Assembly (NCBI RefSeq): GCF_016481275.1
Contig: NZ_JAEMNW010000001.1
Coordinates: forward strand, 1-64,000
DNA: 64,000 bases
Direction of reading: 5' to 3'
DNA from: Antrihabitans auranticaus
Lineage (GTDB): Bacteria; Actinomycetota; Actinomycetes; Mycobacteriales; Mycobacteriaceae
Shown here: one piece after another, positions 1 through 64,000 of the stretch
Layout: every line of letters begins with the position of its first letter
Position numbering within the stretch: the stretch's first letter is position 1
Position numbers and translations under genes: made by a program
The notes under the pieces: generated by a model
Databases searched by the model: none
Told to the model about the DNA's origin: nothing
Seen by the model: only the letters and a program-made list of their open reading frames with translations

Positions 1-173
1 CATTATGACTAGCAAACCACCCTCCCCCTGACAGGGATGAAAGAAGAAGGATGATCAAAACCAAACAAAAAACATTTGGCACTGACATTCATCGACACAC
101 TGTTGAGTTCTCAAAGAACACGCGCACACCAGTTACCTCGGAACTTTCCGGGGGATTCTGGGGCAACCGTTCC
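1..173 (-). promoter_or_regulatory. rRNA operon leader with boxA-type antitermination element
   Basis: Read on the minus strand, this is the transcribed leader of a ribosomal RNA operon whose 16S gene starts to the left of the window. Positions 101-120 read TGTTCTTTGAGAACTCAACA on the minus strand, the motif typically found a short way upstream of 16S in Rhodococcus and mycobacteria, where it serves as a boxA/NusB-type antitermination and RNase processing region. AT-rich sequence follows (positions 55-85). No protein-coding gene is convincing here; a short plus-strand open frame over it is a shadow. Confidence 0.8.
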
Positions 174-202
174 ATCTTAGCCTATCCGGTCCCCGCCGTC
201 AA
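174..202 (-). promoter_or_regulatory. rRNA operon promoter, proximal (P2)
   Basis: On the minus strand, -35 TTGACG (197-202) and -10 TAAGAT (174-179) are separated by exactly 17 bp. This close match to the housekeeping sigma consensus sits about 55 bp upstream of the boxA element, as expected for the promoter nearest to 16S. Confidence 0.75.
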
Positions 203-363
203 AGCCGGGTTCCATCTGAGCCAGTTCGAAGCAAGCGATCCTAGGACCTCTGTACTTCTTGATTGTGGCCTAAGCGCTCAACCGTCCAACCTCGTGTCCC
301 GTGAACCTTGCGGCTCTGGCCTCTCGGCTCCGGGTCGGTGTCCGTGTCGCTCTGACTTGAAGA

Positions 364-392
364 AAGTTACGTGAACAAGAACACCACGTCAA
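364..392 (-). promoter_or_regulatory. rRNA operon promoter, distal (P1)
   Basis: On the minus strand, -35 TTGACG (387-392) and -10 TAACTT (364-369) are spaced 17 bp apart. It lies 190 bp upstream of P2, giving the rRNA operon tandem promoters. The stretch from here to the tyrS stop (393-482) contains no other gene that I can support. Confidence 0.7.
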
Positions 393-482
393 ATCGCCTG
401 GTCGGGGGACTTTCGCACGGTAAAACCGCAGGTCGGTCAGCGCCATTCACCGGGAGTTCACTGCGAATTACAACAATGTGAT

Positions 483-1754
483 TCAGACCACCGACTGGAC
501 GCCCGCAAAGTTGCGTTTGCCGCGACGAATCACCAGCCAGCGACCGTGCAGGAAGTCCGCCGTCGACGGAGTCCAGGTTTCGTCGTTGATCCGCTCGTTG
601 TTCACCGACGCTCCGCCCTCCTTGACGGTTCTCCGCGCAGCGCCTTTGCTCTCGCACAGTCCGCTCAGAACCAGCAGATCGACGATCGAACTCGGGTCGT
701 CGGCGCGTAGTTCGGCAACCGCGGCCTCACGCAGTGCGGCTGCAAGGGTCGACTCGTCCAGATCGTCCAGTGCGGCCCGGCCGAACAACGCCTGGCTCGC
801 AAGTTCGACCGCTCGCGTGTTCTGCTCGCCGTGGACGAGCGTTGTCATCTCGGCCGCGAGGCGACGTTGCGCCTCCCTGGCGTGTGGGCGTTCGACCGTT
901 GCGGTCTCGAGTTCGGCCAGTTCCTCGGCCGACAGGAATGTGAACCACCGGAGGTAACGAACTACGTCGGCATCACCGGTGTTCACGAAGTACTGATACC
1001 AGGCGTAGGGGCTGGTCATCGTCGGGTCGAGCCACAGGCTGCCGCCACCCGTCGACTTACCGAACTTCTTCCCGTCCGCCGAAGTGACCAGGGGCAGCGT
1101 CAGCGCATGCACCGACTCGCTGTCGACCCGGCGGTTCAGCTCAACGCCGGCGATGATGTTGCCCCACTGATCCGAACCGCCGACCTGCAGCGTGCAGCCG
1201 AAATTGCGCCGCAGATGCAGAAAGTCGTTGGCCTGCAACAACATGTAGCTGAACTCGGTGTACGACATGCCCTCGCCTTCGAGCCGTCGCTTGACGGTCT
1301 CGCGCGACAGCATGACGTTCACCGAGAAGTGCTTTCCGATGTCGCGCAGGAAATCGATCGCCGTCAGCGGGCCCGTCCAATCGAGGTTGTCGACGATCAC
1401 CGCGCCAGTTGGCGAGTCGTCGATATCAACGAACCGCTCCAGTTGAGAACGAATCCGAGCAGCCCAGTCCGAAACCGTGTCTGCTGAGTTCATGGTGCGT
1501 TCGCCGACGTCACGCGGATCACCGATCAGTCCGGTCGCGCCGCCCGCCAACACGATCGGCCGATGTCCTGCGAGCTGGAATCGGCGCAGCGCAAGCAACG
1601 GAACCAGGTGTCCCGCATGCAAACTCGGTCCCGTCGGATCGAAACCCGAGTACAAGGTGACCGCTCCCCCGTCGACCGCGGTGCGCAGCGCTTGCAGGTC
1701 GGTAGATTGCGCAAGAAGTCCGCGCCAGGTCAGTTCGTCGACGATGTTGGTCAC
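483..1754 (-). CDS. tyrS: tyrosyl-tRNA synthetase
   Basis: Charges tRNA-Tyr with tyrosine in the cytoplasm. The 423-residue product has the class I HIGH-type motif as [10 protein letters not shown] near the N-terminus, the KMSKS-type loop as [10 protein letters not shown], and a C-terminal S4-like RNA-binding domain with [11 protein letters not shown]. Length matches the family. A longer upstream frame exists, but homology to the actinobacterial TyrS begins at the GTG at 1754, which overlaps the mpg stop as GTGA and implies translational coupling. It lies just upstream of, and is codirectional with, the rRNA operon, an arrangement conserved in related actinobacteria. Confidence 0.97.
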
Positions 1755-2377
1755 GACGTCGATCTTTCCGCATCGATGGGAGCCGGTGCACGGGGGTTTC
1801 TCCGGTAGGCCGACACCGCCGCCGATTCGGGTAGCCAGAGTCGCCACGGCCGATCCGGTGCCGTGCTGATGCCGACTCGCGGTCCGGACTGCCACCTGTC
1901 GACAGAGTCCAGTTCGAGGCGCGTCCTCGACCCTGCGTCGAAGAGCCGAGTCCCGTTGTCCGACAGATTTATTGCCAGGACCTTGCCCAGATTGCCGGGT
2001 CCACGGGCAAGGTCGGAGAAGCGACGAACCGCGGGCCTGCGCTGAGTCACGACGTCGATCCCTTCGACCACCTCCGCCGATCTCAGCAGTACTGCGCCGG
2101 CGATCCCGGGCGGTCCGCAGGTGACGTTCAAGCAGAAGTGCATGCCGTAACTCAGGTACACGTACAAGGTCCCCGCTTCACCGAACATCACCCGGTTTCG
2201 CGGCGTCGGCCCGCGATACGAGTGTGCGGCAGGGTCCGGCCACGGTCCTGCGGGATCGCCACCGTAGGCCTCGACTTCGACGATGCGAACTGCCACGTCG
2301 TCGACCGTCAAAGTTGCGCCCAGAATCCGGCTGGCAGCGGTCACCGGATCGACGTCCAACAGGGCTCCCAGCGTCAC
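1751..2377 (-). CDS. mpg: 3-methyladenine DNA glycosylase (Mpg/AAG family)
   Basis: Base-excision repair enzyme that removes alkylated purines such as 3-methyladenine. The roughly 208-residue protein carries the family signatures [34 protein letters not shown] and ARGPGNL, with the active-site glutamate in the first. I chose the GTG at 2377 because it gives the family's length and keeps the start out of the divergent promoter. The frame is also open to an ATG at 2452, but that codon lies inside the palindromic operator of the neighbouring ABC operon. Its stop overlaps the tyrS start, so the two genes form an operon. Homologue of M. tuberculosis Rv1688 in the same order. Confidence 0.92.
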
Positions 2378-2399
2378 ATATTCGATTGTGCCGCGCCTC

Positions 2400-2428
2400 T
2401 TGACCTGCGATTCATCAGGGTCTATAAA
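2400..2428 (+). promoter_or_regulatory. promoter of the ABC exporter operon
   Basis: TTGACC (2400-2405) and TATAAA (2423-2428) are separated by 17 bp on the plus strand, a strong housekeeping-type promoter 45 bp upstream of the ABC ATPase start. The predicted transcription start, near 2435, falls at the edge of the palindromes at 2437-2460. Confidence 0.65.
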
Positions 2429-2436
2429 TTCACTAC

Positions 2437-2460
2437 GTGATGAGTTCATCACCCGATGAA
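2437..2460. promoter_or_regulatory. palindromic operator, probable TetR binding site
   Basis: GTGATGAGTTCATCAC (2437-2452) is an inverted repeat with 7-bp arms around a 2-bp centre. An overlapping inverted repeat, TTCATC-accc-GATGAA, spans 2445-2460. A further TTCATCA half-site lies in the promoter spacer at 2411-2417. The position over the transcription start suggests repression by the TetR protein encoded as the third gene of the operon. The assignment is inferred from context. Confidence 0.55.
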
Positions 2461-2472
2461 TTGGAGCGGTAG

Positions 2473-3207
2473 ATGTCGAGATCCGTCGACGCGGACGCTA
2501 TTGCGATCCGGAATCTGAACGTGCAACGAGGCAAGAAGGCAGTGCTGCACGACGTCAGCCTGTCAGTTCCGCGTGGTTCCATCACGGGACTGCTCGGACC
2601 GTCCGGGTGCGGTAAGACCACCCTGATGCGCTGTGTCGTCGGCACACAAATCGTCGAATCAGGCGAGGTCACAGTGTTGGACCAGCCTGCGGGATCGGCA
2701 CCTCTACGATCCCAGGTCGGATATGTAACCCAGTCCCCCAGCATCTACTCCGACCTGACCGTGCGCGACAACGTCGCGTACTTCGGCGCTTTCTACCGTA
2801 AGACCTCCGCAGACGTCTCGGCTGCGATCGATTCGGTCGGTCTGACCGAACACGCAAAGCACCGCGGCGACGAACTGTCCGGCGGTCAACGCACTCGAGT
2901 TTCGCTCGCATGCGCGCTGGTTGCAGACCCCGCACTGCTCGTGCTGGACGAACCCACGGTCGGCCTCGATCCTGTCCTTCGAGTCGAACTTTGGGACCGC
3001 TTCGCCGCGCTCGCTGCCAAAGGCACAACACTGCTCGTGTCGAGTCACGTCATGGATGAAGCCGAACACTGCGACCAGCTGCTTCTGATGCGTGACGGCA
3101 AGCTGCTCGCCGAACTTCCGCCCGACGAACTCCGCGCCCGAACCGGCGAAACCAGTTTGGAGAACGCCTTCCTCTCCCTCATCAGAAGTGCAGGAGCGCC
3201 GACATGA
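2473..3207 (+). CDS. ABC transporter ATP-binding protein (drug-export type)
   Basis: Cytoplasmic ATPase subunit of an ABC-2 exporter, homologous to Rv1687c by content and position. The 244-residue protein has Walker A GPSGCGKTT near residues 42-50, the signature LSGGQRTRVSLA, Walker B LLVLDEPTVGLD and the H-loop SSHVMDEAEHC. A GGAG ribosome-binding site lies 7 bp before the ATG. It is first in a three-gene operon with the permease (ATGA overlap) and a TetR regulator. The substrate is unknown; regulator-linked ABC-2 pairs of this kind often export antibiotics or other toxic molecules, which is inference here. Confidence 0.92.
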   Translation: MSRSVDADAIAIRNLNVQRGKKAVLHDVSLSVPRGSITGLLGPSGCGKTTLMRCVVGTQIVESGEVTVLDQPAGSAPLRSQVGYVTQSPSIYSDLTVRDNVAYFGAFYRKTSADVSAAIDSVGLTEHAKHRGDELSGGQRTRVSLACALVADPALLVLDEPTVGLDPVLRVELWDRFAALAAKGTTLLVSSHVMDEAEHCDQLLLMRDGKLLAELPPDELRARTGETSLENAFLSLIRSAGAPT

Positions 3208-3959
3208 ACGCGAGTGCCTACGCCGCAACGACGATTCGAATCCTCAAGCAGCTCAGGGCAGATCACCGAACGGTAGCTATGATCGTCGTCGTTCCCGCCG
3301 TCCTGATGACGCTGCTCTACTTCATCTATCAGGATTACCCGACCCTGCCGGGCCAGCCGTCGCTGTTCGACCGCGTCGGGATCAGCATGCTCGGAATCCT
3401 CCCGTTCATCGTGATGTTCCTGATTACCGCGATCGCGATGCAGCGCGAGCGCACCTCCGGAACGCTCGAACGACTGATGACGACACCGGTGTCGAAGCTC
3501 GACCTGCTCGGCGGATACGGAAGCGCATTCTCAGTCGCCGCGGCCGTACAGGCAGCCTTTGCCTGCGCTGTGAGCTTCGGCCTGCTCGGTCTCCAGATCA
3601 AGGGCGGAATCAGCCTGGTCATTCTTGTTGCAATGGTCGATGCCGTGCTCGGCGTGGCACTCGGTCTTCTCGCAAGTGCTTTCGCCCGCACCGAGTTTCA
3701 GGCCGTGCAGTTCATGCCGCTGGTCGTCGCGCCGCAAATCTTCCTGTGCGGATTGCTGGTTCCACGAAGCCAGCTGCCGGGCTGGCTCGAGGCGATCAGT
3801 AACTTCATGCCGCTGAGTTACGCCGTCGACGCGCTGAACGAAGTTTCCGTGCACACGACCGCAACAGGGCTGATGTGGCGTGACCTCATGGTGGTGGCGG
3901 CGTTCGCAGTGGTGGCCCTGTGCCTCGGGGCGGCAACTCTCCGACGGCGGACCCCCTAA
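3204..3959 (+). CDS. ABC-2 type transporter permease
   Basis: Integral membrane partner of the preceding ATPase, homologous to Rv1686c. The 251-residue protein has about six hydrophobic segments, the first near residues 23-45 and the last near the C-terminus, and the ABC-2 family motif ERTSGTLERLMTTPVS after the second segment. Its start overlaps the ATPase stop as ATGA, which fits equimolar translation. One dimeric ATPase with this permease should form a complete exporter. Substrate not determinable from sequence. Confidence 0.9.
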   Translation: MNASAYAATTIRILKQLRADHRTVAMIVVVPAVLMTLLYFIYQDYPTLPGQPSLFDRVGISMLGILPFIVMFLITAIAMQRERTSGTLERLMTTPVSKLDLLGGYGSAFSVAAAVQAAFACAVSFGLLGLQIKGGISLVILVAMVDAVLGVALGLLASAFARTEFQAVQFMPLVVAPQIFLCGLLVPRSQLPGWLEAISNFMPLSYAVDALNEVSVHTTATGLMWRDLMVVAAFAVVALCLGAATLRRRTP

Positions 3960-3960
3960 C

Positions 3961-4575
3961 GTGAGCAAACCAGCAGGACAGCAGGACGGCGGCCGCACCG
4001 GTCGCCGTCCAGGACAGTCCGGGACGCGGGAAGCAATTCTCGACGCTGCGCGCCACCGGTTCGCGCAAGTCGGCTTCGACAAGGCCTCGATCAGGTCGAT
4101 CGCCGCCGAAGCTGGAGTCGACTCCGCGCTGGTCCACCACTATTTCGGGACGAAACAGGACCTGTTCGTCGCAGTCGTCGCGCTACCCGTCGATCCCGTA
4201 ATCGTGCTGGGCCCCCTGAACGCGGCACCTATCGATCGGCTCGGCGAACAGATCATTCGCACCGTTGTCGGGGCATGGGATTCGCCCGCCGGAGTCGGTG
4301 TTCTCGCAGCGTTTCGCGGAGTTATCGCGGGCGCCGATCCGACGCTGATCCGCACGTTTCTCGTTGAGATTGCGCTCAAGGACGTGCGCGTCCGCGTCGA
4401 CGTTCCGAAGGGGTCCGGCGATAAGCGGATTGCGCTCGTTGCGTCGCAGATGTTCGGGTTGCTTGCCGCACGCAAAATCATCGAGATCGAACCCATCGCT
4501 TCGATGTCTCTCGACGAGTTGGTGCCGTTGGTGGCGCCGACGCTGCAGCGCTACCTCACCGGCGATCTCCCCTAG
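3961..4575 (+). CDS. TetR family transcriptional regulator
   Basis: Predicted repressor of its own operon, homologous to Rv1685c. The 204-residue protein has an N-terminal helix-turn-helix, SIRSIAAEAGVDSALVHHYF, typical of TetR, followed by a helical ligand-binding domain. I chose the GTG at 3961, one base after the permease stop. The frame extends upstream to an ATG inside the permease gene, but that adds residues unlike TetR proteins. The operator candidate is the palindrome at 2437-2460. The gene ends tail-to-tail with the Trm112-like gene, overlapping by 4 bp. Confidence 0.88.
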   Translation: MSKPAGQQDGGRTGRRPGQSGTREAILDAARHRFAQVGFDKASIRSIAAEAGVDSALVHHYFGTKQDLFVAVVALPVDPVIVLGPLNAAPIDRLGEQIIRTVVGAWDSPAGVGVLAAFRGVIAGADPTLIRTFLVEIALKDVRVRVDVPKGSGDKRIALVASQMFGLLAARKIIEIEPIASMSLDELVPLVAPTLQRYLTGDLP

Positions 4576-4823
4576 TTCTCTTCGCCATCCAGCTTCGGGG
4601 CTTCGATGCCGGCGGAGACAAGGCGTTCGTGCTCGGCGTCGTCGGCGACGTCACGAGCATCATCGATCAGCAGCACCGGGATGCCGTTGTCGATCGGGTA
4701 CGCCCGTCGCAGCCGCGGGTTGTAAAAGATGTTCTCCGCCTTGACCAGCAGCAACGGACCATGGTCCTGCGGGCAGGCGAGGATGCTGTGCAGGGTCGGA
4801 TCGAGCACGAATTCTGTCTCCAC
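4572..4823 (-). CDS. Trm112-like small protein
   Basis: 83-residue protein of the Trm112/UPF0434 type, homologous to Rv1684 by position. Family members are small beta-rich proteins, some of which activate methyltransferases. The region LHSILACPQDHGPLLL matches the family's LxxLxCPxCxGxL motif, but here the second cysteine is replaced, leaving one cysteine, so zinc binding is doubtful. It lies 15 bp downstream of the giant acyl-CoA synthetase gene and is probably cotranscribed with it. Role in this organism unknown. Confidence 0.8.
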   Translation of the reverse strand: METEFVLDPTLHSILACPQDHGPLLLVKAENIFYNPRLRRAYPIDNGIPVLLIDDARDVADDAEHERLVSAGIEAPKLDGEEN

Positions 4824-4838
4824 GGCAGCGACGCTACG

Positions 4839-7814
4839 CTAGCTCGCCGAGTCGGTCGGGAACAGCCTCGAGGCAACCTCTTCGGTGAGTTCCTTGTAGA
4901 TGCCGTCGTGAACGTCGTAAATCCACGTCAACGGTCCGGGTTTCGGCAATCCTTCTGCCCGCAGAGCGAACGCGCCCGGCCGATACGACGAGCTCACCGG
5001 CAATTCGTCGACCACATGGACCAGGTCGGGGCGGTCCGATGGGAGCAGTTGGCGAAGTGCCCCCGACACAATGTCCGCAGTGATGGTCCTCCCCTGCTGC
5101 ACCGTGACGGCCCCGACCGCGAGTTCGTGACTCCCGACCGGAATGCCATATGCAACAGCAAGATCGACTTCCTGCACCTCGTCCAGAGTGTCGACGATCG
5201 GCTGCGTGTACACCGGACCGCGTGCGGACCTGACTACCGTCTTCTTCGCGTCCATCAGCCAGTAGTCGCCGTCCGCGTCACGCCGGAACAGGTTCTCCGT
5301 CGGGACCCATGCGTCGCCTTGCTCGAACACCCCGCGCATGACACCCTTGCCGACCTCGACACCGGTATTGACCCTGCCCATGAGGATGCCGACTTCGTCA
5401 TCGTCACACCGGCGCACAAGTCCCTCGGCGTCCTCCTGCAGTTTGCCCGCGATCGGGTCGAACGCCGCAAGTTCCACGCGTGCCGTGCCAGGAACGGGGC
5501 GACCCTTGCAACCGATCTTCGCGCCCGACACGTTCGCGAGGACGACATCGCCCTCAATGGACGCGTAGAACTCGAGAACTCGCGCCGGCTGGAACCGTTC
5601 GAGGGTCCGGTGCCACAGACCTACCGGCATACCCGAACCGATGAAAAGCCGGATCGGATGGTCTCGGCCCACAGGAATGCTGTCCGCATCGAGGATCTCG
5701 CGCAGCATGGTCCACGTGTAGGTCACCACCGTCACGCCATATCGGTGGACTTCCTCGCCGAACCGCTCTGGGTCCAGTCCGCGCGAGAGCGCGATGCGCG
5801 AACCGCCCGCGACCGCACCGCCGAGACTCACCAGCAGTCCAGACGAATGATGCAGCGGGGCAAGGCAGTACACGGTGTCCCGGCGATCGAGATCGGCTGC
5901 CGTAGCAGTACCGAATGCCGACAGGGCCCAGCGGTAGTTGGTGACCGGCTTGGTCTCCATCCGGCTCCCGGAACCGCTGAGCAGAACGAAGCCCAGCTCG
6001 CGAGCAAGCCCCGGGTTCGGGGTGTACCACGCGGGCAACCGCACCTGAGACGGATCGATCTGCTCGAGGTCGATGATGCCGTCGCCGACTTCGACGTCGA
6101 GTCCGCGGCTGTCACCGCCACCGAGGACGAGCACCTTGAGGCCCGTAGCAGCGGCGCTCTTGAGGTTGCCGGGGTCGCAGATCACCGTGTCGATTTCGGT
6201 GAGCTCGATGGCGGTCGCGAGGTCGCCGCCCGGTGGCAGTAGTACCGAGACCGCACCGAGGCGAGAGAGAGCGCCGATCGTGACGAACGCACTGGGACGG
6301 GTCTCCATAAGGACACCGACGTGCGCTGCGGGGCGAACGCCGACCTTGATCAGGCCCCGAACGACGTTGTCGATACGAGTGTTGACCGCGGCGTTCGTGT
6401 GAACGCGGTCGTCGAACAGGAAGCATTCGCCGATCGGCGCACGCCTGCCCTGTTCCGCGAGCAAACTGCCGAGCGAAATCCGGGTGTGGGGCTGAATCTG
6501 GCCGAGCCGAGCCAGACGCGGCAAGGCACGGGCCGCTTCGCCCGACAGATCGAGCGTCCCCCGCAAGGCATTGGTGGCAATCCCTGCTATGCCGCGGCCG
6601 AGACCCACGCTGACTTCGGCAACCGAGGCTGCCCGTTGCGCGACACGGCTGACGGCGGCTGCGGAATCCAGCGGCTCTTGCTCTTCTGTCATTTCGTGGA
6701 CCAGTTCGGGAATAGGTCCGAGATCTTCTTTCCAGAGAACCCACTCGCCCACCGTCGGCCACGTGAGTCTGGCAGCGGTGCCGCCAACCACCAGGCCGAA
6801 ATGTCCTGCACGCAAAGTAACTTCGGATACTTCGGCACGGGAGGCCGCTCGCTTGATGCCGCGGACCGCTCCTGGCTGGCCGATGTCGTCGACCTCGCCG
6901 ACGAACGACAGAATCGGGCACGTGACGTCGGAGAGCGACACGGTCTGATCGTTGACGACGAAACCGCCCGACATCATCCGGTTGTGGGCGACGACCTGCT
7001 TCAGGAGTTCCGCGATGGCCGGTCCGGACCACGGCACCCAGCCCTCGTTCATCAGGAAACGGCGCTGCTGCTCGCGTGGCAGCAGTGCTTCACGGTTGTG
7101 CAGCTGTCGAACGAAATCCCAGCGCGACTTGATCGTCTTGATCGGGTCGAGAAGCTGAAAGCCGGTGCGTGCCATCTGATCCGTGATCGCGAGCCGGTTG
7201 AACACATGGTCGGCCAAGAACTCGGCGCCCCGCGACACAACGTTCGCGGGCAGGTTCACGGGCAAGTTGTTGACAAGGTCGACCGGACTACCGAAGGTGA
7301 TGACGCTCGCCAGATCCTTCGAATGGCGATACGCGGCGGCTTGGTAGCAGAACATTCCACCCTGCGAGTAGCCACCGAGATGCACGTCGCGGCCGGTGTG
7401 CCGACGAACATCGGCGACGGCATCGCTCACCGCAACGACATGGTCGGTGAGGGTCCGCTCCCAGCCGCCTTCTTCGGTCGCCGGCGAGCCGAAGTCGACG
7501 ACCCACGGGTCGACGCCCGCCGCACGAAGGATTCCGACGGCACCGTCCTCTTGCGTCACGTCGTACACGTCAGCAGAGATCATCATCGGCGGCACCAGTA
7601 CGACCGGTGGCCGCGCGCCGAGCTCATCGTGCGGGAAATAGCGGCGCAGGCGGTACATCGGCTTGCGCTCGACGACCTCGAAAGGCGAAGAGGTAGCGCC
7701 CGTTTCGAGGCCGCCGAAGCGAAGAACCTCGAGTCCGTTCTGCGCTGTTGCGATAAGCCGCTGCAGCGGCCCACTCAACGACTCGGCGTTGATCTCAACC
7801 ACGTTCACTCCCAA
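4839..7814 (-). CDS. bifunctional PHA synthase-like hydrolase / acyl-CoA synthetase
   Basis: A 991-residue fusion, homologue of M. tuberculosis Rv1683 (annotated there as a lipase/long-chain acyl-CoA synthase). Residues about 45-390 form an alpha/beta-hydrolase domain of the PhaC type with the nucleophile elbow GGYSQGG (Ser150) and a late histidine in RAGHFG. Residues about 450-990 form an AMP-binding acyl-activating domain with a P-loop-like LLSGSGSRMETKPVTN and a C-terminal lysine-containing segment DAKKTVVRSARGPVYTQ. The pairing suggests that a fatty acid released or transferred by the hydrolase is activated by the synthetase, linked to storage lipid turnover; this is inference. It is upstream of, and likely cotranscribed with, the Trm112-like gene. 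Confidence 0.88.
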   Translation of the reverse strand: MGVNVVEINAESLSGPLQRLIATAQNGLEVLRFGGLETGATSSPFEVVERKPMYRLRRYFPHDELGARPPVVLVPPMMISADVYDVTQEDGAVGILRAAGVDPWVVDFGSPATEEGGWERTLTDHVVAVSDAVADVRRHTGRDVHLGGYSQGGMFCYQAAAYRHSKDLASVITFGSPVDLVNNLPVNLPANVVSRGAEFLADHVFNRLAITDQMARTGFQLLDPIKTIKSRWDFVRQLHNREALLPREQQRRFLMNEGWVPWSGPAIAELLKQVVAHNRMMSGGFVVNDQTVSLSDVTCPILSFVGEVDDIGQPGAVRGIKRAASRAEVSEVTLRAGHFGLVVGGTAARLTWPTVGEWVLWKEDLGPIPELVHEMTEEQEPLDSAAAVSRVAQRAASVAEVSVGLGRGIAGIATNALRGTLDLSGEAARALPRLARLGQIQPHTRISLGSLLAEQGRRAPIGECFLFDDRVHTNAAVNTRIDNVVRGLIKVGVRPAAHVGVLMETRPSAFVTIGALSRLGAVSVLLPPGGDLATAIELTEIDTVICDPGNLKSAAATGLKVLVLGGGDSRGLDVEVGDGIIDLEQIDPSQVRLPAWYTPNPGLARELGFVLLSGSGSRMETKPVTNYRWALSAFGTATAADLDRRDTVYCLAPLHHSSGLLVSLGGAVAGGSRIALSRGLDPERFGEEVHRYGVTVVTYTWTMLREILDADSIPVGRDHPIRLFIGSGMPVGLWHRTLERFQPARVLEFYASIEGDVVLANVSGAKIGCKGRPVPGTARVELAAFDPIAGKLQEDAEGLVRRCDDDEVGILMGRVNTGVEVGKGVMRGVFEQGDAWVPTENLFRRDADGDYWLMDAKKTVVRSARGPVYTQPIVDTLDEVQEVDLAVAYGIPVGSHELAVGAVTVQQGRTITADIVSGALRQLLPSDRPDLVHVVDELPVSSSYRPGAFALRAEGLPKPGPLTWIYDVHDGIYKELTEEVASRLFPTDSAS

Positions 7815-7868
7815 GCAACGTCCGGACTGCGTCTCGTTTTAGAGCTTCCCACATAGCCACGCGAGCGA

Positions 7869-7893
7869 CGGGTTCCCCAGCGAAACTGGGTCC
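7869..7893 (-). terminator. weak hairpin after argH
   Basis: Directly after the argH stop on the minus strand, CCCAG and CTGGG (7876-7880 and 7886-7890) form a short stem with a TTTCG loop. There is no clear U-tract, so termination activity is uncertain. The rest of the 79-bp gap to the next gene shows nothing else. Confidence 0.3.
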
Positions 7894-10520
<2,627 letters not shown>

Positions 10521-10562
10521 TGTTGTTGTGCTCCTTCTTCTTACGACGTGCGGTGGTGCCTG

Positions 10563-13163
<2,601 letters not shown>

Positions 13164-13167
<4 letters not shown>

Positions 13168-14050
13168 TGGACGCCGTCCCCTCGGGTCACCATCGTGCCG
13201 ATTCCTTCTCCCGTGAACATTTCGAGCAGAACCGAGTGCGGCACACGCCCGTCGATGACGTGCGCGGTCGGTACACCACCGAGCACCGCACGCAGGCAGG
13301 CTTCCATCTTCGGAACCATCCCGGCATCGAGACTCGGCAGGAGTGATTCCAATGCGGTGGAATCGATTTCGGATGTCAGCGAGCCCCGGTCGGGCCAGTT
13401 CGTATAGAGCCCTTCGACATCGGTGAGGACGATCAGCTTCTCTGCGCCGATCCCCTCGGCCAACGCCGCCGCGGCGGTGTCGGCATTGATGTTGTGGACG
13501 ATGCCGTCGGCGTCCGGTGCGATGGTGGACACGACCGGAATGCGCCCCGCGGCGATCAGGTCCAGCACAGCCGCCGGGTTGACAGTTGTGACATCGCCGA
13601 CGAGCCCGATATCGGTCGGCAGGCCGTCGACCTGAACAGTTCGCCGAGTGGCCGTGAACAGGTGCGCATCTTCACCCGAGATGCCGACCGCGTACGGTCC
13701 GTGCGCGTTGATCAACCCGACCAATTCACGGCCGACCTGACCGAACAAGACCATGCGCACAACGTCCATGACGTCCGGTGTGGTGACGCGGAACCCACCC
13801 TTGAACTCGCCCTGCATTCCGAGCCTTCGGAGCATTGCGCTGATCTGTGGTCCGCCGCCGTGGACCACCACGGGGTGTACGCCGATCGTCCGCAGAAACA
13901 CCATGTCCGCCGCAAAGGCCCGCTTGAGGTCGTCGTCGACCATCGCGTTGCCGCCATATTTGACGACGACGACCTTCCCCGTGAACTTCTGCAACCACGG
14001 CAGAGCCTCTGCGAGCACATGAGCCTTCTGTGTCGCGGTGAGCCCCTCGA

Positions 14051-14054
<4 letters not shown>
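13164..14054 (-). CDS. argB: acetylglutamate kinase
   Basis: Second step of arginine synthesis, usually feedback-inhibited by arginine. The 296-residue amino-acid kinase has [10 protein letters not shown], the phosphate-binding VVHGGGPQI, and [10 protein letters not shown]. The N-terminal helix ([20 protein letters not shown]) is of the type that links subunits in arginine-sensitive hexameric kinases, so allosteric control is likely. Overlaps argJ and argD by 4 bp each. Confidence 0.98.
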
Positions 14055-16379
<2,325 letters not shown>

Positions 16380-16595
16380 ATATGAAGTTGATCAGTCCCG
16401 ACGAGCGGGCCCGAAGGGCCACCACCGACCCGGTTGCGTATGCGCACAACGCAGGTGGCTGCGCGATCGCTTCTTCGACAGGCGACGGCTGCCGGTCCGC
16501 CCTGGACCGTTGGTCGATCCGCTCATGGTGGTGTGCGGTTGTCATGTGCCGTCTGCGACGCAGGCGGCCCGACTCCGCGCGTACTGTCGGGAACC

Positions 16596-17405
16596 GTGAA
16601 CTTCGTCCTGGTCGACAAGCCGAAACCGCACATCGCCCTGGTCACGCTCAACAGACCCGAGCGCATGAACGCCATGGCGTTCGACGTGATGATCCCGCTG
16701 AAAGAAACCCTCGAGGCGATCAGTCACGACAACACGGTCAGGGCGGTCGTCGTGACCGGAGCAGGGCGTGGATTCTGCTCGGGCGCCGATCAGACTTCGG
16801 CGGGCAGGCCACCCCACATCGACGGCTTGACCCGGCCATCGGTTGCGTTACGCGCGATGGAAATGCTCGACGACGTGGTCCACGCTTTTCGGCGCATGCA
16901 CCAGCCTGTGATCGGAGCGATCAACGGCGCCGCGATCGGCGGAGGATTCTGCTTATCCCTCGCAACGGACATCCGTATCGCCTCGACGGAGGCTTACTTC
17001 CGGGCCGCCGGAATCAACAACGGACTGACCGCCAGCGAACTGGGCCTCAGTTATCTACTGCCGCGCGCGATCGGTTCTTCGCGAGCGTTCGAGATCATGT
17101 TGACCGGTCGCGACGTGACTGCGACGGAAGCCGAGCGAATCGGCCTCGTCTCCAAGGTGACCGAACCCGGTGCATTGATCGACGAATGCGTGGACCTAGC
17201 GGACCGCATTTCCGAATTCTCCCGTCCCGGCATCGAACTGACGAAGCGCACACTGTGGTCGGGACTCGACGCGGCGAGCCTTGCGCAGCACATGAATCAG
17301 GAGGGGCTGGGACAACTGCTCGTCCGAATGTCGACGGACAACTTCGAAGAAGCGACGCGCGCTCGAAAAGAGAAGCGGCGACCAGTCTTTCGCGACGAGC
17401 TCTAA
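16596..17405 (+). CDS. enoyl-CoA hydratase/isomerase family protein
   Basis: Crotonase-fold enzyme acting on acyl-CoA thioesters, probably in fatty acid oxidation. The roughly 269-residue protein has both oxyanion-hole segments (TGAGRGFCSGAD and INGAAIGGGFCLSLATD) and the catalytic glutamate region TASELGLSYLLPRAIG, so hydratase activity is plausible. The frame opens further upstream, but crotonase homology starts at the GTG at 16596 (NFVLVDKPKPHIALVTLNRP). Its stop overlaps the convergent amidase by 4 bp. The orphan LexA box lies 217 bp upstream. Confidence 0.9.
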   Translation: MNFVLVDKPKPHIALVTLNRPERMNAMAFDVMIPLKETLEAISHDNTVRAVVVTGAGRGFCSGADQTSAGRPPHIDGLTRPSVALRAMEMLDDVVHAFRRMHQPVIGAINGAAIGGGFCLSLATDIRIASTEAYFRAAGINNGLTASELGLSYLLPRAIGSSRAFEIMLTGRDVTATEAERIGLVSKVTEPGALIDECVDLADRISEFSRPGIELTKRTLWSGLDAASLAQHMNQEGLGQLLVRMSTDNFEEATRARKEKRRPVFRDEL

Positions 17406-18130
17406 GCCCCCACATACTGGAGGATCGCGTCTGCGATCGCCTGCGCATAATGCTGGCGGCCCTCGGGTGCAGACAGCACCGCCGCTTCGACGGGGTTGCG
17501 CATATTGCCGCACTCGACCAGTACCGCCGGCCGGTCAGCCAGGTTCAGACCCGCGAGGTCGGCTCGCTCCTGCAATCCACCCGATCCTGCATAGTTCGAC
17601 GGGACGAACCCCGAACCGACGAAGGCATCGCGCATCGCCTGTGCCAAACGCAGCGACGGTTCGCCCTGGCTTTCGTTCAACGGCGGAGCCGAATGGGCAA
17701 CATGAAATCCAGCACCCGTCGGAGTGGCACCGTCGGCATGAATCGACACGACGGCATCGGCCACGCTGCGATTTCCGATCGCGGCACGCTCGTCGACGCA
17801 CGGGCCGAATCCCGCGTCATCATTCCTCGTCATGACCACCTGCACGCCGCGGGCGGCGAGCAGATCGCGGACGCGGAGCGACACGTCCCACGTGAACGCG
17901 TGCTCCGGGTACCCCGCGTCAGTCGAGGTCCCAGTCGTGTTGCACGGCTTCGTGTTTCCACGTCCAGCCGGAACCAGCCTGTCGAGTTCGCCGGGATTCG
18001 CCGCATTTCCACCGTTGTGCCCAGGGTCGAGCACGATCAAGGGCCCTCCGGCCGAATTAGCGGTCGGCACCCCGAACACGCCCATCGCACAGCTCAGCGC
18101 CACGACGAGAAGGAGCCGACGACTAGACAC
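17402..18130 (-). CDS. secreted N-acetylmuramoyl-L-alanine amidase
   Basis: Zinc-dependent peptidoglycan amidase of the Amidase_3 family, related to mycobacterial Ami1 (Rv3717). The 242-residue precursor has a signal peptide (RRLLLVVALSCAMGVFGVPTA). Zinc-site segments are LDPGHNGG, the glutamate in GYPEHAFTWD, and VSIHADG; the late catalytic glutamate is in VLVECGNM. Two cysteines (CNTTGTS and FGPCVDE) may form a disulfide. No separate cell-wall-binding domain is present. GTG start overlapping the upstream unknown gene by 8 bp, suggesting a shared operon. Confidence 0.9.
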   Translation of the reverse strand: MSSRRLLLVVALSCAMGVFGVPTANSAGGPLIVLDPGHNGGNAANPGELDRLVPAGRGNTKPCNTTGTSTDAGYPEHAFTWDVSLRVRDLLAARGVQVVMTRNDDAGFGPCVDERAAIGNRSVADAVVSIHADGATPTGAGFHVAHSAPPLNESQGEPSLRLAQAMRDAFVGSGFVPSNYAGSGGLQERADLAGLNLADRPAVLVECGNMRNPVEAAVLSAPEGRQHYAQAIADAILQYVGA

Positions 18131-19154
18131 CGCTCAACATCGCCAGCGTCGAGTCCGACAGAAAGAACGGTTCGAGACGCTTGCGGATCTCAGCCGTCAG
18201 CATCCCGTCCTTGTTCGCCGCATCGAGAACCGACGGGCCGTAGGCAACGATCTCAGCGACGAGGTCGGCGCCCGTCAGACCAAGTTCGGGCAGCAGGCCG
18301 GCAATCGTGTGCGACCCGTACTTGTCGAAGAACACATCGATGCACTCCTCGAGAACATGCCCGAAGTACTCCTTGTTTCGTGCTGACTCGACGAGGTCGT
18401 GAATGATCAAAACCAGATCGCGAAGCTCTTGCTGGCTCAGGTACTCGCGGAGGCCGCTGACCTTCTCGTCGGCATGCAGGTCCCAGAGTTCCATTGCCGC
18501 GTCGTGCAGTGGTGCATCGTGGATGAGTTCACGAATCGCACTGTTGGTGCGGCGCAACGCGTACTGCGCACCCTTGCCCGCGACGTCGCCGAGGAACTGG
18601 TCGAGATGCCTATCCCCTGCGCTGCGAACCTTGCTGGCCGCGCTCGCGCCGACTTTGAGGAACGTCGACATCCCCGGCAGCTTCTCGGCTCGCGCACGAT
18701 TGGTCGCCAGGAAGTCCGAGACGATCTTGTTGACGAAACTCGAGGCCACGTTGGCGACGAGCGGACTCTCCGTCAAACGCTCTAGCGCCAGGTCCTGCGC
18801 GGTGTGCATCGCCAGCACGTGCTCGATCAACGCAGCCACCGGCTCGCGATCGACCACGTCGCCCAAGGTGTATTCATCGCTGGCCGAGAGGTCGTATATG
18901 GCGTCAGCGATTGCCGTCGCCATCTCCTCGATGATCGCGCTGCCGCCGATCTTGTCGACCAGCCTGTGGCCCGACTCCTTGACCTGGGCGCGATCGATGA
19001 CGTCGCTGACGACCATCGTGTCCGCAATCCGGAGGACGTCCGCGACGTCGCGCTCGACCACCTCTGCGAAGCGGTGGCCGCTCAACTCCCCCAGCACGAA
19101 CTCGACCTGTGCCTCCAAAAGCTTCTCGGCAAGATCCTGTGCATCCGTGGTCAC
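18123..19154 (-). CDS. conserved actinobacterial protein of unknown function
   Basis: 343 residues, no recognised family. The sequence is acidic and appears almost entirely alpha-helical, with no signal peptide and no long hydrophobic segment. Features to note are an N-terminal EKLLEAQVEFVLGEL, a basic central stretch around LKVGASAASKVRSAGDRHLD, and a C-terminal helical region ending in LEPFFLSDSTLAML. It sits between an unknown 141-residue gene (4-bp overlap) and the peptidoglycan amidase (8-bp overlap). The operon context hints at a link to the cell envelope, but I cannot assign a function. Confidence 0.8.
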   Translation of the reverse strand: MTTDAQDLAEKLLEAQVEFVLGELSGHRFAEVVERDVADVLRIADTMVVSDVIDRAQVKESGHRLVDKIGGSAIIEEMATAIADAIYDLSASDEYTLGDVVDREPVAALIEHVLAMHTAQDLALERLTESPLVANVASSFVNKIVSDFLATNRARAEKLPGMSTFLKVGASAASKVRSAGDRHLDQFLGDVAGKGAQYALRRTNSAIRELIHDAPLHDAAMELWDLHADEKVSGLREYLSQQELRDLVLIIHDLVESARNKEYFGHVLEECIDVFFDKYGSHTIAGLLPELGLTGADLVAEIVAYGPSVLDAANKDGMLTAEIRKRLEPFFLSDSTLAMLSGV

Positions 19155-19576
19155 TCGGTCCCCTTTGTGTCATCACTGTCGTGTGTGTGCATCGCGCGAC
19201 GGATCTCTTCCAGGCGCTTGTGCCCTGCTTCTTCACGCTCTTGCCACTGCTCTTGCACGGATCTTCCGGGTGACGTCTCTGCGTTCAGTTCGCTCGATCC
19301 GACCGACCGGCCGAGTCGCTCGCGGACCTTGTCGCGAACGCGATCGAAGGTCGGAACGCCACCTGCGGTGTAGTCGGGCGGTGAGAACGACGACGTCGGA
19401 AGCTGAAGCGGCGCAGGGACATCCGGCGTTGCCGGGATCAGCGCCACCGGTTGACCGGACGCCGCCTCGTGCAAGTCCGACAGCCCCGGCCTGCCCTGCG
19501 TGGCGTCACGGACAACGTCACGTAGCTCCTGATCGGACAAAGCCTTCAGCGCAACAACAAGTTCGTTCACAACCAT
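19151..19576 (-). CDS. small hydrophilic protein of unknown function
   Basis: 141 residues, not recognised. The N-terminal helix VALKALSDQELRDVVRDATQ is followed by a proline-rich, probably disordered middle (residues about 45-75) and a charged helical C-terminus, QEQWQEREEAGHKRLEEIRR. No signal peptide or membrane segment. It is the first gene of a tight three-gene unit with the 343-residue protein and the amidase, which suggests that all three act together. No ribosome-binding site is strong; the ATG at 19576 is the first in frame. Confidence 0.7.
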   Translation of the reverse strand: MVVNELVVALKALSDQELRDVVRDATQGRPGLSDLHEAASGQPVALIPATPDVPAPLQLPTSSFSPPDYTAGGVPTFDRVRDKVRERLGRSVGSSELNAETSPGRSVQEQWQEREEAGHKRLEEIRRAMHTHDSDDTKGTE

Positions 19577-19611
19577 GCCTCCTCCACGCCCCCACCCAGG
19601 CTACGTCGTGT

Positions 19612-22080
19612 TCATGCCCGCAGCGTTGCTCCGACCGCCGCTGTTGCTGCGGCGACCGCTGCGTCGCGCGCGGCCGTCGCCTCGTCTTCGGTGAGGGTCC
19701 GGTCAGTCGCACGGAAACGCAGCGCAAACGTCAGAGACTTACTGCCACCCAGCTGTTCGCCCTCGTACACGTCGAACAGACGTATGTCCTCGAGAAGTTC
19801 TCCGCCACCTGTCCGCAGCGCAGACTCGACTGCACCCGCCGGAACGTCCTTGCCCACCTTCACCGAAACGTCTTGCAGCACAGCAGGGAACGCGGATACC
19901 ACAGGCGAAGGCAAGTTCTCCAGGATCGGCAGTGCATCGAGGTCGAGTTCGAGCGCGCAGGTCCGCTTGGGGAGATCGGACCGCTCGAGCACCGCCGGGT
20001 GCAACTCGCCCGCATGTCCGACGACGACACCGTCGACGAGCAACTCGGCACAGCGGCCCGGGTGCCAAGGCAAATGCTGGGCGGCACGGCGTTCGATCGT
20101 CACCCCTGCGGCCGCCGCGATCGTGTCGACTGCCGCAAATGTGTCTGCGGCATCGCCGTTGCGCCCAGGTCCCCATGGGCCGTTGAGCTCTCGGTGTCCC
20201 GTGAGGACCGCGGCAATATGCACCGGCTGATGCGGCAGGGACTCGACCAGAACAGCGATTTCCGCGTCGGTCGGGCGCCGGTCTACCGGCAAGGGCTCGA
20301 CAGCCCGCGTGTTCGGGCCAGGCAAAACCACCTGTGCGACGCCGAAGATCGCCAGATCACGCTGACCGCGGGAAATATTGCGACCCGCGACTTCGAGCAG
20401 TCCGGGAAGCAACGTCGTCGCGAGTTCGGGCCGGTCGGCCTCCAGCGGATTGAGCACCCGGGAGGTGACACGACGCGGATCGTCGGCGTCGAGGCCCCAG
20501 GTGTCGAACACGCCGGTCGGCAAGAACACGGGCGGAGGCACTTCGGCGTACCCGGCGTACGCAAGCGCTCGACCGATCGCGCGACGTCGCTTCTGTCCAG
20601 GGGTCAATCCGCGTCCGGGCGGCGCGGGCGGCAACACAGAGGGGATCTGCTCGAGGCCTTCGAGTCGCAATACTTCTTCGACGAGGTCCGCCGGCTGGAC
20701 GAGGTCGGGCCGCCAGCTCGGCGGAGTCACCACCAACTGCCCGTCTTCGACTACCGCACAACCGATTTGGACCAAACGAGCTGTTGCTGTTCCGCGTGGG
20801 TAGTCGACGCCCGCGGTCCGGGCTGGGAGGTCCTCGTCCATTCGGATCGCCGGACGTGCACCTGGATCGCCCCCGATATCGGTGAGCAGCGGTTCGACGC
20901 GACCACCGGCGATCTCGACCAGCAACGTCGCAGCGCGATCGAGCGCCGCGATGTTCAGCGCGGGATCTACGACACGCTCGAAGCGCTTGCTCGCCTCGGA
21001 CGAGAGCTTGTGCCGCCGAGCCGTCCGGAAGATCGCCAACGGATTCCATGTCGCTGCCTCGAGCAGGATGTCGGTCGACTCCGACGAAACCTCCGTCGTC
21101 GCGCCGCCCATCACACCAGCGAGCGAGATGACACCGGTGTCGTCGACTATCACAACGTCCTCGGGATCGAGCACCCGCTCGGCGTCGTCGAGAGTCCGCA
21201 GCTTCTCGCCCGCGTTCGCGCGCCGGACGATCAACTCGCCCCGGACTTTTGCCACGTCGAATGCGTGAAGTGGCTGGCCGAGTTCGAGCATGACGTAGTT
21301 GGTGACGTCGACCGCAGGGGAGATCGGGCGCACGCCGGAAAGCAGCAACCGCCGCTGCAACCACCACGGGCTGACTGCCGTCGGGTCGATGCCGGTCACC
21401 TTGCGCAAGGCGAACCTCGTTGCGCTCGAGCCTGGATCGACGGTGACCGGCCAGGCCAGACCGGTCGACGGCGGCGACTCGAGGTCGGCCGGGTCGGCAA
21501 ACGCCAGGTCGAATCCGCACGCCAGCTCACGAGTGAGGCCGCGGACCGAGAAGCAGTATCCGCGGTCGGGCGTGATGTTGAGCTCGATGATCGCGTCACC
21601 GAGGCCCAGCAGCTCGTTGCCGTCGGAACCGGGCTCTGCGGTACCGGGCTCGAGCACCAGAATTCCGGAGTGATCCTTGCCGATACCGAGTTCGGCGACC
21701 GAGCAGATCATGCCGTCGGAGACACGCCCATAAGTCTTACGCGACGCGATCGCGAATCCACCCGGGAGAACCGCACCGGGCAACGCCGCCACGATCAAGT
21801 CACCGACGGCAAAATTGCGGGCGCCGCAGATGATTCCGCGCGGTTCGGACTCGCCGACGTCCACCTGGCAGAACCGGATCGGCTTCTTGAACTCGGTCAG
21901 CTCCTCGATCTCGAGCACACGGCCGACCACAAGGGTGCCCGTCACCGGAGCGAGGATATCCAGCTCCTCGACCTCCAGGCCGACGCGGACGAAGCCCGCA
22001 TCCAGTTCCTCGGGGGTCACAGACCAGCCAGGGTTGGCGCGCTGCAGAATTTCGGTCAGCCACGATTGCGCTACTCGCAC
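19612..22080 (-). CDS. pheT: phenylalanyl-tRNA synthetase beta subunit
   Basis: Large subunit of the alpha2-beta2 PheRS. The 822-residue protein has the N-terminal tRNA-binding OB domain (about 40-150), the B3/B4 editing region, the B5 domain, a catalytic-like core and the C-terminal ferredoxin-fold anticodon-binding domain ending in [17 protein letters not shown] start. The gene begins 30 bp after pheS and is cotranscribed with it. Length and order are typical. Confidence 0.98.
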
Positions 22081-22110
22081 GTCAGGATCGCTCTCGTCTC
22101 GTCGAAAGAA

Positions 22111-24027
<1,917 letters not shown>

Positions 24028-24031
<4 letters not shown>

Positions 24032-24417
24032 GCAGCCTCACCGGCGGGCGCGTTCACGTCGGCGGGCAGAGCCGCCTTGGCGATCGCAACCAGGCCGGCG
24101 AATGCCTCGGCATCGGAGACAGCAAGCTCAGCGAGGATCTTGCGGTCGACCTCGACGCCCGCGGCCTTGAGGCCCTGGACGAAGCGGTTGTAGGTGATGT
24201 CGTTCAAACGCGCTGCAGCGTTGATACGGGTGATCCACAGCTTGCGGAAATCACCCTTCCGCGCACGGCGGTCACGGTATGCGTAACCGAGCGAGTGGAG
24301 CTGCTGCTCCTTCGCCTTGCGGTACAGACGCGAGCGCTGTCCGCGGTATCCGCTCGAAGCTTCGAGAATCGAACGGCGCTTCTTCTGGGCGTTTACTGCC
24401 CTTTTTACGCGTGCCAC
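24028..24417 (-). CDS. rplT: 50S ribosomal protein L20
   Basis: Primary 23S rRNA-binding protein needed early in 50S assembly. The 129-residue protein has the standard N-terminus [19 protein letters not shown] and the conserved core [16 protein letters not shown] and [16 protein letters not shown]. It is the third gene of infC-rpmI-rplT and is followed closely by a strong hairpin. The short acidic C-terminal tail is usual for the group. Confidence 0.98.
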
Positions 24418-24481
24418 TTGCTGAATCCTGTCGATGTATGGGGCAGGCTGACTACTTCGCCCCGGTGGTCAGAGGGAAATG

Positions 24482-24676
24482 TCAGATGCCGAGAAGGCGC
24501 TTGATACGCGGCGCGTCGACTGCGCTGACCGCCTCGGTGCCTTCCAAACGACGGGTCCGCCTGCTCGACTTGTGCTCGAGCAAGTGCCGGCGGTTTGCCT
24601 GCTCACGCAGCAACTTGCCGCGGCCGGTCACCTTGAATCGCTTCGAGGCGCCGCTGTGACTCTTCATCTTTGGCAT
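24482..24676 (-). CDS. rpmI: 50S ribosomal protein L35
   Basis: Small ribosomal protein of 64 residues: [20 protein letters not shown] followed by a basic segment with [14 protein letters not shown]. Complete and typical. Middle gene of infC-rpmI-rplT, 59 bp after infC and 64 bp before rplT. Confidence 0.98.
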
Positions 24677-24735
24677 GTGAATCCTCAGTTCTGCGTACTT
24701 GATTACTTCTGTGTCTTGCGTGGTCTGTGTGGCGG

Positions 24736-25323
<588 letters not shown>

Positions 25324-25394
25324 GGGGCCTCCTCGGTTGAGCGGTGTCTTCATGACAACCGCGCGCAGCCTGGAACCCATCCCGCAACTCAACG

Positions 25395-25431
25395 AAAAGG
25401 CCCCACACTCGGCAATTGTCGAGGTAGGGCC
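25395..25431 (-). terminator. attenuator-like hairpin in infC leader
   Basis: On the minus strand, GGCCC pairs with GGGCC (25399-25431), with an inner CTCG/CGAG stem, and runs into TTTT (25395-25398). It stands about 70 nt before the infC start, between promoter and gene, which fits a transcription attenuator rather than an end-of-operon terminator. Confidence 0.6.
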
Positions 25432-25440
25432 CGATGTCGA

Positions 25441-25620
25441 CCGGTCGTCTTGTCACAGATACCCACCGGGCATCACGACAAACCCTCACATTCGAGGGAG
25501 CCCAATCACGAGGATTGGGCGACCGGACCGTGTTGCGTAAAGCCGCAAAACGGTGGGAGTCGGGCTCCACTTACTGCCCCGGAACAGGTTCCAAGGAGGT
25601 CGTCGGCAACGAGTCTAGCA
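25441..25620 (-). promoter_or_regulatory. infC operon promoter and structured 5' leader
   Basis: An extended -10 element, TGC-TAGACT (25612-25620 on the minus strand), predicts transcription from about 25605 and a leader of about 280 nt. The leader holds the perfect hairpin CCCAATC-ctcgt-GATTGGG (25501-25519) and a CCTC/GAGG hairpin (near 25484-25497) before the attenuator-like stem at 25399-25431. No good -35 is seen. No protein-coding gene is supported in 25324-25723. Confidence 0.5.
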
Positions 25621-25697
25621 TTTGCGCACGTCGGAGCCGAATCAACGACTTCGACCCTATGCGCGGTTGGCGAGTCCATAGACTCCCTAACCGCCAC

Positions 25698-25723
25698 GGG
25701 GCGCAGCCCCTATCGTCTATGGG
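25698..25723 (+). promoter_or_regulatory. leaderless promoter of the DUF1844 gene
   Basis: A -10-like TATCGT (25711-25716) ends 7 bp before the GTG start at 25724, which fits a leaderless transcript. Just upstream, GGGGC-gca-GCCCC (25698-25710) is a small inverted repeat of unknown meaning. Confidence 0.4.
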
Positions 25724-26059
25724 GTGACTGAGCAGCCCGTACGCGAACTTGCAGAGATCCCCGCCGTCGAAGTTATCAGCCGGGCTGCGGTGATGCTGAT
25801 GAGCTCCGCGGCCGAGAAGCTGGGCCTTTCCGATCCCGATCCGGAGAACAGCCCCAACCGCGACCTCGACGAGGCTCGTCGTGTCATCACGGCACTGGCC
25901 GGGCTCGTTTCGGCCTCGGTCGAGTATCTCGGTCCGCACGCCGGACCCATCCGCGACGGCCTGAAGTCGCTGCAACTCGCCTTCCGGGAAGCGTCGTCGC
26001 ACCCTGATGAACCCGGCAAGGGGCCTGGCGAAAAGCAGACCGGCCCAGTCTGGTCCTAG
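25724..26059 (+). CDS. DUF1844 family protein
   Basis: 111-residue conserved actinobacterial protein of unknown function. The DUF1844 core is clear: VISRAAVMLMSSAAEKLGLSD, DLDEARRVITALAGLVSAS and HAGPIRDGLKSLQLAFREAS, all predicted helical. The C-terminal tail is proline- and glycine-rich. No signal peptide. Divergent from the infC operon and convergent with the Rv1639-like hydrolase (4-bp overlap). The GTG start looks leaderless. Confidence 0.88.
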   Translation: MTEQPVRELAEIPAVEVISRAAVMLMSSAAEKLGLSDPDPENSPNRDLDEARRVITALAGLVSASVEYLGPHAGPIRDGLKSLQLAFREASSHPDEPGKGPGEKQTGPVWS

Positions 26060-27462
26060 GGGCTGTTGCTCTCTTCGTGTGAATGCTCGATGCGGAACTT
26101 GCGGTGGACGCTGTGCACGCCTTCGCGAATCGGGCCGGCGGGCGCAAAGCGCTCGACCGTCTCCACGATCCCGCCCAGCGCATTGCTGACGGTGTCGACA
26201 CCGCTGCTCGCAAGATCGGACCACGACCCCGGCTCCGCTACCGGCTCGGCCTCGTCTTCGACTTCGGCGGGCTCCCCCGCATCGGCCTCGGCAGCGACAA
26301 GCTCGACGATGCGGCGAATCTCTGCGTTGACAACGTCGGGCTCCTCGAGGCCGGGCATGTGGCCGCACTTCGGAATGGCCGTCAATTCGGCGCCAGGAAT
26401 GTGGTCCGCAAGGTATTGCTGATCGGTGGGCGGTACCAGACGATCGTTGTCGCCCTTGATGATTGCGACGTGCGCCTGCGCGAGGTTCGCAATCTCCGCG
26501 CATTCGTCGTGATCCAAGATCGCGATCACCATGTCGCCCGCTTGACGGAAGCCGTTCGCGTACACGATCGCAGCGGTCGGGCGGAGTGTCTTTCGAGCAG
26601 TTCGGCCGTGCACGGCGATGAAACGGAGTCCGACGAGATACGGCAGCATCCCGATGAGCCGTGGAACGAAGCGTGGCAACGCATCCATCACAACCAGCAA
26701 TCCCGCGACCTCACGGCGCATCACGAGCGCCGCCGGCGTCAGCACCTTCCACAATCCGAAGTTCATCGTCTTCGCGAGCGGACCAGCGGACGTGGAACAC
26801 AGCACGTATCCACCGATCCGGTCCGCGAGGTCGGGACGCACCGTCGCCAACGCCGACGCCGTCAGCCCACCCATGCTGTGCCCGACGATGACGAGCCGGC
26901 CGGTCGGCGCAGTCTCGTCGATGACCGCACCGAGGTCGGCAGCGAGTTGCCGCACACCGCGGATGCTCTGATCCAGCTTCTTGACGCCCGACCGGCCGTG
27001 GCCGCGAGCGTCGTAGGAGACGCGTCGAATGCCGGAATCCACGAGGGCCTCACGCTGGTTGCGCCATGCTGCCGCAGTCGTCTGTATTCCGTGGACGAAA
27101 ACGACCACGACCTGCGCATCCGCCGGGCCTTCGACCTCGGCGTGGAGGATTACGCCGTCCCGGGTGCGCACGCTGTGGGCTTCACCGGCACGCCCCTCCG
27201 CGGCGAGTTCTTGCCACGGCCTGCCGTCGTAGTACTCCAGCACGCCCAGCCACGCCATGATGAAGACCGCGCCGGCGAGTAGGACAGCGACGAAGCCCCA
27301 CCAGACAACGGTCCGCACACTCGTCGCGTCGACGAGCGCGGTGACACCGACGACGAGGACCACCAGACCCACGACTCCGGCCACACCGACAAGCGTGAGA
27401 AATTCGAGCGCGCTCGCCCTCCGCGTCCGCCGTTTTCGTGCGTACTGCGCAGTGTTCGTCAT
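26056..27462 (-). CDS. membrane-anchored alpha/beta hydrolase
   Basis: 468-residue protein, homologue by position of M. tuberculosis Rv1639c. After a basic N-terminus, two membrane segments (about residues 20-45 and 52-73) precede an alpha/beta-hydrolase domain with VVVFVHGIQTTAAAWRNQ, the nucleophile elbow VGHSMGG, an acid in IKGDNDRLVPP, and the histidine in PKCGHMPGLEEPD. A long acidic linker and a C-terminal segment (FAPAGPIREGVHSVHRKFRI) follow. Substrate unknown; lipid esterase activity is possible. The nucleophile, acid and histidine are all present, so it is probably active. Confidence 0.85.
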   Translation of the reverse strand: MTNTAQYARKRRTRRASALEFLTLVGVAGVVGLVVLVVGVTALVDATSVRTVVWWGFVAVLLAGAVFIMAWLGVLEYYDGRPWQELAAEGRAGEAHSVRTRDGVILHAEVEGPADAQVVVVFVHGIQTTAAAWRNQREALVDSGIRRVSYDARGHGRSGVKKLDQSIRGVRQLAADLGAVIDETAPTGRLVIVGHSMGGLTASALATVRPDLADRIGGYVLCSTSAGPLAKTMNFGLWKVLTPAALVMRREVAGLLVVMDALPRFVPRLIGMLPYLVGLRFIAVHGRTARKTLRPTAAIVYANGFRQAGDMVIAILDHDECAEIANLAQAHVAIIKGDNDRLVPPTDQQYLADHIPGAELTAIPKCGHMPGLEEPDVVNAEIRRIVELVAAEADAGEPAEVEDEAEPVAEPGSWSDLASSGVDTVSNALGGIVETVERFAPAGPIREGVHSVHRKFRIEHSHEESNSP

Positions 27463-27533
27463 CGATCTGCTCTCCTGGACGGCCCCGGCCCTGCAACGAT
27501 CGTAAGTATCGCGACCCAGGCTCGGGGCTGGAT

Positions 27534-28220
27534 TCAGCGAACCGCAAACGCATCCCTGGGCGGCTCTCCGAAGACGTCGGCGGGGCGCGGCTCGAAGGAT
27601 TCGCTCGTGGTTGCCGCATCTGCGACGCGATCGAGCCGGAACCAGCGAACGGCATCACGCGTCCGGCACCAACCGATCAGGTACCAACGGCCACCGGTGT
27701 GGGCAAGCATGTGCGGCTCGACGCGGCGGTCCGAGCGAACGCCGTCGTCGTCGAGGTACCGCAGTGACACCAGACGGCGCCGTTCGACGCACTCTTCGAT
27801 CGCGCGGCGGATAGCGGACGAGGAATGTGCCGACCCCCGCACCCACACCCGCGCACCGACTTCTTCTGCGCGTCGTCGCGACTCGGGATCCATGACGTCG
27901 AGCAGCTTCGCCAATGCCGCTCTGCCATCCTCGGCAAAGGGCGCATCGCGATTCATCGCGAGCGCCAATGCGATGGCAATTGCCTGTGCCACGGTGAAAT
28001 TCACTGCCGGCAACGAAGCTGCCCTATCGAGGAAGTATCCCCCGCCCGGCCCCGCGCGAGACTCGATGGGAACGCCCGCGGACTGCAAGGCACTGATATC
28101 TCGTTTGACAGTCCGCGTCGTAACTTCCAAGCGGACGGCGAGTTGGTCGGCCGTACGCCCTCGCTCGGCGCCGCGGCGAAGCTCCTCGGTGAGCGCGTGC
28201 AGTCGTGCCGCCCGTTGCAT
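27534..28220 (-). CDS. YafY/WYL-type transcriptional regulator
   Basis: 228-residue DNA-binding regulator: N-terminal helix-turn-helix (ADQLAVRLEVTTRTVKRDIS) and C-terminal WYL ligand-sensing domain with GGRWYLIGWCR and WFRLDRV. The ATG at 28220 is chosen because upstream sequence in frame is the shadow of the divergent hydrolase. It is divergent from the hydrolase at 28308, with a 24-bp palindrome between them, so it most likely controls both genes. The effector is unknown. Confidence 0.87.
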   Translation of the reverse strand: MQRAARLHALTEELRRGAERGRTADQLAVRLEVTTRTVKRDISALQSAGVPIESRAGPGGGYFLDRAASLPAVNFTVAQAIAIALALAMNRDAPFAEDGRAALAKLLDVMDPESRRRAEEVGARVWVRGSAHSSSAIRRAIEECVERRRLVSLRYLDDDGVRSDRRVEPHMLAHTGGRWYLIGWCRTRDAVRWFRLDRVADAATTSESFEPRPADVFGEPPRDAFAVR

Positions 28221-28262
28221 GAATTCCAGTGTGGCAGAACTCGACACCAAATCGTGACAAAT

Positions 28263-28286
28263 ATGGTGACAGCCAGTTGTCACCAT
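28263..28286. promoter_or_regulatory. 24-bp palindromic operator between WYL regulator and hydrolase
   Basis: ATGGTGACA (28263-28271) and TGTCACCAT (28278-28286) are perfect 9-bp arms around a 6-bp centre. Another GTGACA lies 13 bp upstream (28253-28258). The site is 22 bp before the hydrolase start and about 40 bp from the regulator start, suited to controlling both directions. Confidence 0.6.
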
Positions 28287-28307
28287 CCGGCTGCAATGCT
28301 TGTTGTC

Positions 28308-29000
28308 ATGACGACGCACATCATCTTGGTTCCGGGATTCTGGCTCGGCGCGTGGGCATGGGACGGAATCGGCGAGGCACTTGCCGAACGGGGCAACCAG
28401 GTCACTCCCCTCACGCTGCCCGGCCTCGGCCCCGACGACGACCGAGCAACGACGACTCTCGAGCAACAGGCGCAGGCAATCGTTGCGGCCGCGGACAATT
28501 CGGTCCTTGTCGTGCACAGCGGCGGAGCGGCAGCGGGTTATCTCGCAACTGATATGGCGCCCAACTTGTTCACGCGGGTCATCTACATAGACGCGGGACC
28601 CCTCGCACACGGCCAGGCCGTCAACCCCGCCCTCGATCCGGAGGCGACCGAATGGCCGCTGCCGGCGTGGGCCGAATTCGAGGCCGAGGGCAGCAGTCTC
28701 GAGGGACTCGATCACGACACTCTCGTTCGTTTCCGTGAACGCGCAGTGCCGGAACCCGCACTGGTCGCGCGCACGCCGCTGACACTGCAGAATCCGGATC
28801 GCCGCAAGATTCCGACGACGATCGTGTGCACAAGCTTTCCGAGCGCGATCGTCAAACAAATGCGCGACGCCGGGCACCCGATCGGACTAGAACTGCTCGA
28901 GATCGAGGCCGACTACATCGACCTTCCGACGAGCCACTGGCCGATGTGGTCGAAGCCGGCGGAACTGACGAGCATCATCGACGAGGTCGCGAATCGTTAG
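28308..29000 (+). CDS. alpha/beta hydrolase (small esterase type)
   Basis: 230-residue cytoplasmic hydrolase: oxyanion region ILVPGFWLGAWAWDG, a variant nucleophile elbow VVHSGGAAAG and a C-terminal histidine in LPTSHWPMW. It resembles small carboxylesterases or methyl-ester hydrolases. Start is the ATG at 28308; an ATG 12 bp upstream is possible. Divergent from, and probably regulated by, the WYL protein. The 3' end overlaps the convergent secreted lipase by 4 bp. Confidence 0.85.
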   Translation: MTTHIILVPGFWLGAWAWDGIGEALAERGNQVTPLTLPGLGPDDDRATTTLEQQAQAIVAAADNSVLVVHSGGAAAGYLATDMAPNLFTRVIYIDAGPLAHGQAVNPALDPEATEWPLPAWAEFEAEGSSLEGLDHDTLVRFRERAVPEPALVARTPLTLQNPDRRKIPTTIVCTSFPSAIVKQMRDAGHPIGLELLEIEADYIDLPTSHWPMWSKPAELTSIIDEVANR

Positions 29001-30139
29001 GCGAACAGTCGCTCGACGAACGGCACCGTGTCTGTGAGCGACGCCAACATCGCGGCATCATGGTCGCCGGGATATACGCGGAATGTCAGAGGCTGGTTGT
29101 TGGCGGTCATGCGCGCCGCCAACGCCAGCGTCGTCGGCGGTGGTACATCGACGTCGGTGAGACCTTGGCCGACAAAGAACGGCCGGTCGTAACCGGACTC
29201 GGGAATTCCCATGTAGCTCTCCAGGATTGGGCCGATTCCCGGAATCGAGGCAAGCGGCCGGGTGAACAACGATCCGACCGGAACTCCACCGACAGCTGCC
29301 GAGAAGGCGTCGTAACACGAGTCGTCGGCCAGATCGACGAGCGCCTTTCCGTGCGGCGTAAGGATCGAATCGATGTTCAGTTCCGGATACGTCGCGCGCA
29401 GGCCGGAAAGGATGAACAGGAGGTAGGTGTTCAGACTCGAGCCCACGCTGACCGGGGGAACGCCTGGACCGACGGTCGCGACGATGTTCTCGATATACGC
29501 GGGGACTCCGGTTGCGACCGCTCCGCGATAGTCCAACTCGGGACCGCCGAAGGACGTGGCATTGCGGGCGACTGCCATCGCCGCACCGGCGCCCTGTGAT
29601 TGCCCGATGACAACCCACTTCTTCGACAGCGCGGGAAAGGTACTCGTACTCGCCTTCACCATGTCGACGACGCTGTGCGCCTCGACCACGCCGTTCAGAT
29701 AGTGAGTCGGCCCCGAGGTTCCCAGCCCGACGTAATCCGAGGCGACAATCGCGTAGCCTTTTGCCAACCACGTTGCGAGATAAGGATAGTCACGCTCGGG
29801 CAGCGACGGACCGCGCACGCTGTAGGCGCACTGGTCGCCCAACCCGACCGTTCCGTGGGCCCACGCGACGACGGGCCAGCCTCCGGGTGGCGGTGTTCCT
29901 CCCGGTAGGTACACCGCGCCACTGCTCAGCGCCCGACCGCTCGGCCCGCTACTCCAATACGTCAGCCGTTTCGCGTCCGCCGATCCTGGCACCCAGATGC
30001 CTTGCGGGAGTTCCGCAACGCCGACGACGGCGCCCGGCGAGGTGTCGTCGGCGGAACCGACTGCAGGAAAGAGGACTACACACACAGCGGCCAGGCCGAC
30101 GAGCAATACGACGCGGACCCGTCGCCCTAGCCCCCGCAC
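28997..30139 (-). CDS. secreted lipase-like alpha/beta hydrolase
   Basis: 380-residue exported enzyme of the secretory lipase (LIP) type. The signal peptide is VVLLVGLAAVCVVLFPAVGSA. The nucleophile elbow is VIGQSQGAGAA, acid and base candidates are GLTDVDVPP and YPGDHDAAM. Three cysteines are present in the precursor. The GTG start lies one base after the uvrA stop, so it may be translated by coupling from uvrA; the pairing with a DNA repair gene is odd and probably only positional. Substrate unknown, probably short-chain esters or lipids outside the cell. Confidence 0.85.
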   Translation of the reverse strand: MRGLGRRVRVVLLVGLAAVCVVLFPAVGSADDTSPGAVVGVAELPQGIWVPGSADAKRLTYWSSGPSGRALSSGAVYLPGGTPPPGGWPVVAWAHGTVGLGDQCAYSVRGPSLPERDYPYLATWLAKGYAIVASDYVGLGTSGPTHYLNGVVEAHSVVDMVKASTSTFPALSKKWVVIGQSQGAGAAMAVARNATSFGGPELDYRGAVATGVPAYIENIVATVGPGVPPVSVGSSLNTYLLFILSGLRATYPELNIDSILTPHGKALVDLADDSCYDAFSAAVGGVPVGSLFTRPLASIPGIGPILESYMGIPESGYDRPFFVGQGLTDVDVPPPTTLALAARMTANNQPLTFRVYPGDHDAAMLASLTDTVPFVERLFA

Positions 30140-30140
30140 C

Positions 30141-33065
30141 TCAGGCGCTCGAACTCACGGTCGCTGCCCGCTTCCGTGGCGCACGCTTGCGTGCAACGGG
30201 TTTGGCCGGCTTACGGTTGAGAACGTCCTTGAGGAACTGCCCTGTGTAGCTCGATTCGACGCCGGCGACCTCTTCCGGCGTGCCCTGCGCAACGACCACG
30301 CCACCGCCGGACCCGCCTTCGGGCCCCATGTCGATCACCCAGTCCGACGTCTTGATGACGTCCAGGTTGTGCTCGATGACGATGACGGTGTTGCCCTTGT
30401 CGACAAGTCCGTTCACGACGAGAAGCAGCTTTCGAATGTCTTCGAAGTGCAGACCTGTCGTGGGCTCGTCCAGGATGTACGCCGTCCGGCCGGTCGACCG
30501 CTTCTGCAGCTCAGCGGCAAGCTTGACACGTTGCGCCTCACCGCCGGAGAGGGTCGGCGCCGGTTGGCCCAGCCGTACGTATCCGAGCCCGACATCGACG
30601 AGCGTCTGCAGATATCGGTGGATCGAGGTGATCGGCTGGAAGAACTCGGCGGCTTCTTCGATCGGCATGTCCAGCACTTCGGCGATGGTCTTACCCTTGT
30701 AGTGCACCTCGAGAGTCTCGCGGTTGTACCGCGCGCCGTGGCACACCTCGCACGGAACGTAGACGTCGGGAAGAAAGTTCATCTCGATCTTCAACGTGCC
30801 GTCACCGGAGCAGGCCTCGCACCGGCCACCCTTCACGTTGAACGAGAAGCGGCCCGGCTGATAGCCGCGAACCTTCGCCTCTGTCGTTGCCGCGAACAGA
30901 GTCCGGATCTTGTCGAAAACGCCTGTGTAGGTCGCCGCGTTGGACCGCGGCGTACGACCGATCGGTGACTGATCGACTTGGACGAGCTTGTCCAGCTGAT
31001 CGAGGCCGTTGACCCGCGTGTGCCGACCGGGAACCTGGCGGGCACCGTTCAGTTTGTTCGCCATCACGGTCGCGAGAATGTCGTTGACGAGCGTCGACTT
31101 GCCCGAGCCACTGACACCGGTGACCGCGGTGAGGACGCCGAGCGGGAAGCTCACATCGATGTCACGCAGGTTGTGTTCCTTGGCGCCCACCACGCTGACC
31201 TGCCGCTTCCGGCTCGCCACTCGTCGGACCATCGGAATCGGGATCTCCATGCGACCCGAAAGGTACGCGCCGGTGATGGATTCGGGATCGGTGAGCAATT
31301 CCTGATACGGACCGCTGTGCACAACCCGACCGCCGTGCTCGCCCGCGAACGGACCGATATCGACGACCCAGTCGGACGCCCGAATCGTGTCTTCGTCGTG
31401 TTCGACCACGATCAGGGTGTTGCCCATATCGCGCAATCGGGTCAGCGTCTCGATGAGTCGGCGATTGTCGCGCTGGTGCAGCCCGATGGACGGTTCGTCG
31501 AGGACGTACAGAACGCCGACCAGGCCGGACCCGATCTGGGTTGCGAGACGAATCCGCTGGGCCTCACCACCGGACAGCGTTCCCGCCGCACGCGATAGCG
31601 ACAGATACTGCAATCCCACATCGAGCAGGAAGCCGAGCCGCGCCTGGACCTCCTTGAGGACCTGACCGGCGATTGCTTTCTCGCGTGGACCGAGGGTGAG
31701 GTTTCCGAGGAATTCCGAGCACTCCGAAATCGACAGTTCGCTCACGGCGGCGATCGACTTCTTGTCCTCGCCGGCCGCGATTGTGACCGCGAGAATCTCC
31801 GGCTTCAAACGCGCGCCGCCGCAGGCCGGGCACGGAACCTCGCGCATGTAGCCGTCGTAGCGCTCGCGCGCCTGCTCCGATTCGGTATTCTCCATCCTGC
31901 GCTGCAGGAAGGGCATCACGCCCTCGAACTCGGCGTAGTACGAGCGCACCCGTCCGTACCGGTTCTTGTACTTGACGTGCACTTGCTCGGTACTGCCCTC
32001 GAGGACCGCTTTGCGCGCCTTGACCGGCAGGTCCTGCCACGGCGTCTGCATCGAGAAGCCGAGATTGTTCGCCAGCCCCGACAGCAGCCGACCGAAGTAC
32101 TCCGAAGTCTGCCCCATCGACCAGGGGGCGATCGCACCGTCCTCGAGGCTCAGTTCGGGATCGGGAACGACGAGATCGGGGTCGACCTCTTTCCGAATGC
32201 CGAGACCCGTGCACTCCGAACATGCGCCGTAGGGCGAGTTGAACGAGAAGGAGCGCGGCTCGAGGTCGTCGATATCGAGCTGGTGATTGTTGGGGCACGC
32301 CAGGCGCTCGGAGAAGCGCCGCTCACGATCGTGCGCGTGCTCGTCGCGGTCGACGAATTCGAGGACCACGATCCCATCGGCAAGTCGCAATGCCGTCTCC
32401 ACCGAATCGGTGAGTCGCTGTTTCGAGCTCGCCTTGACGGTCAATCGATCGACGACGACCTCGATATCGTGCTTTTCCTGCTTCTTGAGCTTCGGCGGAT
32501 CGGTGAGCTGATGGACCACTCCGTCGACCCGCACGCGCGAATAGCCCTGGGTGTTGAGCTGGTCGAAGAGGTCGACGAACTCGCCCTTGCGTGTCCGGAC
32601 GACCGGCGCGAGTACCTGAAAGCGAATGCCGTCTTCCATCGCGAGCACCTGGTCGACGATCTGCTGCGGAGTCTGTTTGGCGATCTGCTCACCACACACG
32701 GGACAGTGCGCGGTGCCCGCTCGCGCATAGAGCAGGCGCAGGTAGTCGTACACCTCGGTAATCGTGCCGACGGTCGACCTGGGGTTGCGGTTCGTCGACT
32801 TCTGGTCGATCGACACCGCAGGTGACAGGCCCTCGATGAAGTCCACGTCCGGTTTGTCCATCTGACCGAGGAACTGCCGCGCGTACGCCGACAACGACTC
32901 GACATACCGCCGCTGGCCCTCGGCGAAGATCGTGTCGAAGGCGAGACTCGACTTGCCCGATCCCGAAAGACCCGTGAAAACGATCAGGGCATCGCGTGGC
33001 AGATCGATATCGATCCCCCGCAGGTTGTGCTCGCGTGCTCCTCGCACTATCAGGCGATCCGCCAC
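30141..33065 (-). CDS. uvrA: excinuclease ABC subunit A
   Basis: Damage-recognition ATPase of nucleotide excision repair. The roughly 974-residue protein has two ABC modules: Walker [10 protein letters not shown] and GVSGSGKST, signatures [11 protein letters not shown] and [11 protein letters not shown], Walker [10 protein letters not shown] and LDEPTTGLH. Zinc-binding pairs include CPVCG, CPACGG and CEACSGDG...CEVCHGARY. The C-terminal tail is strongly basic. I chose the GTG at 33065 because GGAGAGG lies 6 bp before it; an ATG six bases upstream abuts the ribosome-binding site. No LexA box was seen upstream. Confidence 0.98.
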
Positions 33066-33210
33066 AAGCATCCTCTCCGGTCAATTCACAGCTGTTACGT
33101 ACGTGGTCGAGAGCCGGGATACCCGGCCGCCACACATGCTATGTCGCACCACCGACACGTTTCTTGGACGAATGTGCGATGCGCTCTCGCTCGACGGTAG
33201 CGTGCGGGGT

Positions 33211-33897
33211 GTGGACCAGCACATCGCGATAGACAGCACCTACTCCGGCAACGTCTCCCCTGGTTCAGCGCCGCAGCGCCGCACTGTCCCAGGCGCGACC
33301 ATCGTCAAGATGTCGGTCGGTCCCATGGACAACAACGCCTACGTGGTCCAGTGTTCCTCGACCGGCACCACGCTGCTGATCGACGCCGCCAACGAAGCCG
33401 ACCGGTTGATCCAACTCGTCGACACCGTTGCGCCGACAGGCCTCGAGTTGATCGTCACAACCCACCAGCATTTCGATCACTGGCAGGCACTGAAGAAGGT
33501 CGCGGCCCACAACAGTGTCACGACGGCGGCGCATCCGCTGGATGCCGGACCACTGCCGGTAGTACCCGACACCGAGCTGAACGACGGCGACACCGTCCGC
33601 GTCGGCGATCTCACGCTCGAAGTCATCCATCTGCGCGGACATACGCCCGGCTCGGTTGCGCTTGCGCTGACCGATGGCGACGGCATCGTCCACCTCTTCA
33701 CGGGCGACTCTTTGTTCCCGGGTGGTCTCGGCCGCACGACCTCTCCGACGGATTTCTCGTCGCTGTATGCGGACGTGACGACGAAGATCTTCGACCGGTT
33801 CGCGGACTCGACCGTCGTCTACCCCGGTCACGGTGCCGACACCACACTCGGCACCGAGCGGCCCCACCTCGACGAATGGCGCGAACGCGGCTGGTGA
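33211..33897 (+). CDS. metallo-beta-lactamase fold hydrolase (glyoxalase II-like)
   Basis: 228-residue hydrolase with the metal-binding motif THQHFDHW, followed by further ligands in RGHTPGS, FTGDSLFPGG and VYPGHG. This is the glyoxalase II subgroup, homologue of Rv1637c beside uvrA as in mycobacteria. Thiol-ester hydrolysis is likely; the natural substrate is not known. The GTG at 33211 is preferred, with a -10-like TAGCGT exactly 7 bp upstream, indicating a leaderless mRNA; the open frame further upstream is antisense to uvrA. Confidence 0.87.
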   Translation: MDQHIAIDSTYSGNVSPGSAPQRRTVPGATIVKMSVGPMDNNAYVVQCSSTGTTLLIDAANEADRLIQLVDTVAPTGLELIVTTHQHFDHWQALKKVAAHNSVTTAAHPLDAGPLPVVPDTELNDGDTVRVGDLTLEVIHLRGHTPGSVALALTDGDGIVHLFTGDSLFPGGLGRTTSPTDFSSLYADVTTKIFDRFADSTVVYPGHGADTTLGTERPHLDEWRERGW

Positions 33898-33905
33898 CCG
33901 ACCGC

Positions 33906-34397
33906 CTACAACCGGTGCAGCTCGACCTCACCCACTAGGCCGTCCTCGACAACAGCGGTCATGTACGTGTGGTGCGGCTGGCGCCGGCGATCGGTGGGCG
34001 AGCCCGGATTGAGCAATCGCAGACCGGTCTCGGTTGTCGTGTCCCAGGGAATGTGACTGTGCCCGAAGACGAGCACGTCGGTGTCCGGGTATGCCGCCGA
34101 CATCCGCTTTTCCCGTCCGGTGGCGGGTCCCGTCTCGTGCACGACGGTGAGGCGAACGCCCGCCAAATTCACCGATGCGATCTCGGGGAGACGCGCGCGC
34201 AAGGCGGGTCCGTCGTTGTTGCCCCAGCATGCAACAAGCCGCGCGGCTTTGGTTTCCAGTCGGTCCAGGAGGTCGACGTCGACCCAGTCGCCGGCATGGA
34301 CGACCACGTCCGCTCGGTCGACAGCTGCCCAGAGTTGTTCCGGCAGTTCACGAGCACGCTTCGGAAGGTGCGTATCGGACATCAGCAGCAAGTGCAC
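33906..34397 (-). CDS. YfcE/MJ0936-type metallophosphoesterase
   Basis: About 163 residues of the calcineurin-like phosphoesterase fold. Metal-binding motifs are all present: [29 protein letters not shown] and GHSHIPWD. The family hydrolyses phosphodiesters or phosphomonoesters in vitro with few known physiological substrates. The start is uncertain: GTG at 34397 is used, GTG at 34421 or ATG at 34382 are alternatives. Divergent from the beta-lactamase gene with under 50 bp between. Confidence 0.85.
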
Positions 34398-34444
34398 TAC
34401 ACCAGTGTCCAACGGCCGCACCCCGACATGTCAGGGTGGTGGGC

Positions 34445-35332
34445 ATGGCCAAGAAAACACGAACCCTGGTGTCTGCGTTGCTTGCCCTTCCGTTGCTTGC
34501 GGCGTGCAACTCGGACCAGAGCACAGACCCTTCCACTCCGGAAGTCGACCCGGCCGTCGAACTGCAGCAATTGGAGGCGCAGTACGGCGCGAGACTGGGA
34601 GTGTTCGCACTGGACACGACGACCGAAAATTCTGTGGCGCACCGGCAAGACGAACGGTTCGCGATGGCGTCGACGTTCAAGGGCCTGGCCTGCGGCGCGT
34701 TGCTGAGCGAACACCCGCTGTCAACGGGCTACTTCGATCAGGTCGTGCACTACACGCGAGACGAATTGGTCGAGTATTCGCCGGTCACCGAAACGCGGGT
34801 GGATACCGGCATGACGGCTGCCGAACTGTGCGACGCGGCCATCACCGTCAGTGACAACACAGCGGGCAATCAGATCCTGAAACTGCTCGGCGGACCCGAA
34901 GCGCTCACCGCCTATCTGCGTTCGATAGGCGACTCCGTCAGCCGACTCGACCGGTGGGAGCCGGACCTGAACGCCGCAACGCCCGGCGACGAACGCGACA
35001 CGACGACTCCGGCTGCACTTGCGGCCGACTACCGCGCGTTGGTCGTCGGCGAGGCGCTCGCCGAACCTGAACAACAGCAGCTGAAAGCGTGGCTACTCGC
35101 GAACACGACTGGTGCCGAACGCATCCGGGCCGGTATTCCTGCGAGTTGGACAGTCGCGGACAAGACAGGAAGTCCGCGGTACGGCGGAGCAAACGACGTC
35201 GGAATCGTCTGGACAGACACCGGCGAGCCGATCGTCATCTCGATCCTCAGTACGAAACCGGCGGAGGACGCAAAGGCCGACAACGGACTTGTTGCCGATG
35301 CGACGCAGATCGTGGTCGAGGCTCTGCGATAA
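34445..35332 (+). CDS. class A beta-lactamase, lipoprotein
   Basis: 295-residue serine beta-lactamase with all catalytic elements: S76-T-F-K79 (Ser70/Lys73), S136-D-N138, the omega-loop E172-P-D-L-N176 (Glu166 motif) and K240-T-G. It should hydrolyse penicillin-type antibiotics. The signal peptide ends in a lipobox (LAAC, Cys21), so the enzyme is predicted to be anchored to the outer face of the membrane. Start is the ATG at 34445. No regulator of the BlaI/BlaR type is adjacent. Comparable chromosomal enzymes exist in mycobacteria and Rhodococcus. Confidence 0.93.
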
Positions 35333-35475
35333 GTGGCTCACCGAGGCGATCCGGTTCCGTAGCCTGGAGATCGCAGCGGCAGCCTGCGGGGAAAGCGGGG
35401 GTTGACATCGACACGACGTCGTCGCGCAAGACCAGCTCGGTAGCTGTTCGCATCGGCGGCACGGCGTGGGCGGCG

Positions 35476-36075
35476 ATGCCGCTCTACTTCCTCGCGGAGG
35501 TCGTTGTCGCGATGGCGTGGCCGATCCAGTACGACGTCACGTCCAACTCGATCAGCAACCTCGGCGACACGACCTGCGACATCGGCGGCCGTACCGGCTC
35601 GGGTGCAATCTGTTCGCCGCTGCACCTCGTCATGAACCTGACCTTCATCACCACCGGCGTCCTCGTCGCGGTGGGCGCGATCGGTCTTCGCGAGCTCGTC
35701 CCAGCCGGTGTGCACCGCACTACAGCGGTGTTCCTACTGGTCGTCGGCGGCATCAGTTGCGCCCTCGTCGGCTTGGTACCGGTCAACGTCGATCCGGCTC
35801 TGCATTGGATCGTCGCCGCGCCTACCTTCCTCGCCCGCAACGTTGCGATGGGTGTGGTTGCCTGGCCGCTCATTCGACGGTGGCGTTGTTTCGGCGCGTG
35901 GACCGTCGTGTGCGCTACGGCCGGAACGGTCGGAATCTTCAGCTCACTGCTGCACACCGCGCCCTTCGGAATCGCCGAGCGTTTGGCGCTGTATCCGTTC
36001 ACGATCTGGGCAATCACCGCCGGGGTCGCGGCGATCGTCCTAGCCCCGCGCCCAGCTAGCGAAACTTCGAAATGA
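35476..36075 (+). CDS. DUF998 integral membrane protein
   Basis: About 200 residues with five to six membrane helices and the DUF998 hallmark ISNLGDTTC followed by SPLHLVMNLTFITTG. Function unknown. The only ATG that fits is at 35476, which shortens the first helix. The frame continues upstream (residues IGGTAWAAMPLYFLAEVV) without ATG, GTG or TTG until inside the beta-lactamase gene, so an unusual start or translation from within the neighbouring gene is possible. The 3' end overlaps the convergent oxidoreductase gene by 20 bp. Confidence 0.75.
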   Translation: MPLYFLAEVVVAMAWPIQYDVTSNSISNLGDTTCDIGGRTGSGAICSPLHLVMNLTFITTGVLVAVGAIGLRELVPAGVHRTTAVFLLVVGGISCALVGLVPVNVDPALHWIVAAPTFLARNVAMGVVAWPLIRRWRCFGAWTVVCATAGTVGIFSSLLHTAPFGIAERLALYPFTIWAITAGVAAIVLAPRPASETSK

Positions 36076-36928
36076 CGCTGTCTGCGTAGCGTTCGAGGTG
36101 TGCGATCTTTTTCGCGAGCGGTTCGGTGTCCGGTCCTTCGATGTACGGCACGCGGAAGCCGACGATCACGTCGGTGACGCCTTTGTCCTCCAGTCGTTTG
36201 ATCCCGTCGACGGTGTACGCGTCGACCGAGATCACGTGAATCTCCAACGGCCGCGGCGCATCCCGCTCCGCTTGCAATTCCTTGATTCGCGCGAGAAGTG
36301 CGTCCAGCTCGGGACCGGCACCACCCGCGTGCATCCAACCGTCACCCAGTCGAACAGTCCTGCGCAGCGCAGGATCACTGTGCCCGCCGATGAGGATAGG
36401 AACCGGCTGGGTCGGCGTGGGTGTCAGCGCAATGCTCGGAATGTCGTAGAACTCGCCGTGAAATTCGAAGAATCCGCCCGCACACAGGCCACGGACGATC
36501 TCGATGCACTCGTCCATGCGCTTCCCACGGCGCTCGAACGGGACACCCATGATCTCGAAATCCTCGGGCCAGGGACTGATACCGACGCCGAGCGAGAAGC
36601 GGTTGTTGCTCAGGTACGCAAGCGAACTCGTCTGTTTGGCGACCAGCACCGGTGGGCGAATCGGCAGCTTCAACACGAACGGGGTAAAGCGCAACGTCGT
36701 CGTCGACGCGGCGAGAGCAGCTGACAGGACGAAGGTCTCGATGAACTCTTTGTCCTGTAGAAACTCTCTGCTGCCGTCCGGCGTGTAGGGGTACGTCGAG
36801 TCCGATACCTCGGGATACGCCACGCTGTCGGCGACACACATGCTCGTGTACCCGGCGGCTTCCGCAGCCTGGGCGAGGGGAATGTAATACGCGGCGTCGG
36901 TCATTGCCTCGGCATACGTGAAACGCAT
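36056..36928 (-). CDS. luciferase-like (LLM) F420-dependent oxidoreductase
   Basis: 290-residue TIM-barrel protein of the bacterial luciferase-like family, F420-binding branch. Visible features: N-terminal MRFTYAEAMTDAAYYIPLA, LVAKQTSSLAYLSNNRFSLG, VGISPWPEDFEIMGVPF and PILIGGHSDPALRRTVRLGDG. A GAGAGG ribosome-binding site lies 7 bp before the ATG. Such enzymes use reduced F420 or flavin to reduce or oxidise varied substrates; the specific reaction cannot be inferred. Its neighbour upstream is a ROK kinase. Confidence 0.88.
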   Translation of the reverse strand: MRFTYAEAMTDAAYYIPLAQAAEAAGYTSMCVADSVAYPEVSDSTYPYTPDGSREFLQDKEFIETFVLSAALAASTTTLRFTPFVLKLPIRPPVLVAKQTSSLAYLSNNRFSLGVGISPWPEDFEIMGVPFERRGKRMDECIEIVRGLCAGGFFEFHGEFYDIPSIALTPTPTQPVPILIGGHSDPALRRTVRLGDGWMHAGGAGPELDALLARIKELQAERDAPRPLEIHVISVDAYTVDGIKRLEDKGVTDVIVGFRVPYIEGPDTEPLAKKIAHLERYADSVISKFR

Positions 36929-36967
36929 GGTTCGGCCTCTCGTTCGGAAGTTCGGGTCAGCGCGACA

Positions 36968-37990
36968 TCACGGCAGGGCAACCGTCGTCAGAGCCGCCAG
37001 TGCCGCACCACGCGCACCTGCCATGTCGAGGTCGGGAACGGTCGCGATCACAGAGACCTCGGCCTGTTCCGCGCGCAGTAGCGTGTGCTCACGGACGGTC
37101 CCGAGGAACCACTCACGGAACTCGGGGGCAGTCTCGACGACACCGCCGCCGATGAAATACGCCGTCGGATCGGTGAAGTTGGATGCGATCGTGAACAATC
37201 GGCCGATCGCCATCGCCTGCTGCTCGAAGATTTTCCGTGCCATCGGATCGCCGTCCTCAGCGAGACCGCGGACCTTCTTCGCGGCTTCTTTCGGTGGCGT
37301 CACACCGTGCAGCGGATGATCTGGATACTGGGTCAGCCAGTACGGCAATAGGTTGTTCTGGATTCCAGTCAGCGACGCGACGCTTTCGGCGTCCGCTGCG
37401 AAACCACAATTGCACCGCGGGGTCGGCTGTCCGTCGTCGAGCAGTCCGTCCATCGGGATGTACACGTGGCCGAGTTCTCCCGCCATTCCCGACCGTCCGG
37501 AGACCACTCGGCCTGCCTCGACCAGCCCGCCGCCCAGACCCGTTCCGATGATCGCGGAGACCGACGAATAGTTTGCAGAGTCGTTGCCGAAGTGCACATA
37601 GTGGGCATACAGCGCGGCCGCGTTCGCGTCGTTGTTGTAGACGACCGGCAATCGCAGTCTTTTCTCCAGCGCACTCCGAATGTCGAATCCGAACCATTCG
37701 GGCGCCGAGAAGTTCGTCGCACCCTTGGATGAGATGACCCCGACAGCGCTAGCCGGTCCGGGAGTATCCAGGCCGACTGCGCGGATCGCCGAAAAGTCCA
37801 CGCCCGTCAGCTCGAGCACTCCGTAGAAACTCTCGGCGAGCGCTTCGACTGCTGCGGTCGGCCCATCGAGAACCACACTCGGCGTCTCGATCATCTTGTC
37901 GACCAGAAAGTTGCCGTCGGGGTCGAGAACGGTTGCGTTGTTCTTGGTCCCACCGTTGTCGACACCGACAACGAACCACGGCTGCGTCAT
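36968..37990 (-). CDS. ROK family sugar kinase-like protein
   Basis: 340 residues of the ROK family with the ATP phosphate motif VGVDNGGTKNNATVL and the sugar site VYNNDANAAALYAHY, GTGLGGGLV and AGELGHVYI. The family's zinc motif CxCGxxGCxE is altered to CNCGFAADAE: the last cysteine and its glycine are missing, so metal binding is doubtful. No helix-turn-helix is present, so it is a kinase rather than a regulator. ATG at 37990 follows GGAGAGGGG. Sugar specificity unknown. Confidence 0.87.
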   Translation of the reverse strand: MTQPWFVVGVDNGGTKNNATVLDPDGNFLVDKMIETPSVVLDGPTAAVEALAESFYGVLELTGVDFSAIRAVGLDTPGPASAVGVISSKGATNFSAPEWFGFDIRSALEKRLRLPVVYNNDANAAALYAHYVHFGNDSANYSSVSAIIGTGLGGGLVEAGRVVSGRSGMAGELGHVYIPMDGLLDDGQPTPRCNCGFAADAESVASLTGIQNNLLPYWLTQYPDHPLHGVTPPKEAAKKVRGLAEDGDPMARKIFEQQAMAIGRLFTIASNFTDPTAYFIGGGVVETAPEFREWFLGTVREHTLLRAEQAEVSVIATVPDLDMAGARGAALAALTTVALP

Positions 37991-38139
37991 CTGATCCCCT
38001 CTCCGAGCGCTCGGTAACCAGAAATTACATCGGGCGAGCAGTCGAGCGTCGGCGTTCGGCGACAATCCGGAAAAGGTGTGCGACACAGGACACTCGCGCG
38101 ACACGTTTCGGTCGCGCTCTGTTCGGGAACACCACCGAC

Positions 38140-38982
38140 ATGTTGATTCGCAGAATTGCCCGACCGCTCCTGTCGACGATCTTCATCGCCCAGGGAATCG
38201 AGGCCCTGAGGAACACGAAAACCTCCGCCGACGCGACGCGACCGCTGCTCGAAAAGAGCCACGACGTGTTGCCGGATCGCTATGCGCGAAATGTCCCGAC
38301 CGACGCCGAGAAAGTGGTCCGCGTCAACGCCGCTCTGCAGATCGGCGGCGGCGCTCTCCTGGCGGCGGGTAAGGCACCGCGCCTGGCATCGCTCGTTCTC
38401 GCCGGCACATTGGTGCCCGGAAACCTCGGCCAGCACCCGTTCTGGACCGAGAGCGATCCCGCGATCAAAGACCGTGAGCGCAAAGAGTTTCTGACAAGCC
38501 TGAGCTTGCTGGGCGGACTGATCATCGCGGCCGTCGACACCGAAGGTAAGCCGTCTCTCGGCTGGCGTGGTCGGCGAGCAGCAGAACGGGCGTCCCACGC
38601 CGTCGCTTCCGCGCTACCCGTCGGAGCGGCATCGGCCGGGGTCCTGGCCGACAGTGCCGCGCGCGACCGAGTCGAACACGGCCTGCACGTCGCCGCAGAG
38701 CGTGGCCGCGAGTTGGCCGAGGCCGCTCAGAAACGCGGCGCGGCCTTCGCCGAGGTCGCCCGCGAACGCGGACCCGAACTCGCAGAAGCAGCCCGCGAAC
38801 GCGGCGCAGCCATCGCCGAAGCAGCCCGCGAACGCGGACCCGAACTCGCAGAAGCAGCCCGCGAACGCGGCGCAGCCATCGCCGAAGTCGCCCGCGAACG
38901 CGGACCGGAGTACGCGGAAGTTGCACGCGATCGCACCGCCCATCTGGCGGCGGCGGCACGCGAACGGACCGCCCGCAAGTAG
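38140..38982 (+). CDS. DoxX-like membrane protein with C-terminal 11-residue repeats
   Basis: 280 residues. Residues about 1-150 are a DoxX-type membrane domain with hydrophobic segments near 8-22, 65-95 and 110-125. Residues 182-280 consist of nine consecutive 11-residue units of the pattern AExARERGxxx, a strongly amphipathic, probably continuous helix. An undecad period is typical of helices lying on membranes or lipid surfaces. The middle units are encoded by near-identical DNA, so copy number may vary. DoxX proteins are poorly characterised; some act with oxidoreductases in stress resistance. No partner gene is adjacent. Confidence 0.82.
   Translation: MLIRRIARPLLSTIFIAQGIEALRNTKTSADATRPLLEKSHDVLPDRYARNVPTDAEKVVRVNAALQIGGGALLAAGKAPRLASLVLAGTLVPGNLGQHPFWTESDPAIKDRERKEFLTSLSLLGGLIIAAVDTEGKPSLGWRGRRAAERASHAVASALPVGAASAGVLADSAARDRVEHGLHVAAERGRELAEAAQKRGAAFAEVARERGPELAEAARERGAAIAEAARERGPELAEAARERGAAIAEVARERGPEYAEVARDRTAHLAAAARERTARK
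38758..38886 (+). repeat. tandem 66-bp repeat in the DoxX-like gene
   Basis: Positions 38758-38820 and 38824-38886 are identical over 63 bp, a 66-bp period made of two related 33-bp units. Each 33-bp unit encodes one 11-residue helix repeat. Flanking units have diverged, which suggests recent duplication of the middle. Confidence 0.9.
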
Positions 38983-39011
38983 TGCGGAAAGCGCGGCGGC
39001 AAATCTGGCAC

Positions 39012-39052
39012 TAGACTTCTCAGGGCTGTTTTCCAAACCCTAGGAGTCCCTG
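39012..39052 (+). promoter_or_regulatory. candidate helD promoter -10 and ribosome-binding site
   Basis: TAGACT (39012-39017) resembles a -10 element, with no clear -35. AGGAG (39042-39046) stands 6 bp before the TTG start and decides that start. The rifampicin-associated element known upstream of some helR genes (an inverted repeat with GGGGCTTGC) is not present. Confidence 0.45.
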
Positions 39053-41344
39053 TTGCGTGAAAACGGTCAGTCCGCGCTGGACCGCGAGCAGACGTACGTC
39101 TCGATGCTGTACGAACAGCTCGACGGCATGCGCGAGTACGCGTCCAAACGGCTCAGCAGGGTGCTGCTGGAGTCGGGCGGCACACCGCAGGCACGCAGCG
39201 AGCGTGAGTCGTTCAGTCAGCTGTACAACGAGGATCTCGCGAAGTACGACGCTGCGGAGAACGGGTTGTGCTTCGGCCGAATCGACATCGGTGACGAAGA
39301 GCGCTACGTCGGCCGAATCGGAATTCTCGACGAGGCCAACGACTTCGAGACGCTGTTGCTGGATTGGCGGGCACCGCTCGCGCGACCGTTCTATCTCGCG
39401 ACGACTGCGGCGCCGGACGGTGTCACGCGCAGGCGCCACATCCGGTCCCGCAGTCGCAAGGTCACGGCCGTCAACGACGAGTACCTCGACCTCGAGGCTG
39501 CGGAGGCCGCGGGCCGGCTCGAATCAGGCGGCAGCGTCGGCACCGAAAGCGCGTTGCTCGCTGCGCTGAATGCTGCCCGGACCGGGCACATGAACGACAT
39601 CGTCGAAACGATTCAGAGCGAGCAGGACGCGATCATCCGGTCCGACCACAAGAGCGTTCTCGTCGTGCAGGGCGGCCCGGGTACCGGCAAGACCGCAGTC
39701 GCGCTGCACCGTGCGGCGTTCCTGCTCTACACCTATCGTCAGCAACTCGCGAAGAGCGGCGTGTTGCTGATCGGGCCGAACCCGACGTTCCTCGACTACA
39801 TCGGTCAGGTTCTGCCGTCGCTCGGTGAGACCGGAGTCCTGCTGTCGACGATCGGTGACCTCTACCCCGGCGTGAAAGCGACGCGGGAGGATTCGCAGCG
39901 CGCCGGCGAGCTCAAGGGCTCGCTGACGATGATCGAGGTCCTCAAGAACGCGGTGCGCGATCGCCAGGAGGTGCCCGCGGAGCCGATCGAAATCCGCTTC
40001 GACTCCCACACGATCACCCTCGACCGCCGGACCGTCACACGGGCCCGTGGCCGGGCCCGGTCATCCCGGCGACCGCACAACCTGGCACGGCCGATCTTCG
40101 TCTCGAGCGTGATCGACATCCTCACCCAGCAGGTCGCAGACGCGGTGGGCCAGAACGTGGTCGGCGGCGCGAACCTGCTCAGCCGCGACGATCTCGCCGA
40201 CATTCGCAGCGAGCTGCGCAACGATGCGGCAGTGCAATCCGCACTCGACCGGTTGTGGCCCGAACTGTCGCCACTCGAGGTTCTTGTCCGCCTGTTCTCC
40301 TCGCCCGACCGGCTCGCGGCGGCAACCCCGGACCTGTCCGACGACGACAGGAAGAGTCTGCTCGACTCGCACGGGCCCGGCTTCACCGCCGCTGATGCTC
40401 CGCTGCTCGACGAGCTCGCCGAACTCCTGGGTGTCGACGACGCCGAAGAACGCGAGCGGGCTCGCAGGCGCTGGCGCGCGCAGATCGAGGATGCCCAGGG
40501 CGCCCTCGACATTCTGACCGGTTCCGCACCGCAGGACTTGGAAGACGAGCTCGATCCCGAGATCCTGATGGCGTACGACCTGATCGACGCGAGCCAGCTC
40601 GCCGAACGGCAGAACGCGGGCACGCGCCTGACGACTGTCGAACGCGCGGCCGGCGACCGAACCTGGACCTACGGCCACGTCATCGTCGACGAGGCCCAGG
40701 AACTGTCGGAAATGGCCTGGCGGATGGTGATGAGACGGATTCCCAACCGGTGGATCACAGTCGTCGGCGATGTGTCGCAAACAGGTGATCCCGCGGGCAC
40801 GACGTCATGGAACCGAATCCTCGAGCCGTACGTGGCGCAGCGATGGAAGCTCAGCGAGCTCACCGTCAACTACCGCACGCCGGCCGAAATCATGGACTCG
40901 ACGCGAGAGGTGCTGCAGGCAATCGATCCCGATGCGACCCTACCGCGATCGGTCCGCGAATCCGGCACGCAACCTTGGGCGGATCACGTCGATGCCGGCG
41001 ACCTCACCGAGCGCGTCCGCGGACACGTTGCGGCGGTTACTGTTCCGGGCCAGACAGCTGTGATCGCTCCGCCGGAGATTGCTGCCGAACTCGCGGACCT
41101 GTCCAGCGAAACGGTGAGTGTTCTCAGTGTTCGCGCTGCAAAGGGCTTGGAATTCGATACTGTGTTCATCGTCGAGCCGCAGCAGATTCTCGACGAATCG
41201 GCACGCGGACTCAGCGACCTGTACGTAGCCATGACGCGCGCAACGCAGCGCCTCGGCGTCATCCACGCTCGACCGCTGCCAGCGGTGCTGAAGAACCTTG
41301 CCGAACCGGTCCGCACCGCCGCGACGACCGAGCAACCACGCTGA
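39053..41344 (+). CDS. HelD/HelR-type UvrD-like helicase, RNA polymerase-recycling factor
   Basis: 763-residue superfamily 1 ATPase. An N-terminal charged coiled-coil region (about 1-150) precedes Walker A QGGPGTGKTAVALHR (207-214) and Walker B VIVDEAQELS, with late motifs VNYRTPAEI and RAAKGLEFDTVFIVEP and LYVAMTRATQRLGV. The layout is that of HelD, which in Gram-positive bacteria inserts into RNA polymerase channels to release it from DNA; mycobacterial and Streptomyces HelR forms also dislodge rifampicin. It starts at TTG with AGGAG upstream. The class assignment is from family knowledge. Confidence 0.88.
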   Translation: MRENGQSALDREQTYVSMLYEQLDGMREYASKRLSRVLLESGGTPQARSERESFSQLYNEDLAKYDAAENGLCFGRIDIGDEERYVGRIGILDEANDFETLLLDWRAPLARPFYLATTAAPDGVTRRRHIRSRSRKVTAVNDEYLDLEAAEAAGRLESGGSVGTESALLAALNAARTGHMNDIVETIQSEQDAIIRSDHKSVLVVQGGPGTGKTAVALHRAAFLLYTYRQQLAKSGVLLIGPNPTFLDYIGQVLPSLGETGVLLSTIGDLYPGVKATREDSQRAGELKGSLTMIEVLKNAVRDRQEVPAEPIEIRFDSHTITLDRRTVTRARGRARSSRRPHNLARPIFVSSVIDILTQQVADAVGQNVVGGANLLSRDDLADIRSELRNDAAVQSALDRLWPELSPLEVLVRLFSSPDRLAAATPDLSDDDRKSLLDSHGPGFTAADAPLLDELAELLGVDDAEERERARRRWRAQIEDAQGALDILTGSAPQDLEDELDPEILMAYDLIDASQLAERQNAGTRLTTVERAAGDRTWTYGHVIVDEAQELSEMAWRMVMRRIPNRWITVVGDVSQTGDPAGTTSWNRILEPYVAQRWKLSELTVNYRTPAEIMDSTREVLQAIDPDATLPRSVRESGTQPWADHVDAGDLTERVRGHVAAVTVPGQTAVIAPPEIAAELADLSSETVSVLSVRAAKGLEFDTVFIVEPQQILDESARGLSDLYVAMTRATQRLGVIHARPLPAVLKNLAEPVRTAATTEQPR

Positions 41345-41377
41345 ATTCCGGTCGACCCGCGCCGGCGGCCGAAGGAG

Positions 41378-41788
41378 ATGACCGACACCGTGCCACACGC
41401 TAAGCGCAGTCTGTCGGCACTAGGTTTGATTGCGCTCGTGGCCGCCGGTTGCGGCTCGCAGGAGGTCGAGCAGCCGACACCTGAGCTGCGGCAGGCCGCG
41501 CTATCGGACATCGCAGCGGAGACGACCGAACAGCCGATGGCACCGCGGGCCCGGGAATTCAAGGCCGCGCTCACTGCCGCGGGTGTGCCGGACCGGCAGT
41601 CCGATTCAACCGTATTGGTTGTCGCACAGGGAATTTGCGACCAACTTGCCGCGGGGACGCCGGATTCGGAGATCCTCGCAAAACTCGGGCAGCTGGCCGC
41701 CTACACGGCGACGCTCACGAATGGCCAGCTGACCGGCGACGAGATCGCGGCGCTGTACCTGACGAAGGCGAAAGCTACGTTCTGCTGA
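41378..41788 (+). CDS. DUF732 lipoprotein
   Basis: About 136 residues. A lipoprotein signal, SALGLIALVAAGC, ends in a clear lipobox, followed by a DUF732 domain with QGICDQLAAGTPDSEIL and a terminal cysteine that probably pairs with the internal one. DUF732 proteins are secreted or surface proteins common in mycobacteria, function unknown. AGGAG abuts the ATG at 41378, so the GTG at 41390, 12 bp from it, may be the real start. Located just after the helicase gene and possibly cotranscribed. Confidence 0.82.
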   Translation: MTDTVPHAKRSLSALGLIALVAAGCGSQEVEQPTPELRQAALSDIAAETTEQPMAPRAREFKAALTAAGVPDRQSDSTVLVVAQGICDQLAAGTPDSEILAKLGQLAAYTATLTNGQLTGDEIAALYLTKAKATFC

Positions 41789-41815
41789 CGCCCTCGCAGG
41801 CAGGTTTCGATCCGA

Positions 41816-42268
41816 TCAGCGAACCGTGTGCACGATCAGAACATCGGACCGCGACTTGCGGGCAACGTCCGACGGCACCGAACCGAGCAGCCGGCCGGTC
41901 AGCGAGTTCAGGCCGCGGTTACCGATGACCAGCAGGTCGGCATCGACCTCGTTGACCAACGAGAGCAGCGACTCCACGGGAGCGCCGACCACAGACTTCT
42001 CGATGATCTCGTTCGCGCCGGCGGCGTGCGCCTTCTCGCGGGCGGTACGCAGAATTTCGCTGGTCGGAGCCGATCCGCGGACCTGGTAGGCCTCGTCCTT
42101 GAGGACGTCCGCAGCAGCGCCGAGATCACGGTCGTCGGTCGGGAAGTACGCGCACGCGATGACGAGCTTTGCGCCCTCGTCACTTGCTAGCGATGCAGCT
42201 TTTTCGACGGCCTTGTACGAAGAATCGGAACCATCAGTCCCGACGACAATGGTCCGGTACGCGCTCAT
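41816..42268 (-). CDS. universal stress protein (Rv1636-like)
   Basis: 150-residue UspA-fold protein, close in sequence and position to M. tuberculosis Rv1636, reported to bind cAMP as well as ATP. The N-terminal TIVVGTDGSDSS and the nucleotide loop VIGNRGLNSLTGRLLGSVPSDV (G-x2-G-x9-GS) are intact. GGAGG precedes the ATG by 6 bp. Divergent from the hydrolase-ABC fusion gene. Confidence 0.93.
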   Translation of the reverse strand: MSAYRTIVVGTDGSDSSYKAVEKAASLASDEGAKLVIACAYFPTDDRDLGAAADVLKDEAYQVRGSAPTSEILRTAREKAHAAGANEIIEKSVVGAPVESLLSLVNEVDADLLVIGNRGLNSLTGRLLGSVPSDVARKSRSDVLIVHTVR

Positions 42269-42451
42269 TCAAATCCTCCAGGGGTGACGTTCAGCCTTCG
42301 AGCATGGTTCATCGCTGGTACTTTCGCTGACCCTATCCGCATCTGCGGCGCCAGAAGCGCAATTGCGGCCAAACACACTCCACAAGGTCGCGTGTGACGG
42401 TCAAGATCGACTCCGGCGGCCAATTTTCGCGATCTCGCATACGTTGGAGAG

Positions 42452-45277
42452 ATGCGTATCTCGCGGCCGCTCGAGGCCGGGCGGCGAAATCTTCTGCGGC
42501 CCGCGATCATCGTCGCCGTGCTCGCTCTCGTCGTCGTCTCGGGCTTCTTCTACCTCGACCGGGACACCCGAATCAGCGTTGCGACAGAGGATGTCACGGT
42601 CACGGTCCCCGCGGGCCCTGGTGAGCCGGGTACGGTCGCCATCGACGCCGAGCTCTACTTTCCCGCGACCACACCCGCGCCAGCTGTTCTGCTGGCGCAC
42701 GGATTCGGTGGCAGCAAGGACTCGATCGCCGGACAGGCACGCCAACTGGCGCGCGACGGCTTCGTCGTGCTCGCCTACAGCGCACGCGGTTTCGGCAAGA
42801 GCACAGGATCGATCTACATCAACGATCCCGAGCACGAGGTGGCGGACGCACGGGAACTGGTCACGTTTCTCGCGGGTCGTAGCGACGTCGATCAGGACGG
42901 CCCCGGCGATCCGCACGTCGGCGTCGCGGGAGCTTCCTACGGCGGCGCGCTTGCGCTGATGCTCGGCGGTACGGATCCACGAATCGACTCGATCGCAGCC
43001 GCGGTGACATGGAACGACCTGGGACAGGCCCTGTTCCCGAACTACGCCCAGGTGCTCGCGGGCGGTAGTAAGCCCGCGACCCCACCGACGCCGACAGCGC
43101 CGGTCTACACCGGACCGGGCGTGCTCAAACGTGCGTGGGCCGGGATCTTCTTCGGTGTGGGCGCCGAACCCGTGGGGACCCGGCCCTCGACCGGCCTCAC
43201 CGGCGACCTGTGCGGGCGGTTCGCCGAATCGGTCTGTCAGGCGTATGCCCAGTCCGGAATCACAGGTTCGCCGACGCCCGAACTTCTCGACCTCATGCGG
43301 AACCATTCGCCCGCGCCCTACGTCCGCAACATCACCGCACCGACCTTGCTCATCCAGGGCGAACGCGACACCTTGTTCGGACTCGACCAGGCCGACGCCA
43401 ATGCGCGGGAGATCGCTGCCGGCGGCGCACCCGTCGAGGTTCGGTGGTTCAACGGCGGTCACGACGGCGATGCGGCACGAGCGGATTCCACGATTCGCGC
43501 CTGGCTGGGGAACACGCTGCGCGACGACGACCCTGGCTCTGCCCCTTTCAATTACGCATTGCAGGGCCCACCCAACGAGGAGGGCCAGATACCGAGTAGG
43601 CGGATGAGTGCAGCCGACTACCCGGGACTCGGTGGAAACGCGGCGACGCCGCGCACGAGCCTGGAATTGAACTCGCCGACCGCGAGTCCGCAAACGATCG
43701 TGCGACCGCCTGGCGCAACTCCCGGAACGGTGTCCAGCGTGCCGGGTGTCGGATCGGCGTTGTCGTCCGCCCTTACGGTCGCCGGCCTCGACGTGATCGG
43801 CCGCGACCCACCCGGTCAATCCGCGATGTTCTCGACGAAGGCGCTCGCCGGACCGCTGGCAATCGTCGGATCGGCGATCGTCGACCTGCGCGTCCATGCC
43901 TTTGCCGCGCCGGGCGAGTCCGTCTTGTTCGCAAAGCTCTACGACGTCAGCAACGAGGGCCGCCGAATGCTACCGGGCGGCGCGGTATCGGCAGTTCGCC
44001 TGCCGGATTCGCCCGACGGCTCCCCCGTAGACGTCCGGGTGACGCTGCCCGCAATCGCGTATCGGGTGCTGGAGGGCCATCACATCGAGATCGTTGTCGG
44101 CACGACCGACCAGGCCTATGCGGTTCCCCTCAATCCCGCAGTCTTCAGCGTCGACCTCGTCGGTGCTCAGTTGCTCGTGCCGACCGTCGAGGGCGCGACG
44201 GCCGCGAGGTCGGTACCGCTCGCGCCGCTTTTCGGCATCGCGGGAATCGCAGGCGCGCTCGGGGTATTGATCGTCGGTGCGATCGTCCGTTCCAGGATGC
44301 GCGGAACAGCCGACGCCGATCCGGCGTTGGCCGACACGCCTCTCGTGGTGTCGGCGTTGACGAAGACGTATTCAAACGGCTTCCGGGCGGTGGACGGTGT
44401 GAGCTTCGTGGTCGAGCACGGTCAGGTTCTCGGCTTGCTCGGCCCTAATGGCGCAGGAAAGACGACAACGCTGCGCATGGTGCTGGGCTTGATCAAACCG
44501 CAGGGTGGCGAGGTCCGCGTGTTCGGCCACAAGGTCACTCCCGGCGCACCGGTGTTGTCGCGGTTGGGCGCATTCGTCGAGGGGCCGGGTTTGTTGCCGC
44601 ATCTGTCCGGCATCGACAACCTGAAGCTGTTCTGGCGCACCACGGGACGGCCCCACGAGGATGCCGCATTCGACGAAGTCATTCGCATTGCCGACCTCGG
44701 TAGCGCGATCGAACGCAAAGTCCGCTCCTACAGCCACGGCATGAAACAGCGACTTGCGATCGCGCAGGCGATGCTCGGCCTGCCTGATCTGCTGATTCTC
44801 GACGAGCCAACCAACGGGCTCGATCCCCCGCAGATCCGCACGATGCGGGATGTCCTCACCGAGTACGCCGGCGGCGGCAGGACCGTCGTGGTCTCGAGTC
44901 ACCTTCTCGCGGAGGTCGAGCAGACCTGCACACACGTTGTGGTGATGAACCAAGGAAAGGTGATCAGCGCGGGCTCGGTCCGTGACCTCGTGTCCGCGGG
45001 CGGGCCGACGGAGATTCGCGTCGACGACGCAGCCCGCGCAGCCGACGCGCTTGCCGACGTTGCCGGTCTGGGCACCGTGATCGCCACCGACGGCGACAGC
45101 CCGAAGCTTCGGATCGACCTGGGCAAGGTCGCGCCCGCCGACGTGGTCCGCAGGTTGGTCGACGCCGGTGTTGCCGTCAGCAGCGTGGCATCTTCGACGA
45201 AACTCGAAGATGTGTTCCTCGCCCTCGTACACGATCCGAGAGCGACCCGCGAGCCCGAGAAGGATCTGGCGCGATGA
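42452..45277 (+). CDS. membrane-anchored alpha/beta hydrolase fused to ABC transporter ATPase
   Basis: 941-residue fusion. Residues 15-35 form a membrane helix. About 45-420 is a CocE/X-prolyl-dipeptidyl-peptidase-like hydrolase with VLLAHGFGGSKDS, nucleophile elbow GASYGG (Ser162), acid in QGERDTLFG and histidine in NGGHDGD. About 440-585 is the beta-rich jelly-roll domain of that family. A second membrane helix (593-612) leads to an ABC ATPase (632-941) with Walker A GPNGAGKTT, signature YSHGMKQRLAIAQ and Walker B LLILDEPTNGLD. Predicted topology puts the hydrolase outside and the ATPase inside. Its stop overlaps the permease start (ATGA). GGAGAG precedes the ATG. Substrate unknown. Confidence 0.9.
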   Translation: MRISRPLEAGRRNLLRPAIIVAVLALVVVSGFFYLDRDTRISVATEDVTVTVPAGPGEPGTVAIDAELYFPATTPAPAVLLAHGFGGSKDSIAGQARQLARDGFVVLAYSARGFGKSTGSIYINDPEHEVADARELVTFLAGRSDVDQDGPGDPHVGVAGASYGGALALMLGGTDPRIDSIAAAVTWNDLGQALFPNYAQVLAGGSKPATPPTPTAPVYTGPGVLKRAWAGIFFGVGAEPVGTRPSTGLTGDLCGRFAESVCQAYAQSGITGSPTPELLDLMRNHSPAPYVRNITAPTLLIQGERDTLFGLDQADANAREIAAGGAPVEVRWFNGGHDGDAARADSTIRAWLGNTLRDDDPGSAPFNYALQGPPNEEGQIPSRRMSAADYPGLGGNAATPRTSLELNSPTASPQTIVRPPGATPGTVSSVPGVGSALSSALTVAGLDVIGRDPPGQSAMFSTKALAGPLAIVGSAIVDLRVHAFAAPGESVLFAKLYDVSNEGRRMLPGGAVSAVRLPDSPDGSPVDVRVTLPAIAYRVLEGHHIEIVVGTTDQAYAVPLNPAVFSVDLVGAQLLVPTVEGATAARSVPLAPLFGIAGIAGALGVLIVGAIVRSRMRGTADADPALADTPLVVSALTKTYSNGFRAVDGVSFVVEHGQVLGLLGPNGAGKTTTLRMVLGLIKPQGGEVRVFGHKVTPGAPVLSRLGAFVEGPGLLPHLSGIDNLKLFWRTTGRPHEDAAFDEVIRIADLGSAIERKVRSYSHGMKQRLAIAQAMLGLPDLLILDEPTNGLDPPQIRTMRDVLTEYAGGGRTVVVSSHLLAEVEQTCTHVVVMNQGKVISAGSVRDLVSAGGPTEIRVDDAARAADALADVAGLGTVIATDGDSPKLRIDLGKVAPADVVRRLVDAGVAVSSVASSTKLEDVFLALVHDPRATREPEKDLAR

Positions 45278-46146
45278 CCGAATCTGCCATGGCGACAACG
45301 CATCCCGATGGTCGTGCGCCCGGCTTCAGACCCACACGGACGTTGTCGATGAGGGTCGAGCTTGCTCGCCAGATCCGGCGGCGGCGCACGCAGCTTGCCA
45401 TCGGGTTCCTCGCAATACTGCCCGGAATACTGGCTGCAGCCTTCGCGTTGGGCGGCGGAAACGGGGAGTCGGGTGCCGGCGGGCTGATCGAGCTCGCTAC
45501 GCAGGGCGGCATCAACTTCACCGTGTTCTGTCTCCTGATGTCTGTCGGATTTCTGCTGATCGTCGTGGTCGCCCTGTTCTTCGGCGATTCGATCGCGAGC
45601 GAGGCTTCGTGGTCCAGCTTGCGATATTTGTTGACGATTCCGATACCGCGCTCGCGGTTGCTGCTGCAGAAGGCAGCGGTTTCCGCTGTGCTGTCGATCG
45701 TCGCGATCGCAGTTCTGGTGCTTGTCGCGCTCGCACTCGGTTCGGCCCTGTACGGGGTCGAACCGCTCGTGACGCCTTTCGGCGATTCGATGGCGTTCGG
45801 CTCGGCGATCGGTCGGCTTGCCATCGCACTCGGTTACGTCGTCGTCAGCCTGATGTGGATTGCGGGACTGGCCTTGTTGTTGTCGGTCTGGACCGATGCG
45901 CCGCTCGGCGCAGTCGGCGGGACTGTGATGGTTGCGATTCTCGTCGAGATCCTCGATCAGATCACTGCACTCGGACAGCTCCGAAATTTGCTTCCAGGTC
46001 ATTTCGGTTTTGCGTGGACCCGTGCGTTCGCGCCGACCATCGACTGGCACGACGTCGTGATCGGGTCGTTCTCGTCGGTGGCCTACGCCGCGGTGTTCGG
46101 CCTACTTGCGTGGATTCACTTCTCCCGGAAGGACATCACCAGCTAG
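45274..46146 (+). CDS. ABC-2 type transporter permease
   Basis: 290-residue membrane protein with six hydrophobic segments (first about residues 42-60, last about 262-282) and a cytoplasmic basic N-terminus. It is the partner of the ABC domain fused to the hydrolase, being coupled to it by a 4-bp ATGA overlap. Motif SEASWSSLRYLLTIPIPRSRLLLQK matches ABC-2 permeases. Together they form an exporter whose ATPase subunit carries an extracytoplasmic hydrolase. Confidence 0.9.
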   Translation: MTESAMATTHPDGRAPGFRPTRTLSMRVELARQIRRRRTQLAIGFLAILPGILAAAFALGGGNGESGAGGLIELATQGGINFTVFCLLMSVGFLLIVVVALFFGDSIASEASWSSLRYLLTIPIPRSRLLLQKAAVSAVLSIVAIAVLVLVALALGSALYGVEPLVTPFGDSMAFGSAIGRLAIALGYVVVSLMWIAGLALLLSVWTDAPLGAVGGTVMVAILVEILDQITALGQLRNLLPGHFGFAWTRAFAPTIDWHDVVIGSFSSVAYAAVFGLLAWIHFSRKDITS

Positions 46147-46168
46147 CTGCGACTCTGCGCGCGCGAAC

Positions 46169-46182
46169 CTACGCACGCGTAG
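46169..46182. promoter_or_regulatory. palindrome upstream of TetR gene
   Basis: CTACGC-AC-GCGTAG is a 14-bp inverted repeat in the 107-bp gap between the permease and the TetR gene. It may be the autoregulatory operator; TAAGCT (46190-46195) beyond it is a weak -10 candidate. Confidence 0.4.
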
Positions 46183-46253
46183 CGTCCACTAAGCTGAGTC
46201 CCTGATCCACGCTGCTCGGTGTCGCGCGTGGCTGACTGCGAAGGTTCCACTCG

Positions 46254-46841
46254 ATGATCGGCAACGCTATGCCCCGAATTCCGTATGCGGACGCGGCCCG
46301 AAACCTACTCCGCGAGTCGGTCCTGACGGCTGTCGACGAACTCGTCCAAGCCAAGGGCTGGGCAGCGACAAGTGTCGCCACGGTCGCCCGCGTGGCCGGC
46401 GTGAGCCGACAGACCGTGTACAAGGAGTTCGGCTCACGACAATCGATTGCCGAGGCGTACATCTTGCGGCGGCTCGACTCGATTCTCGACGAGATCGACG
46501 CCAACATTCGCTCGAGCGACGACCTCGAAGCCGGGCTGCACACGGCGATCTCGCTGTTCTTCGACATCGTCGACGAGCCGCTTGTGCAGACCGTTCTATC
46601 CGGCGGTTCGACGCCAGAAGAGTTGACCGGAATCATCAAGGTCACCAACGAGCGTGCGACGACGCGGCTGGCGTCGATGTTCCAAGCGGTCCGCCCCGGC
46701 ATTCCGGATAGCGATGCGATCGTGTTCGGCGATGCGATCGCCCGTATTTGCGCAGCGCACGCTTTCGCACCGACGCTGCCCCGCGAGGAAGCAACCAATC
46801 GCGTGGTGCGTCTTGCGCTCGTCGTCCTCGCGGCGAACTGA
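46254..46841 (+). CDS. TetR family transcriptional regulator
   Basis: 195 residues with the TetR helix-turn-helix SVATVARVAGVSRQTVYKEFG and a C-terminal ligand domain. It lies 107 bp after the hydrolase-ABC/permease pair in the same direction, so it may regulate that exporter, its own gene, or the palindrome at 46169-46182. Start ATG at 46254; an ATG at 46269 is also possible. One base separates it from the convergent uvrB gene. Confidence 0.88.
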   Translation: MIGNAMPRIPYADAARNLLRESVLTAVDELVQAKGWAATSVATVARVAGVSRQTVYKEFGSRQSIAEAYILRRLDSILDEIDANIRSSDDLEAGLHTAISLFFDIVDEPLVQTVLSGGSTPEELTGIIKVTNERATTRLASMFQAVRPGIPDSDAIVFGDAIARICAAHAFAPTLPREEATNRVVRLALVVLAAN

Positions 46842-46842
46842 C

Positions 46843-48999
46843 CTACTTCAGCCCGGCTGCGTCCATCCCGCGTAGCTCTTTCTTGAGGTCCTGAATTTCG
46901 TCTCGTAGCCGGCCGGCAAGCTCGAACTGCAGATCGCGGGCAGCATTCATCATCTGATCGGTCAGTGACTTGACGAGGTCGGCCAGTTCGGAGCGCGGCA
47001 TCGACTTCACGTCTCGGCCCTCGAACACACCCGCACTGACCGCGCGGCCGGGCTCGCCCTGTGCACGGCGACCACGGCTCGCATTGCGTCCCGAACCACC
47101 GATCGCGACATCGGTATCCTCGGCTTCCTCGTAGACCTGATCGAGAATGTCCGCGATCTTCTTCCGCAGCGGCTGCGGATCGACACCCATCGCCTTGTTG
47201 TAGGCAACCTGCTTTTCGCGGCGGCGGTCCGTTTCCTCGATAGCGATCGCCATCGAGTCGGTGATCTTGTCCGCATACATGTGGACCTCACCGGAAACGT
47301 TGCGAGCCGCGCGACCGATCGTCTGGATCAAGCTCGTGCTGCTTCGCAGGAACCCTTCCTTGTCAGCGTCGAGAATTGCGACCAGGGAGACCTCGGGGAG
47401 GTCGAGGCCCTCGCGGAGCAGGTTGATGCCGATCAGAACGTCGTACTCCCCCAGCCGCAATTGCCTAAGCAGTTCGACACGGCGAAGCGTGTCGATCTCC
47501 GAATGCAGGTAGCGGACCCGAATACCCAGTTGCAGGAGGTAATCGGTGAGGTCCTCGGCCATCTTCTTGGTCAGCGTCGTGACCAAGATTCGCTCGTCCT
47601 TGTCAGCGCGCTGCCTGATCTCGTGAATCAGATCGTCGATCTGACCCTTCGTCGGTTTGACCACGACCTTCGGATCGATGAGTCCGGTCGGCCGAATGAC
47701 CTGCTCGACGAACTCGCCACCGGCCTGCCCCATCTCGTAATTGCCTGGAGTCGCCGACAGGTACACGACCTGACCGATGCGGTTGGCGAACTCTTCCCAG
47801 GTGAGCGGCCGGTTGTCGACCGCCGACGGCAGACGGAAACCGAACTCGACGAGGTTGCGCTTGCGCGACATATCGCCCTCGTACATGCCGCCGATCTGCG
47901 GAACCGTCACGTGTGACTCGTCGATCACGAGCAAAAAGTCTTCGGGGAAGTAATCGATGAGCGTGGCAGGTGCCGACCCTGCCGACCTGCCGTCGATGTG
48001 CCGGGAATAGTTCTCGATTCCCGAGCAGAACCCGACTTGCCGGATCATCTCCAGGTCGTACTGGGTCCGCATTCGCAACCGCTGCGCTTCGAGGAGTTTG
48101 CCCTGCTTCTCCAACTCGGCCAGGCGCTCGGTCAACTCGGTCTCGATGTCCCGAACCGCCCGTTCCATGCGCTCGGGCCCTGCCACGTAGTGGGTAGCGG
48201 GGAAGATCCGCAACGCCTGCACCTGGCGAACCACATCGCCTGTGAGCGGATGAAGGTAGTACAGCGCCTCGATCTCGTCGCCGAAGAACTCGATCCGGAC
48301 CGCCAGTTCCTCGTAGGACGGGATGATCTCGACCGTGTCCCCACGGACACGAAACGAACCACGCACGAACGACAGGTCGTTGCGCGTGTATTGAACGTCG
48401 ACCAGCAGCCGCAGCAGTGCGTCCCGGTCGATGTTCGCTCCGACCTCGAGCTGCACCGACCTGTCCAGGTAGGACTGCGGAGTGCCCAGACCGTAGATGC
48501 AGGACACCGAGGCGACCACCACGACATCGCGGCGTGACAGCAGACTCGAGGTCGCCGAGTGCCGGAGGCGCTCGACGTCGTCGTTGACCGAGCTGTCCTT
48601 CTCGATGTAGGTATCGGTCTGCGCGATGTACGCCTCGGGCTGGTAGTAGTCGTAGTAGGAGACGAAGTACTCGACTGCGTTGTGCGGCAACATCTCTCGC
48701 AGCTCGTTCGCGAGCTGCGCGGCGAGCGTCTTGTTCGGCGCCATCACCAAGGTCGGGCGTTGCAGCTTCTCGATCAACCAGGCCGTCGTTGCGGACTTGC
48801 CTGTGCCGGTCGCGCCCATCAGGACGACGTCCTTTTCGCCGGACGTGATGCGCCGCTCGAGCTCCGCGATGGCCTGCGGCTGGTCGCCGGCAGGCTGATG
48901 GTCGCTGACGACCGTGAACTCACCGCCGGTGCGCTCTATGAGGTCGCCGACCGGCCTGTGCTCGGAGTGTGCGATCGGGTATTCGGTAGCAAACGCCAT
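46843..48999 (-). CDS. uvrB: excinuclease ABC subunit B
   Basis: Damage-verifying helicase-like subunit of nucleotide excision repair. The 718-residue protein has Walker [12 protein letters not shown], the tyrosine-rich beta-hairpin [15 protein letters not shown], helicase motifs [17 protein letters not shown] and [10 protein letters not shown], and a C-terminal UVR domain ([20 protein letters not shown]). The ATG at 48999 is chosen; the frame is open upstream, where it is antisense to the DUF402 gene, and an ATG at 49035 is possible. No LexA box found in the short upstream gap. Confidence 0.98.
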
Positions 49000-49077
49000 A
49001 CAGAACAGCGTAGGCGGACCCACCGACAGGTTCATTCCCGCCGACAAAACGACGGCCGCCCTGTAGCTTCGGGAGTC

Positions 49078-49617
49078 GTGGTACCCGTGCACAGACCGAA
49101 GGTCGAATTCTTCGACGTCGAAAACGGAACGAACACCGACCCGAAGGGCTTCGTCCGTGAGGTCGAGCGGTATCGAGTCGAGCCGTGGGGCCTGTACATG
49201 GCCCGACACAGCGACCACCACGCGTTCCACTACCTCGAGTCCTGGCTGATTCCGGCCCTCGGCGTCCGAGTGTCGATCTTTCACTACAAGCCCGAGCATC
49301 GCCGTGATCAGGACTATTACGTCGACATCGGCGAATTCACCACCGGTGCCACCGTCTGGAAGGCGGTCGACCACTACCTCGATCTGGTTGTGCGGACCGG
49401 TCGCGACATCGAACTACTGGACGTGGACGAGCTGATCGAAGCCCGAGCGGCGGGCCTGATCAGCACCGCCGATACCCACAAGGCGATCGAACTCGCAGTC
49501 GCAGCCGTCGACGGCATCGCCAGCCACGGTCACAACCTCGACAGTTGGCTGGCCTCGCACGGAATGCACGTCACCTGGGCTACATCGATCGCGCAACCCA
49601 CTTCGGGAGCTCCTTAG
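49078..49617 (+). CDS. DUF402 family protein (Rv1632c-like)
   Basis: 179-residue protein with the DUF402 core [42 protein letters not shown] and [22 protein letters not shown]402 includes nucleotide diphosphate phosphatases in other bacteria, but the actinobacterial branch is uncharacterised. GTG at 49078 follows the -10-like TAGCTT (49064-49069), consistent with a leaderless mRNA; GTG at 49087 is an alternative. Overlaps the convergent crotonase by 38 bp. Confidence 0.85.
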
Positions 49618-50377
49618 CAGCCGCGGCCGCACGGGCGATCTTGTGGTTCTTGCCGAGGATCAACTTCAGCTGCAGCTGACTTTCGGTCCAGAACGCCGCC
49701 CGCGGAGATTCGGTCCACGTCTCGTGGAACAGCTTCTTGGTCGCCGCAATGGCATCGGGCGACTTCGCCACGATCTGGTGTGCGAGCTCGGTAGCACCGG
49801 CAAGCGGGTCCGAAGACACGTCCGTGACGAGTCCGTACCGCTTGGCACGCGCGCCGTCGAATATCTCCGCGGTCATCGTCAGGCGTTTGGCGACATCCAT
49901 CGGCACGAGTTCGCGCAGGGTCACCGAACCGGTCATGTCCGGAATCAACCCCCACTTGCCCTCCATGATCGAGAACTCGGTGTCGGGCGTCGTGAACCTG
50001 AAATCCGCAGCCAACGCGAGTTGCATCCCGCCACCGAAACAGTGCCCGCGGACGACGGCGATCACCGGCACAGGCAGCTCGCGCCAGCCCCAGCACGCCT
50101 TTTGGAAAGTGTTGGTGGTCTGGACAGGTAGCTTCGCGAAGCCTTTGATCTGGCCCATCTGGTCCTTGCCGACCGACGCAAAATCCAGTCCCGAGCAGAA
50201 CGACGTTCCCGCGCCCTGCAGGATGACCGCGCGGATCGATTTGTCCTTCGCAATTTCACCCGGCGTCGACGCCAAAGCCTGCAGCATCGGCAGATCCAGG
50301 GCATTGAGCTTGTCGGCGCGATTCAGAGTTGCGTACGCGATTCCGTCGACAACTTCGACGATGATTCGATCAGACAT
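49580..50377 (-). CDS. crotonase / enoyl-CoA hydratase-isomerase family protein
   Basis: 265-residue crotonase-fold protein. Oxyanion segments are LQGAGTSFCSGLDFASV and VRGHCFGGGMQLALAADFR. In the catalytic region the sequence WGLIPDMTGSVTL has an aspartate where hydratases have glutamate, so isomerase-type chemistry, as in dienoyl-CoA isomerases, is more likely than hydration. ATG start at 50377. Upstream lies a 217-bp non-coding gap with a structured element. Confidence 0.9.
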   Translation of the reverse strand: MSDRIIVEVVDGIAYATLNRADKLNALDLPMLQALASTPGEIAKDKSIRAVILQGAGTSFCSGLDFASVGKDQMGQIKGFAKLPVQTTNTFQKACWGWRELPVPVIAVVRGHCFGGGMQLALAADFRFTTPDTEFSIMEGKWGLIPDMTGSVTLRELVPMDVAKRLTMTAEIFDGARAKRYGLVTDVSSDPLAGATELAHQIVAKSPDAIAATKKLFHETWTESPRAAFWTESQLQLKLILGKNHKIARAAAAAKELPKWVARSM

Positions 50378-50508
50378 TCGGCAACCCTAGCGGGACCGGT
50401 CGTCGTCGGCGTACTCGCGTTGGCGCGGTACCAGCGGCAGTACTCAGTTACATCAGGCCGCTCGACGCGGACGGCGGATCCGGTGGCGTTGTCGGCCGCG
50501 GCTTCTGC

Positions 50509-50589
50509 TCAGCCGCACCCCCTTTCGGGGCAGAGACGGCGTGTCGCTCGGCGAGTCCTGGTGCGACTCCCGAGCCGGCGTGCGGCTGA
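50509..50589. other. 81-bp three-way-junction inverted-repeat element after coaE
   Basis: TCAGCCGCAC (50509-50518) and GTGCGGCTGA (50580-50589) are perfect 10-bp arms enclosing two hairpins: CCCC-tttc-GGGG (50519-50530) and CTCGG-c-GAGTC / GACTC-CCGAG (50547-50574, 7-nt loop). On the minus strand it begins 5 bp after the coaE stop. It could be a processed 3' RNA, a complex terminator or a mobile palindromic element. It does not match a tRNA: the T-loop and acceptor rules fail. The rest of 50378-50508 shows only short GC-rich repeats. Confidence 0.65.
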
Positions 50590-50594
50590 AGGAG

Positions 50595-51797
50595 TCACGG
50601 TGTTCCGTTCTCGCTGTCAGCCCATGTGAGAGCGCGAACGTATGCGGAATCGAACCACGGTTCTTTCGCTTCGACATATGCGTCGATCGCCGACGAGTAA
50701 TCCGGGAATTTCCGTGCGGCAGCGGCTGCGGCTCGTTTCACTTCGAGGTACTCGTCGCGAACGGCGGGCTCCGCACGCAACCAATCACGGAATACGAGAG
50801 CGAACCGTTGATTTGGCCAACCATCTACGCGCACATGAATATTCACCGGCCGACCGGGGTCGGCGCCACCATGAATTCGCTTTGCCCATATGGCAGGGTC
50901 GTCGTCGGCGGGTTTCGGGCTGTCGCCCATTATCTTTTCGATTCTCGGAAAGCCGCCGCTCGCAAGCGGTTCCGCCAACGCGTCCGCAGCGGCGAGGTCC
51001 GCAACGGTCACCTGAATATCCAGCACATCTTTCGCTGGTAATCCCGCAACCGCGGTAGACCCGACGTGGTCGATGCGCGAAGCGGTACCGCCACACAAAA
51101 CCCGCAGGCGCGCGATCAGACGCTGCGCCTGAGAAGGCCACTCCGGGTCGGCCGGTACCAGCGCCGGCATCGTCCGAACCACCGATCCGGACTGAATGTT
51201 TCGGGCGAAGGGCACCAACCGGTCCTCCCACAACGACTCGACCTCGCCGTCGATCGACCCTTCCGGTCCACTGTTGTCGAGCCACACGTCGGCCACGGCG
51301 CGGCGCTGCTCATCTGTCGCCTGCGCGCTGATCCGCGCCCGCGCATCCGCTTCGGGAACACCACGCGATTGCGCCAACCGCTGGACCCGTTCCTCGGCGT
51401 CGACATGAACGACGACAACAAGATTGAACAACGGAGCCAAACCGTTCTCTACGAGCAACGGAATATCCTGCACGACAATGCCGTCGGCGGGCGCGGAGTT
51501 GATCAGTTCCGCGGTTCGCTTGCCCACCAATGGATGCACTATCGAGTTGAGCTTTTTCCGGGATTCCTCGTCACCGAAAGCCTTTGCTGCCAACGCAGGT
51601 CGATTCAGGCTGCCGTCGTCCTGCAGAACCTCGGTACCGAATGCGTCGACCACTGCCGCCAGCCCCGGCGTTCCAGGTTCCACAACCTCGCGGGCAATAA
51701 GATCCGAATCGACTATTACTGCGCCACAGCGCGACAGCACTTTCGAAACGGTCGATTTCCCGGCGCCCATGCCACCCGTCAAGCCAATTCTCAACAC
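50595..51797 (-). CDS. coaE: dephospho-CoA kinase with C-terminal GrpB/UPF0157 domain
   Basis: Last step of CoA synthesis. Residues 1-200 are the kinase: P-loop GLTGGMGAGKST, VQDIPLLVENG and lid region RISAQATDEQRRAVADVWLDN. Residues about 210-400 are a GrpB-type nucleotidyltransferase-fold domain with HVGSTAVAGLPAKDVLDIQV and NIHVRVDG. The same two-domain architecture is found in M. tuberculosis CoaE (Rv1631). The role of the second domain is unclear; a regulatory or folding role has been suggested in mycobacteria. Start ATG at 51797. Confidence 0.96.
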   Translation of the reverse strand: MLRIGLTGGMGAGKSTVSKVLSRCGAVIVDSDLIAREVVEPGTPGLAAVVDAFGTEVLQDDGSLNRPALAAKAFGDEESRKKLNSIVHPLVGKRTAELINSAPADGIVVQDIPLLVENGLAPLFNLVVVVHVDAEERVQRLAQSRGVPEADARARISAQATDEQRRAVADVWLDNSGPEGSIDGEVESLWEDRLVPFARNIQSGSVVRTMPALVPADPEWPSQAQRLIARLRVLCGGTASRIDHVGSTAVAGLPAKDVLDIQVTVADLAAADALAEPLASGGFPRIEKIMGDSPKPADDDPAIWAKRIHGGADPGRPVNIHVRVDGWPNQRFALVFRDWLRAEPAVRDEYLEVKRAAAAAARKFPDYSSAIDAYVEAKEPWFDSAYVRALTWADSENGTP

Positions 51798-51920
51798 GCA
51801 TTCAGTCTCTCATTACGACACGCCGCTAGCACACCAGTCCCAAATACACCTGGTTTCCCAGCGTGTCGGTTATGTTGCACGTGGCGAGCCAGGCCAACCG
51901 TTCACTAACAAAGGAAAACC

Positions 51921-52133
51921 ATGCGAAGCAATAGACACCAGGACGGTCGGCACCGCCTGGGCATGCCTAACGGCGTGCATTGCATCATGATCCCTGCGGT
52001 GGCCGACGCCCTCGCGGAGCATCGTCGCAACTGGTTCACGTCGCTCATCAACCCCGCTCGCCACAGCTTCGCAGGAATGCGCAAGCGCAGCGTGTCCGCA
52101 TCGAACTACTGGGTGCCCGCGACAGCCAGCTGA
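51921..52133 (+). CDS. small basic protein of unknown function
   Basis: 70-residue frame, not recognised. Evidence for coding: an AAAGGA ribosome-binding site 5 bp before the ATG, G/C at most third codon positions as in real genes here, and a strong terminator hairpin 20 bp after the stop. The sequence is basic and histidine-rich at the N-terminus, with VHCIMIPAVADALAEHRRNW in the middle and no signal peptide. It lies alone between coaE and rpsA, in the opposite direction to both. Confidence 0.5.
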   Translation: MRSNRHQDGRHRLGMPNGVHCIMIPAVADALAEHRRNWFTSLINPARHSFAGMRKRSVSASNYWVPATAS

Positions 52134-52153
52134 ACTAGAGCGATGCCGAACAT

Positions 52154-52179
52154 GGCCCAGTCCCACTAGGGGCTGGGCC
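52154..52179 (+). terminator. terminator of the small ORF
   Basis: GGCCCAG (52154-52160) pairs with CTGGGCC (52173-52179), extended by an inner TCCC/GGGG, then GTATTTGT. The position suits termination of the 51921-52133 gene. Confidence 0.6.
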
Positions 52180-52192
52180 GTATTTGTCCACA

Positions 52193-52232
52193 GTGCTGAA
52201 TTGTCCTCCGCTGTGCCGAATTGCCCTCCGCG
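52193..52232. repeat. 20-bp imperfect tandem repeat
   Basis: Two adjacent 20-bp units (52193-52212 and 52213-52232) match at 17 of 20 positions, each containing GAATTG followed by CCTCCGC. They lie between two terminators in the rpsA downstream region. No function suggested. Confidence 0.6.
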
Positions 52233-52282
52233 TCGCTCCCGGCTGGCGTGTCCGAGACCCAACCAGTGTCAGCCCAAAGACA

Positions 52283-52314
52283 AAGGCCCCGATCCGTTTC
52301 CGGATCGGGGCCTT
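52283..52314 (-). terminator. rpsA terminator
   Basis: AAGGCCCCGATCC and its perfect 13-bp complement with a 6-nt loop, 17 bp past the rpsA stop on the minus strand, followed by TTTGTCTTT. A textbook intrinsic terminator. Confidence 0.85.
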
Positions 52315-52330
52315 CAGGTTCTAGCAGCTA

Positions 52331-53809
52331 TCAGGCGTTGCCCGACAGCTTCTCGCGCAGTGCAGCGAGCTGTGCGTCGCTGGCAAGCGAGCCGCCGGCC
52401 GACTCAGGAGCCGACGAGGTGGCAGCTGCGCCACCTTCGGCGGAACCGGTCTCCGAGGAGTAACCGGCTGCTGCCTGGGCAGCTTCGGCGGCCTCGTCGG
52501 CAGCCATCTTCTCCATCTGAGCGGTGTGCATCTTGTGGCGACGCTCGGCCTCGGCGTACCGGCCTTCCCACTCTTCACGCTGCTTGTCGAAGCCTTCGAT
52601 CCAGTCGTTGGTCTCGGAGTCGAAGCCCTCGGGGAAGATGTAGTTGCCGGCCTCGTCGTAGCTGTCCGCCATGCCGTACTTCGACGGATCGAACTCGGCG
52701 TGGTAGTCCTCGTTGGCCTGCTTGAGGCTCAGCGAGATGCGGCGACGCTCGAGGTCGATGTCGATGACCTTGACCATCGCATCGTCGCCAACGCCGACGA
52801 CCTGGTCCGGGACCTCCACGTGGCGCTCGGCCAGCTCGGAGATGTGCACGAGGCCCTCGATGCCCTCTTCGACCCGAACGAACGCACCGAACGGAACGAG
52901 CTTGGTGACCTTGCCCGGGACGATCTGGCCGATCGCGTGGGTCCGGGCGAACTGACGCCACGGATCTTCCTGCGTCGCCTTGAGCGACAGCGAGACACGC
53001 TCGCGGTCCAGGTCGACGTCGAGAACCTCGACGGTGACCTCGTTGCCGACCTCGACAACCTCGGACGGATGGTCTATGTGCTTCCAAGACAGCTCGGAAA
53101 CGTGGACCAGACCGTCGACGCCGCCGAGATCGACGAACGCACCGAAGTTGACGATCGAGGAGACGACGCCCTTGCGGACCTGTCCCTTCTGGAGCTGGTG
53201 CAGGAACTCGCTGCGGACCTCGGACTGGGTCTGCTCCAACCATGCGCGACGCGACAGGACCACGTTGTTGCGATTCTTGTCGAGCTCGATGATCTTGGCC
53301 TCGATCTCCTTGCCGACGTACGGCTGGAGGTCACGGACACGACGCATCTCGACGAGCGAGGCGGGAAGGAAGCCACGGAGACCGATGTCGAGGATGAGAC
53401 CACCCTTGACGACCTCGATGACGGTGCCCTTGACGGCCTCGTCCTTCTCCTTGAGCTCCTCGATGGTGCCCCACGCGCGCTCGTACTGTGCACGCTTCTT
53501 CGAGAGGATCAGACGGCCTTCTTTGTCCTCTTTGGTGAGAACGAGGGCCTCGATCAGATCGCCCACGGAAACGACCTCGTTGGGGTCGACGTCGTGCTTG
53601 ATGGAAAGTTCTCGAGAAGGAATTACACCTTCAGTCTTGTAACCGATGTCGAGCAGAACCTCGTCGCGGTCGACCTTGACGATGGTGCCTTCGACGATGT
53701 CGCCATCGTTGAAGTACTTGATCGTTGCGTCGATGGCGGCGAGGAAGTCCTCGGCGGAGCCGATGTCGTTGACGGCTACCTGCGGCGAGGTGACGGTGGA
53801 TGAGGGCAT
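52331..53809 (-). CDS. rpsA: 30S ribosomal protein S1
   Basis: mRNA-binding ribosomal protein. The 492-residue protein has four S1 OB-fold repeats (about residues 35-105, 120-190, 210-280 and 295-365), for example GDIVEGTIVKVDRDEVLLDIGYK and RKGVVSSIVNFGAFVDLGGVDG, then an acidic alanine-rich tail ending in AALREKLSGNA. Four repeats rather than six is usual in actinobacteria. The ATG at 53809 is chosen by homology; the open frame upstream is not S1-like. Followed by a strong terminator. Confidence 0.97.
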   Translation of the reverse strand: MPSSTVTSPQVAVNDIGSAEDFLAAIDATIKYFNDGDIVEGTIVKVDRDEVLLDIGYKTEGVIPSRELSIKHDVDPNEVVSVGDLIEALVLTKEDKEGRLILSKKRAQYERAWGTIEELKEKDEAVKGTVIEVVKGGLILDIGLRGFLPASLVEMRRVRDLQPYVGKEIEAKIIELDKNRNNVVLSRRAWLEQTQSEVRSEFLHQLQKGQVRKGVVSSIVNFGAFVDLGGVDGLVHVSELSWKHIDHPSEVVEVGNEVTVEVLDVDLDRERVSLSLKATQEDPWRQFARTHAIGQIVPGKVTKLVPFGAFVRVEEGIEGLVHISELAERHVEVPDQVVGVGDDAMVKVIDIDLERRRISLSLKQANEDYHAEFDPSKYGMADSYDEAGNYIFPEGFDSETNDWIEGFDKQREEWEGRYAEAERRHKMHTAQMEKMAADEAAEAAQAAAGYSSETGSAEGGAAATSSAPESAGGSLASDAQLAALREKLSGNA

Positions 53810-53930
53810 GTGTTGAGTTGCTCCGGACGGATTGTAGGTAGGTTGGTGGGCGTTCGGTCGGACACGAACGTCGTTGCACCTGAACTGGCCATTTCTGAAC
53901 CAGCGCAGCACAAAGACACTCGCGGCTCAC

Positions 53931-53960
53931 AGGTTACGCGCCTCGATATGAGCGGGGCAA
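53931..53960 (-). promoter_or_regulatory. candidate rpsA promoter
   Basis: On the minus strand, TTGCCC (53955-53960) and TAACCT (53931-53936) are 18 bp apart, predicting a leader of about 115 nt before the rpsA ATG. Moderate match to consensus. Confidence 0.4.
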
Positions 53961-53994
53961 ACCGGGCGCGCCACCGGAGGCCTACTGTATTCGC

Positions 53995-54897
53995 GTGCCG
54001 AACGAGCCGATCGACGAGAAAACCCGCGAACGCCACGCTGACGCGCTCTCCGCGTTGGGCGCGGTCGGCGTGAGCCGCACCAAGATCGACTCGAAGTCGA
54101 GCGAGCGCGCAAGCCGCGTCTGGTGGGACGCCGACGCGACCGACTACCACCGGACCCATGGCGATTTTCTCGGTGTCGACTCCGAACACGGCGAGTTCGT
54201 CTGGTGCCCGGAAGGCCTGCACGAGGGCGATGTGCACTTGCTCGGTGAGATCGTCGGCAAGCGGATCCTCGAGATCGGGTGCGGTTCAGCGCCCTGTTCG
54301 CGCTGGTTGGCGGCGTCGGGGGCGCACCCCGTCGGGCTCGATCTGTCCATGGGGATGCTGGCCAGGGGACGTGAAGCGATGCAGCATGGCCCACGGGTAC
54401 CGCTGGTCCAAGCCGGAGCCGAGTCGCTGCCGTTTGCCGACGAGTCCTTCGACCTGGCCTGCTCGGCCTTCGGCGCCGTCCCCTTCGTCGCGGATTCGGC
54501 GCGGGTCATGCGCGAGGTCGCCCGGGTGCTGCGCCCGGGCGGGCGCTGGGTGTTCTCGGTGAACCACCCGATGCGCTGGATCTTCCCCGACGATCCGGGC
54601 GAAGCAGGGTTGACAGCCACCATCTCGTACTTCGATCGCAGCCCCTATGTAGAAGTAGATGCCGAGGGCACGCCGACCTACGTCGAGCACCACAGAACCG
54701 TCGGTGATCGGGTCCGTGAACTCGTCGCGGCCGGCTTCGTCGTTGTCGACATCGTCGAACCGGACTGGCCCGAATGGCTCGACCGCGAATGGGGCCAATG
54801 GAGCCCACTGCGCGGCGAACTGTTTCCGGGAACGGCGATCTTCGTCGCCGAGCTGCCTTATCGATCCCCGCTGCGGCCGACCACGCGTCGACGCTGA
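53995..54897 (+). CDS. class I SAM-dependent methyltransferase
   Basis: 300 residues. SAM-binding motif I is ILEIGCGSAPCSRWLAASG, followed by GLDLSMGMLARG, ESLPFADESFDLACSAFGA and VLRPGGRWVFSVNHPM. The N-terminal SRVWWDADATDYHRTHGDFLG is a conserved actinobacterial feature. The methylated substrate is unknown. GTG start at 53995 with a -10-like TACTGT 6 bp upstream suggests a leaderless mRNA. Divergent from rpsA; the 3' end overlaps the convergent DUF6194 gene by 40 bp. Confidence 0.88.
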   Translation: MPNEPIDEKTRERHADALSALGAVGVSRTKIDSKSSERASRVWWDADATDYHRTHGDFLGVDSEHGEFVWCPEGLHEGDVHLLGEIVGKRILEIGCGSAPCSRWLAASGAHPVGLDLSMGMLARGREAMQHGPRVPLVQAGAESLPFADESFDLACSAFGAVPFVADSARVMREVARVLRPGGRWVFSVNHPMRWIFPDDPGEAGLTATISYFDRSPYVEVDAEGTPTYVEHHRTVGDRVRELVAAGFVVVDIVEPDWPEWLDREWGQWSPLRGELFPGTAIFVAELPYRSPLRPTTRRR

Positions 54898-55301
54898 GTG
54901 TCGTATGCGGAGCGCAGGAGGTCGGCGACTGTCGCCGATGTCCGATCAGCCGGTACAACCACCGCGAGCCAACCGGCCGCTGCATAGACGGGATGCGGCC
55001 GCATAACGTCGGCTTCGGCGAAGTCGCCGCCTGTGGTCAGCTCTGCCAATCTCGCGCGGCCGACGTTGATGTTCACTCGCCACCGGCCATCTGGGTCCAG
55101 ATCGGACTGCGTGTCACCGGGATAGTTCTTGGTGACGATGGTCGCGAACGGCTGCATGTTCGCCGGGACTTCTCCGTCCGGTGCGTAATAGAAGAAGTAG
55201 TCACCCCACGCGATCTCCGGAGCGGAGCTTCCGGCGGCCGGCGCCAGGACAAGCACCCCTTCCAGCGAGCGGACCTCCTCGAGAATCTGTTCCATACTCA
55301 T
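54858..55301 (-). CDS. DUF6194-like protein
   Basis: 147 residues, matching a family of uncharacterised actinobacterial proteins (DUF6194 as I recall it). Features: IAWGDYFFYYAPDGEVP, FATIVTKNYPGDTQSDLD and RWRVNINVGRARLAEL, with a C-terminal segment HPVYAAAGWLAVVVPAD. It looks like a compact single-domain cytoplasmic protein, perhaps related to the MmcQ/YjbR type. Start ATG at 55301 (or 55295). Function unknown. Confidence 0.75.
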   Translation of the reverse strand: MSMEQILEEVRSLEGVLVLAPAAGSSAPEIAWGDYFFYYAPDGEVPANMQPFATIVTKNYPGDTQSDLDPDGRWRVNINVGRARLAELTTGGDFAEADVMRPHPVYAAAGWLAVVVPADRTSATVADLLRSAYDTQRRRVVGRSGDR

Positions 55302-55436
55302 GGTTCAAGCCTATGGTCGAAGTGCGTATGGAGGGATCGACGATCAACAGCGCTTTGTTCAGAGCGGGCACCGATATAGCAAACCTGTTGAGCGAAACAG
55401 TTCTTTCTGCGGACCATCACATCTAGGGTTCGCGGA

Positions 55437-56864
55437 ATGCGAAGGTTCCACGTCCTGGCGGTCCTTGCGTTCCTACTTGCGACTGCATTCCTGAGTGGTT
55501 GCGGCGGGCCCGACGATTCGGACTCCAACGTCCTGCGTGTGGGCACCGAGGGCACCTATGCACCATTCAGCTATCACGATCCCGAGACCGGCGAACTGAC
55601 CGGCTACGACGTCGAGGTCATCGAAGCGATCGCCGAAAAGCTGGATCGGCGAGTCGAGTTCGTGGAAAGCCCGTGGCGGTCGATCTTCAACAACCTCGAG
55701 GCCGACCGCTTCGACGTCGTCGCGAATCAGGTCTCGATCAACGAAGACCGCAAGGCGCGATACGACCTGACCGAGCCCTACGTGCAGACCGACGGCGTCA
55801 TCGTCGTCCGCGCCGACGACGACCGAATCAAGGGCGTCGAAGATCTGCGGGGCAAGGTCGCGGGCCAGACATCGACGAGTAACTGGGCCGATTCGGCACG
55901 CGGGGCCGGTGCCGAGGTCGAGGACGTCGAGGGCTTCACCGAGGCCGTTCAGATCCTCAAGGACGGCCGCATCGACTTCATCATCAACGACAACCTCGCC
56001 GTGCTGAACTACCTGGCGGGACATCCGGACAGCGGCCTGAAGACGGTCGGTGTCGTCGGGGAGCAGAGTTCCCAGGCGTTCGCGCTGCGCAAGAACAGCC
56101 CCCTGACCGCCGAGATCAACAAAGCCATCGAAGACATTCGAGCGGATGGCACGCTCGAGGAAATCGGCGCCGAGTACTTCAATCCGGAGCCCAAGAGTCC
56201 GCGCAGCACAACGAAACTGGTGCTGGACACGCTGTGGCCGTTGGCGAAATCGGCGTTCACAGGGACGATCCCGCTTACCGCGATCAGCTTCGTTGTCGGA
56301 TTGGTGATCGCACTGGGTGTCGCGCTTGCGCGTCTCTCGGCGATCGCGCCGCTGTCCTGGCTGGCCCGGATCTACATCTCGTTGATTCGTGGCACTCCGC
56401 TGCTGGTCCAGCTGTTCATCATCTTCTTCGCACTCCCCCAAGCCGGCATCACGATCGAACCGTTCCCCGCGGCTGTCGTCGCGTTCTCACTCAACGTGGG
56501 CGGCTACGCGGCAGAGATCATCCGTGCCGCGATCCTCAGCGTCCCGCGCGGGCAATGGGAGGCGGCCGAAACCATCGGCATGGGCTATCGGACGACACTG
56601 CAGCGGATCATCCTGCCCCAGGCACTGCGGACCGCTGTTCCCCCGTTGTCGAACACCCTGATCTCACTGGTGAAGGACACGTCCCTTGCGTCGACGATCC
56701 TCGTCACCGAGATTCTGCGAACCGCCCAGATCGCCGCCGCACCGAGTTTCGAATTCTTCGCCCTCTACGGCACTGCCGCTCTCTACTACTGGGTGATTTG
56801 CCTGGTGTTGTCGTTCGGCCAGGACAAGCTCGAACATCGACTGGATAGGTACATCGCGAAATGA
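55437..56864 (+). CDS. polar amino-acid ABC importer, fused binding protein and permease
   Basis: 475 residues. The lipoprotein signal ends at lipobox LSGC (Cys22). Residues about 30-250 are a family 3 solute-binding domain (LRVGTEGTYAPFSYHD, FDVVANQVSINEDRKARYD), and residues about 260-475 a permease with about five helices and the ABC-coupling motif EAAETIGMGYRTTLQRIILPQA. The binding domain resembles cystine-type (TcyA/FliY) proteins, so cystine or a related amino acid is the best guess. Operon with the ATPase through an ATGA overlap. Start ATG at 55437. Confidence 0.9.
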   Translation: MRRFHVLAVLAFLLATAFLSGCGGPDDSDSNVLRVGTEGTYAPFSYHDPETGELTGYDVEVIEAIAEKLDRRVEFVESPWRSIFNNLEADRFDVVANQVSINEDRKARYDLTEPYVQTDGVIVVRADDDRIKGVEDLRGKVAGQTSTSNWADSARGAGAEVEDVEGFTEAVQILKDGRIDFIINDNLAVLNYLAGHPDSGLKTVGVVGEQSSQAFALRKNSPLTAEINKAIEDIRADGTLEEIGAEYFNPEPKSPRSTTKLVLDTLWPLAKSAFTGTIPLTAISFVVGLVIALGVALARLSAIAPLSWLARIYISLIRGTPLLVQLFIIFFALPQAGITIEPFPAAVVAFSLNVGGYAAEIIRAAILSVPRGQWEAAETIGMGYRTTLQRIILPQALRTAVPPLSNTLISLVKDTSLASTILVTEILRTAQIAAAPSFEFFALYGTAALYYWVICLVLSFGQDKLEHRLDRYIAK

Positions 56865-57652
56865 CGAGCAACGAGCATGTGACGAGCGCCGACGCCCGAC
56901 CGCTGATCGAAGCCACCGGCATCACGAAATCGTTCGGTGACAACAAGGTGCTGCGCGGTATCGACATCAAGGTGCCGCGCGGTTCGGTCACCACGATCAT
57001 CGGGCCGTCGGGTTCGGGCAAGACGACGCTGCTGCGTGCGCTCAACGCGCTGGATGCTCCAGACGGGGGCGTCGTCCGGGTGGGTGATGTGGAGATCGAC
57101 TTCGCCACCAAACCCAGCAGGGCCGCGCTCGGGAAGTATCGCGCGCAGAGCGCATTCGTCTTTCAGTCGCACAATCTCTTTCCGCACAAGACGGCGATCG
57201 AGAACCTCGCCGAAGGACCGATCGTCGTGCAGCGGCGGCCGAAAGACGAGGTGTACGCAGAGGCACGCGAACTGCTCGAACGAGTCGGGTTGGGACACAA
57301 GGAAGATGCGTATCCGAGTCAGCTTTCGGGCGGGCAGCAGCAACGCGTCGGCATCGCTCGCGCCTTGGCGCTACGGCCGAAGCTGATCCTCTTCGACGAA
57401 CCCACTTCGGCCCTCGACCCGGAACTGGTCGGCGAAGTGCTGAAGGTCATCAAAGACCTCGCGTCGAGCGGTTGGACCCTGGTGGTCGTCACGCACGAAC
57501 TTCAGTTCGCGCGTCAAGTTGCCGATCAGGTGCTGTTCACCGACGGAGGGCTGGTCGTCGAGACGGGCCCGCCAGCCGAGGTGATCGGCAACCCGAAACA
57601 TGAACGCACGCGCCGGTTCTTGGACCGGATTCTGAACCCCCTGGACGATTGA
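56861..57652 (+). CDS. polar amino-acid ABC transporter ATP-binding protein
   Basis: 263-residue ATPase for the preceding fused importer. Walker A GPSGSGKTT, Q-loop FQSHNLFPHKTAIENL, signature LSGGQQQRVGIARAL, Walker B LILFDEPTSALDPE and the H-loop VVTHELQFARQ are all present. It overlaps the upstream gene by 4 bp. With one fused SBP-permease this makes a two-gene importer. Confidence 0.93.
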   Translation: MTSNEHVTSADARPLIEATGITKSFGDNKVLRGIDIKVPRGSVTTIIGPSGSGKTTLLRALNALDAPDGGVVRVGDVEIDFATKPSRAALGKYRAQSAFVFQSHNLFPHKTAIENLAEGPIVVQRRPKDEVYAEARELLERVGLGHKEDAYPSQLSGGQQQRVGIARALALRPKLILFDEPTSALDPELVGEVLKVIKDLASSGWTLVVVTHELQFARQVADQVLFTDGGLVVETGPPAEVIGNPKHERTRRFLDRILNPLDD

Positions 57653-57687
57653 GCCAGTCCGCAACGCGCATCGCACGAGACTGAAGC

Positions 57688-57712
57688 ATTTCGCCCGGAT
57701 TCCGGGAGAAAT
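57688..57712. terminator. bidirectional terminator between ABC ATPase and RHH gene
   Basis: ATTTC-g-CCCGG-att-CCGGG-a-GAAAT is a symmetrical hairpin between convergent genes, with short A/T ends on both sides. It can serve both strands. Confidence 0.55.
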
Positions 57713-57727
57713 AGTTCCGTCCCTCCC

Positions 57728-57880
57728 TCACTTCACTTTTCGACCGGCCTGGTCCAGCGCCAACCGCAGGGCGTATTCGATTTGCGAGTTGACGCTGCGC
57801 AGGTCGTCGGCCGCCCACTTCGCGAGAGCGTCGTGGACGGCCGGATCGAGCCGCAGCAGAATCTTCTTACGCTCAGGCAT
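57728..57880 (-). CDS. small ribbon-helix-helix protein (Arc-like)
   Basis: 50 residues. MPERKKILLRLDPAVHDALA is a typical beta-strand plus first helix of a ribbon-helix-helix domain, then WAADDLRSVNSQIEYALRLAL is the second helix region seen in Arc/HicB-type proteins. It should bind DNA as a dimer. It lies 11 bp after the SPFH gene and is probably cotranscribed with it; the palindrome in front of that gene is a candidate target. Pairing of SPFH with a small RHH gene recurs in actinobacteria as I recall. Confidence 0.8.
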   Translation of the reverse strand: MPERKKILLRLDPAVHDALAKWAADDLRSVNSQIEYALRLALDQAGRKVK

Positions 57881-57891
57881 GACTTTCCGGC

Positions 57892-58746
57892 TCAGCCATA
57901 GATCGTGCCGGTGTTGACGACGGGCTGTATCGCGCGGTCGCCGCAGAGCACGACCAGCAGGTTCGACACCATGGTCGCCTTGCGGTCTTCGTCGAGTTCG
58001 ACGACGCCTTGCTCGGCCAGTCTGTCGAGTGCGAGCCCGACCATGCCGACCGCACCTTCGACGATGCGGGTTCGCGCGGCAACCACCTGAGCGGCCTGCT
58101 GCCGGACGAGCATTGCTTGCGCGATTTCCGGCGCGTATGCGAGGTGCGTGATCCGCGCCTCGAGAACTTCGACACCGGCGAGGTCGGTCCGGTCCCGGAG
58201 TTCGGTCGTCAACTCGCTCGCGACTTCGGCGCCGTCGCGCAAGCTGGTTCTGCCTTCTTCGTGCGAGTCGTACGGGTGCGTCGTCGCCAAATGCCGGACG
58301 GCGGCCTCGGACTGAATCGCGATGTACTCCTCGTAGTCGTCGACCGCGAAGGCGGCCTTCCCGCTGTCGACCACTTTGTAGACGACGACCGCAGCGATCT
58401 CGACGGGGTTGCCGTCGGCATCGTTGACTTTCAGCTTTGCAGTCTCGAAGTTGCGCACTCGCAATGTGATTCGCCGCTTCATTGTCAGCGGAACCACCCA
58501 CTGGAACCCTGCGTCACTGACCGACCCGATGTAGCGGCCGAAGAACTGAATCACCCGAGATTCGTTCGGGTTGATGATCGTGAAGCCGGTCGTGAGCAAC
58601 AGCAGGATCACGTCGAGGACGATCGCCGCAACCAGCAGAAGAGGGCTGCGCAACGCGATTGCCGGCACGAACGCCGCGATGCCGACAACGAGCAAAACCA
58701 ACAAGACCACGAACCCGTTGGCACGAAATGCCTGTCGTTCCATCAT
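57892..58746 (-). CDS. SPFH/Band 7 domain membrane protein
   Basis: 284 residues. Two membrane segments (about residues 10-30 and 34-54) followed by an SPFH domain (FTIINPNESRVIQFFGRYIG ... VNDADGNPVEIAAVVVYKV) and a helical C-terminal region (EVLEARITHLAYAPEIAQAMLVRQQ). Such proteins form oligomeric scaffolds in membrane microdomains and often regulate proteases or transporters. AAGGAG favours the ATG at 58743 over 58746. Operon with the RHH gene; preceded by a GTGATATCAC palindrome over the likely transcription start. Confidence 0.88.
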   Translation of the reverse strand: MMERQAFRANGFVVLLVLLVVGIAAFVPAIALRSPLLLVAAIVLDVILLLLTTGFTIINPNESRVIQFFGRYIGSVSDAGFQWVVPLTMKRRITLRVRNFETAKLKVNDADGNPVEIAAVVVYKVVDSGKAAFAVDDYEEYIAIQSEAAVRHLATTHPYDSHEEGRTSLRDGAEVASELTTELRDRTDLAGVEVLEARITHLAYAPEIAQAMLVRQQAAQVVAARTRIVEGAVGMVGLALDRLAEQGVVELDEDRKATMVSNLLVVLCGDRAIQPVVNTGTIYG

Positions 58747-58764
58747 GCTCTCCTTGCTATCGAA

Positions 58765-58781
58765 GTGATATCACAATAGTA
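58765..58781 (-). promoter_or_regulatory. promoter and palindromic operator of the SPFH-RHH operon
   Basis: On the minus strand, TACTAT (58776-58781) is a good -10, and GTGATATCAC (58765-58774), a perfect 10-bp palindrome, covers the predicted transcription start. RHH proteins bind short palindromes of this kind, so autoregulation by the 50-residue protein is likely but unproven. Confidence 0.5.
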
Positions 58782-58871
58782 GCAGCACCAGACAGCCGTT
58801 CGGTTCAGAGCGAGTCAAACCCGTGAATCCGGGGACAGTCGCTGACAGTGTCGCGGTATCCCTCGAACCTG

Positions 58872-58893
58872 TTCGGGCACCTGGTGTTCCGAA
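58872..58893 (+). promoter_or_regulatory. inverted repeat in metN leader
   Basis: TTCGG-g-CACC-T-GGTG-tt-CCGAA forms a hairpin about 35 bp before the metN start. It does not fit the SAM-IV riboswitch consensus that controls methionine genes in many actinobacteria. It may be a protein-binding site or leader hairpin. Confidence 0.35.
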
Positions 58894-58925
58894 TCCATCA
58901 CCGCCGCACTAGGAGCCTGGCCCGC

Positions 58926-59933
58926 GTGATCGAAGTAAGCAATGTGACCAAGGCCTTCGGTCGTGGCAAGCACCGCGCAGTCGTGCTGGACGGAATCGAC
59001 TTCACGGTCCGGGCCGGCGAGATCTTTGCCGTCGTGGGCCCGAGCGGCGCAGGCAAGAGCACCCTCGCCCAATGCATCAATCTGCTCGAGCGCCCGACCA
59101 GTGGGTCGGTGATCGTCAACGGCGAAGAGTTGACGCACCTCAGCGATCGGAAGCTGCGAGTCGCGCGGCGCCGAATCGGCACGGTCTTTCAGGCGTCCAG
59201 CGTCCTGCAACGCCGCACTGCGGCGGAGAACATCGCGCTGCCACTGGAGTATCTCGGCGTCACCAGCGCCGAAGTGAAACGCCGCGTCGGCGAGTTGCTC
59301 GACCGTGTCGGCCTCTCGGATCGGGCCGGGCACTACCCCTTTCAACTCTCCGGGGGCCAGCGGCAACGAGTCGGGATCGCTCGCGCACTGGCTTTGCGAC
59401 CTTCTGTGCTCCTGTCCGACGAAGCGACGTCCGGGCTCGATCCACAGACGACGTCGTCGATGGTGGCGCTGCTGCGGGAACTTCGTGACGACCTCGACCT
59501 CGCCATCGTCTTCATCACCCACGAGATGGACACCGTCCTACAGGTTGCGGACTCGGCCGCCAGGCTGGAGCACGGCCGGATCACCGAAAGCGGTCGGCTC
59601 GCAGACCTTTTGATCGACCAGAGTTCTGCCCTCGGCGCAGAATTGCGACCGCGGCACCGCGACGCTGCTGCGCAGGCGGGCGACGACGTATGGAACCTCA
59701 CCTACGACTCGCCCAACGTTCCGGCCGACTGGATCACTCGTATATCGGCAGACCTCGGCGTTCCGGTGGCGTTGCTCGGGGCGGCCGTGCAACTGGTCGA
59801 CGGAGTCAGCGTCGGTAGTGCGACGATCGGAGTACCAGCGCATGCGAGCGCCACCCTGCCCGACCTTCTGACCCGGTACGGGCTCAGCGCCGGCACCTCT
59901 CCCAGCACGAGGGAATTGGCGGCAGTCGGATGA
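58926..59933 (+). CDS. metN: methionine ABC transporter ATP-binding protein
   Basis: 335-residue ATPase: Walker A GPSGAGKST, signature LSGGQRQRVGIARAL, Walker B VLLSDEATSGLDPQ, and a C-terminal ACT-like (NIL) domain from about residue 255 (VPADWITRISADLGVPVALL), which in MetN senses intracellular methionine and inhibits transport. The GTG at 58926 follows AGGAG by 10 bp. It is first in metN-metI-metQ, coupled to metI by a 4-bp overlap. Confidence 0.95.
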   Translation: MIEVSNVTKAFGRGKHRAVVLDGIDFTVRAGEIFAVVGPSGAGKSTLAQCINLLERPTSGSVIVNGEELTHLSDRKLRVARRRIGTVFQASSVLQRRTAAENIALPLEYLGVTSAEVKRRVGELLDRVGLSDRAGHYPFQLSGGQRQRVGIARALALRPSVLLSDEATSGLDPQTTSSMVALLRELRDDLDLAIVFITHEMDTVLQVADSAARLEHGRITESGRLADLLIDQSSALGAELRPRHRDAAAQAGDDVWNLTYDSPNVPADWITRISADLGVPVALLGAAVQLVDGVSVGSATIGVPAHASATLPDLLTRYGLSAGTSPSTRELAAVG

Positions 59934-60637
59934 GCGCGACACAGGTTCTGGCGGCGAAGGTACCCGTCGAAGAGCTTCCCGCACTGCTGATTCCCGCGTT
60001 TCTCGACACCTTGACGATGGTCGGAATTGTCATGGCGGTTGTGGTTTTGGTAGGCATTCCGCTAGGTGCGATCGTGCACAACCTCGGGCCGGGCGGATTG
60101 TTCGAGAACCGCGCGATACACACACCGGTGAGCTGGCTGATCAGCGTCGGGCGGTCGCTGCCGTTCCTCATCTTGATGGCATCGATCGTGCCGTTCACCC
60201 GCTTCGTCACCGGCACGAACATCGGCATCGCAGCTGCGGTGGTCCCGATGTCGATCGCGGGGATCGCGTTCTTCACCCGGATTGTCGAGAACTCGCTGCG
60301 CTCGGTACCGCCGTCGGTCGTGCAGCTCGCCCGCGCATCCGGCGGATCGAACATCCAGATCATCCGCACTGCCCAACTGGGCGAGGCCGTCCCGGCAATT
60401 CTCGGCGGCCTGACGATCAACACCATCGCGATGATCGAATACTCGGCCATTGCGGGAACGATCGGTGCGGGTGGGATCGGTTACGTCGCAGTGACTTACG
60501 GCTACCAGCGCTTCGATCAGACCGTCATGGTCGCGACCATCGTCATCCTCGTGGCCACCGCGGTGGTCGTTCAACTGATCGGCGATCTCGCCGTCAAGCT
60601 CACCACCCCACACCTGCGTTTCCGGCTCGCCCGGTAA
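59930..60637 (+). CDS. metI: methionine ABC transporter permease
   Basis: 235-residue permease with five membrane segments and the MetI motifs GRSLPFLILMASIVPFTR and EYSAIAGTIGAGGIGYVA. The coupling segment is VVQLARASGGSNIQIIRTAQLGEAVPAI. Start overlaps metN (ATGA). Forms a homodimer with two MetN. Confidence 0.95.
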   Translation: MSATQVLAAKVPVEELPALLIPAFLDTLTMVGIVMAVVVLVGIPLGAIVHNLGPGGLFENRAIHTPVSWLISVGRSLPFLILMASIVPFTRFVTGTNIGIAAAVVPMSIAGIAFFTRIVENSLRSVPPSVVQLARASGGSNIQIIRTAQLGEAVPAILGGLTINTIAMIEYSAIAGTIGAGGIGYVAVTYGYQRFDQTVMVATIVILVATAVVVQLIGDLAVKLTTPHLRFRLAR

Positions 60638-60665
60638 TGCGAATACACCGAATCAGGAGCAGCAC

Positions 60666-61553
60666 ATGAGCACGACCAACGACGCCGACCACGGCTTCGA
60701 GCTGAAGAAACGAAAGAAGTGGCCGATCTTCGCGGCGGTCGGCGTTCTGGCCGTCGCCGCATTCGGCGCCAAGTTCGCGTTCTTCGGCGACAAACAATCC
60801 GCGAACGAAATCGACGGCGCCACACTCGTCATTGCCACTGCCGAAGGGAACGCCTCCGAGCAGGCACTGATCAATTTCGTCGCGGCGGAAGTCGCCCCGA
60901 AGTACGGCATTACGGTCGAGTTCCGGGGCCTCGCCGACAGCAACACGATCAACCGCGCTGTCAGTGAAGGCGAAGTCGCGGGCACGATCTACCAGCACAA
61001 GCTGTGGCTCTCACAGGTGCTCGAGTCCAACCCGGACTTCAAGGAACAAGCCGCCACGCCCGTTTTCCGCTGGGGCTTCGGGCTCTGGTCCGACAAGTAC
61101 AGCGACGTCTCCCAGATTCCGGACGGCGGGACGATCTCCCTCTACTCGGATCCGGCGAACGAGGCGCAGGGCCTGTGGCTGCTCGAGCGAGCGGGTCTGA
61201 TCACGCTCGATCCGTCAGTCGACAAATGGAGCGCAACCCAGGCCGACATCGTCGCGAATCCGAAGAACCTGAAGTTCACGCTCCTGGACTTCGGTGCCCA
61301 GTCGCGCGCCCTGCCGGACCTCGATGCGGCAGTCGGCTACACCGAGTACTACCTCGCCGCGCAAATCCCGATCGAGAAGCAGATCTTCGCCCCGGCCGCA
61401 CCGGACGAGTTCGCAGGCCAACTCACCATCGGTTCGGATTGGGCGGAAACCGACAACATCAAAGCCCTCGTCGAGGCGTTCAAGGATCCCGCTGTGCAGC
61501 AGTTCCTTGCGACGGATCCCACAGTGAAGGGAATTCTGCTCCCACTCGGCTGA
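60666..61553 (+). CDS. metQ: methionine-binding protein, NLPA family, membrane-anchored
   Basis: 295 residues of the NLPA/MetQ family: TAEGNASEQALINFVAAEVAPKYGITV, RAVSEGEVAGTIYQHKLWL, and ISLYSDPANEAQGLWLLERAGLITL. Unlike most MetQ proteins it has no lipobox cysteine; instead a single hydrophobic helix (about residues 21-40) after a basic cytoplasmic N-terminus anchors it. AGGAG lies 6 bp before the ATG. Third gene of the MetNIQ importer. Confidence 0.92.
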   Translation: MSTTNDADHGFELKKRKKWPIFAAVGVLAVAAFGAKFAFFGDKQSANEIDGATLVIATAEGNASEQALINFVAAEVAPKYGITVEFRGLADSNTINRAVSEGEVAGTIYQHKLWLSQVLESNPDFKEQAATPVFRWGFGLWSDKYSDVSQIPDGGTISLYSDPANEAQGLWLLERAGLITLDPSVDKWSATQADIVANPKNLKFTLLDFGAQSRALPDLDAAVGYTEYYLAAQIPIEKQIFAPAAPDEFAGQLTIGSDWAETDNIKALVEAFKDPAVQQFLATDPTVKGILLPLG

Positions 61554-61568
61554 CCCTCTGCGAAGCCA

Positions 61569-62648
61569 CTATCGTCGACGGACTCGCGCCAGCACGTGCT
61601 CGGTGAACTCACTGGTCGACGCCAAGCCACCAAGGTCGGCGGTGGCTGTGCCCGCCTCGAATGTCGCAGCCACCGCACCTTCGATTCGCCCTGCCGCGCG
61701 TCCCAGCACAGGCTCTTTCCGTTGCTCGCCCAGCCAGCGCAGCAACATGGCCGCGGAGAGAATCAGCGCTGTCGGGTTGGCCCGGTTTCGGCCGGCGATG
61801 GTCGGCGCGGCACCGTGCGCGGCTTGCGCCATGGCCTGTGTCTCGGAGCAGTTCAGCGACGCCGCGGTACCCAGCGAGCCGCTCAACTCCCCCGCCAGGT
61901 CCGACAGGATGTCGCCGAAGAGGTTCTCGGTCACGACCACGTCGAAATCGGAACCACACCGAACGAGGTGGGCCGCCATCGCGTCGACGTGCTCGTCGGT
62001 GACCTTCACGTCCGGATACGAGCGCCCCACATCGCGGCACGCGTCGCGGAACAATCCTGTCGTCAGCGGTAGCACGTTGGCCTTGTGCACGATCGTGACG
62101 TGCTTGCGCCGACTCTGCGCAAGCCGAAAGGCTGTGTGCGCGATCCGTTCCGACGCCAGGCGCGTGACGACGCCGACCGACATCGCGACATCGGGTGTCG
62201 GCTGAAACTCTCCCGATCCGGCGAACATGTTGCGGTCGGCGTACAGCCCCTCGCTGTTCTCGCGGACGATCACGAGGTCCATATCGTGTGCCACCGATCG
62301 CACACCGGCGAAGGCACGCGCTGGGCGGATGTTGGCGAACAACCCGAACCGCTTCCGGATCAGTCCACCCGGCGGCGGACCGATCCGGTGCTCGGCGGAG
62401 TACGAAGCACTGTCGTGCGGTCCGAGTATCCATCCGTCGACCTGGTCGAGAGCGTTCAAGGTCTCGTCAGACAGCGGCGCGCCATGCGCATCGATCGCCT
62501 TGTGCCCCATGAGAAGCGGCACCCACTCGACCGCAAGAGCGCCGACGGCAGCGACTGCCTCGTCGACCACACGCTGCGTGGCGGGAACGATTTCATGACC
62601 GATGCCGTCGCCTTCGATCAGGCCGAGCCGCGAGGGATTCACAGCCAC
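61569..62648 (-). CDS. isocitrate/isopropylmalate dehydrogenase family protein
   Basis: About 359 residues of the beta-decarboxylating NAD(P)-dependent dehydrogenase family: IEGDGIGHEIVPATQRV, VRENSEGLYADRNMF, IVHKANVLPLTTGLFRD, VVVTENLFGDILSDLAGELSGSLG. The REN-EG substrate loop is closer to isocitrate/homoisocitrate enzymes than to isopropylmalate dehydrogenases, but substrate cannot be settled. Start is GTG at 62648 or 62642. Divergent from the 2H phosphoesterase. Confidence 0.88.
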   Translation of the reverse strand: MAVNPSRLGLIEGDGIGHEIVPATQRVVDEAVAAVGALAVEWVPLLMGHKAIDAHGAPLSDETLNALDQVDGWILGPHDSASYSAEHRIGPPPGGLIRKRFGLFANIRPARAFAGVRSVAHDMDLVIVRENSEGLYADRNMFAGSGEFQPTPDVAMSVGVVTRLASERIAHTAFRLAQSRRKHVTIVHKANVLPLTTGLFRDACRDVGRSYPDVKVTDEHVDAMAAHLVRCGSDFDVVVTENLFGDILSDLAGELSGSLGTAASLNCSETQAMAQAAHGAAPTIAGRNRANPTALILSAAMLLRWLGEQRKEPVLGRAAGRIEGAVAATFEAGTATADLGGLASTSEFTEHVLARVRRR

Positions 62649-62665
62649 ATCAGTACCATGCCAGC

Positions 62666-63166
62666 ATGGTTCAGTCGGTAGAGCTGTTGCTCGACGACAC
62701 CGCCGAAGCCGCGATTCGACGGCAATGGCGCATGCTCGCGGACGCCGGATTGCCGAGTCAGCAGCCACACCACCGGCCGCACGTCACGCTGTCTGTCGCG
62801 AGCGAGATCTGGCCCAGGATCGAGAAGCAACTTCGTGAGGTCGACTTCGTACCCTTTCCGATCGACATAGGAGCTGTCACCGTCTTCGGTGGCAAGCGGC
62901 CGGTGCTCGTTCGATCGGTCATCGCATCCGACAACCTGCTCGGGTTGCACCGCCGCGTTCACGACGCGCTCGCCGAATGCCCCGGAACCGCAGCCAACCT
63001 GTCGCCCGGACATTGGACGCCGCACGTCACCCTCGCGCGCCGGCTGCAACCGGACCAACTCGGCGAGGCGATCCGAGCGGTTCTTCGCGAACGCGACATC
63101 GCGGCGACGGCGGTCGGCCTCCGCCGCTGGGACGGCGACCGACGCGCCGAATGGTCCATTACGTGA
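62666..63166 (+). CDS. 2H phosphoesterase / 2'-5' RNA ligase-like protein
   Basis: 166 residues with two HxT motifs, HRPHVTLS and HWTPHVTLA, about 90 residues apart, the hallmark of 2H phosphoesterases acting on 2',3'-cyclic or 2'-5' phosphodiesters. The ATG at 62666 has a -10-like TACCAT 7 bp upstream and may be leaderless. RNA or nucleotide substrate unknown. Located upstream of thioredoxin in the same direction. Confidence 0.88.
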   Translation: MVQSVELLLDDTAEAAIRRQWRMLADAGLPSQQPHHRPHVTLSVASEIWPRIEKQLREVDFVPFPIDIGAVTVFGGKRPVLVRSVIASDNLLGLHRRVHDALAECPGTAANLSPGHWTPHVTLARRLQPDQLGEAIRAVLRERDIAATAVGLRRWDGDRRAEWSIT

Positions 63167-63231
63167 GCCCTGGAAGATTTGGAATACCCGCAGCGTTAGA
63201 TGAAAAGACAAACACGAGCGAAAGGATCGCA

Positions 63232-63603
63232 GTGGCTACACAGACTCTGACCCAGGAGAACTTCGACGAGACCATCACCGGAAGCGACGTGGTTCTCGTC
63301 GACTTCTGGGCGAGCTGGTGCGGACCGTGTCGCCAATTTGCGCCGACGTTCGAGAAGTCGTCGGAGAGTCACCCCGACGTCGTGCACGGCAAGGTCGATA
63401 CCGAGGCCGAGCAAGGGTTGGCGTCGGCGGCGAACATCCGCTCGATTCCGACCATCATGGCGTTCCGTGAGGGCGTACTCGTCTTTGCCCAGCCCGGCGC
63501 CCTTCCCGCCCCAGCGCTCGAGGACCTCATCACGCAGGTGAAGGCCCTCGATATGGACGACGTCCGCCGTCAGCTCGCCGACCAAGAGGCCGCCTCAAAA
63601 TAA
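63232..63603 (+). CDS. thioredoxin
   Basis: 123-residue thioredoxin with the redox motif WASWCGPCRQF and the cis-proline region IRSIPTIMAFREGV. The fold is complete, with a C-terminal helical extension (DMDDVRRQLADQEAASK) slightly longer than E. coli thioredoxin. GTG at 63232 follows AAAGGA by 5 bp; upstream in-frame sequence is the shadow of the previous gene. Cytoplasmic disulfide reductase, specific partners unknown. Confidence 0.93.
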   Translation: MATQTLTQENFDETITGSDVVLVDFWASWCGPCRQFAPTFEKSSESHPDVVHGKVDTEAEQGLASAANIRSIPTIMAFREGVLVFAQPGALPAPALEDLITQVKALDMDDVRRQLADQEAASK

Positions 63604-63700
63604 GCGCAAAGAATCTCCGGATCGTTGTCGAAACAGCTGGGTATCGTTCGACGCGTCAGTGAGGCCGACACCACGGCTCATTCACGAAGGGGAGATTGCG

Positions 63701-64000
63701 ATGCGATACATCAGCTGGGTTCGAAGCACCGAGGACTTCGGCAACCCGCCGCAGGCCTTGATGGACGAAATGGGCAAGGCTATGGCGGAGTCGGTCAAGA
63801 ACGGCGTGATCGTCGAGGCCGGCGGTATGGGGACGCTGCGTGAGCACGGAACCAAGCTGACTCTCACTGGCGGCAAGATCCTGGACGGCCCCTACAGCGA
63901 GGCGAAGGAACTGGTCGGCGGTTACGTCATTCAGAACCTCGACTCCTACGAGGAGGCAGTCGAGGGCGCCCGTTGGCTCCTCGAACTGCACAAAGAGCAC
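63701..64000 (+). CDS. YCII/DGPF-domain protein, truncated by window end
   Basis: First 100 residues of a YCII-related protein: MRYISWVRSTEDFG, GVIVEAGGMGTLREHGTKL and the diagnostic DGPYSEAKELVGGYVIQNLDSYEEAVEGARW. A GAAGGGGAG ribosome-binding site precedes the ATG by 6 bp. In other actinobacteria, such proteins frequently lie next to an ECF sigma factor, so one may follow beyond the window. Function unknown. The C-terminus is outside the window. Confidence 0.88.
   Translation, partial: MRYISWVRSTEDFGNPPQALMDEMGKAMAESVKNGVIVEAGGMGTLREHGTKLTLTGGKILDGPYSEAKELVGGYVIQNLDSYEEAVEGARWLLELHKEH

Follow-up and report, generated by a model that had tools for sequence, protein, structure and literature searches.

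To our knowledge, enzymes that cooperate with ABC transporters from outside the cell are separate partner proteins. NosDFY is an ABC transporter of copper-enzyme maturation, of which NosD is a separate protein with another fold and is not a hydrolase. PCAT transporters combine cleavage and export in one polypeptide; there the peptidase is of the cysteine type and faces the cytosol. DrrA carries no hydrolase. FtsX is of type VII and has an outer domain. FtsEX activates outside hydrolases in mycobacteria and Gram-positive bacteria, as described in the available part of PMC10694151.

The window, that is the whole stretch of 64,000 nucleotides of Antrihabitans auranticaus that was analysed, contains a gene in which a serine hydrolase and an ABC ATPase form a single chain. 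The gene is followed by its own permease.

Domain composition of the fusion protein

The first-pass annotation had described one polypeptide with a hydrolase, a jelly-roll domain, a membrane helix and an ABC ATPase. These parts are indeed encoded in a single open frame, with three Pfam domains above their cut-offs: Peptidase_S15 at residues 62-308 (57.4 bits, cut-off 23), PepX_C at residues 399-562 (40.7 bits, cut-off 22.5) and ABC_tran at residues 648-788 (99.2 bits, cut-off 25). The features of the locus, all on the forward strand, are:

42452..45277, +, fusion gene, 941 aa: hydrophobic N-terminus, serine hydrolase, jelly-roll, membrane helix and ABC ATPase in one open frame
42500..42556, +, N-terminal hydrophobic segment, residues 17-35 (hydropathy)
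42584..43531, +, alpha/beta-hydrolase core and cap, residues 45-360
42935..42937, +, Ser162, nucleophile in G-x-S-Y-G-G (alignment of fused rows)
43211..43237, +, Cys254 to Cys262, probable cap disulfide (co-presence in aligned rows)
43367..43369, +, Asp306, catalytic acid (alignment of fused rows)
43460..43462, +, His337, catalytic base (alignment of fused rows)
43547..44182, +, PepX_C-type jelly-roll, residues 366-577 (Pfam; strands in the model; inside the PaL and CocE alignments)
44231..44287, +, membrane helix 2, residues 594-612, predicted to lead from the outside hydrolase to the inside ATPase (hydropathy)
44339..45001, +, ABC ATPase core, residues 630-850 (Pfam ABC_tran; invariant motif columns)
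45274..46146, +, ABC-2 (type V) permease, 290 aa, six predicted helices (Pfam; predicted fold like NosY and ABCG)
46254..46841, +, TetR-family regulator (TetR_N, 37.2 bits, Pfam), outside the conserved module

By its Pfam scores, its triad and its predicted fold of core plus jelly-roll, the fusion contains an alpha/beta hydrolase of the CocE/PaL type with a PepX_C domain; the fold match depends on VIA re-alignment. Activity of the X-Pro dipeptidase, esterase or lipase type would go with this family. Ser162 lies in GASYGG, as had been claimed, and is kept in all 61 fused rows that have a letter there, two further rows being cut by contig ends; Asp306 and His337 are each kept in 63 of 63 fused rows. 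The hydrolase had been called apparently active, and the Ser-Asp-His triad kept across the fused relatives agrees with this, in the sense of an enzyme that looks active from its sequence. In CocE, Tyr44 assists catalysis. It appears to have no obvious counterpart in the sequence of the fusion, whose oxyanion region reads HGFGG.

The C-terminal part is an ABC ATPase, with Walker A (GPNGAGKTT, residues 664-672), the signature (YSHGMKQ, 760-766), Walker B (LLILDEP, 780-786) and the H-loop (His817). Columns within these four motifs are invariant among 19 sequences. The hydrolase core is more variable than the ATPase core (51% vs 68%). A change of substrate would predict this faster change; it may also be simple drift that comes with the location outside.

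The permease and the two-gene module

The start of the permease gene lies within the ATGA that closes the fusion ORF, and its product matches ABC2_membrane_4 (31.2 bits, cut-off 27, Pfam). When a permease is counted as adjacent if its profile match starts -100 to +300 bases from the end of the fusion, it directly follows 62 of the 63 fused ORFs; the only fused ORF that lacks it (L031) stops two bases short of a contig end. The pairing with a permease of an exporter type is supported. In fold matches, which depend on VIA re-alignment, NosY is the top-ranked solved permease, tied with ABCG. The outer loops have only about 26-33 residues, and there is no large outer domain. A six-helix permease of the predicted NosY/ABCG fold beside its ATPase corresponds to an exporter of the ABC-2, or type V, kind; the outward direction of the predicted transport is assumed from this fold.

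Besides the permease, no neighbouring gene recurs beyond close kin, as judged partly by eye in the ORF listings. In two genomes of 1.3-1.4 Mb (G025 and G062) the same small membrane- or secreted-looking protein stands after the permease (L090, 8713-9327, + strand; L091, 3648-4307, - strand).

The TetR gene reported in the first-pass annotation is present after the permease, its ORF starting 107 bases past it, but it did not hold up as a part of the unit. No homologue was found beside the pair in 35 loci at E 1e-3, where one weak 57-aa match lies elsewhere in L038, or in 14 further loci, or at 1e-4 in 20 loci of which 14 hold the fusion; the ORFs searched in the last two sets were chosen greedily. 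A role of TetR as the regulator of the conserved unit was rejected because no homologue is in place in the relatives. The TetR gene is preceded by one 11-base inverted-repeat pair (91%, 61 bases apart), one 7-base pair and one 7-base palindrome, and the fusion gene by one 10-base pair.

Elsewhere in the window, a gene at 55437-56864 (+) encodes an SBP_bac_3 solute-binding domain fused to a transporter permease domain and is followed by an ATPase gene at 56861-57652; by their predicted domains, these genes form an importer with a built-in binding protein. Two open frames of 702 and 1740 aa (16298-18406 and 18403-23625, +) have no Pfam match at 1e-6. They overlap long frames of the opposite strand and are probably shadow frames.

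Membrane topology

From the N-terminal stretch, helix 2, the K/R residues after it, the signal-like ends and the cysteine pair, we infer with good support that the hydrolase is located outside and the ATPase inside the cell. The first-pass annotation had predicted the same topology. Helix 2 is detected by hydropathy in all 36 aligned fusions, and in 33 of them at least three K/R occur in the 15 residues that follow it. The N-terminal hydrophobic stretch is above threshold in 33 of the 36, and two of the remaining three are cut by contig ends. Judged by eye, this segment resembles a signal anchor in the window protein and a cleavable signal peptide in several relatives, and several members (L014, L019 and L026, for example) have Ala-x-Ala at its end. 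All 14 hydrolase-only rows, and 61 of the 63 fused rows, have both Cys254 and Cys262. Both are absent in the remaining two fused rows, which are close kin, and such a joint loss is the behaviour expected of a disulfide pair. Helix 2 begins 13-22 residues past Pro577 across the fusions, a short outer linker that would keep the enzyme near the membrane. The structure model of the hydrolase is weak in both membrane segments and in parts of the cap.

Distribution of the fusion

A scan of genome contigs gave 61 loci, of which 35 (L009-L043) have both parts in one ORF; in the remaining 26 the match is limited to the ATPase part. These 35 loci, together with the permease that follows nearly every fused ORF, argue that the fusion did not arise by chance. 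Among the named hosts are Antrihabitans, Smaragdicoccus, Actinomycetospora, Virgisporangium, Kitasatospora, Microbispora, Subtercola, Ornithinimicrobium and Micromonospora.

A whole-chain profile built from 19 sequences was run against the 296 genomes of the window's class. At 1e-150 it matches 73 of them, which represent 31 of 115 genera. This survey has 75 rows, 71 near the full model and four partial. Two of the partial rows (G232 and G173) have frames long enough for the whole fusion, one (G252) has a 700-aa frame without the first quarter of the model and is possibly broken, and in G280 the fusion is divided between two contigs. Two rows of the class survey (G123 and G133) each read through a single TGA. 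Across the phylum, 28 of the 396 genomes surveyed match at 1e-100, 25 with the fusion and three with the ATPase without the hydrolase. The 25 comprise 23 full-length rows, G473, which was confirmed separately, and G592, where the fusion is in two contig pieces; 12 of them fall outside the window's class. The window's family has the fusion in 18 of 61 genomes and 9 of 31 genera. All these counts are lower bounds, as two candidates per genome were scored in the phylum, three in the class and 15 in the family. Three genomes of only 1.3-1.4 Mb carry the fusion (G025, G062 and G286). Outside the phylum, a survey of 149 genomes from the one to which G654 (Heyndrickxia) belongs gave no match at 1e-90, with six candidates per genome and no positive control, and none of three genomes reached through loci carries the fusion; both results are weak evidence of absence.

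A frameshift or an assembly chimera was rejected because full-length fusions occur in three surveys; the contrary cases are the possibly broken frame of G252, the TGA in the rows of G123 and G133 and the division of G280 between contigs. A split between hydrolase and ATPase in most relatives, which the first-pass annotation had named as the finding that would speak against it, did not occur; fusion is the rule in the surveys. It is confirmed that the fusion is real, forms one chain and is widespread in actinobacteria.

Relatives with one half only

Of 14 hydrolase-only ORFs, contig ends truncate two, and none of the 12 with room downstream has the permease anywhere in its locus. The triad is retained in the hydrolase-only relatives, whose N-termini look signal-like by eye. 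In L101, L103 and L106 the hydrolase-only genes adjoin what we take, from the first residues, to be sucC/sucD genes. A hydrolase-free ATPase paralogue of 339 aa in the genome of the window (G000:C21:103319-104329; L002, L110) keeps the anchoring helix and is followed by its own related permease. The family survey includes two other genomes of the genus, and neither matches it at 1e-100.

One hydrolase tree covers 45 of 77 rows (34 fused and 11 hydrolase-only, with L158, L159 and L162 left out), and in it a branch supported at 100/99 separates the fused rows from the others. In the tree of 62 of 77 rows, the 'hydrolase-only' row L158 falls among the fused rows; it is cut at a contig start, and the remainder of the gene is in G280:C25. 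ATPase trees were made from 62 and from 44 of 83 rows. The 44-row tree, which includes one far ATPase (A_L026) through a name match and whose bootstrap is unsettled, places L110 beside the window's own clade (95/87) on a long branch; most simply, L110 would be a copy that lost its hydrolase. The hydrolase-free pairs L143-L145 lie near the fused row L153 with support 96 in the 62-row ATPase tree and are unresolved in the 44-row tree. On both ATPase trees the fused state needs three changes, since L110 and L143-L145 are placed within the fused rows or next to them. One fusion event with later losses would fit this pattern. Since all trees are unrooted, the hydrolase-only group may also have lost an ATPase it once had.

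An unfused arrangement was also seen in the same genome as the window, at L175 (4998-8901, - strand, G000:C18), where a secreted-looking S15/PepX_C hydrolase stands directly after an ATPase and an ABC2_membrane_3 permease. It was rejected as a split version of the fusion, as a similar hydrolase occurs at 1e-60 in only 2 of 40 other family genomes and is absent in the same-genus genome G817.

Proposed function

The fixed pairing, the type V permease and the lipase-like enzyme outside lead us to favour, tentatively and at somewhat less than an even chance, an exporter that passes its cargo to its own outer hydrolase. Two fusion chains and two permease chains would make up one type V ABC exporter, a stoichiometry that is presumed, and the cytoplasmic ATPase domains would power the movement as they bind and hydrolyse ATP. 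The cargo may be a small, probably amphipathic or acylated molecule, which would leave through the six-helix permease pair or leave the membrane. The outer hydrolase, held near the membrane on its linker of 13-22 residues, would cut an ester, amide or acyl bond in the emerging cargo, so that the substrate of the pump would also be that of the enzyme. This cut might serve to mature a product after its export, or it might render the removal of an unwanted compound irreversible. Against this reading stand the hydrolase-only relatives, which manage without a transporter (0 of 12 loci), and the ORF listings of the loci, in which no conserved gene beyond the permease points to a substrate.

The ABC part may instead move nothing, its cycle shifting the membrane helices and thereby switching the outer hydrolase on and off. 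We regard such ATP gating as rather unlikely, although one chain contains both the ATPase and the enzyme, with only a helix and a short outer linker between them, and NosY shares the first rank among solved permeases with ABCG. According to their PDB titles, structures exist of NosFY bound to NosD. NosFY may gate NosD in a similar way. A further precedent is FtsEX as an activator of outside hydrolases, as given in the available part of PMC10694151. Unlike FtsX, the permease lacks a large outer domain and is predicted to have six helices in a type V fold; the same ATPase-permease pair exists without the hydrolase, and hydrolase-only relatives retain the triad with no gate beside them. That the ATPase cycle mechanically controls an extracellular lipase-like enzyme, with the permease acting as a hinge and not as a pore, is likewise considered unlikely. 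It is distinctly unlikely that the pair expels a membrane-active compound, such as an antibiotic, a lipopeptide or a toxic ester, which the hydrolase then destroys outside against its return. The best curated ATPase models, DrrA (193.5 bits, cut-off 312.45) and a lantibiotic-protection ATPase (174.6 bits, cut-off 309.75), both with scores well below their cut-offs, and the patchy presence in the window's family (18 of 61 genomes) point in the direction of such self-protection. The fusion is, however, retained in the genomes of 1.3-1.4 Mb (G025, G062 and G286), which would be improbable carriers of luxuries; the loci listed have no conserved resistance or biosynthesis neighbour, and TetR is local only.

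It is quite improbable that the ATPase chain merely anchors a secreted esterase and that the two activities are unrelated. The hydrolase-only relatives, with N-termini that look signal-like by eye and no transporter beside them, and the paralogue in the same genome, which has the helix without the hydrolase, agree with a simple anchor; one helix or a lipid would be a cheaper one, and the fusion persists with a permease in 62 of 63 ORFs and with a narrow range of outer linker lengths. Secreted S15-type hydrolases are often nutritional, and some ABCA/ABCG proteins are importers, and these precedents could speak for release of a nutrient by the outer hydrolase and its import by the ABC part. Such uptake seems very improbable: no substrate-binding domain was found by Pfam in the three proteins scanned, and the predicted permease fold is of the exporter type. 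A defence or phage function was rejected, as PADLOC and PHROGs matches are confined to the ATPase or to general esterase parts.

Comparison with known systems

Each half of the protein is of a known kind, and the new part is their joining through the membrane. A full-text search of open-licence papers found no description of this architecture, and the available parts of PMC11878206 and PMC4522959 do not describe it. Annotation can mask it, as the single annotated relative that was found is named 'alpha/beta fold hydrolase'. The fusion places an enzyme and an ABC motor in one chain in many genera of a phylum, and is kept even in genomes of 1.3 Mb.

The CocE, PaL and PepX hydrolases, which also combine S15 and PepX_C, are free enzymes, whereas here the C-terminus continues through the membrane into an ABC ATPase. 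The ATPase is closest to DrrA of the DrrAB-like ABC-2 exporters among curated NCBIfam models, with a score (193.5 bits) that falls short of the cut-off of the DrrA subfamily (TIGR01188, 312.45). In comparison with PCAT, a serine hydrolase, predicted to be outside, takes the place of the C39 cysteine peptidase, for which Pfam gave no match at 0.001; the fusion is thus not a PCAT. The permease matches NosY weakly in sequence (E 0.091). The outer part is a hydrolase here, and nothing like NosD or a nos neighbourhood was noticed in the ORF listings, inspected by eye. FtsEX with RipC, CwlO or EnvC likewise combines an ABC ATPase inside with hydrolase action outside, according to the available parts of PMC10694151 and PMC11627006. 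The FtsX family gave no Pfam match at 0.001, which places the pair outside the FtsEX/MacB (type VII) group. The hydrolases of FtsEX are separate proteins that cut peptidoglycan, whereas the fusion is one chain, so that the coupling of ATP use inside to bond cleavage outside can be tested by point mutants in a single protein.
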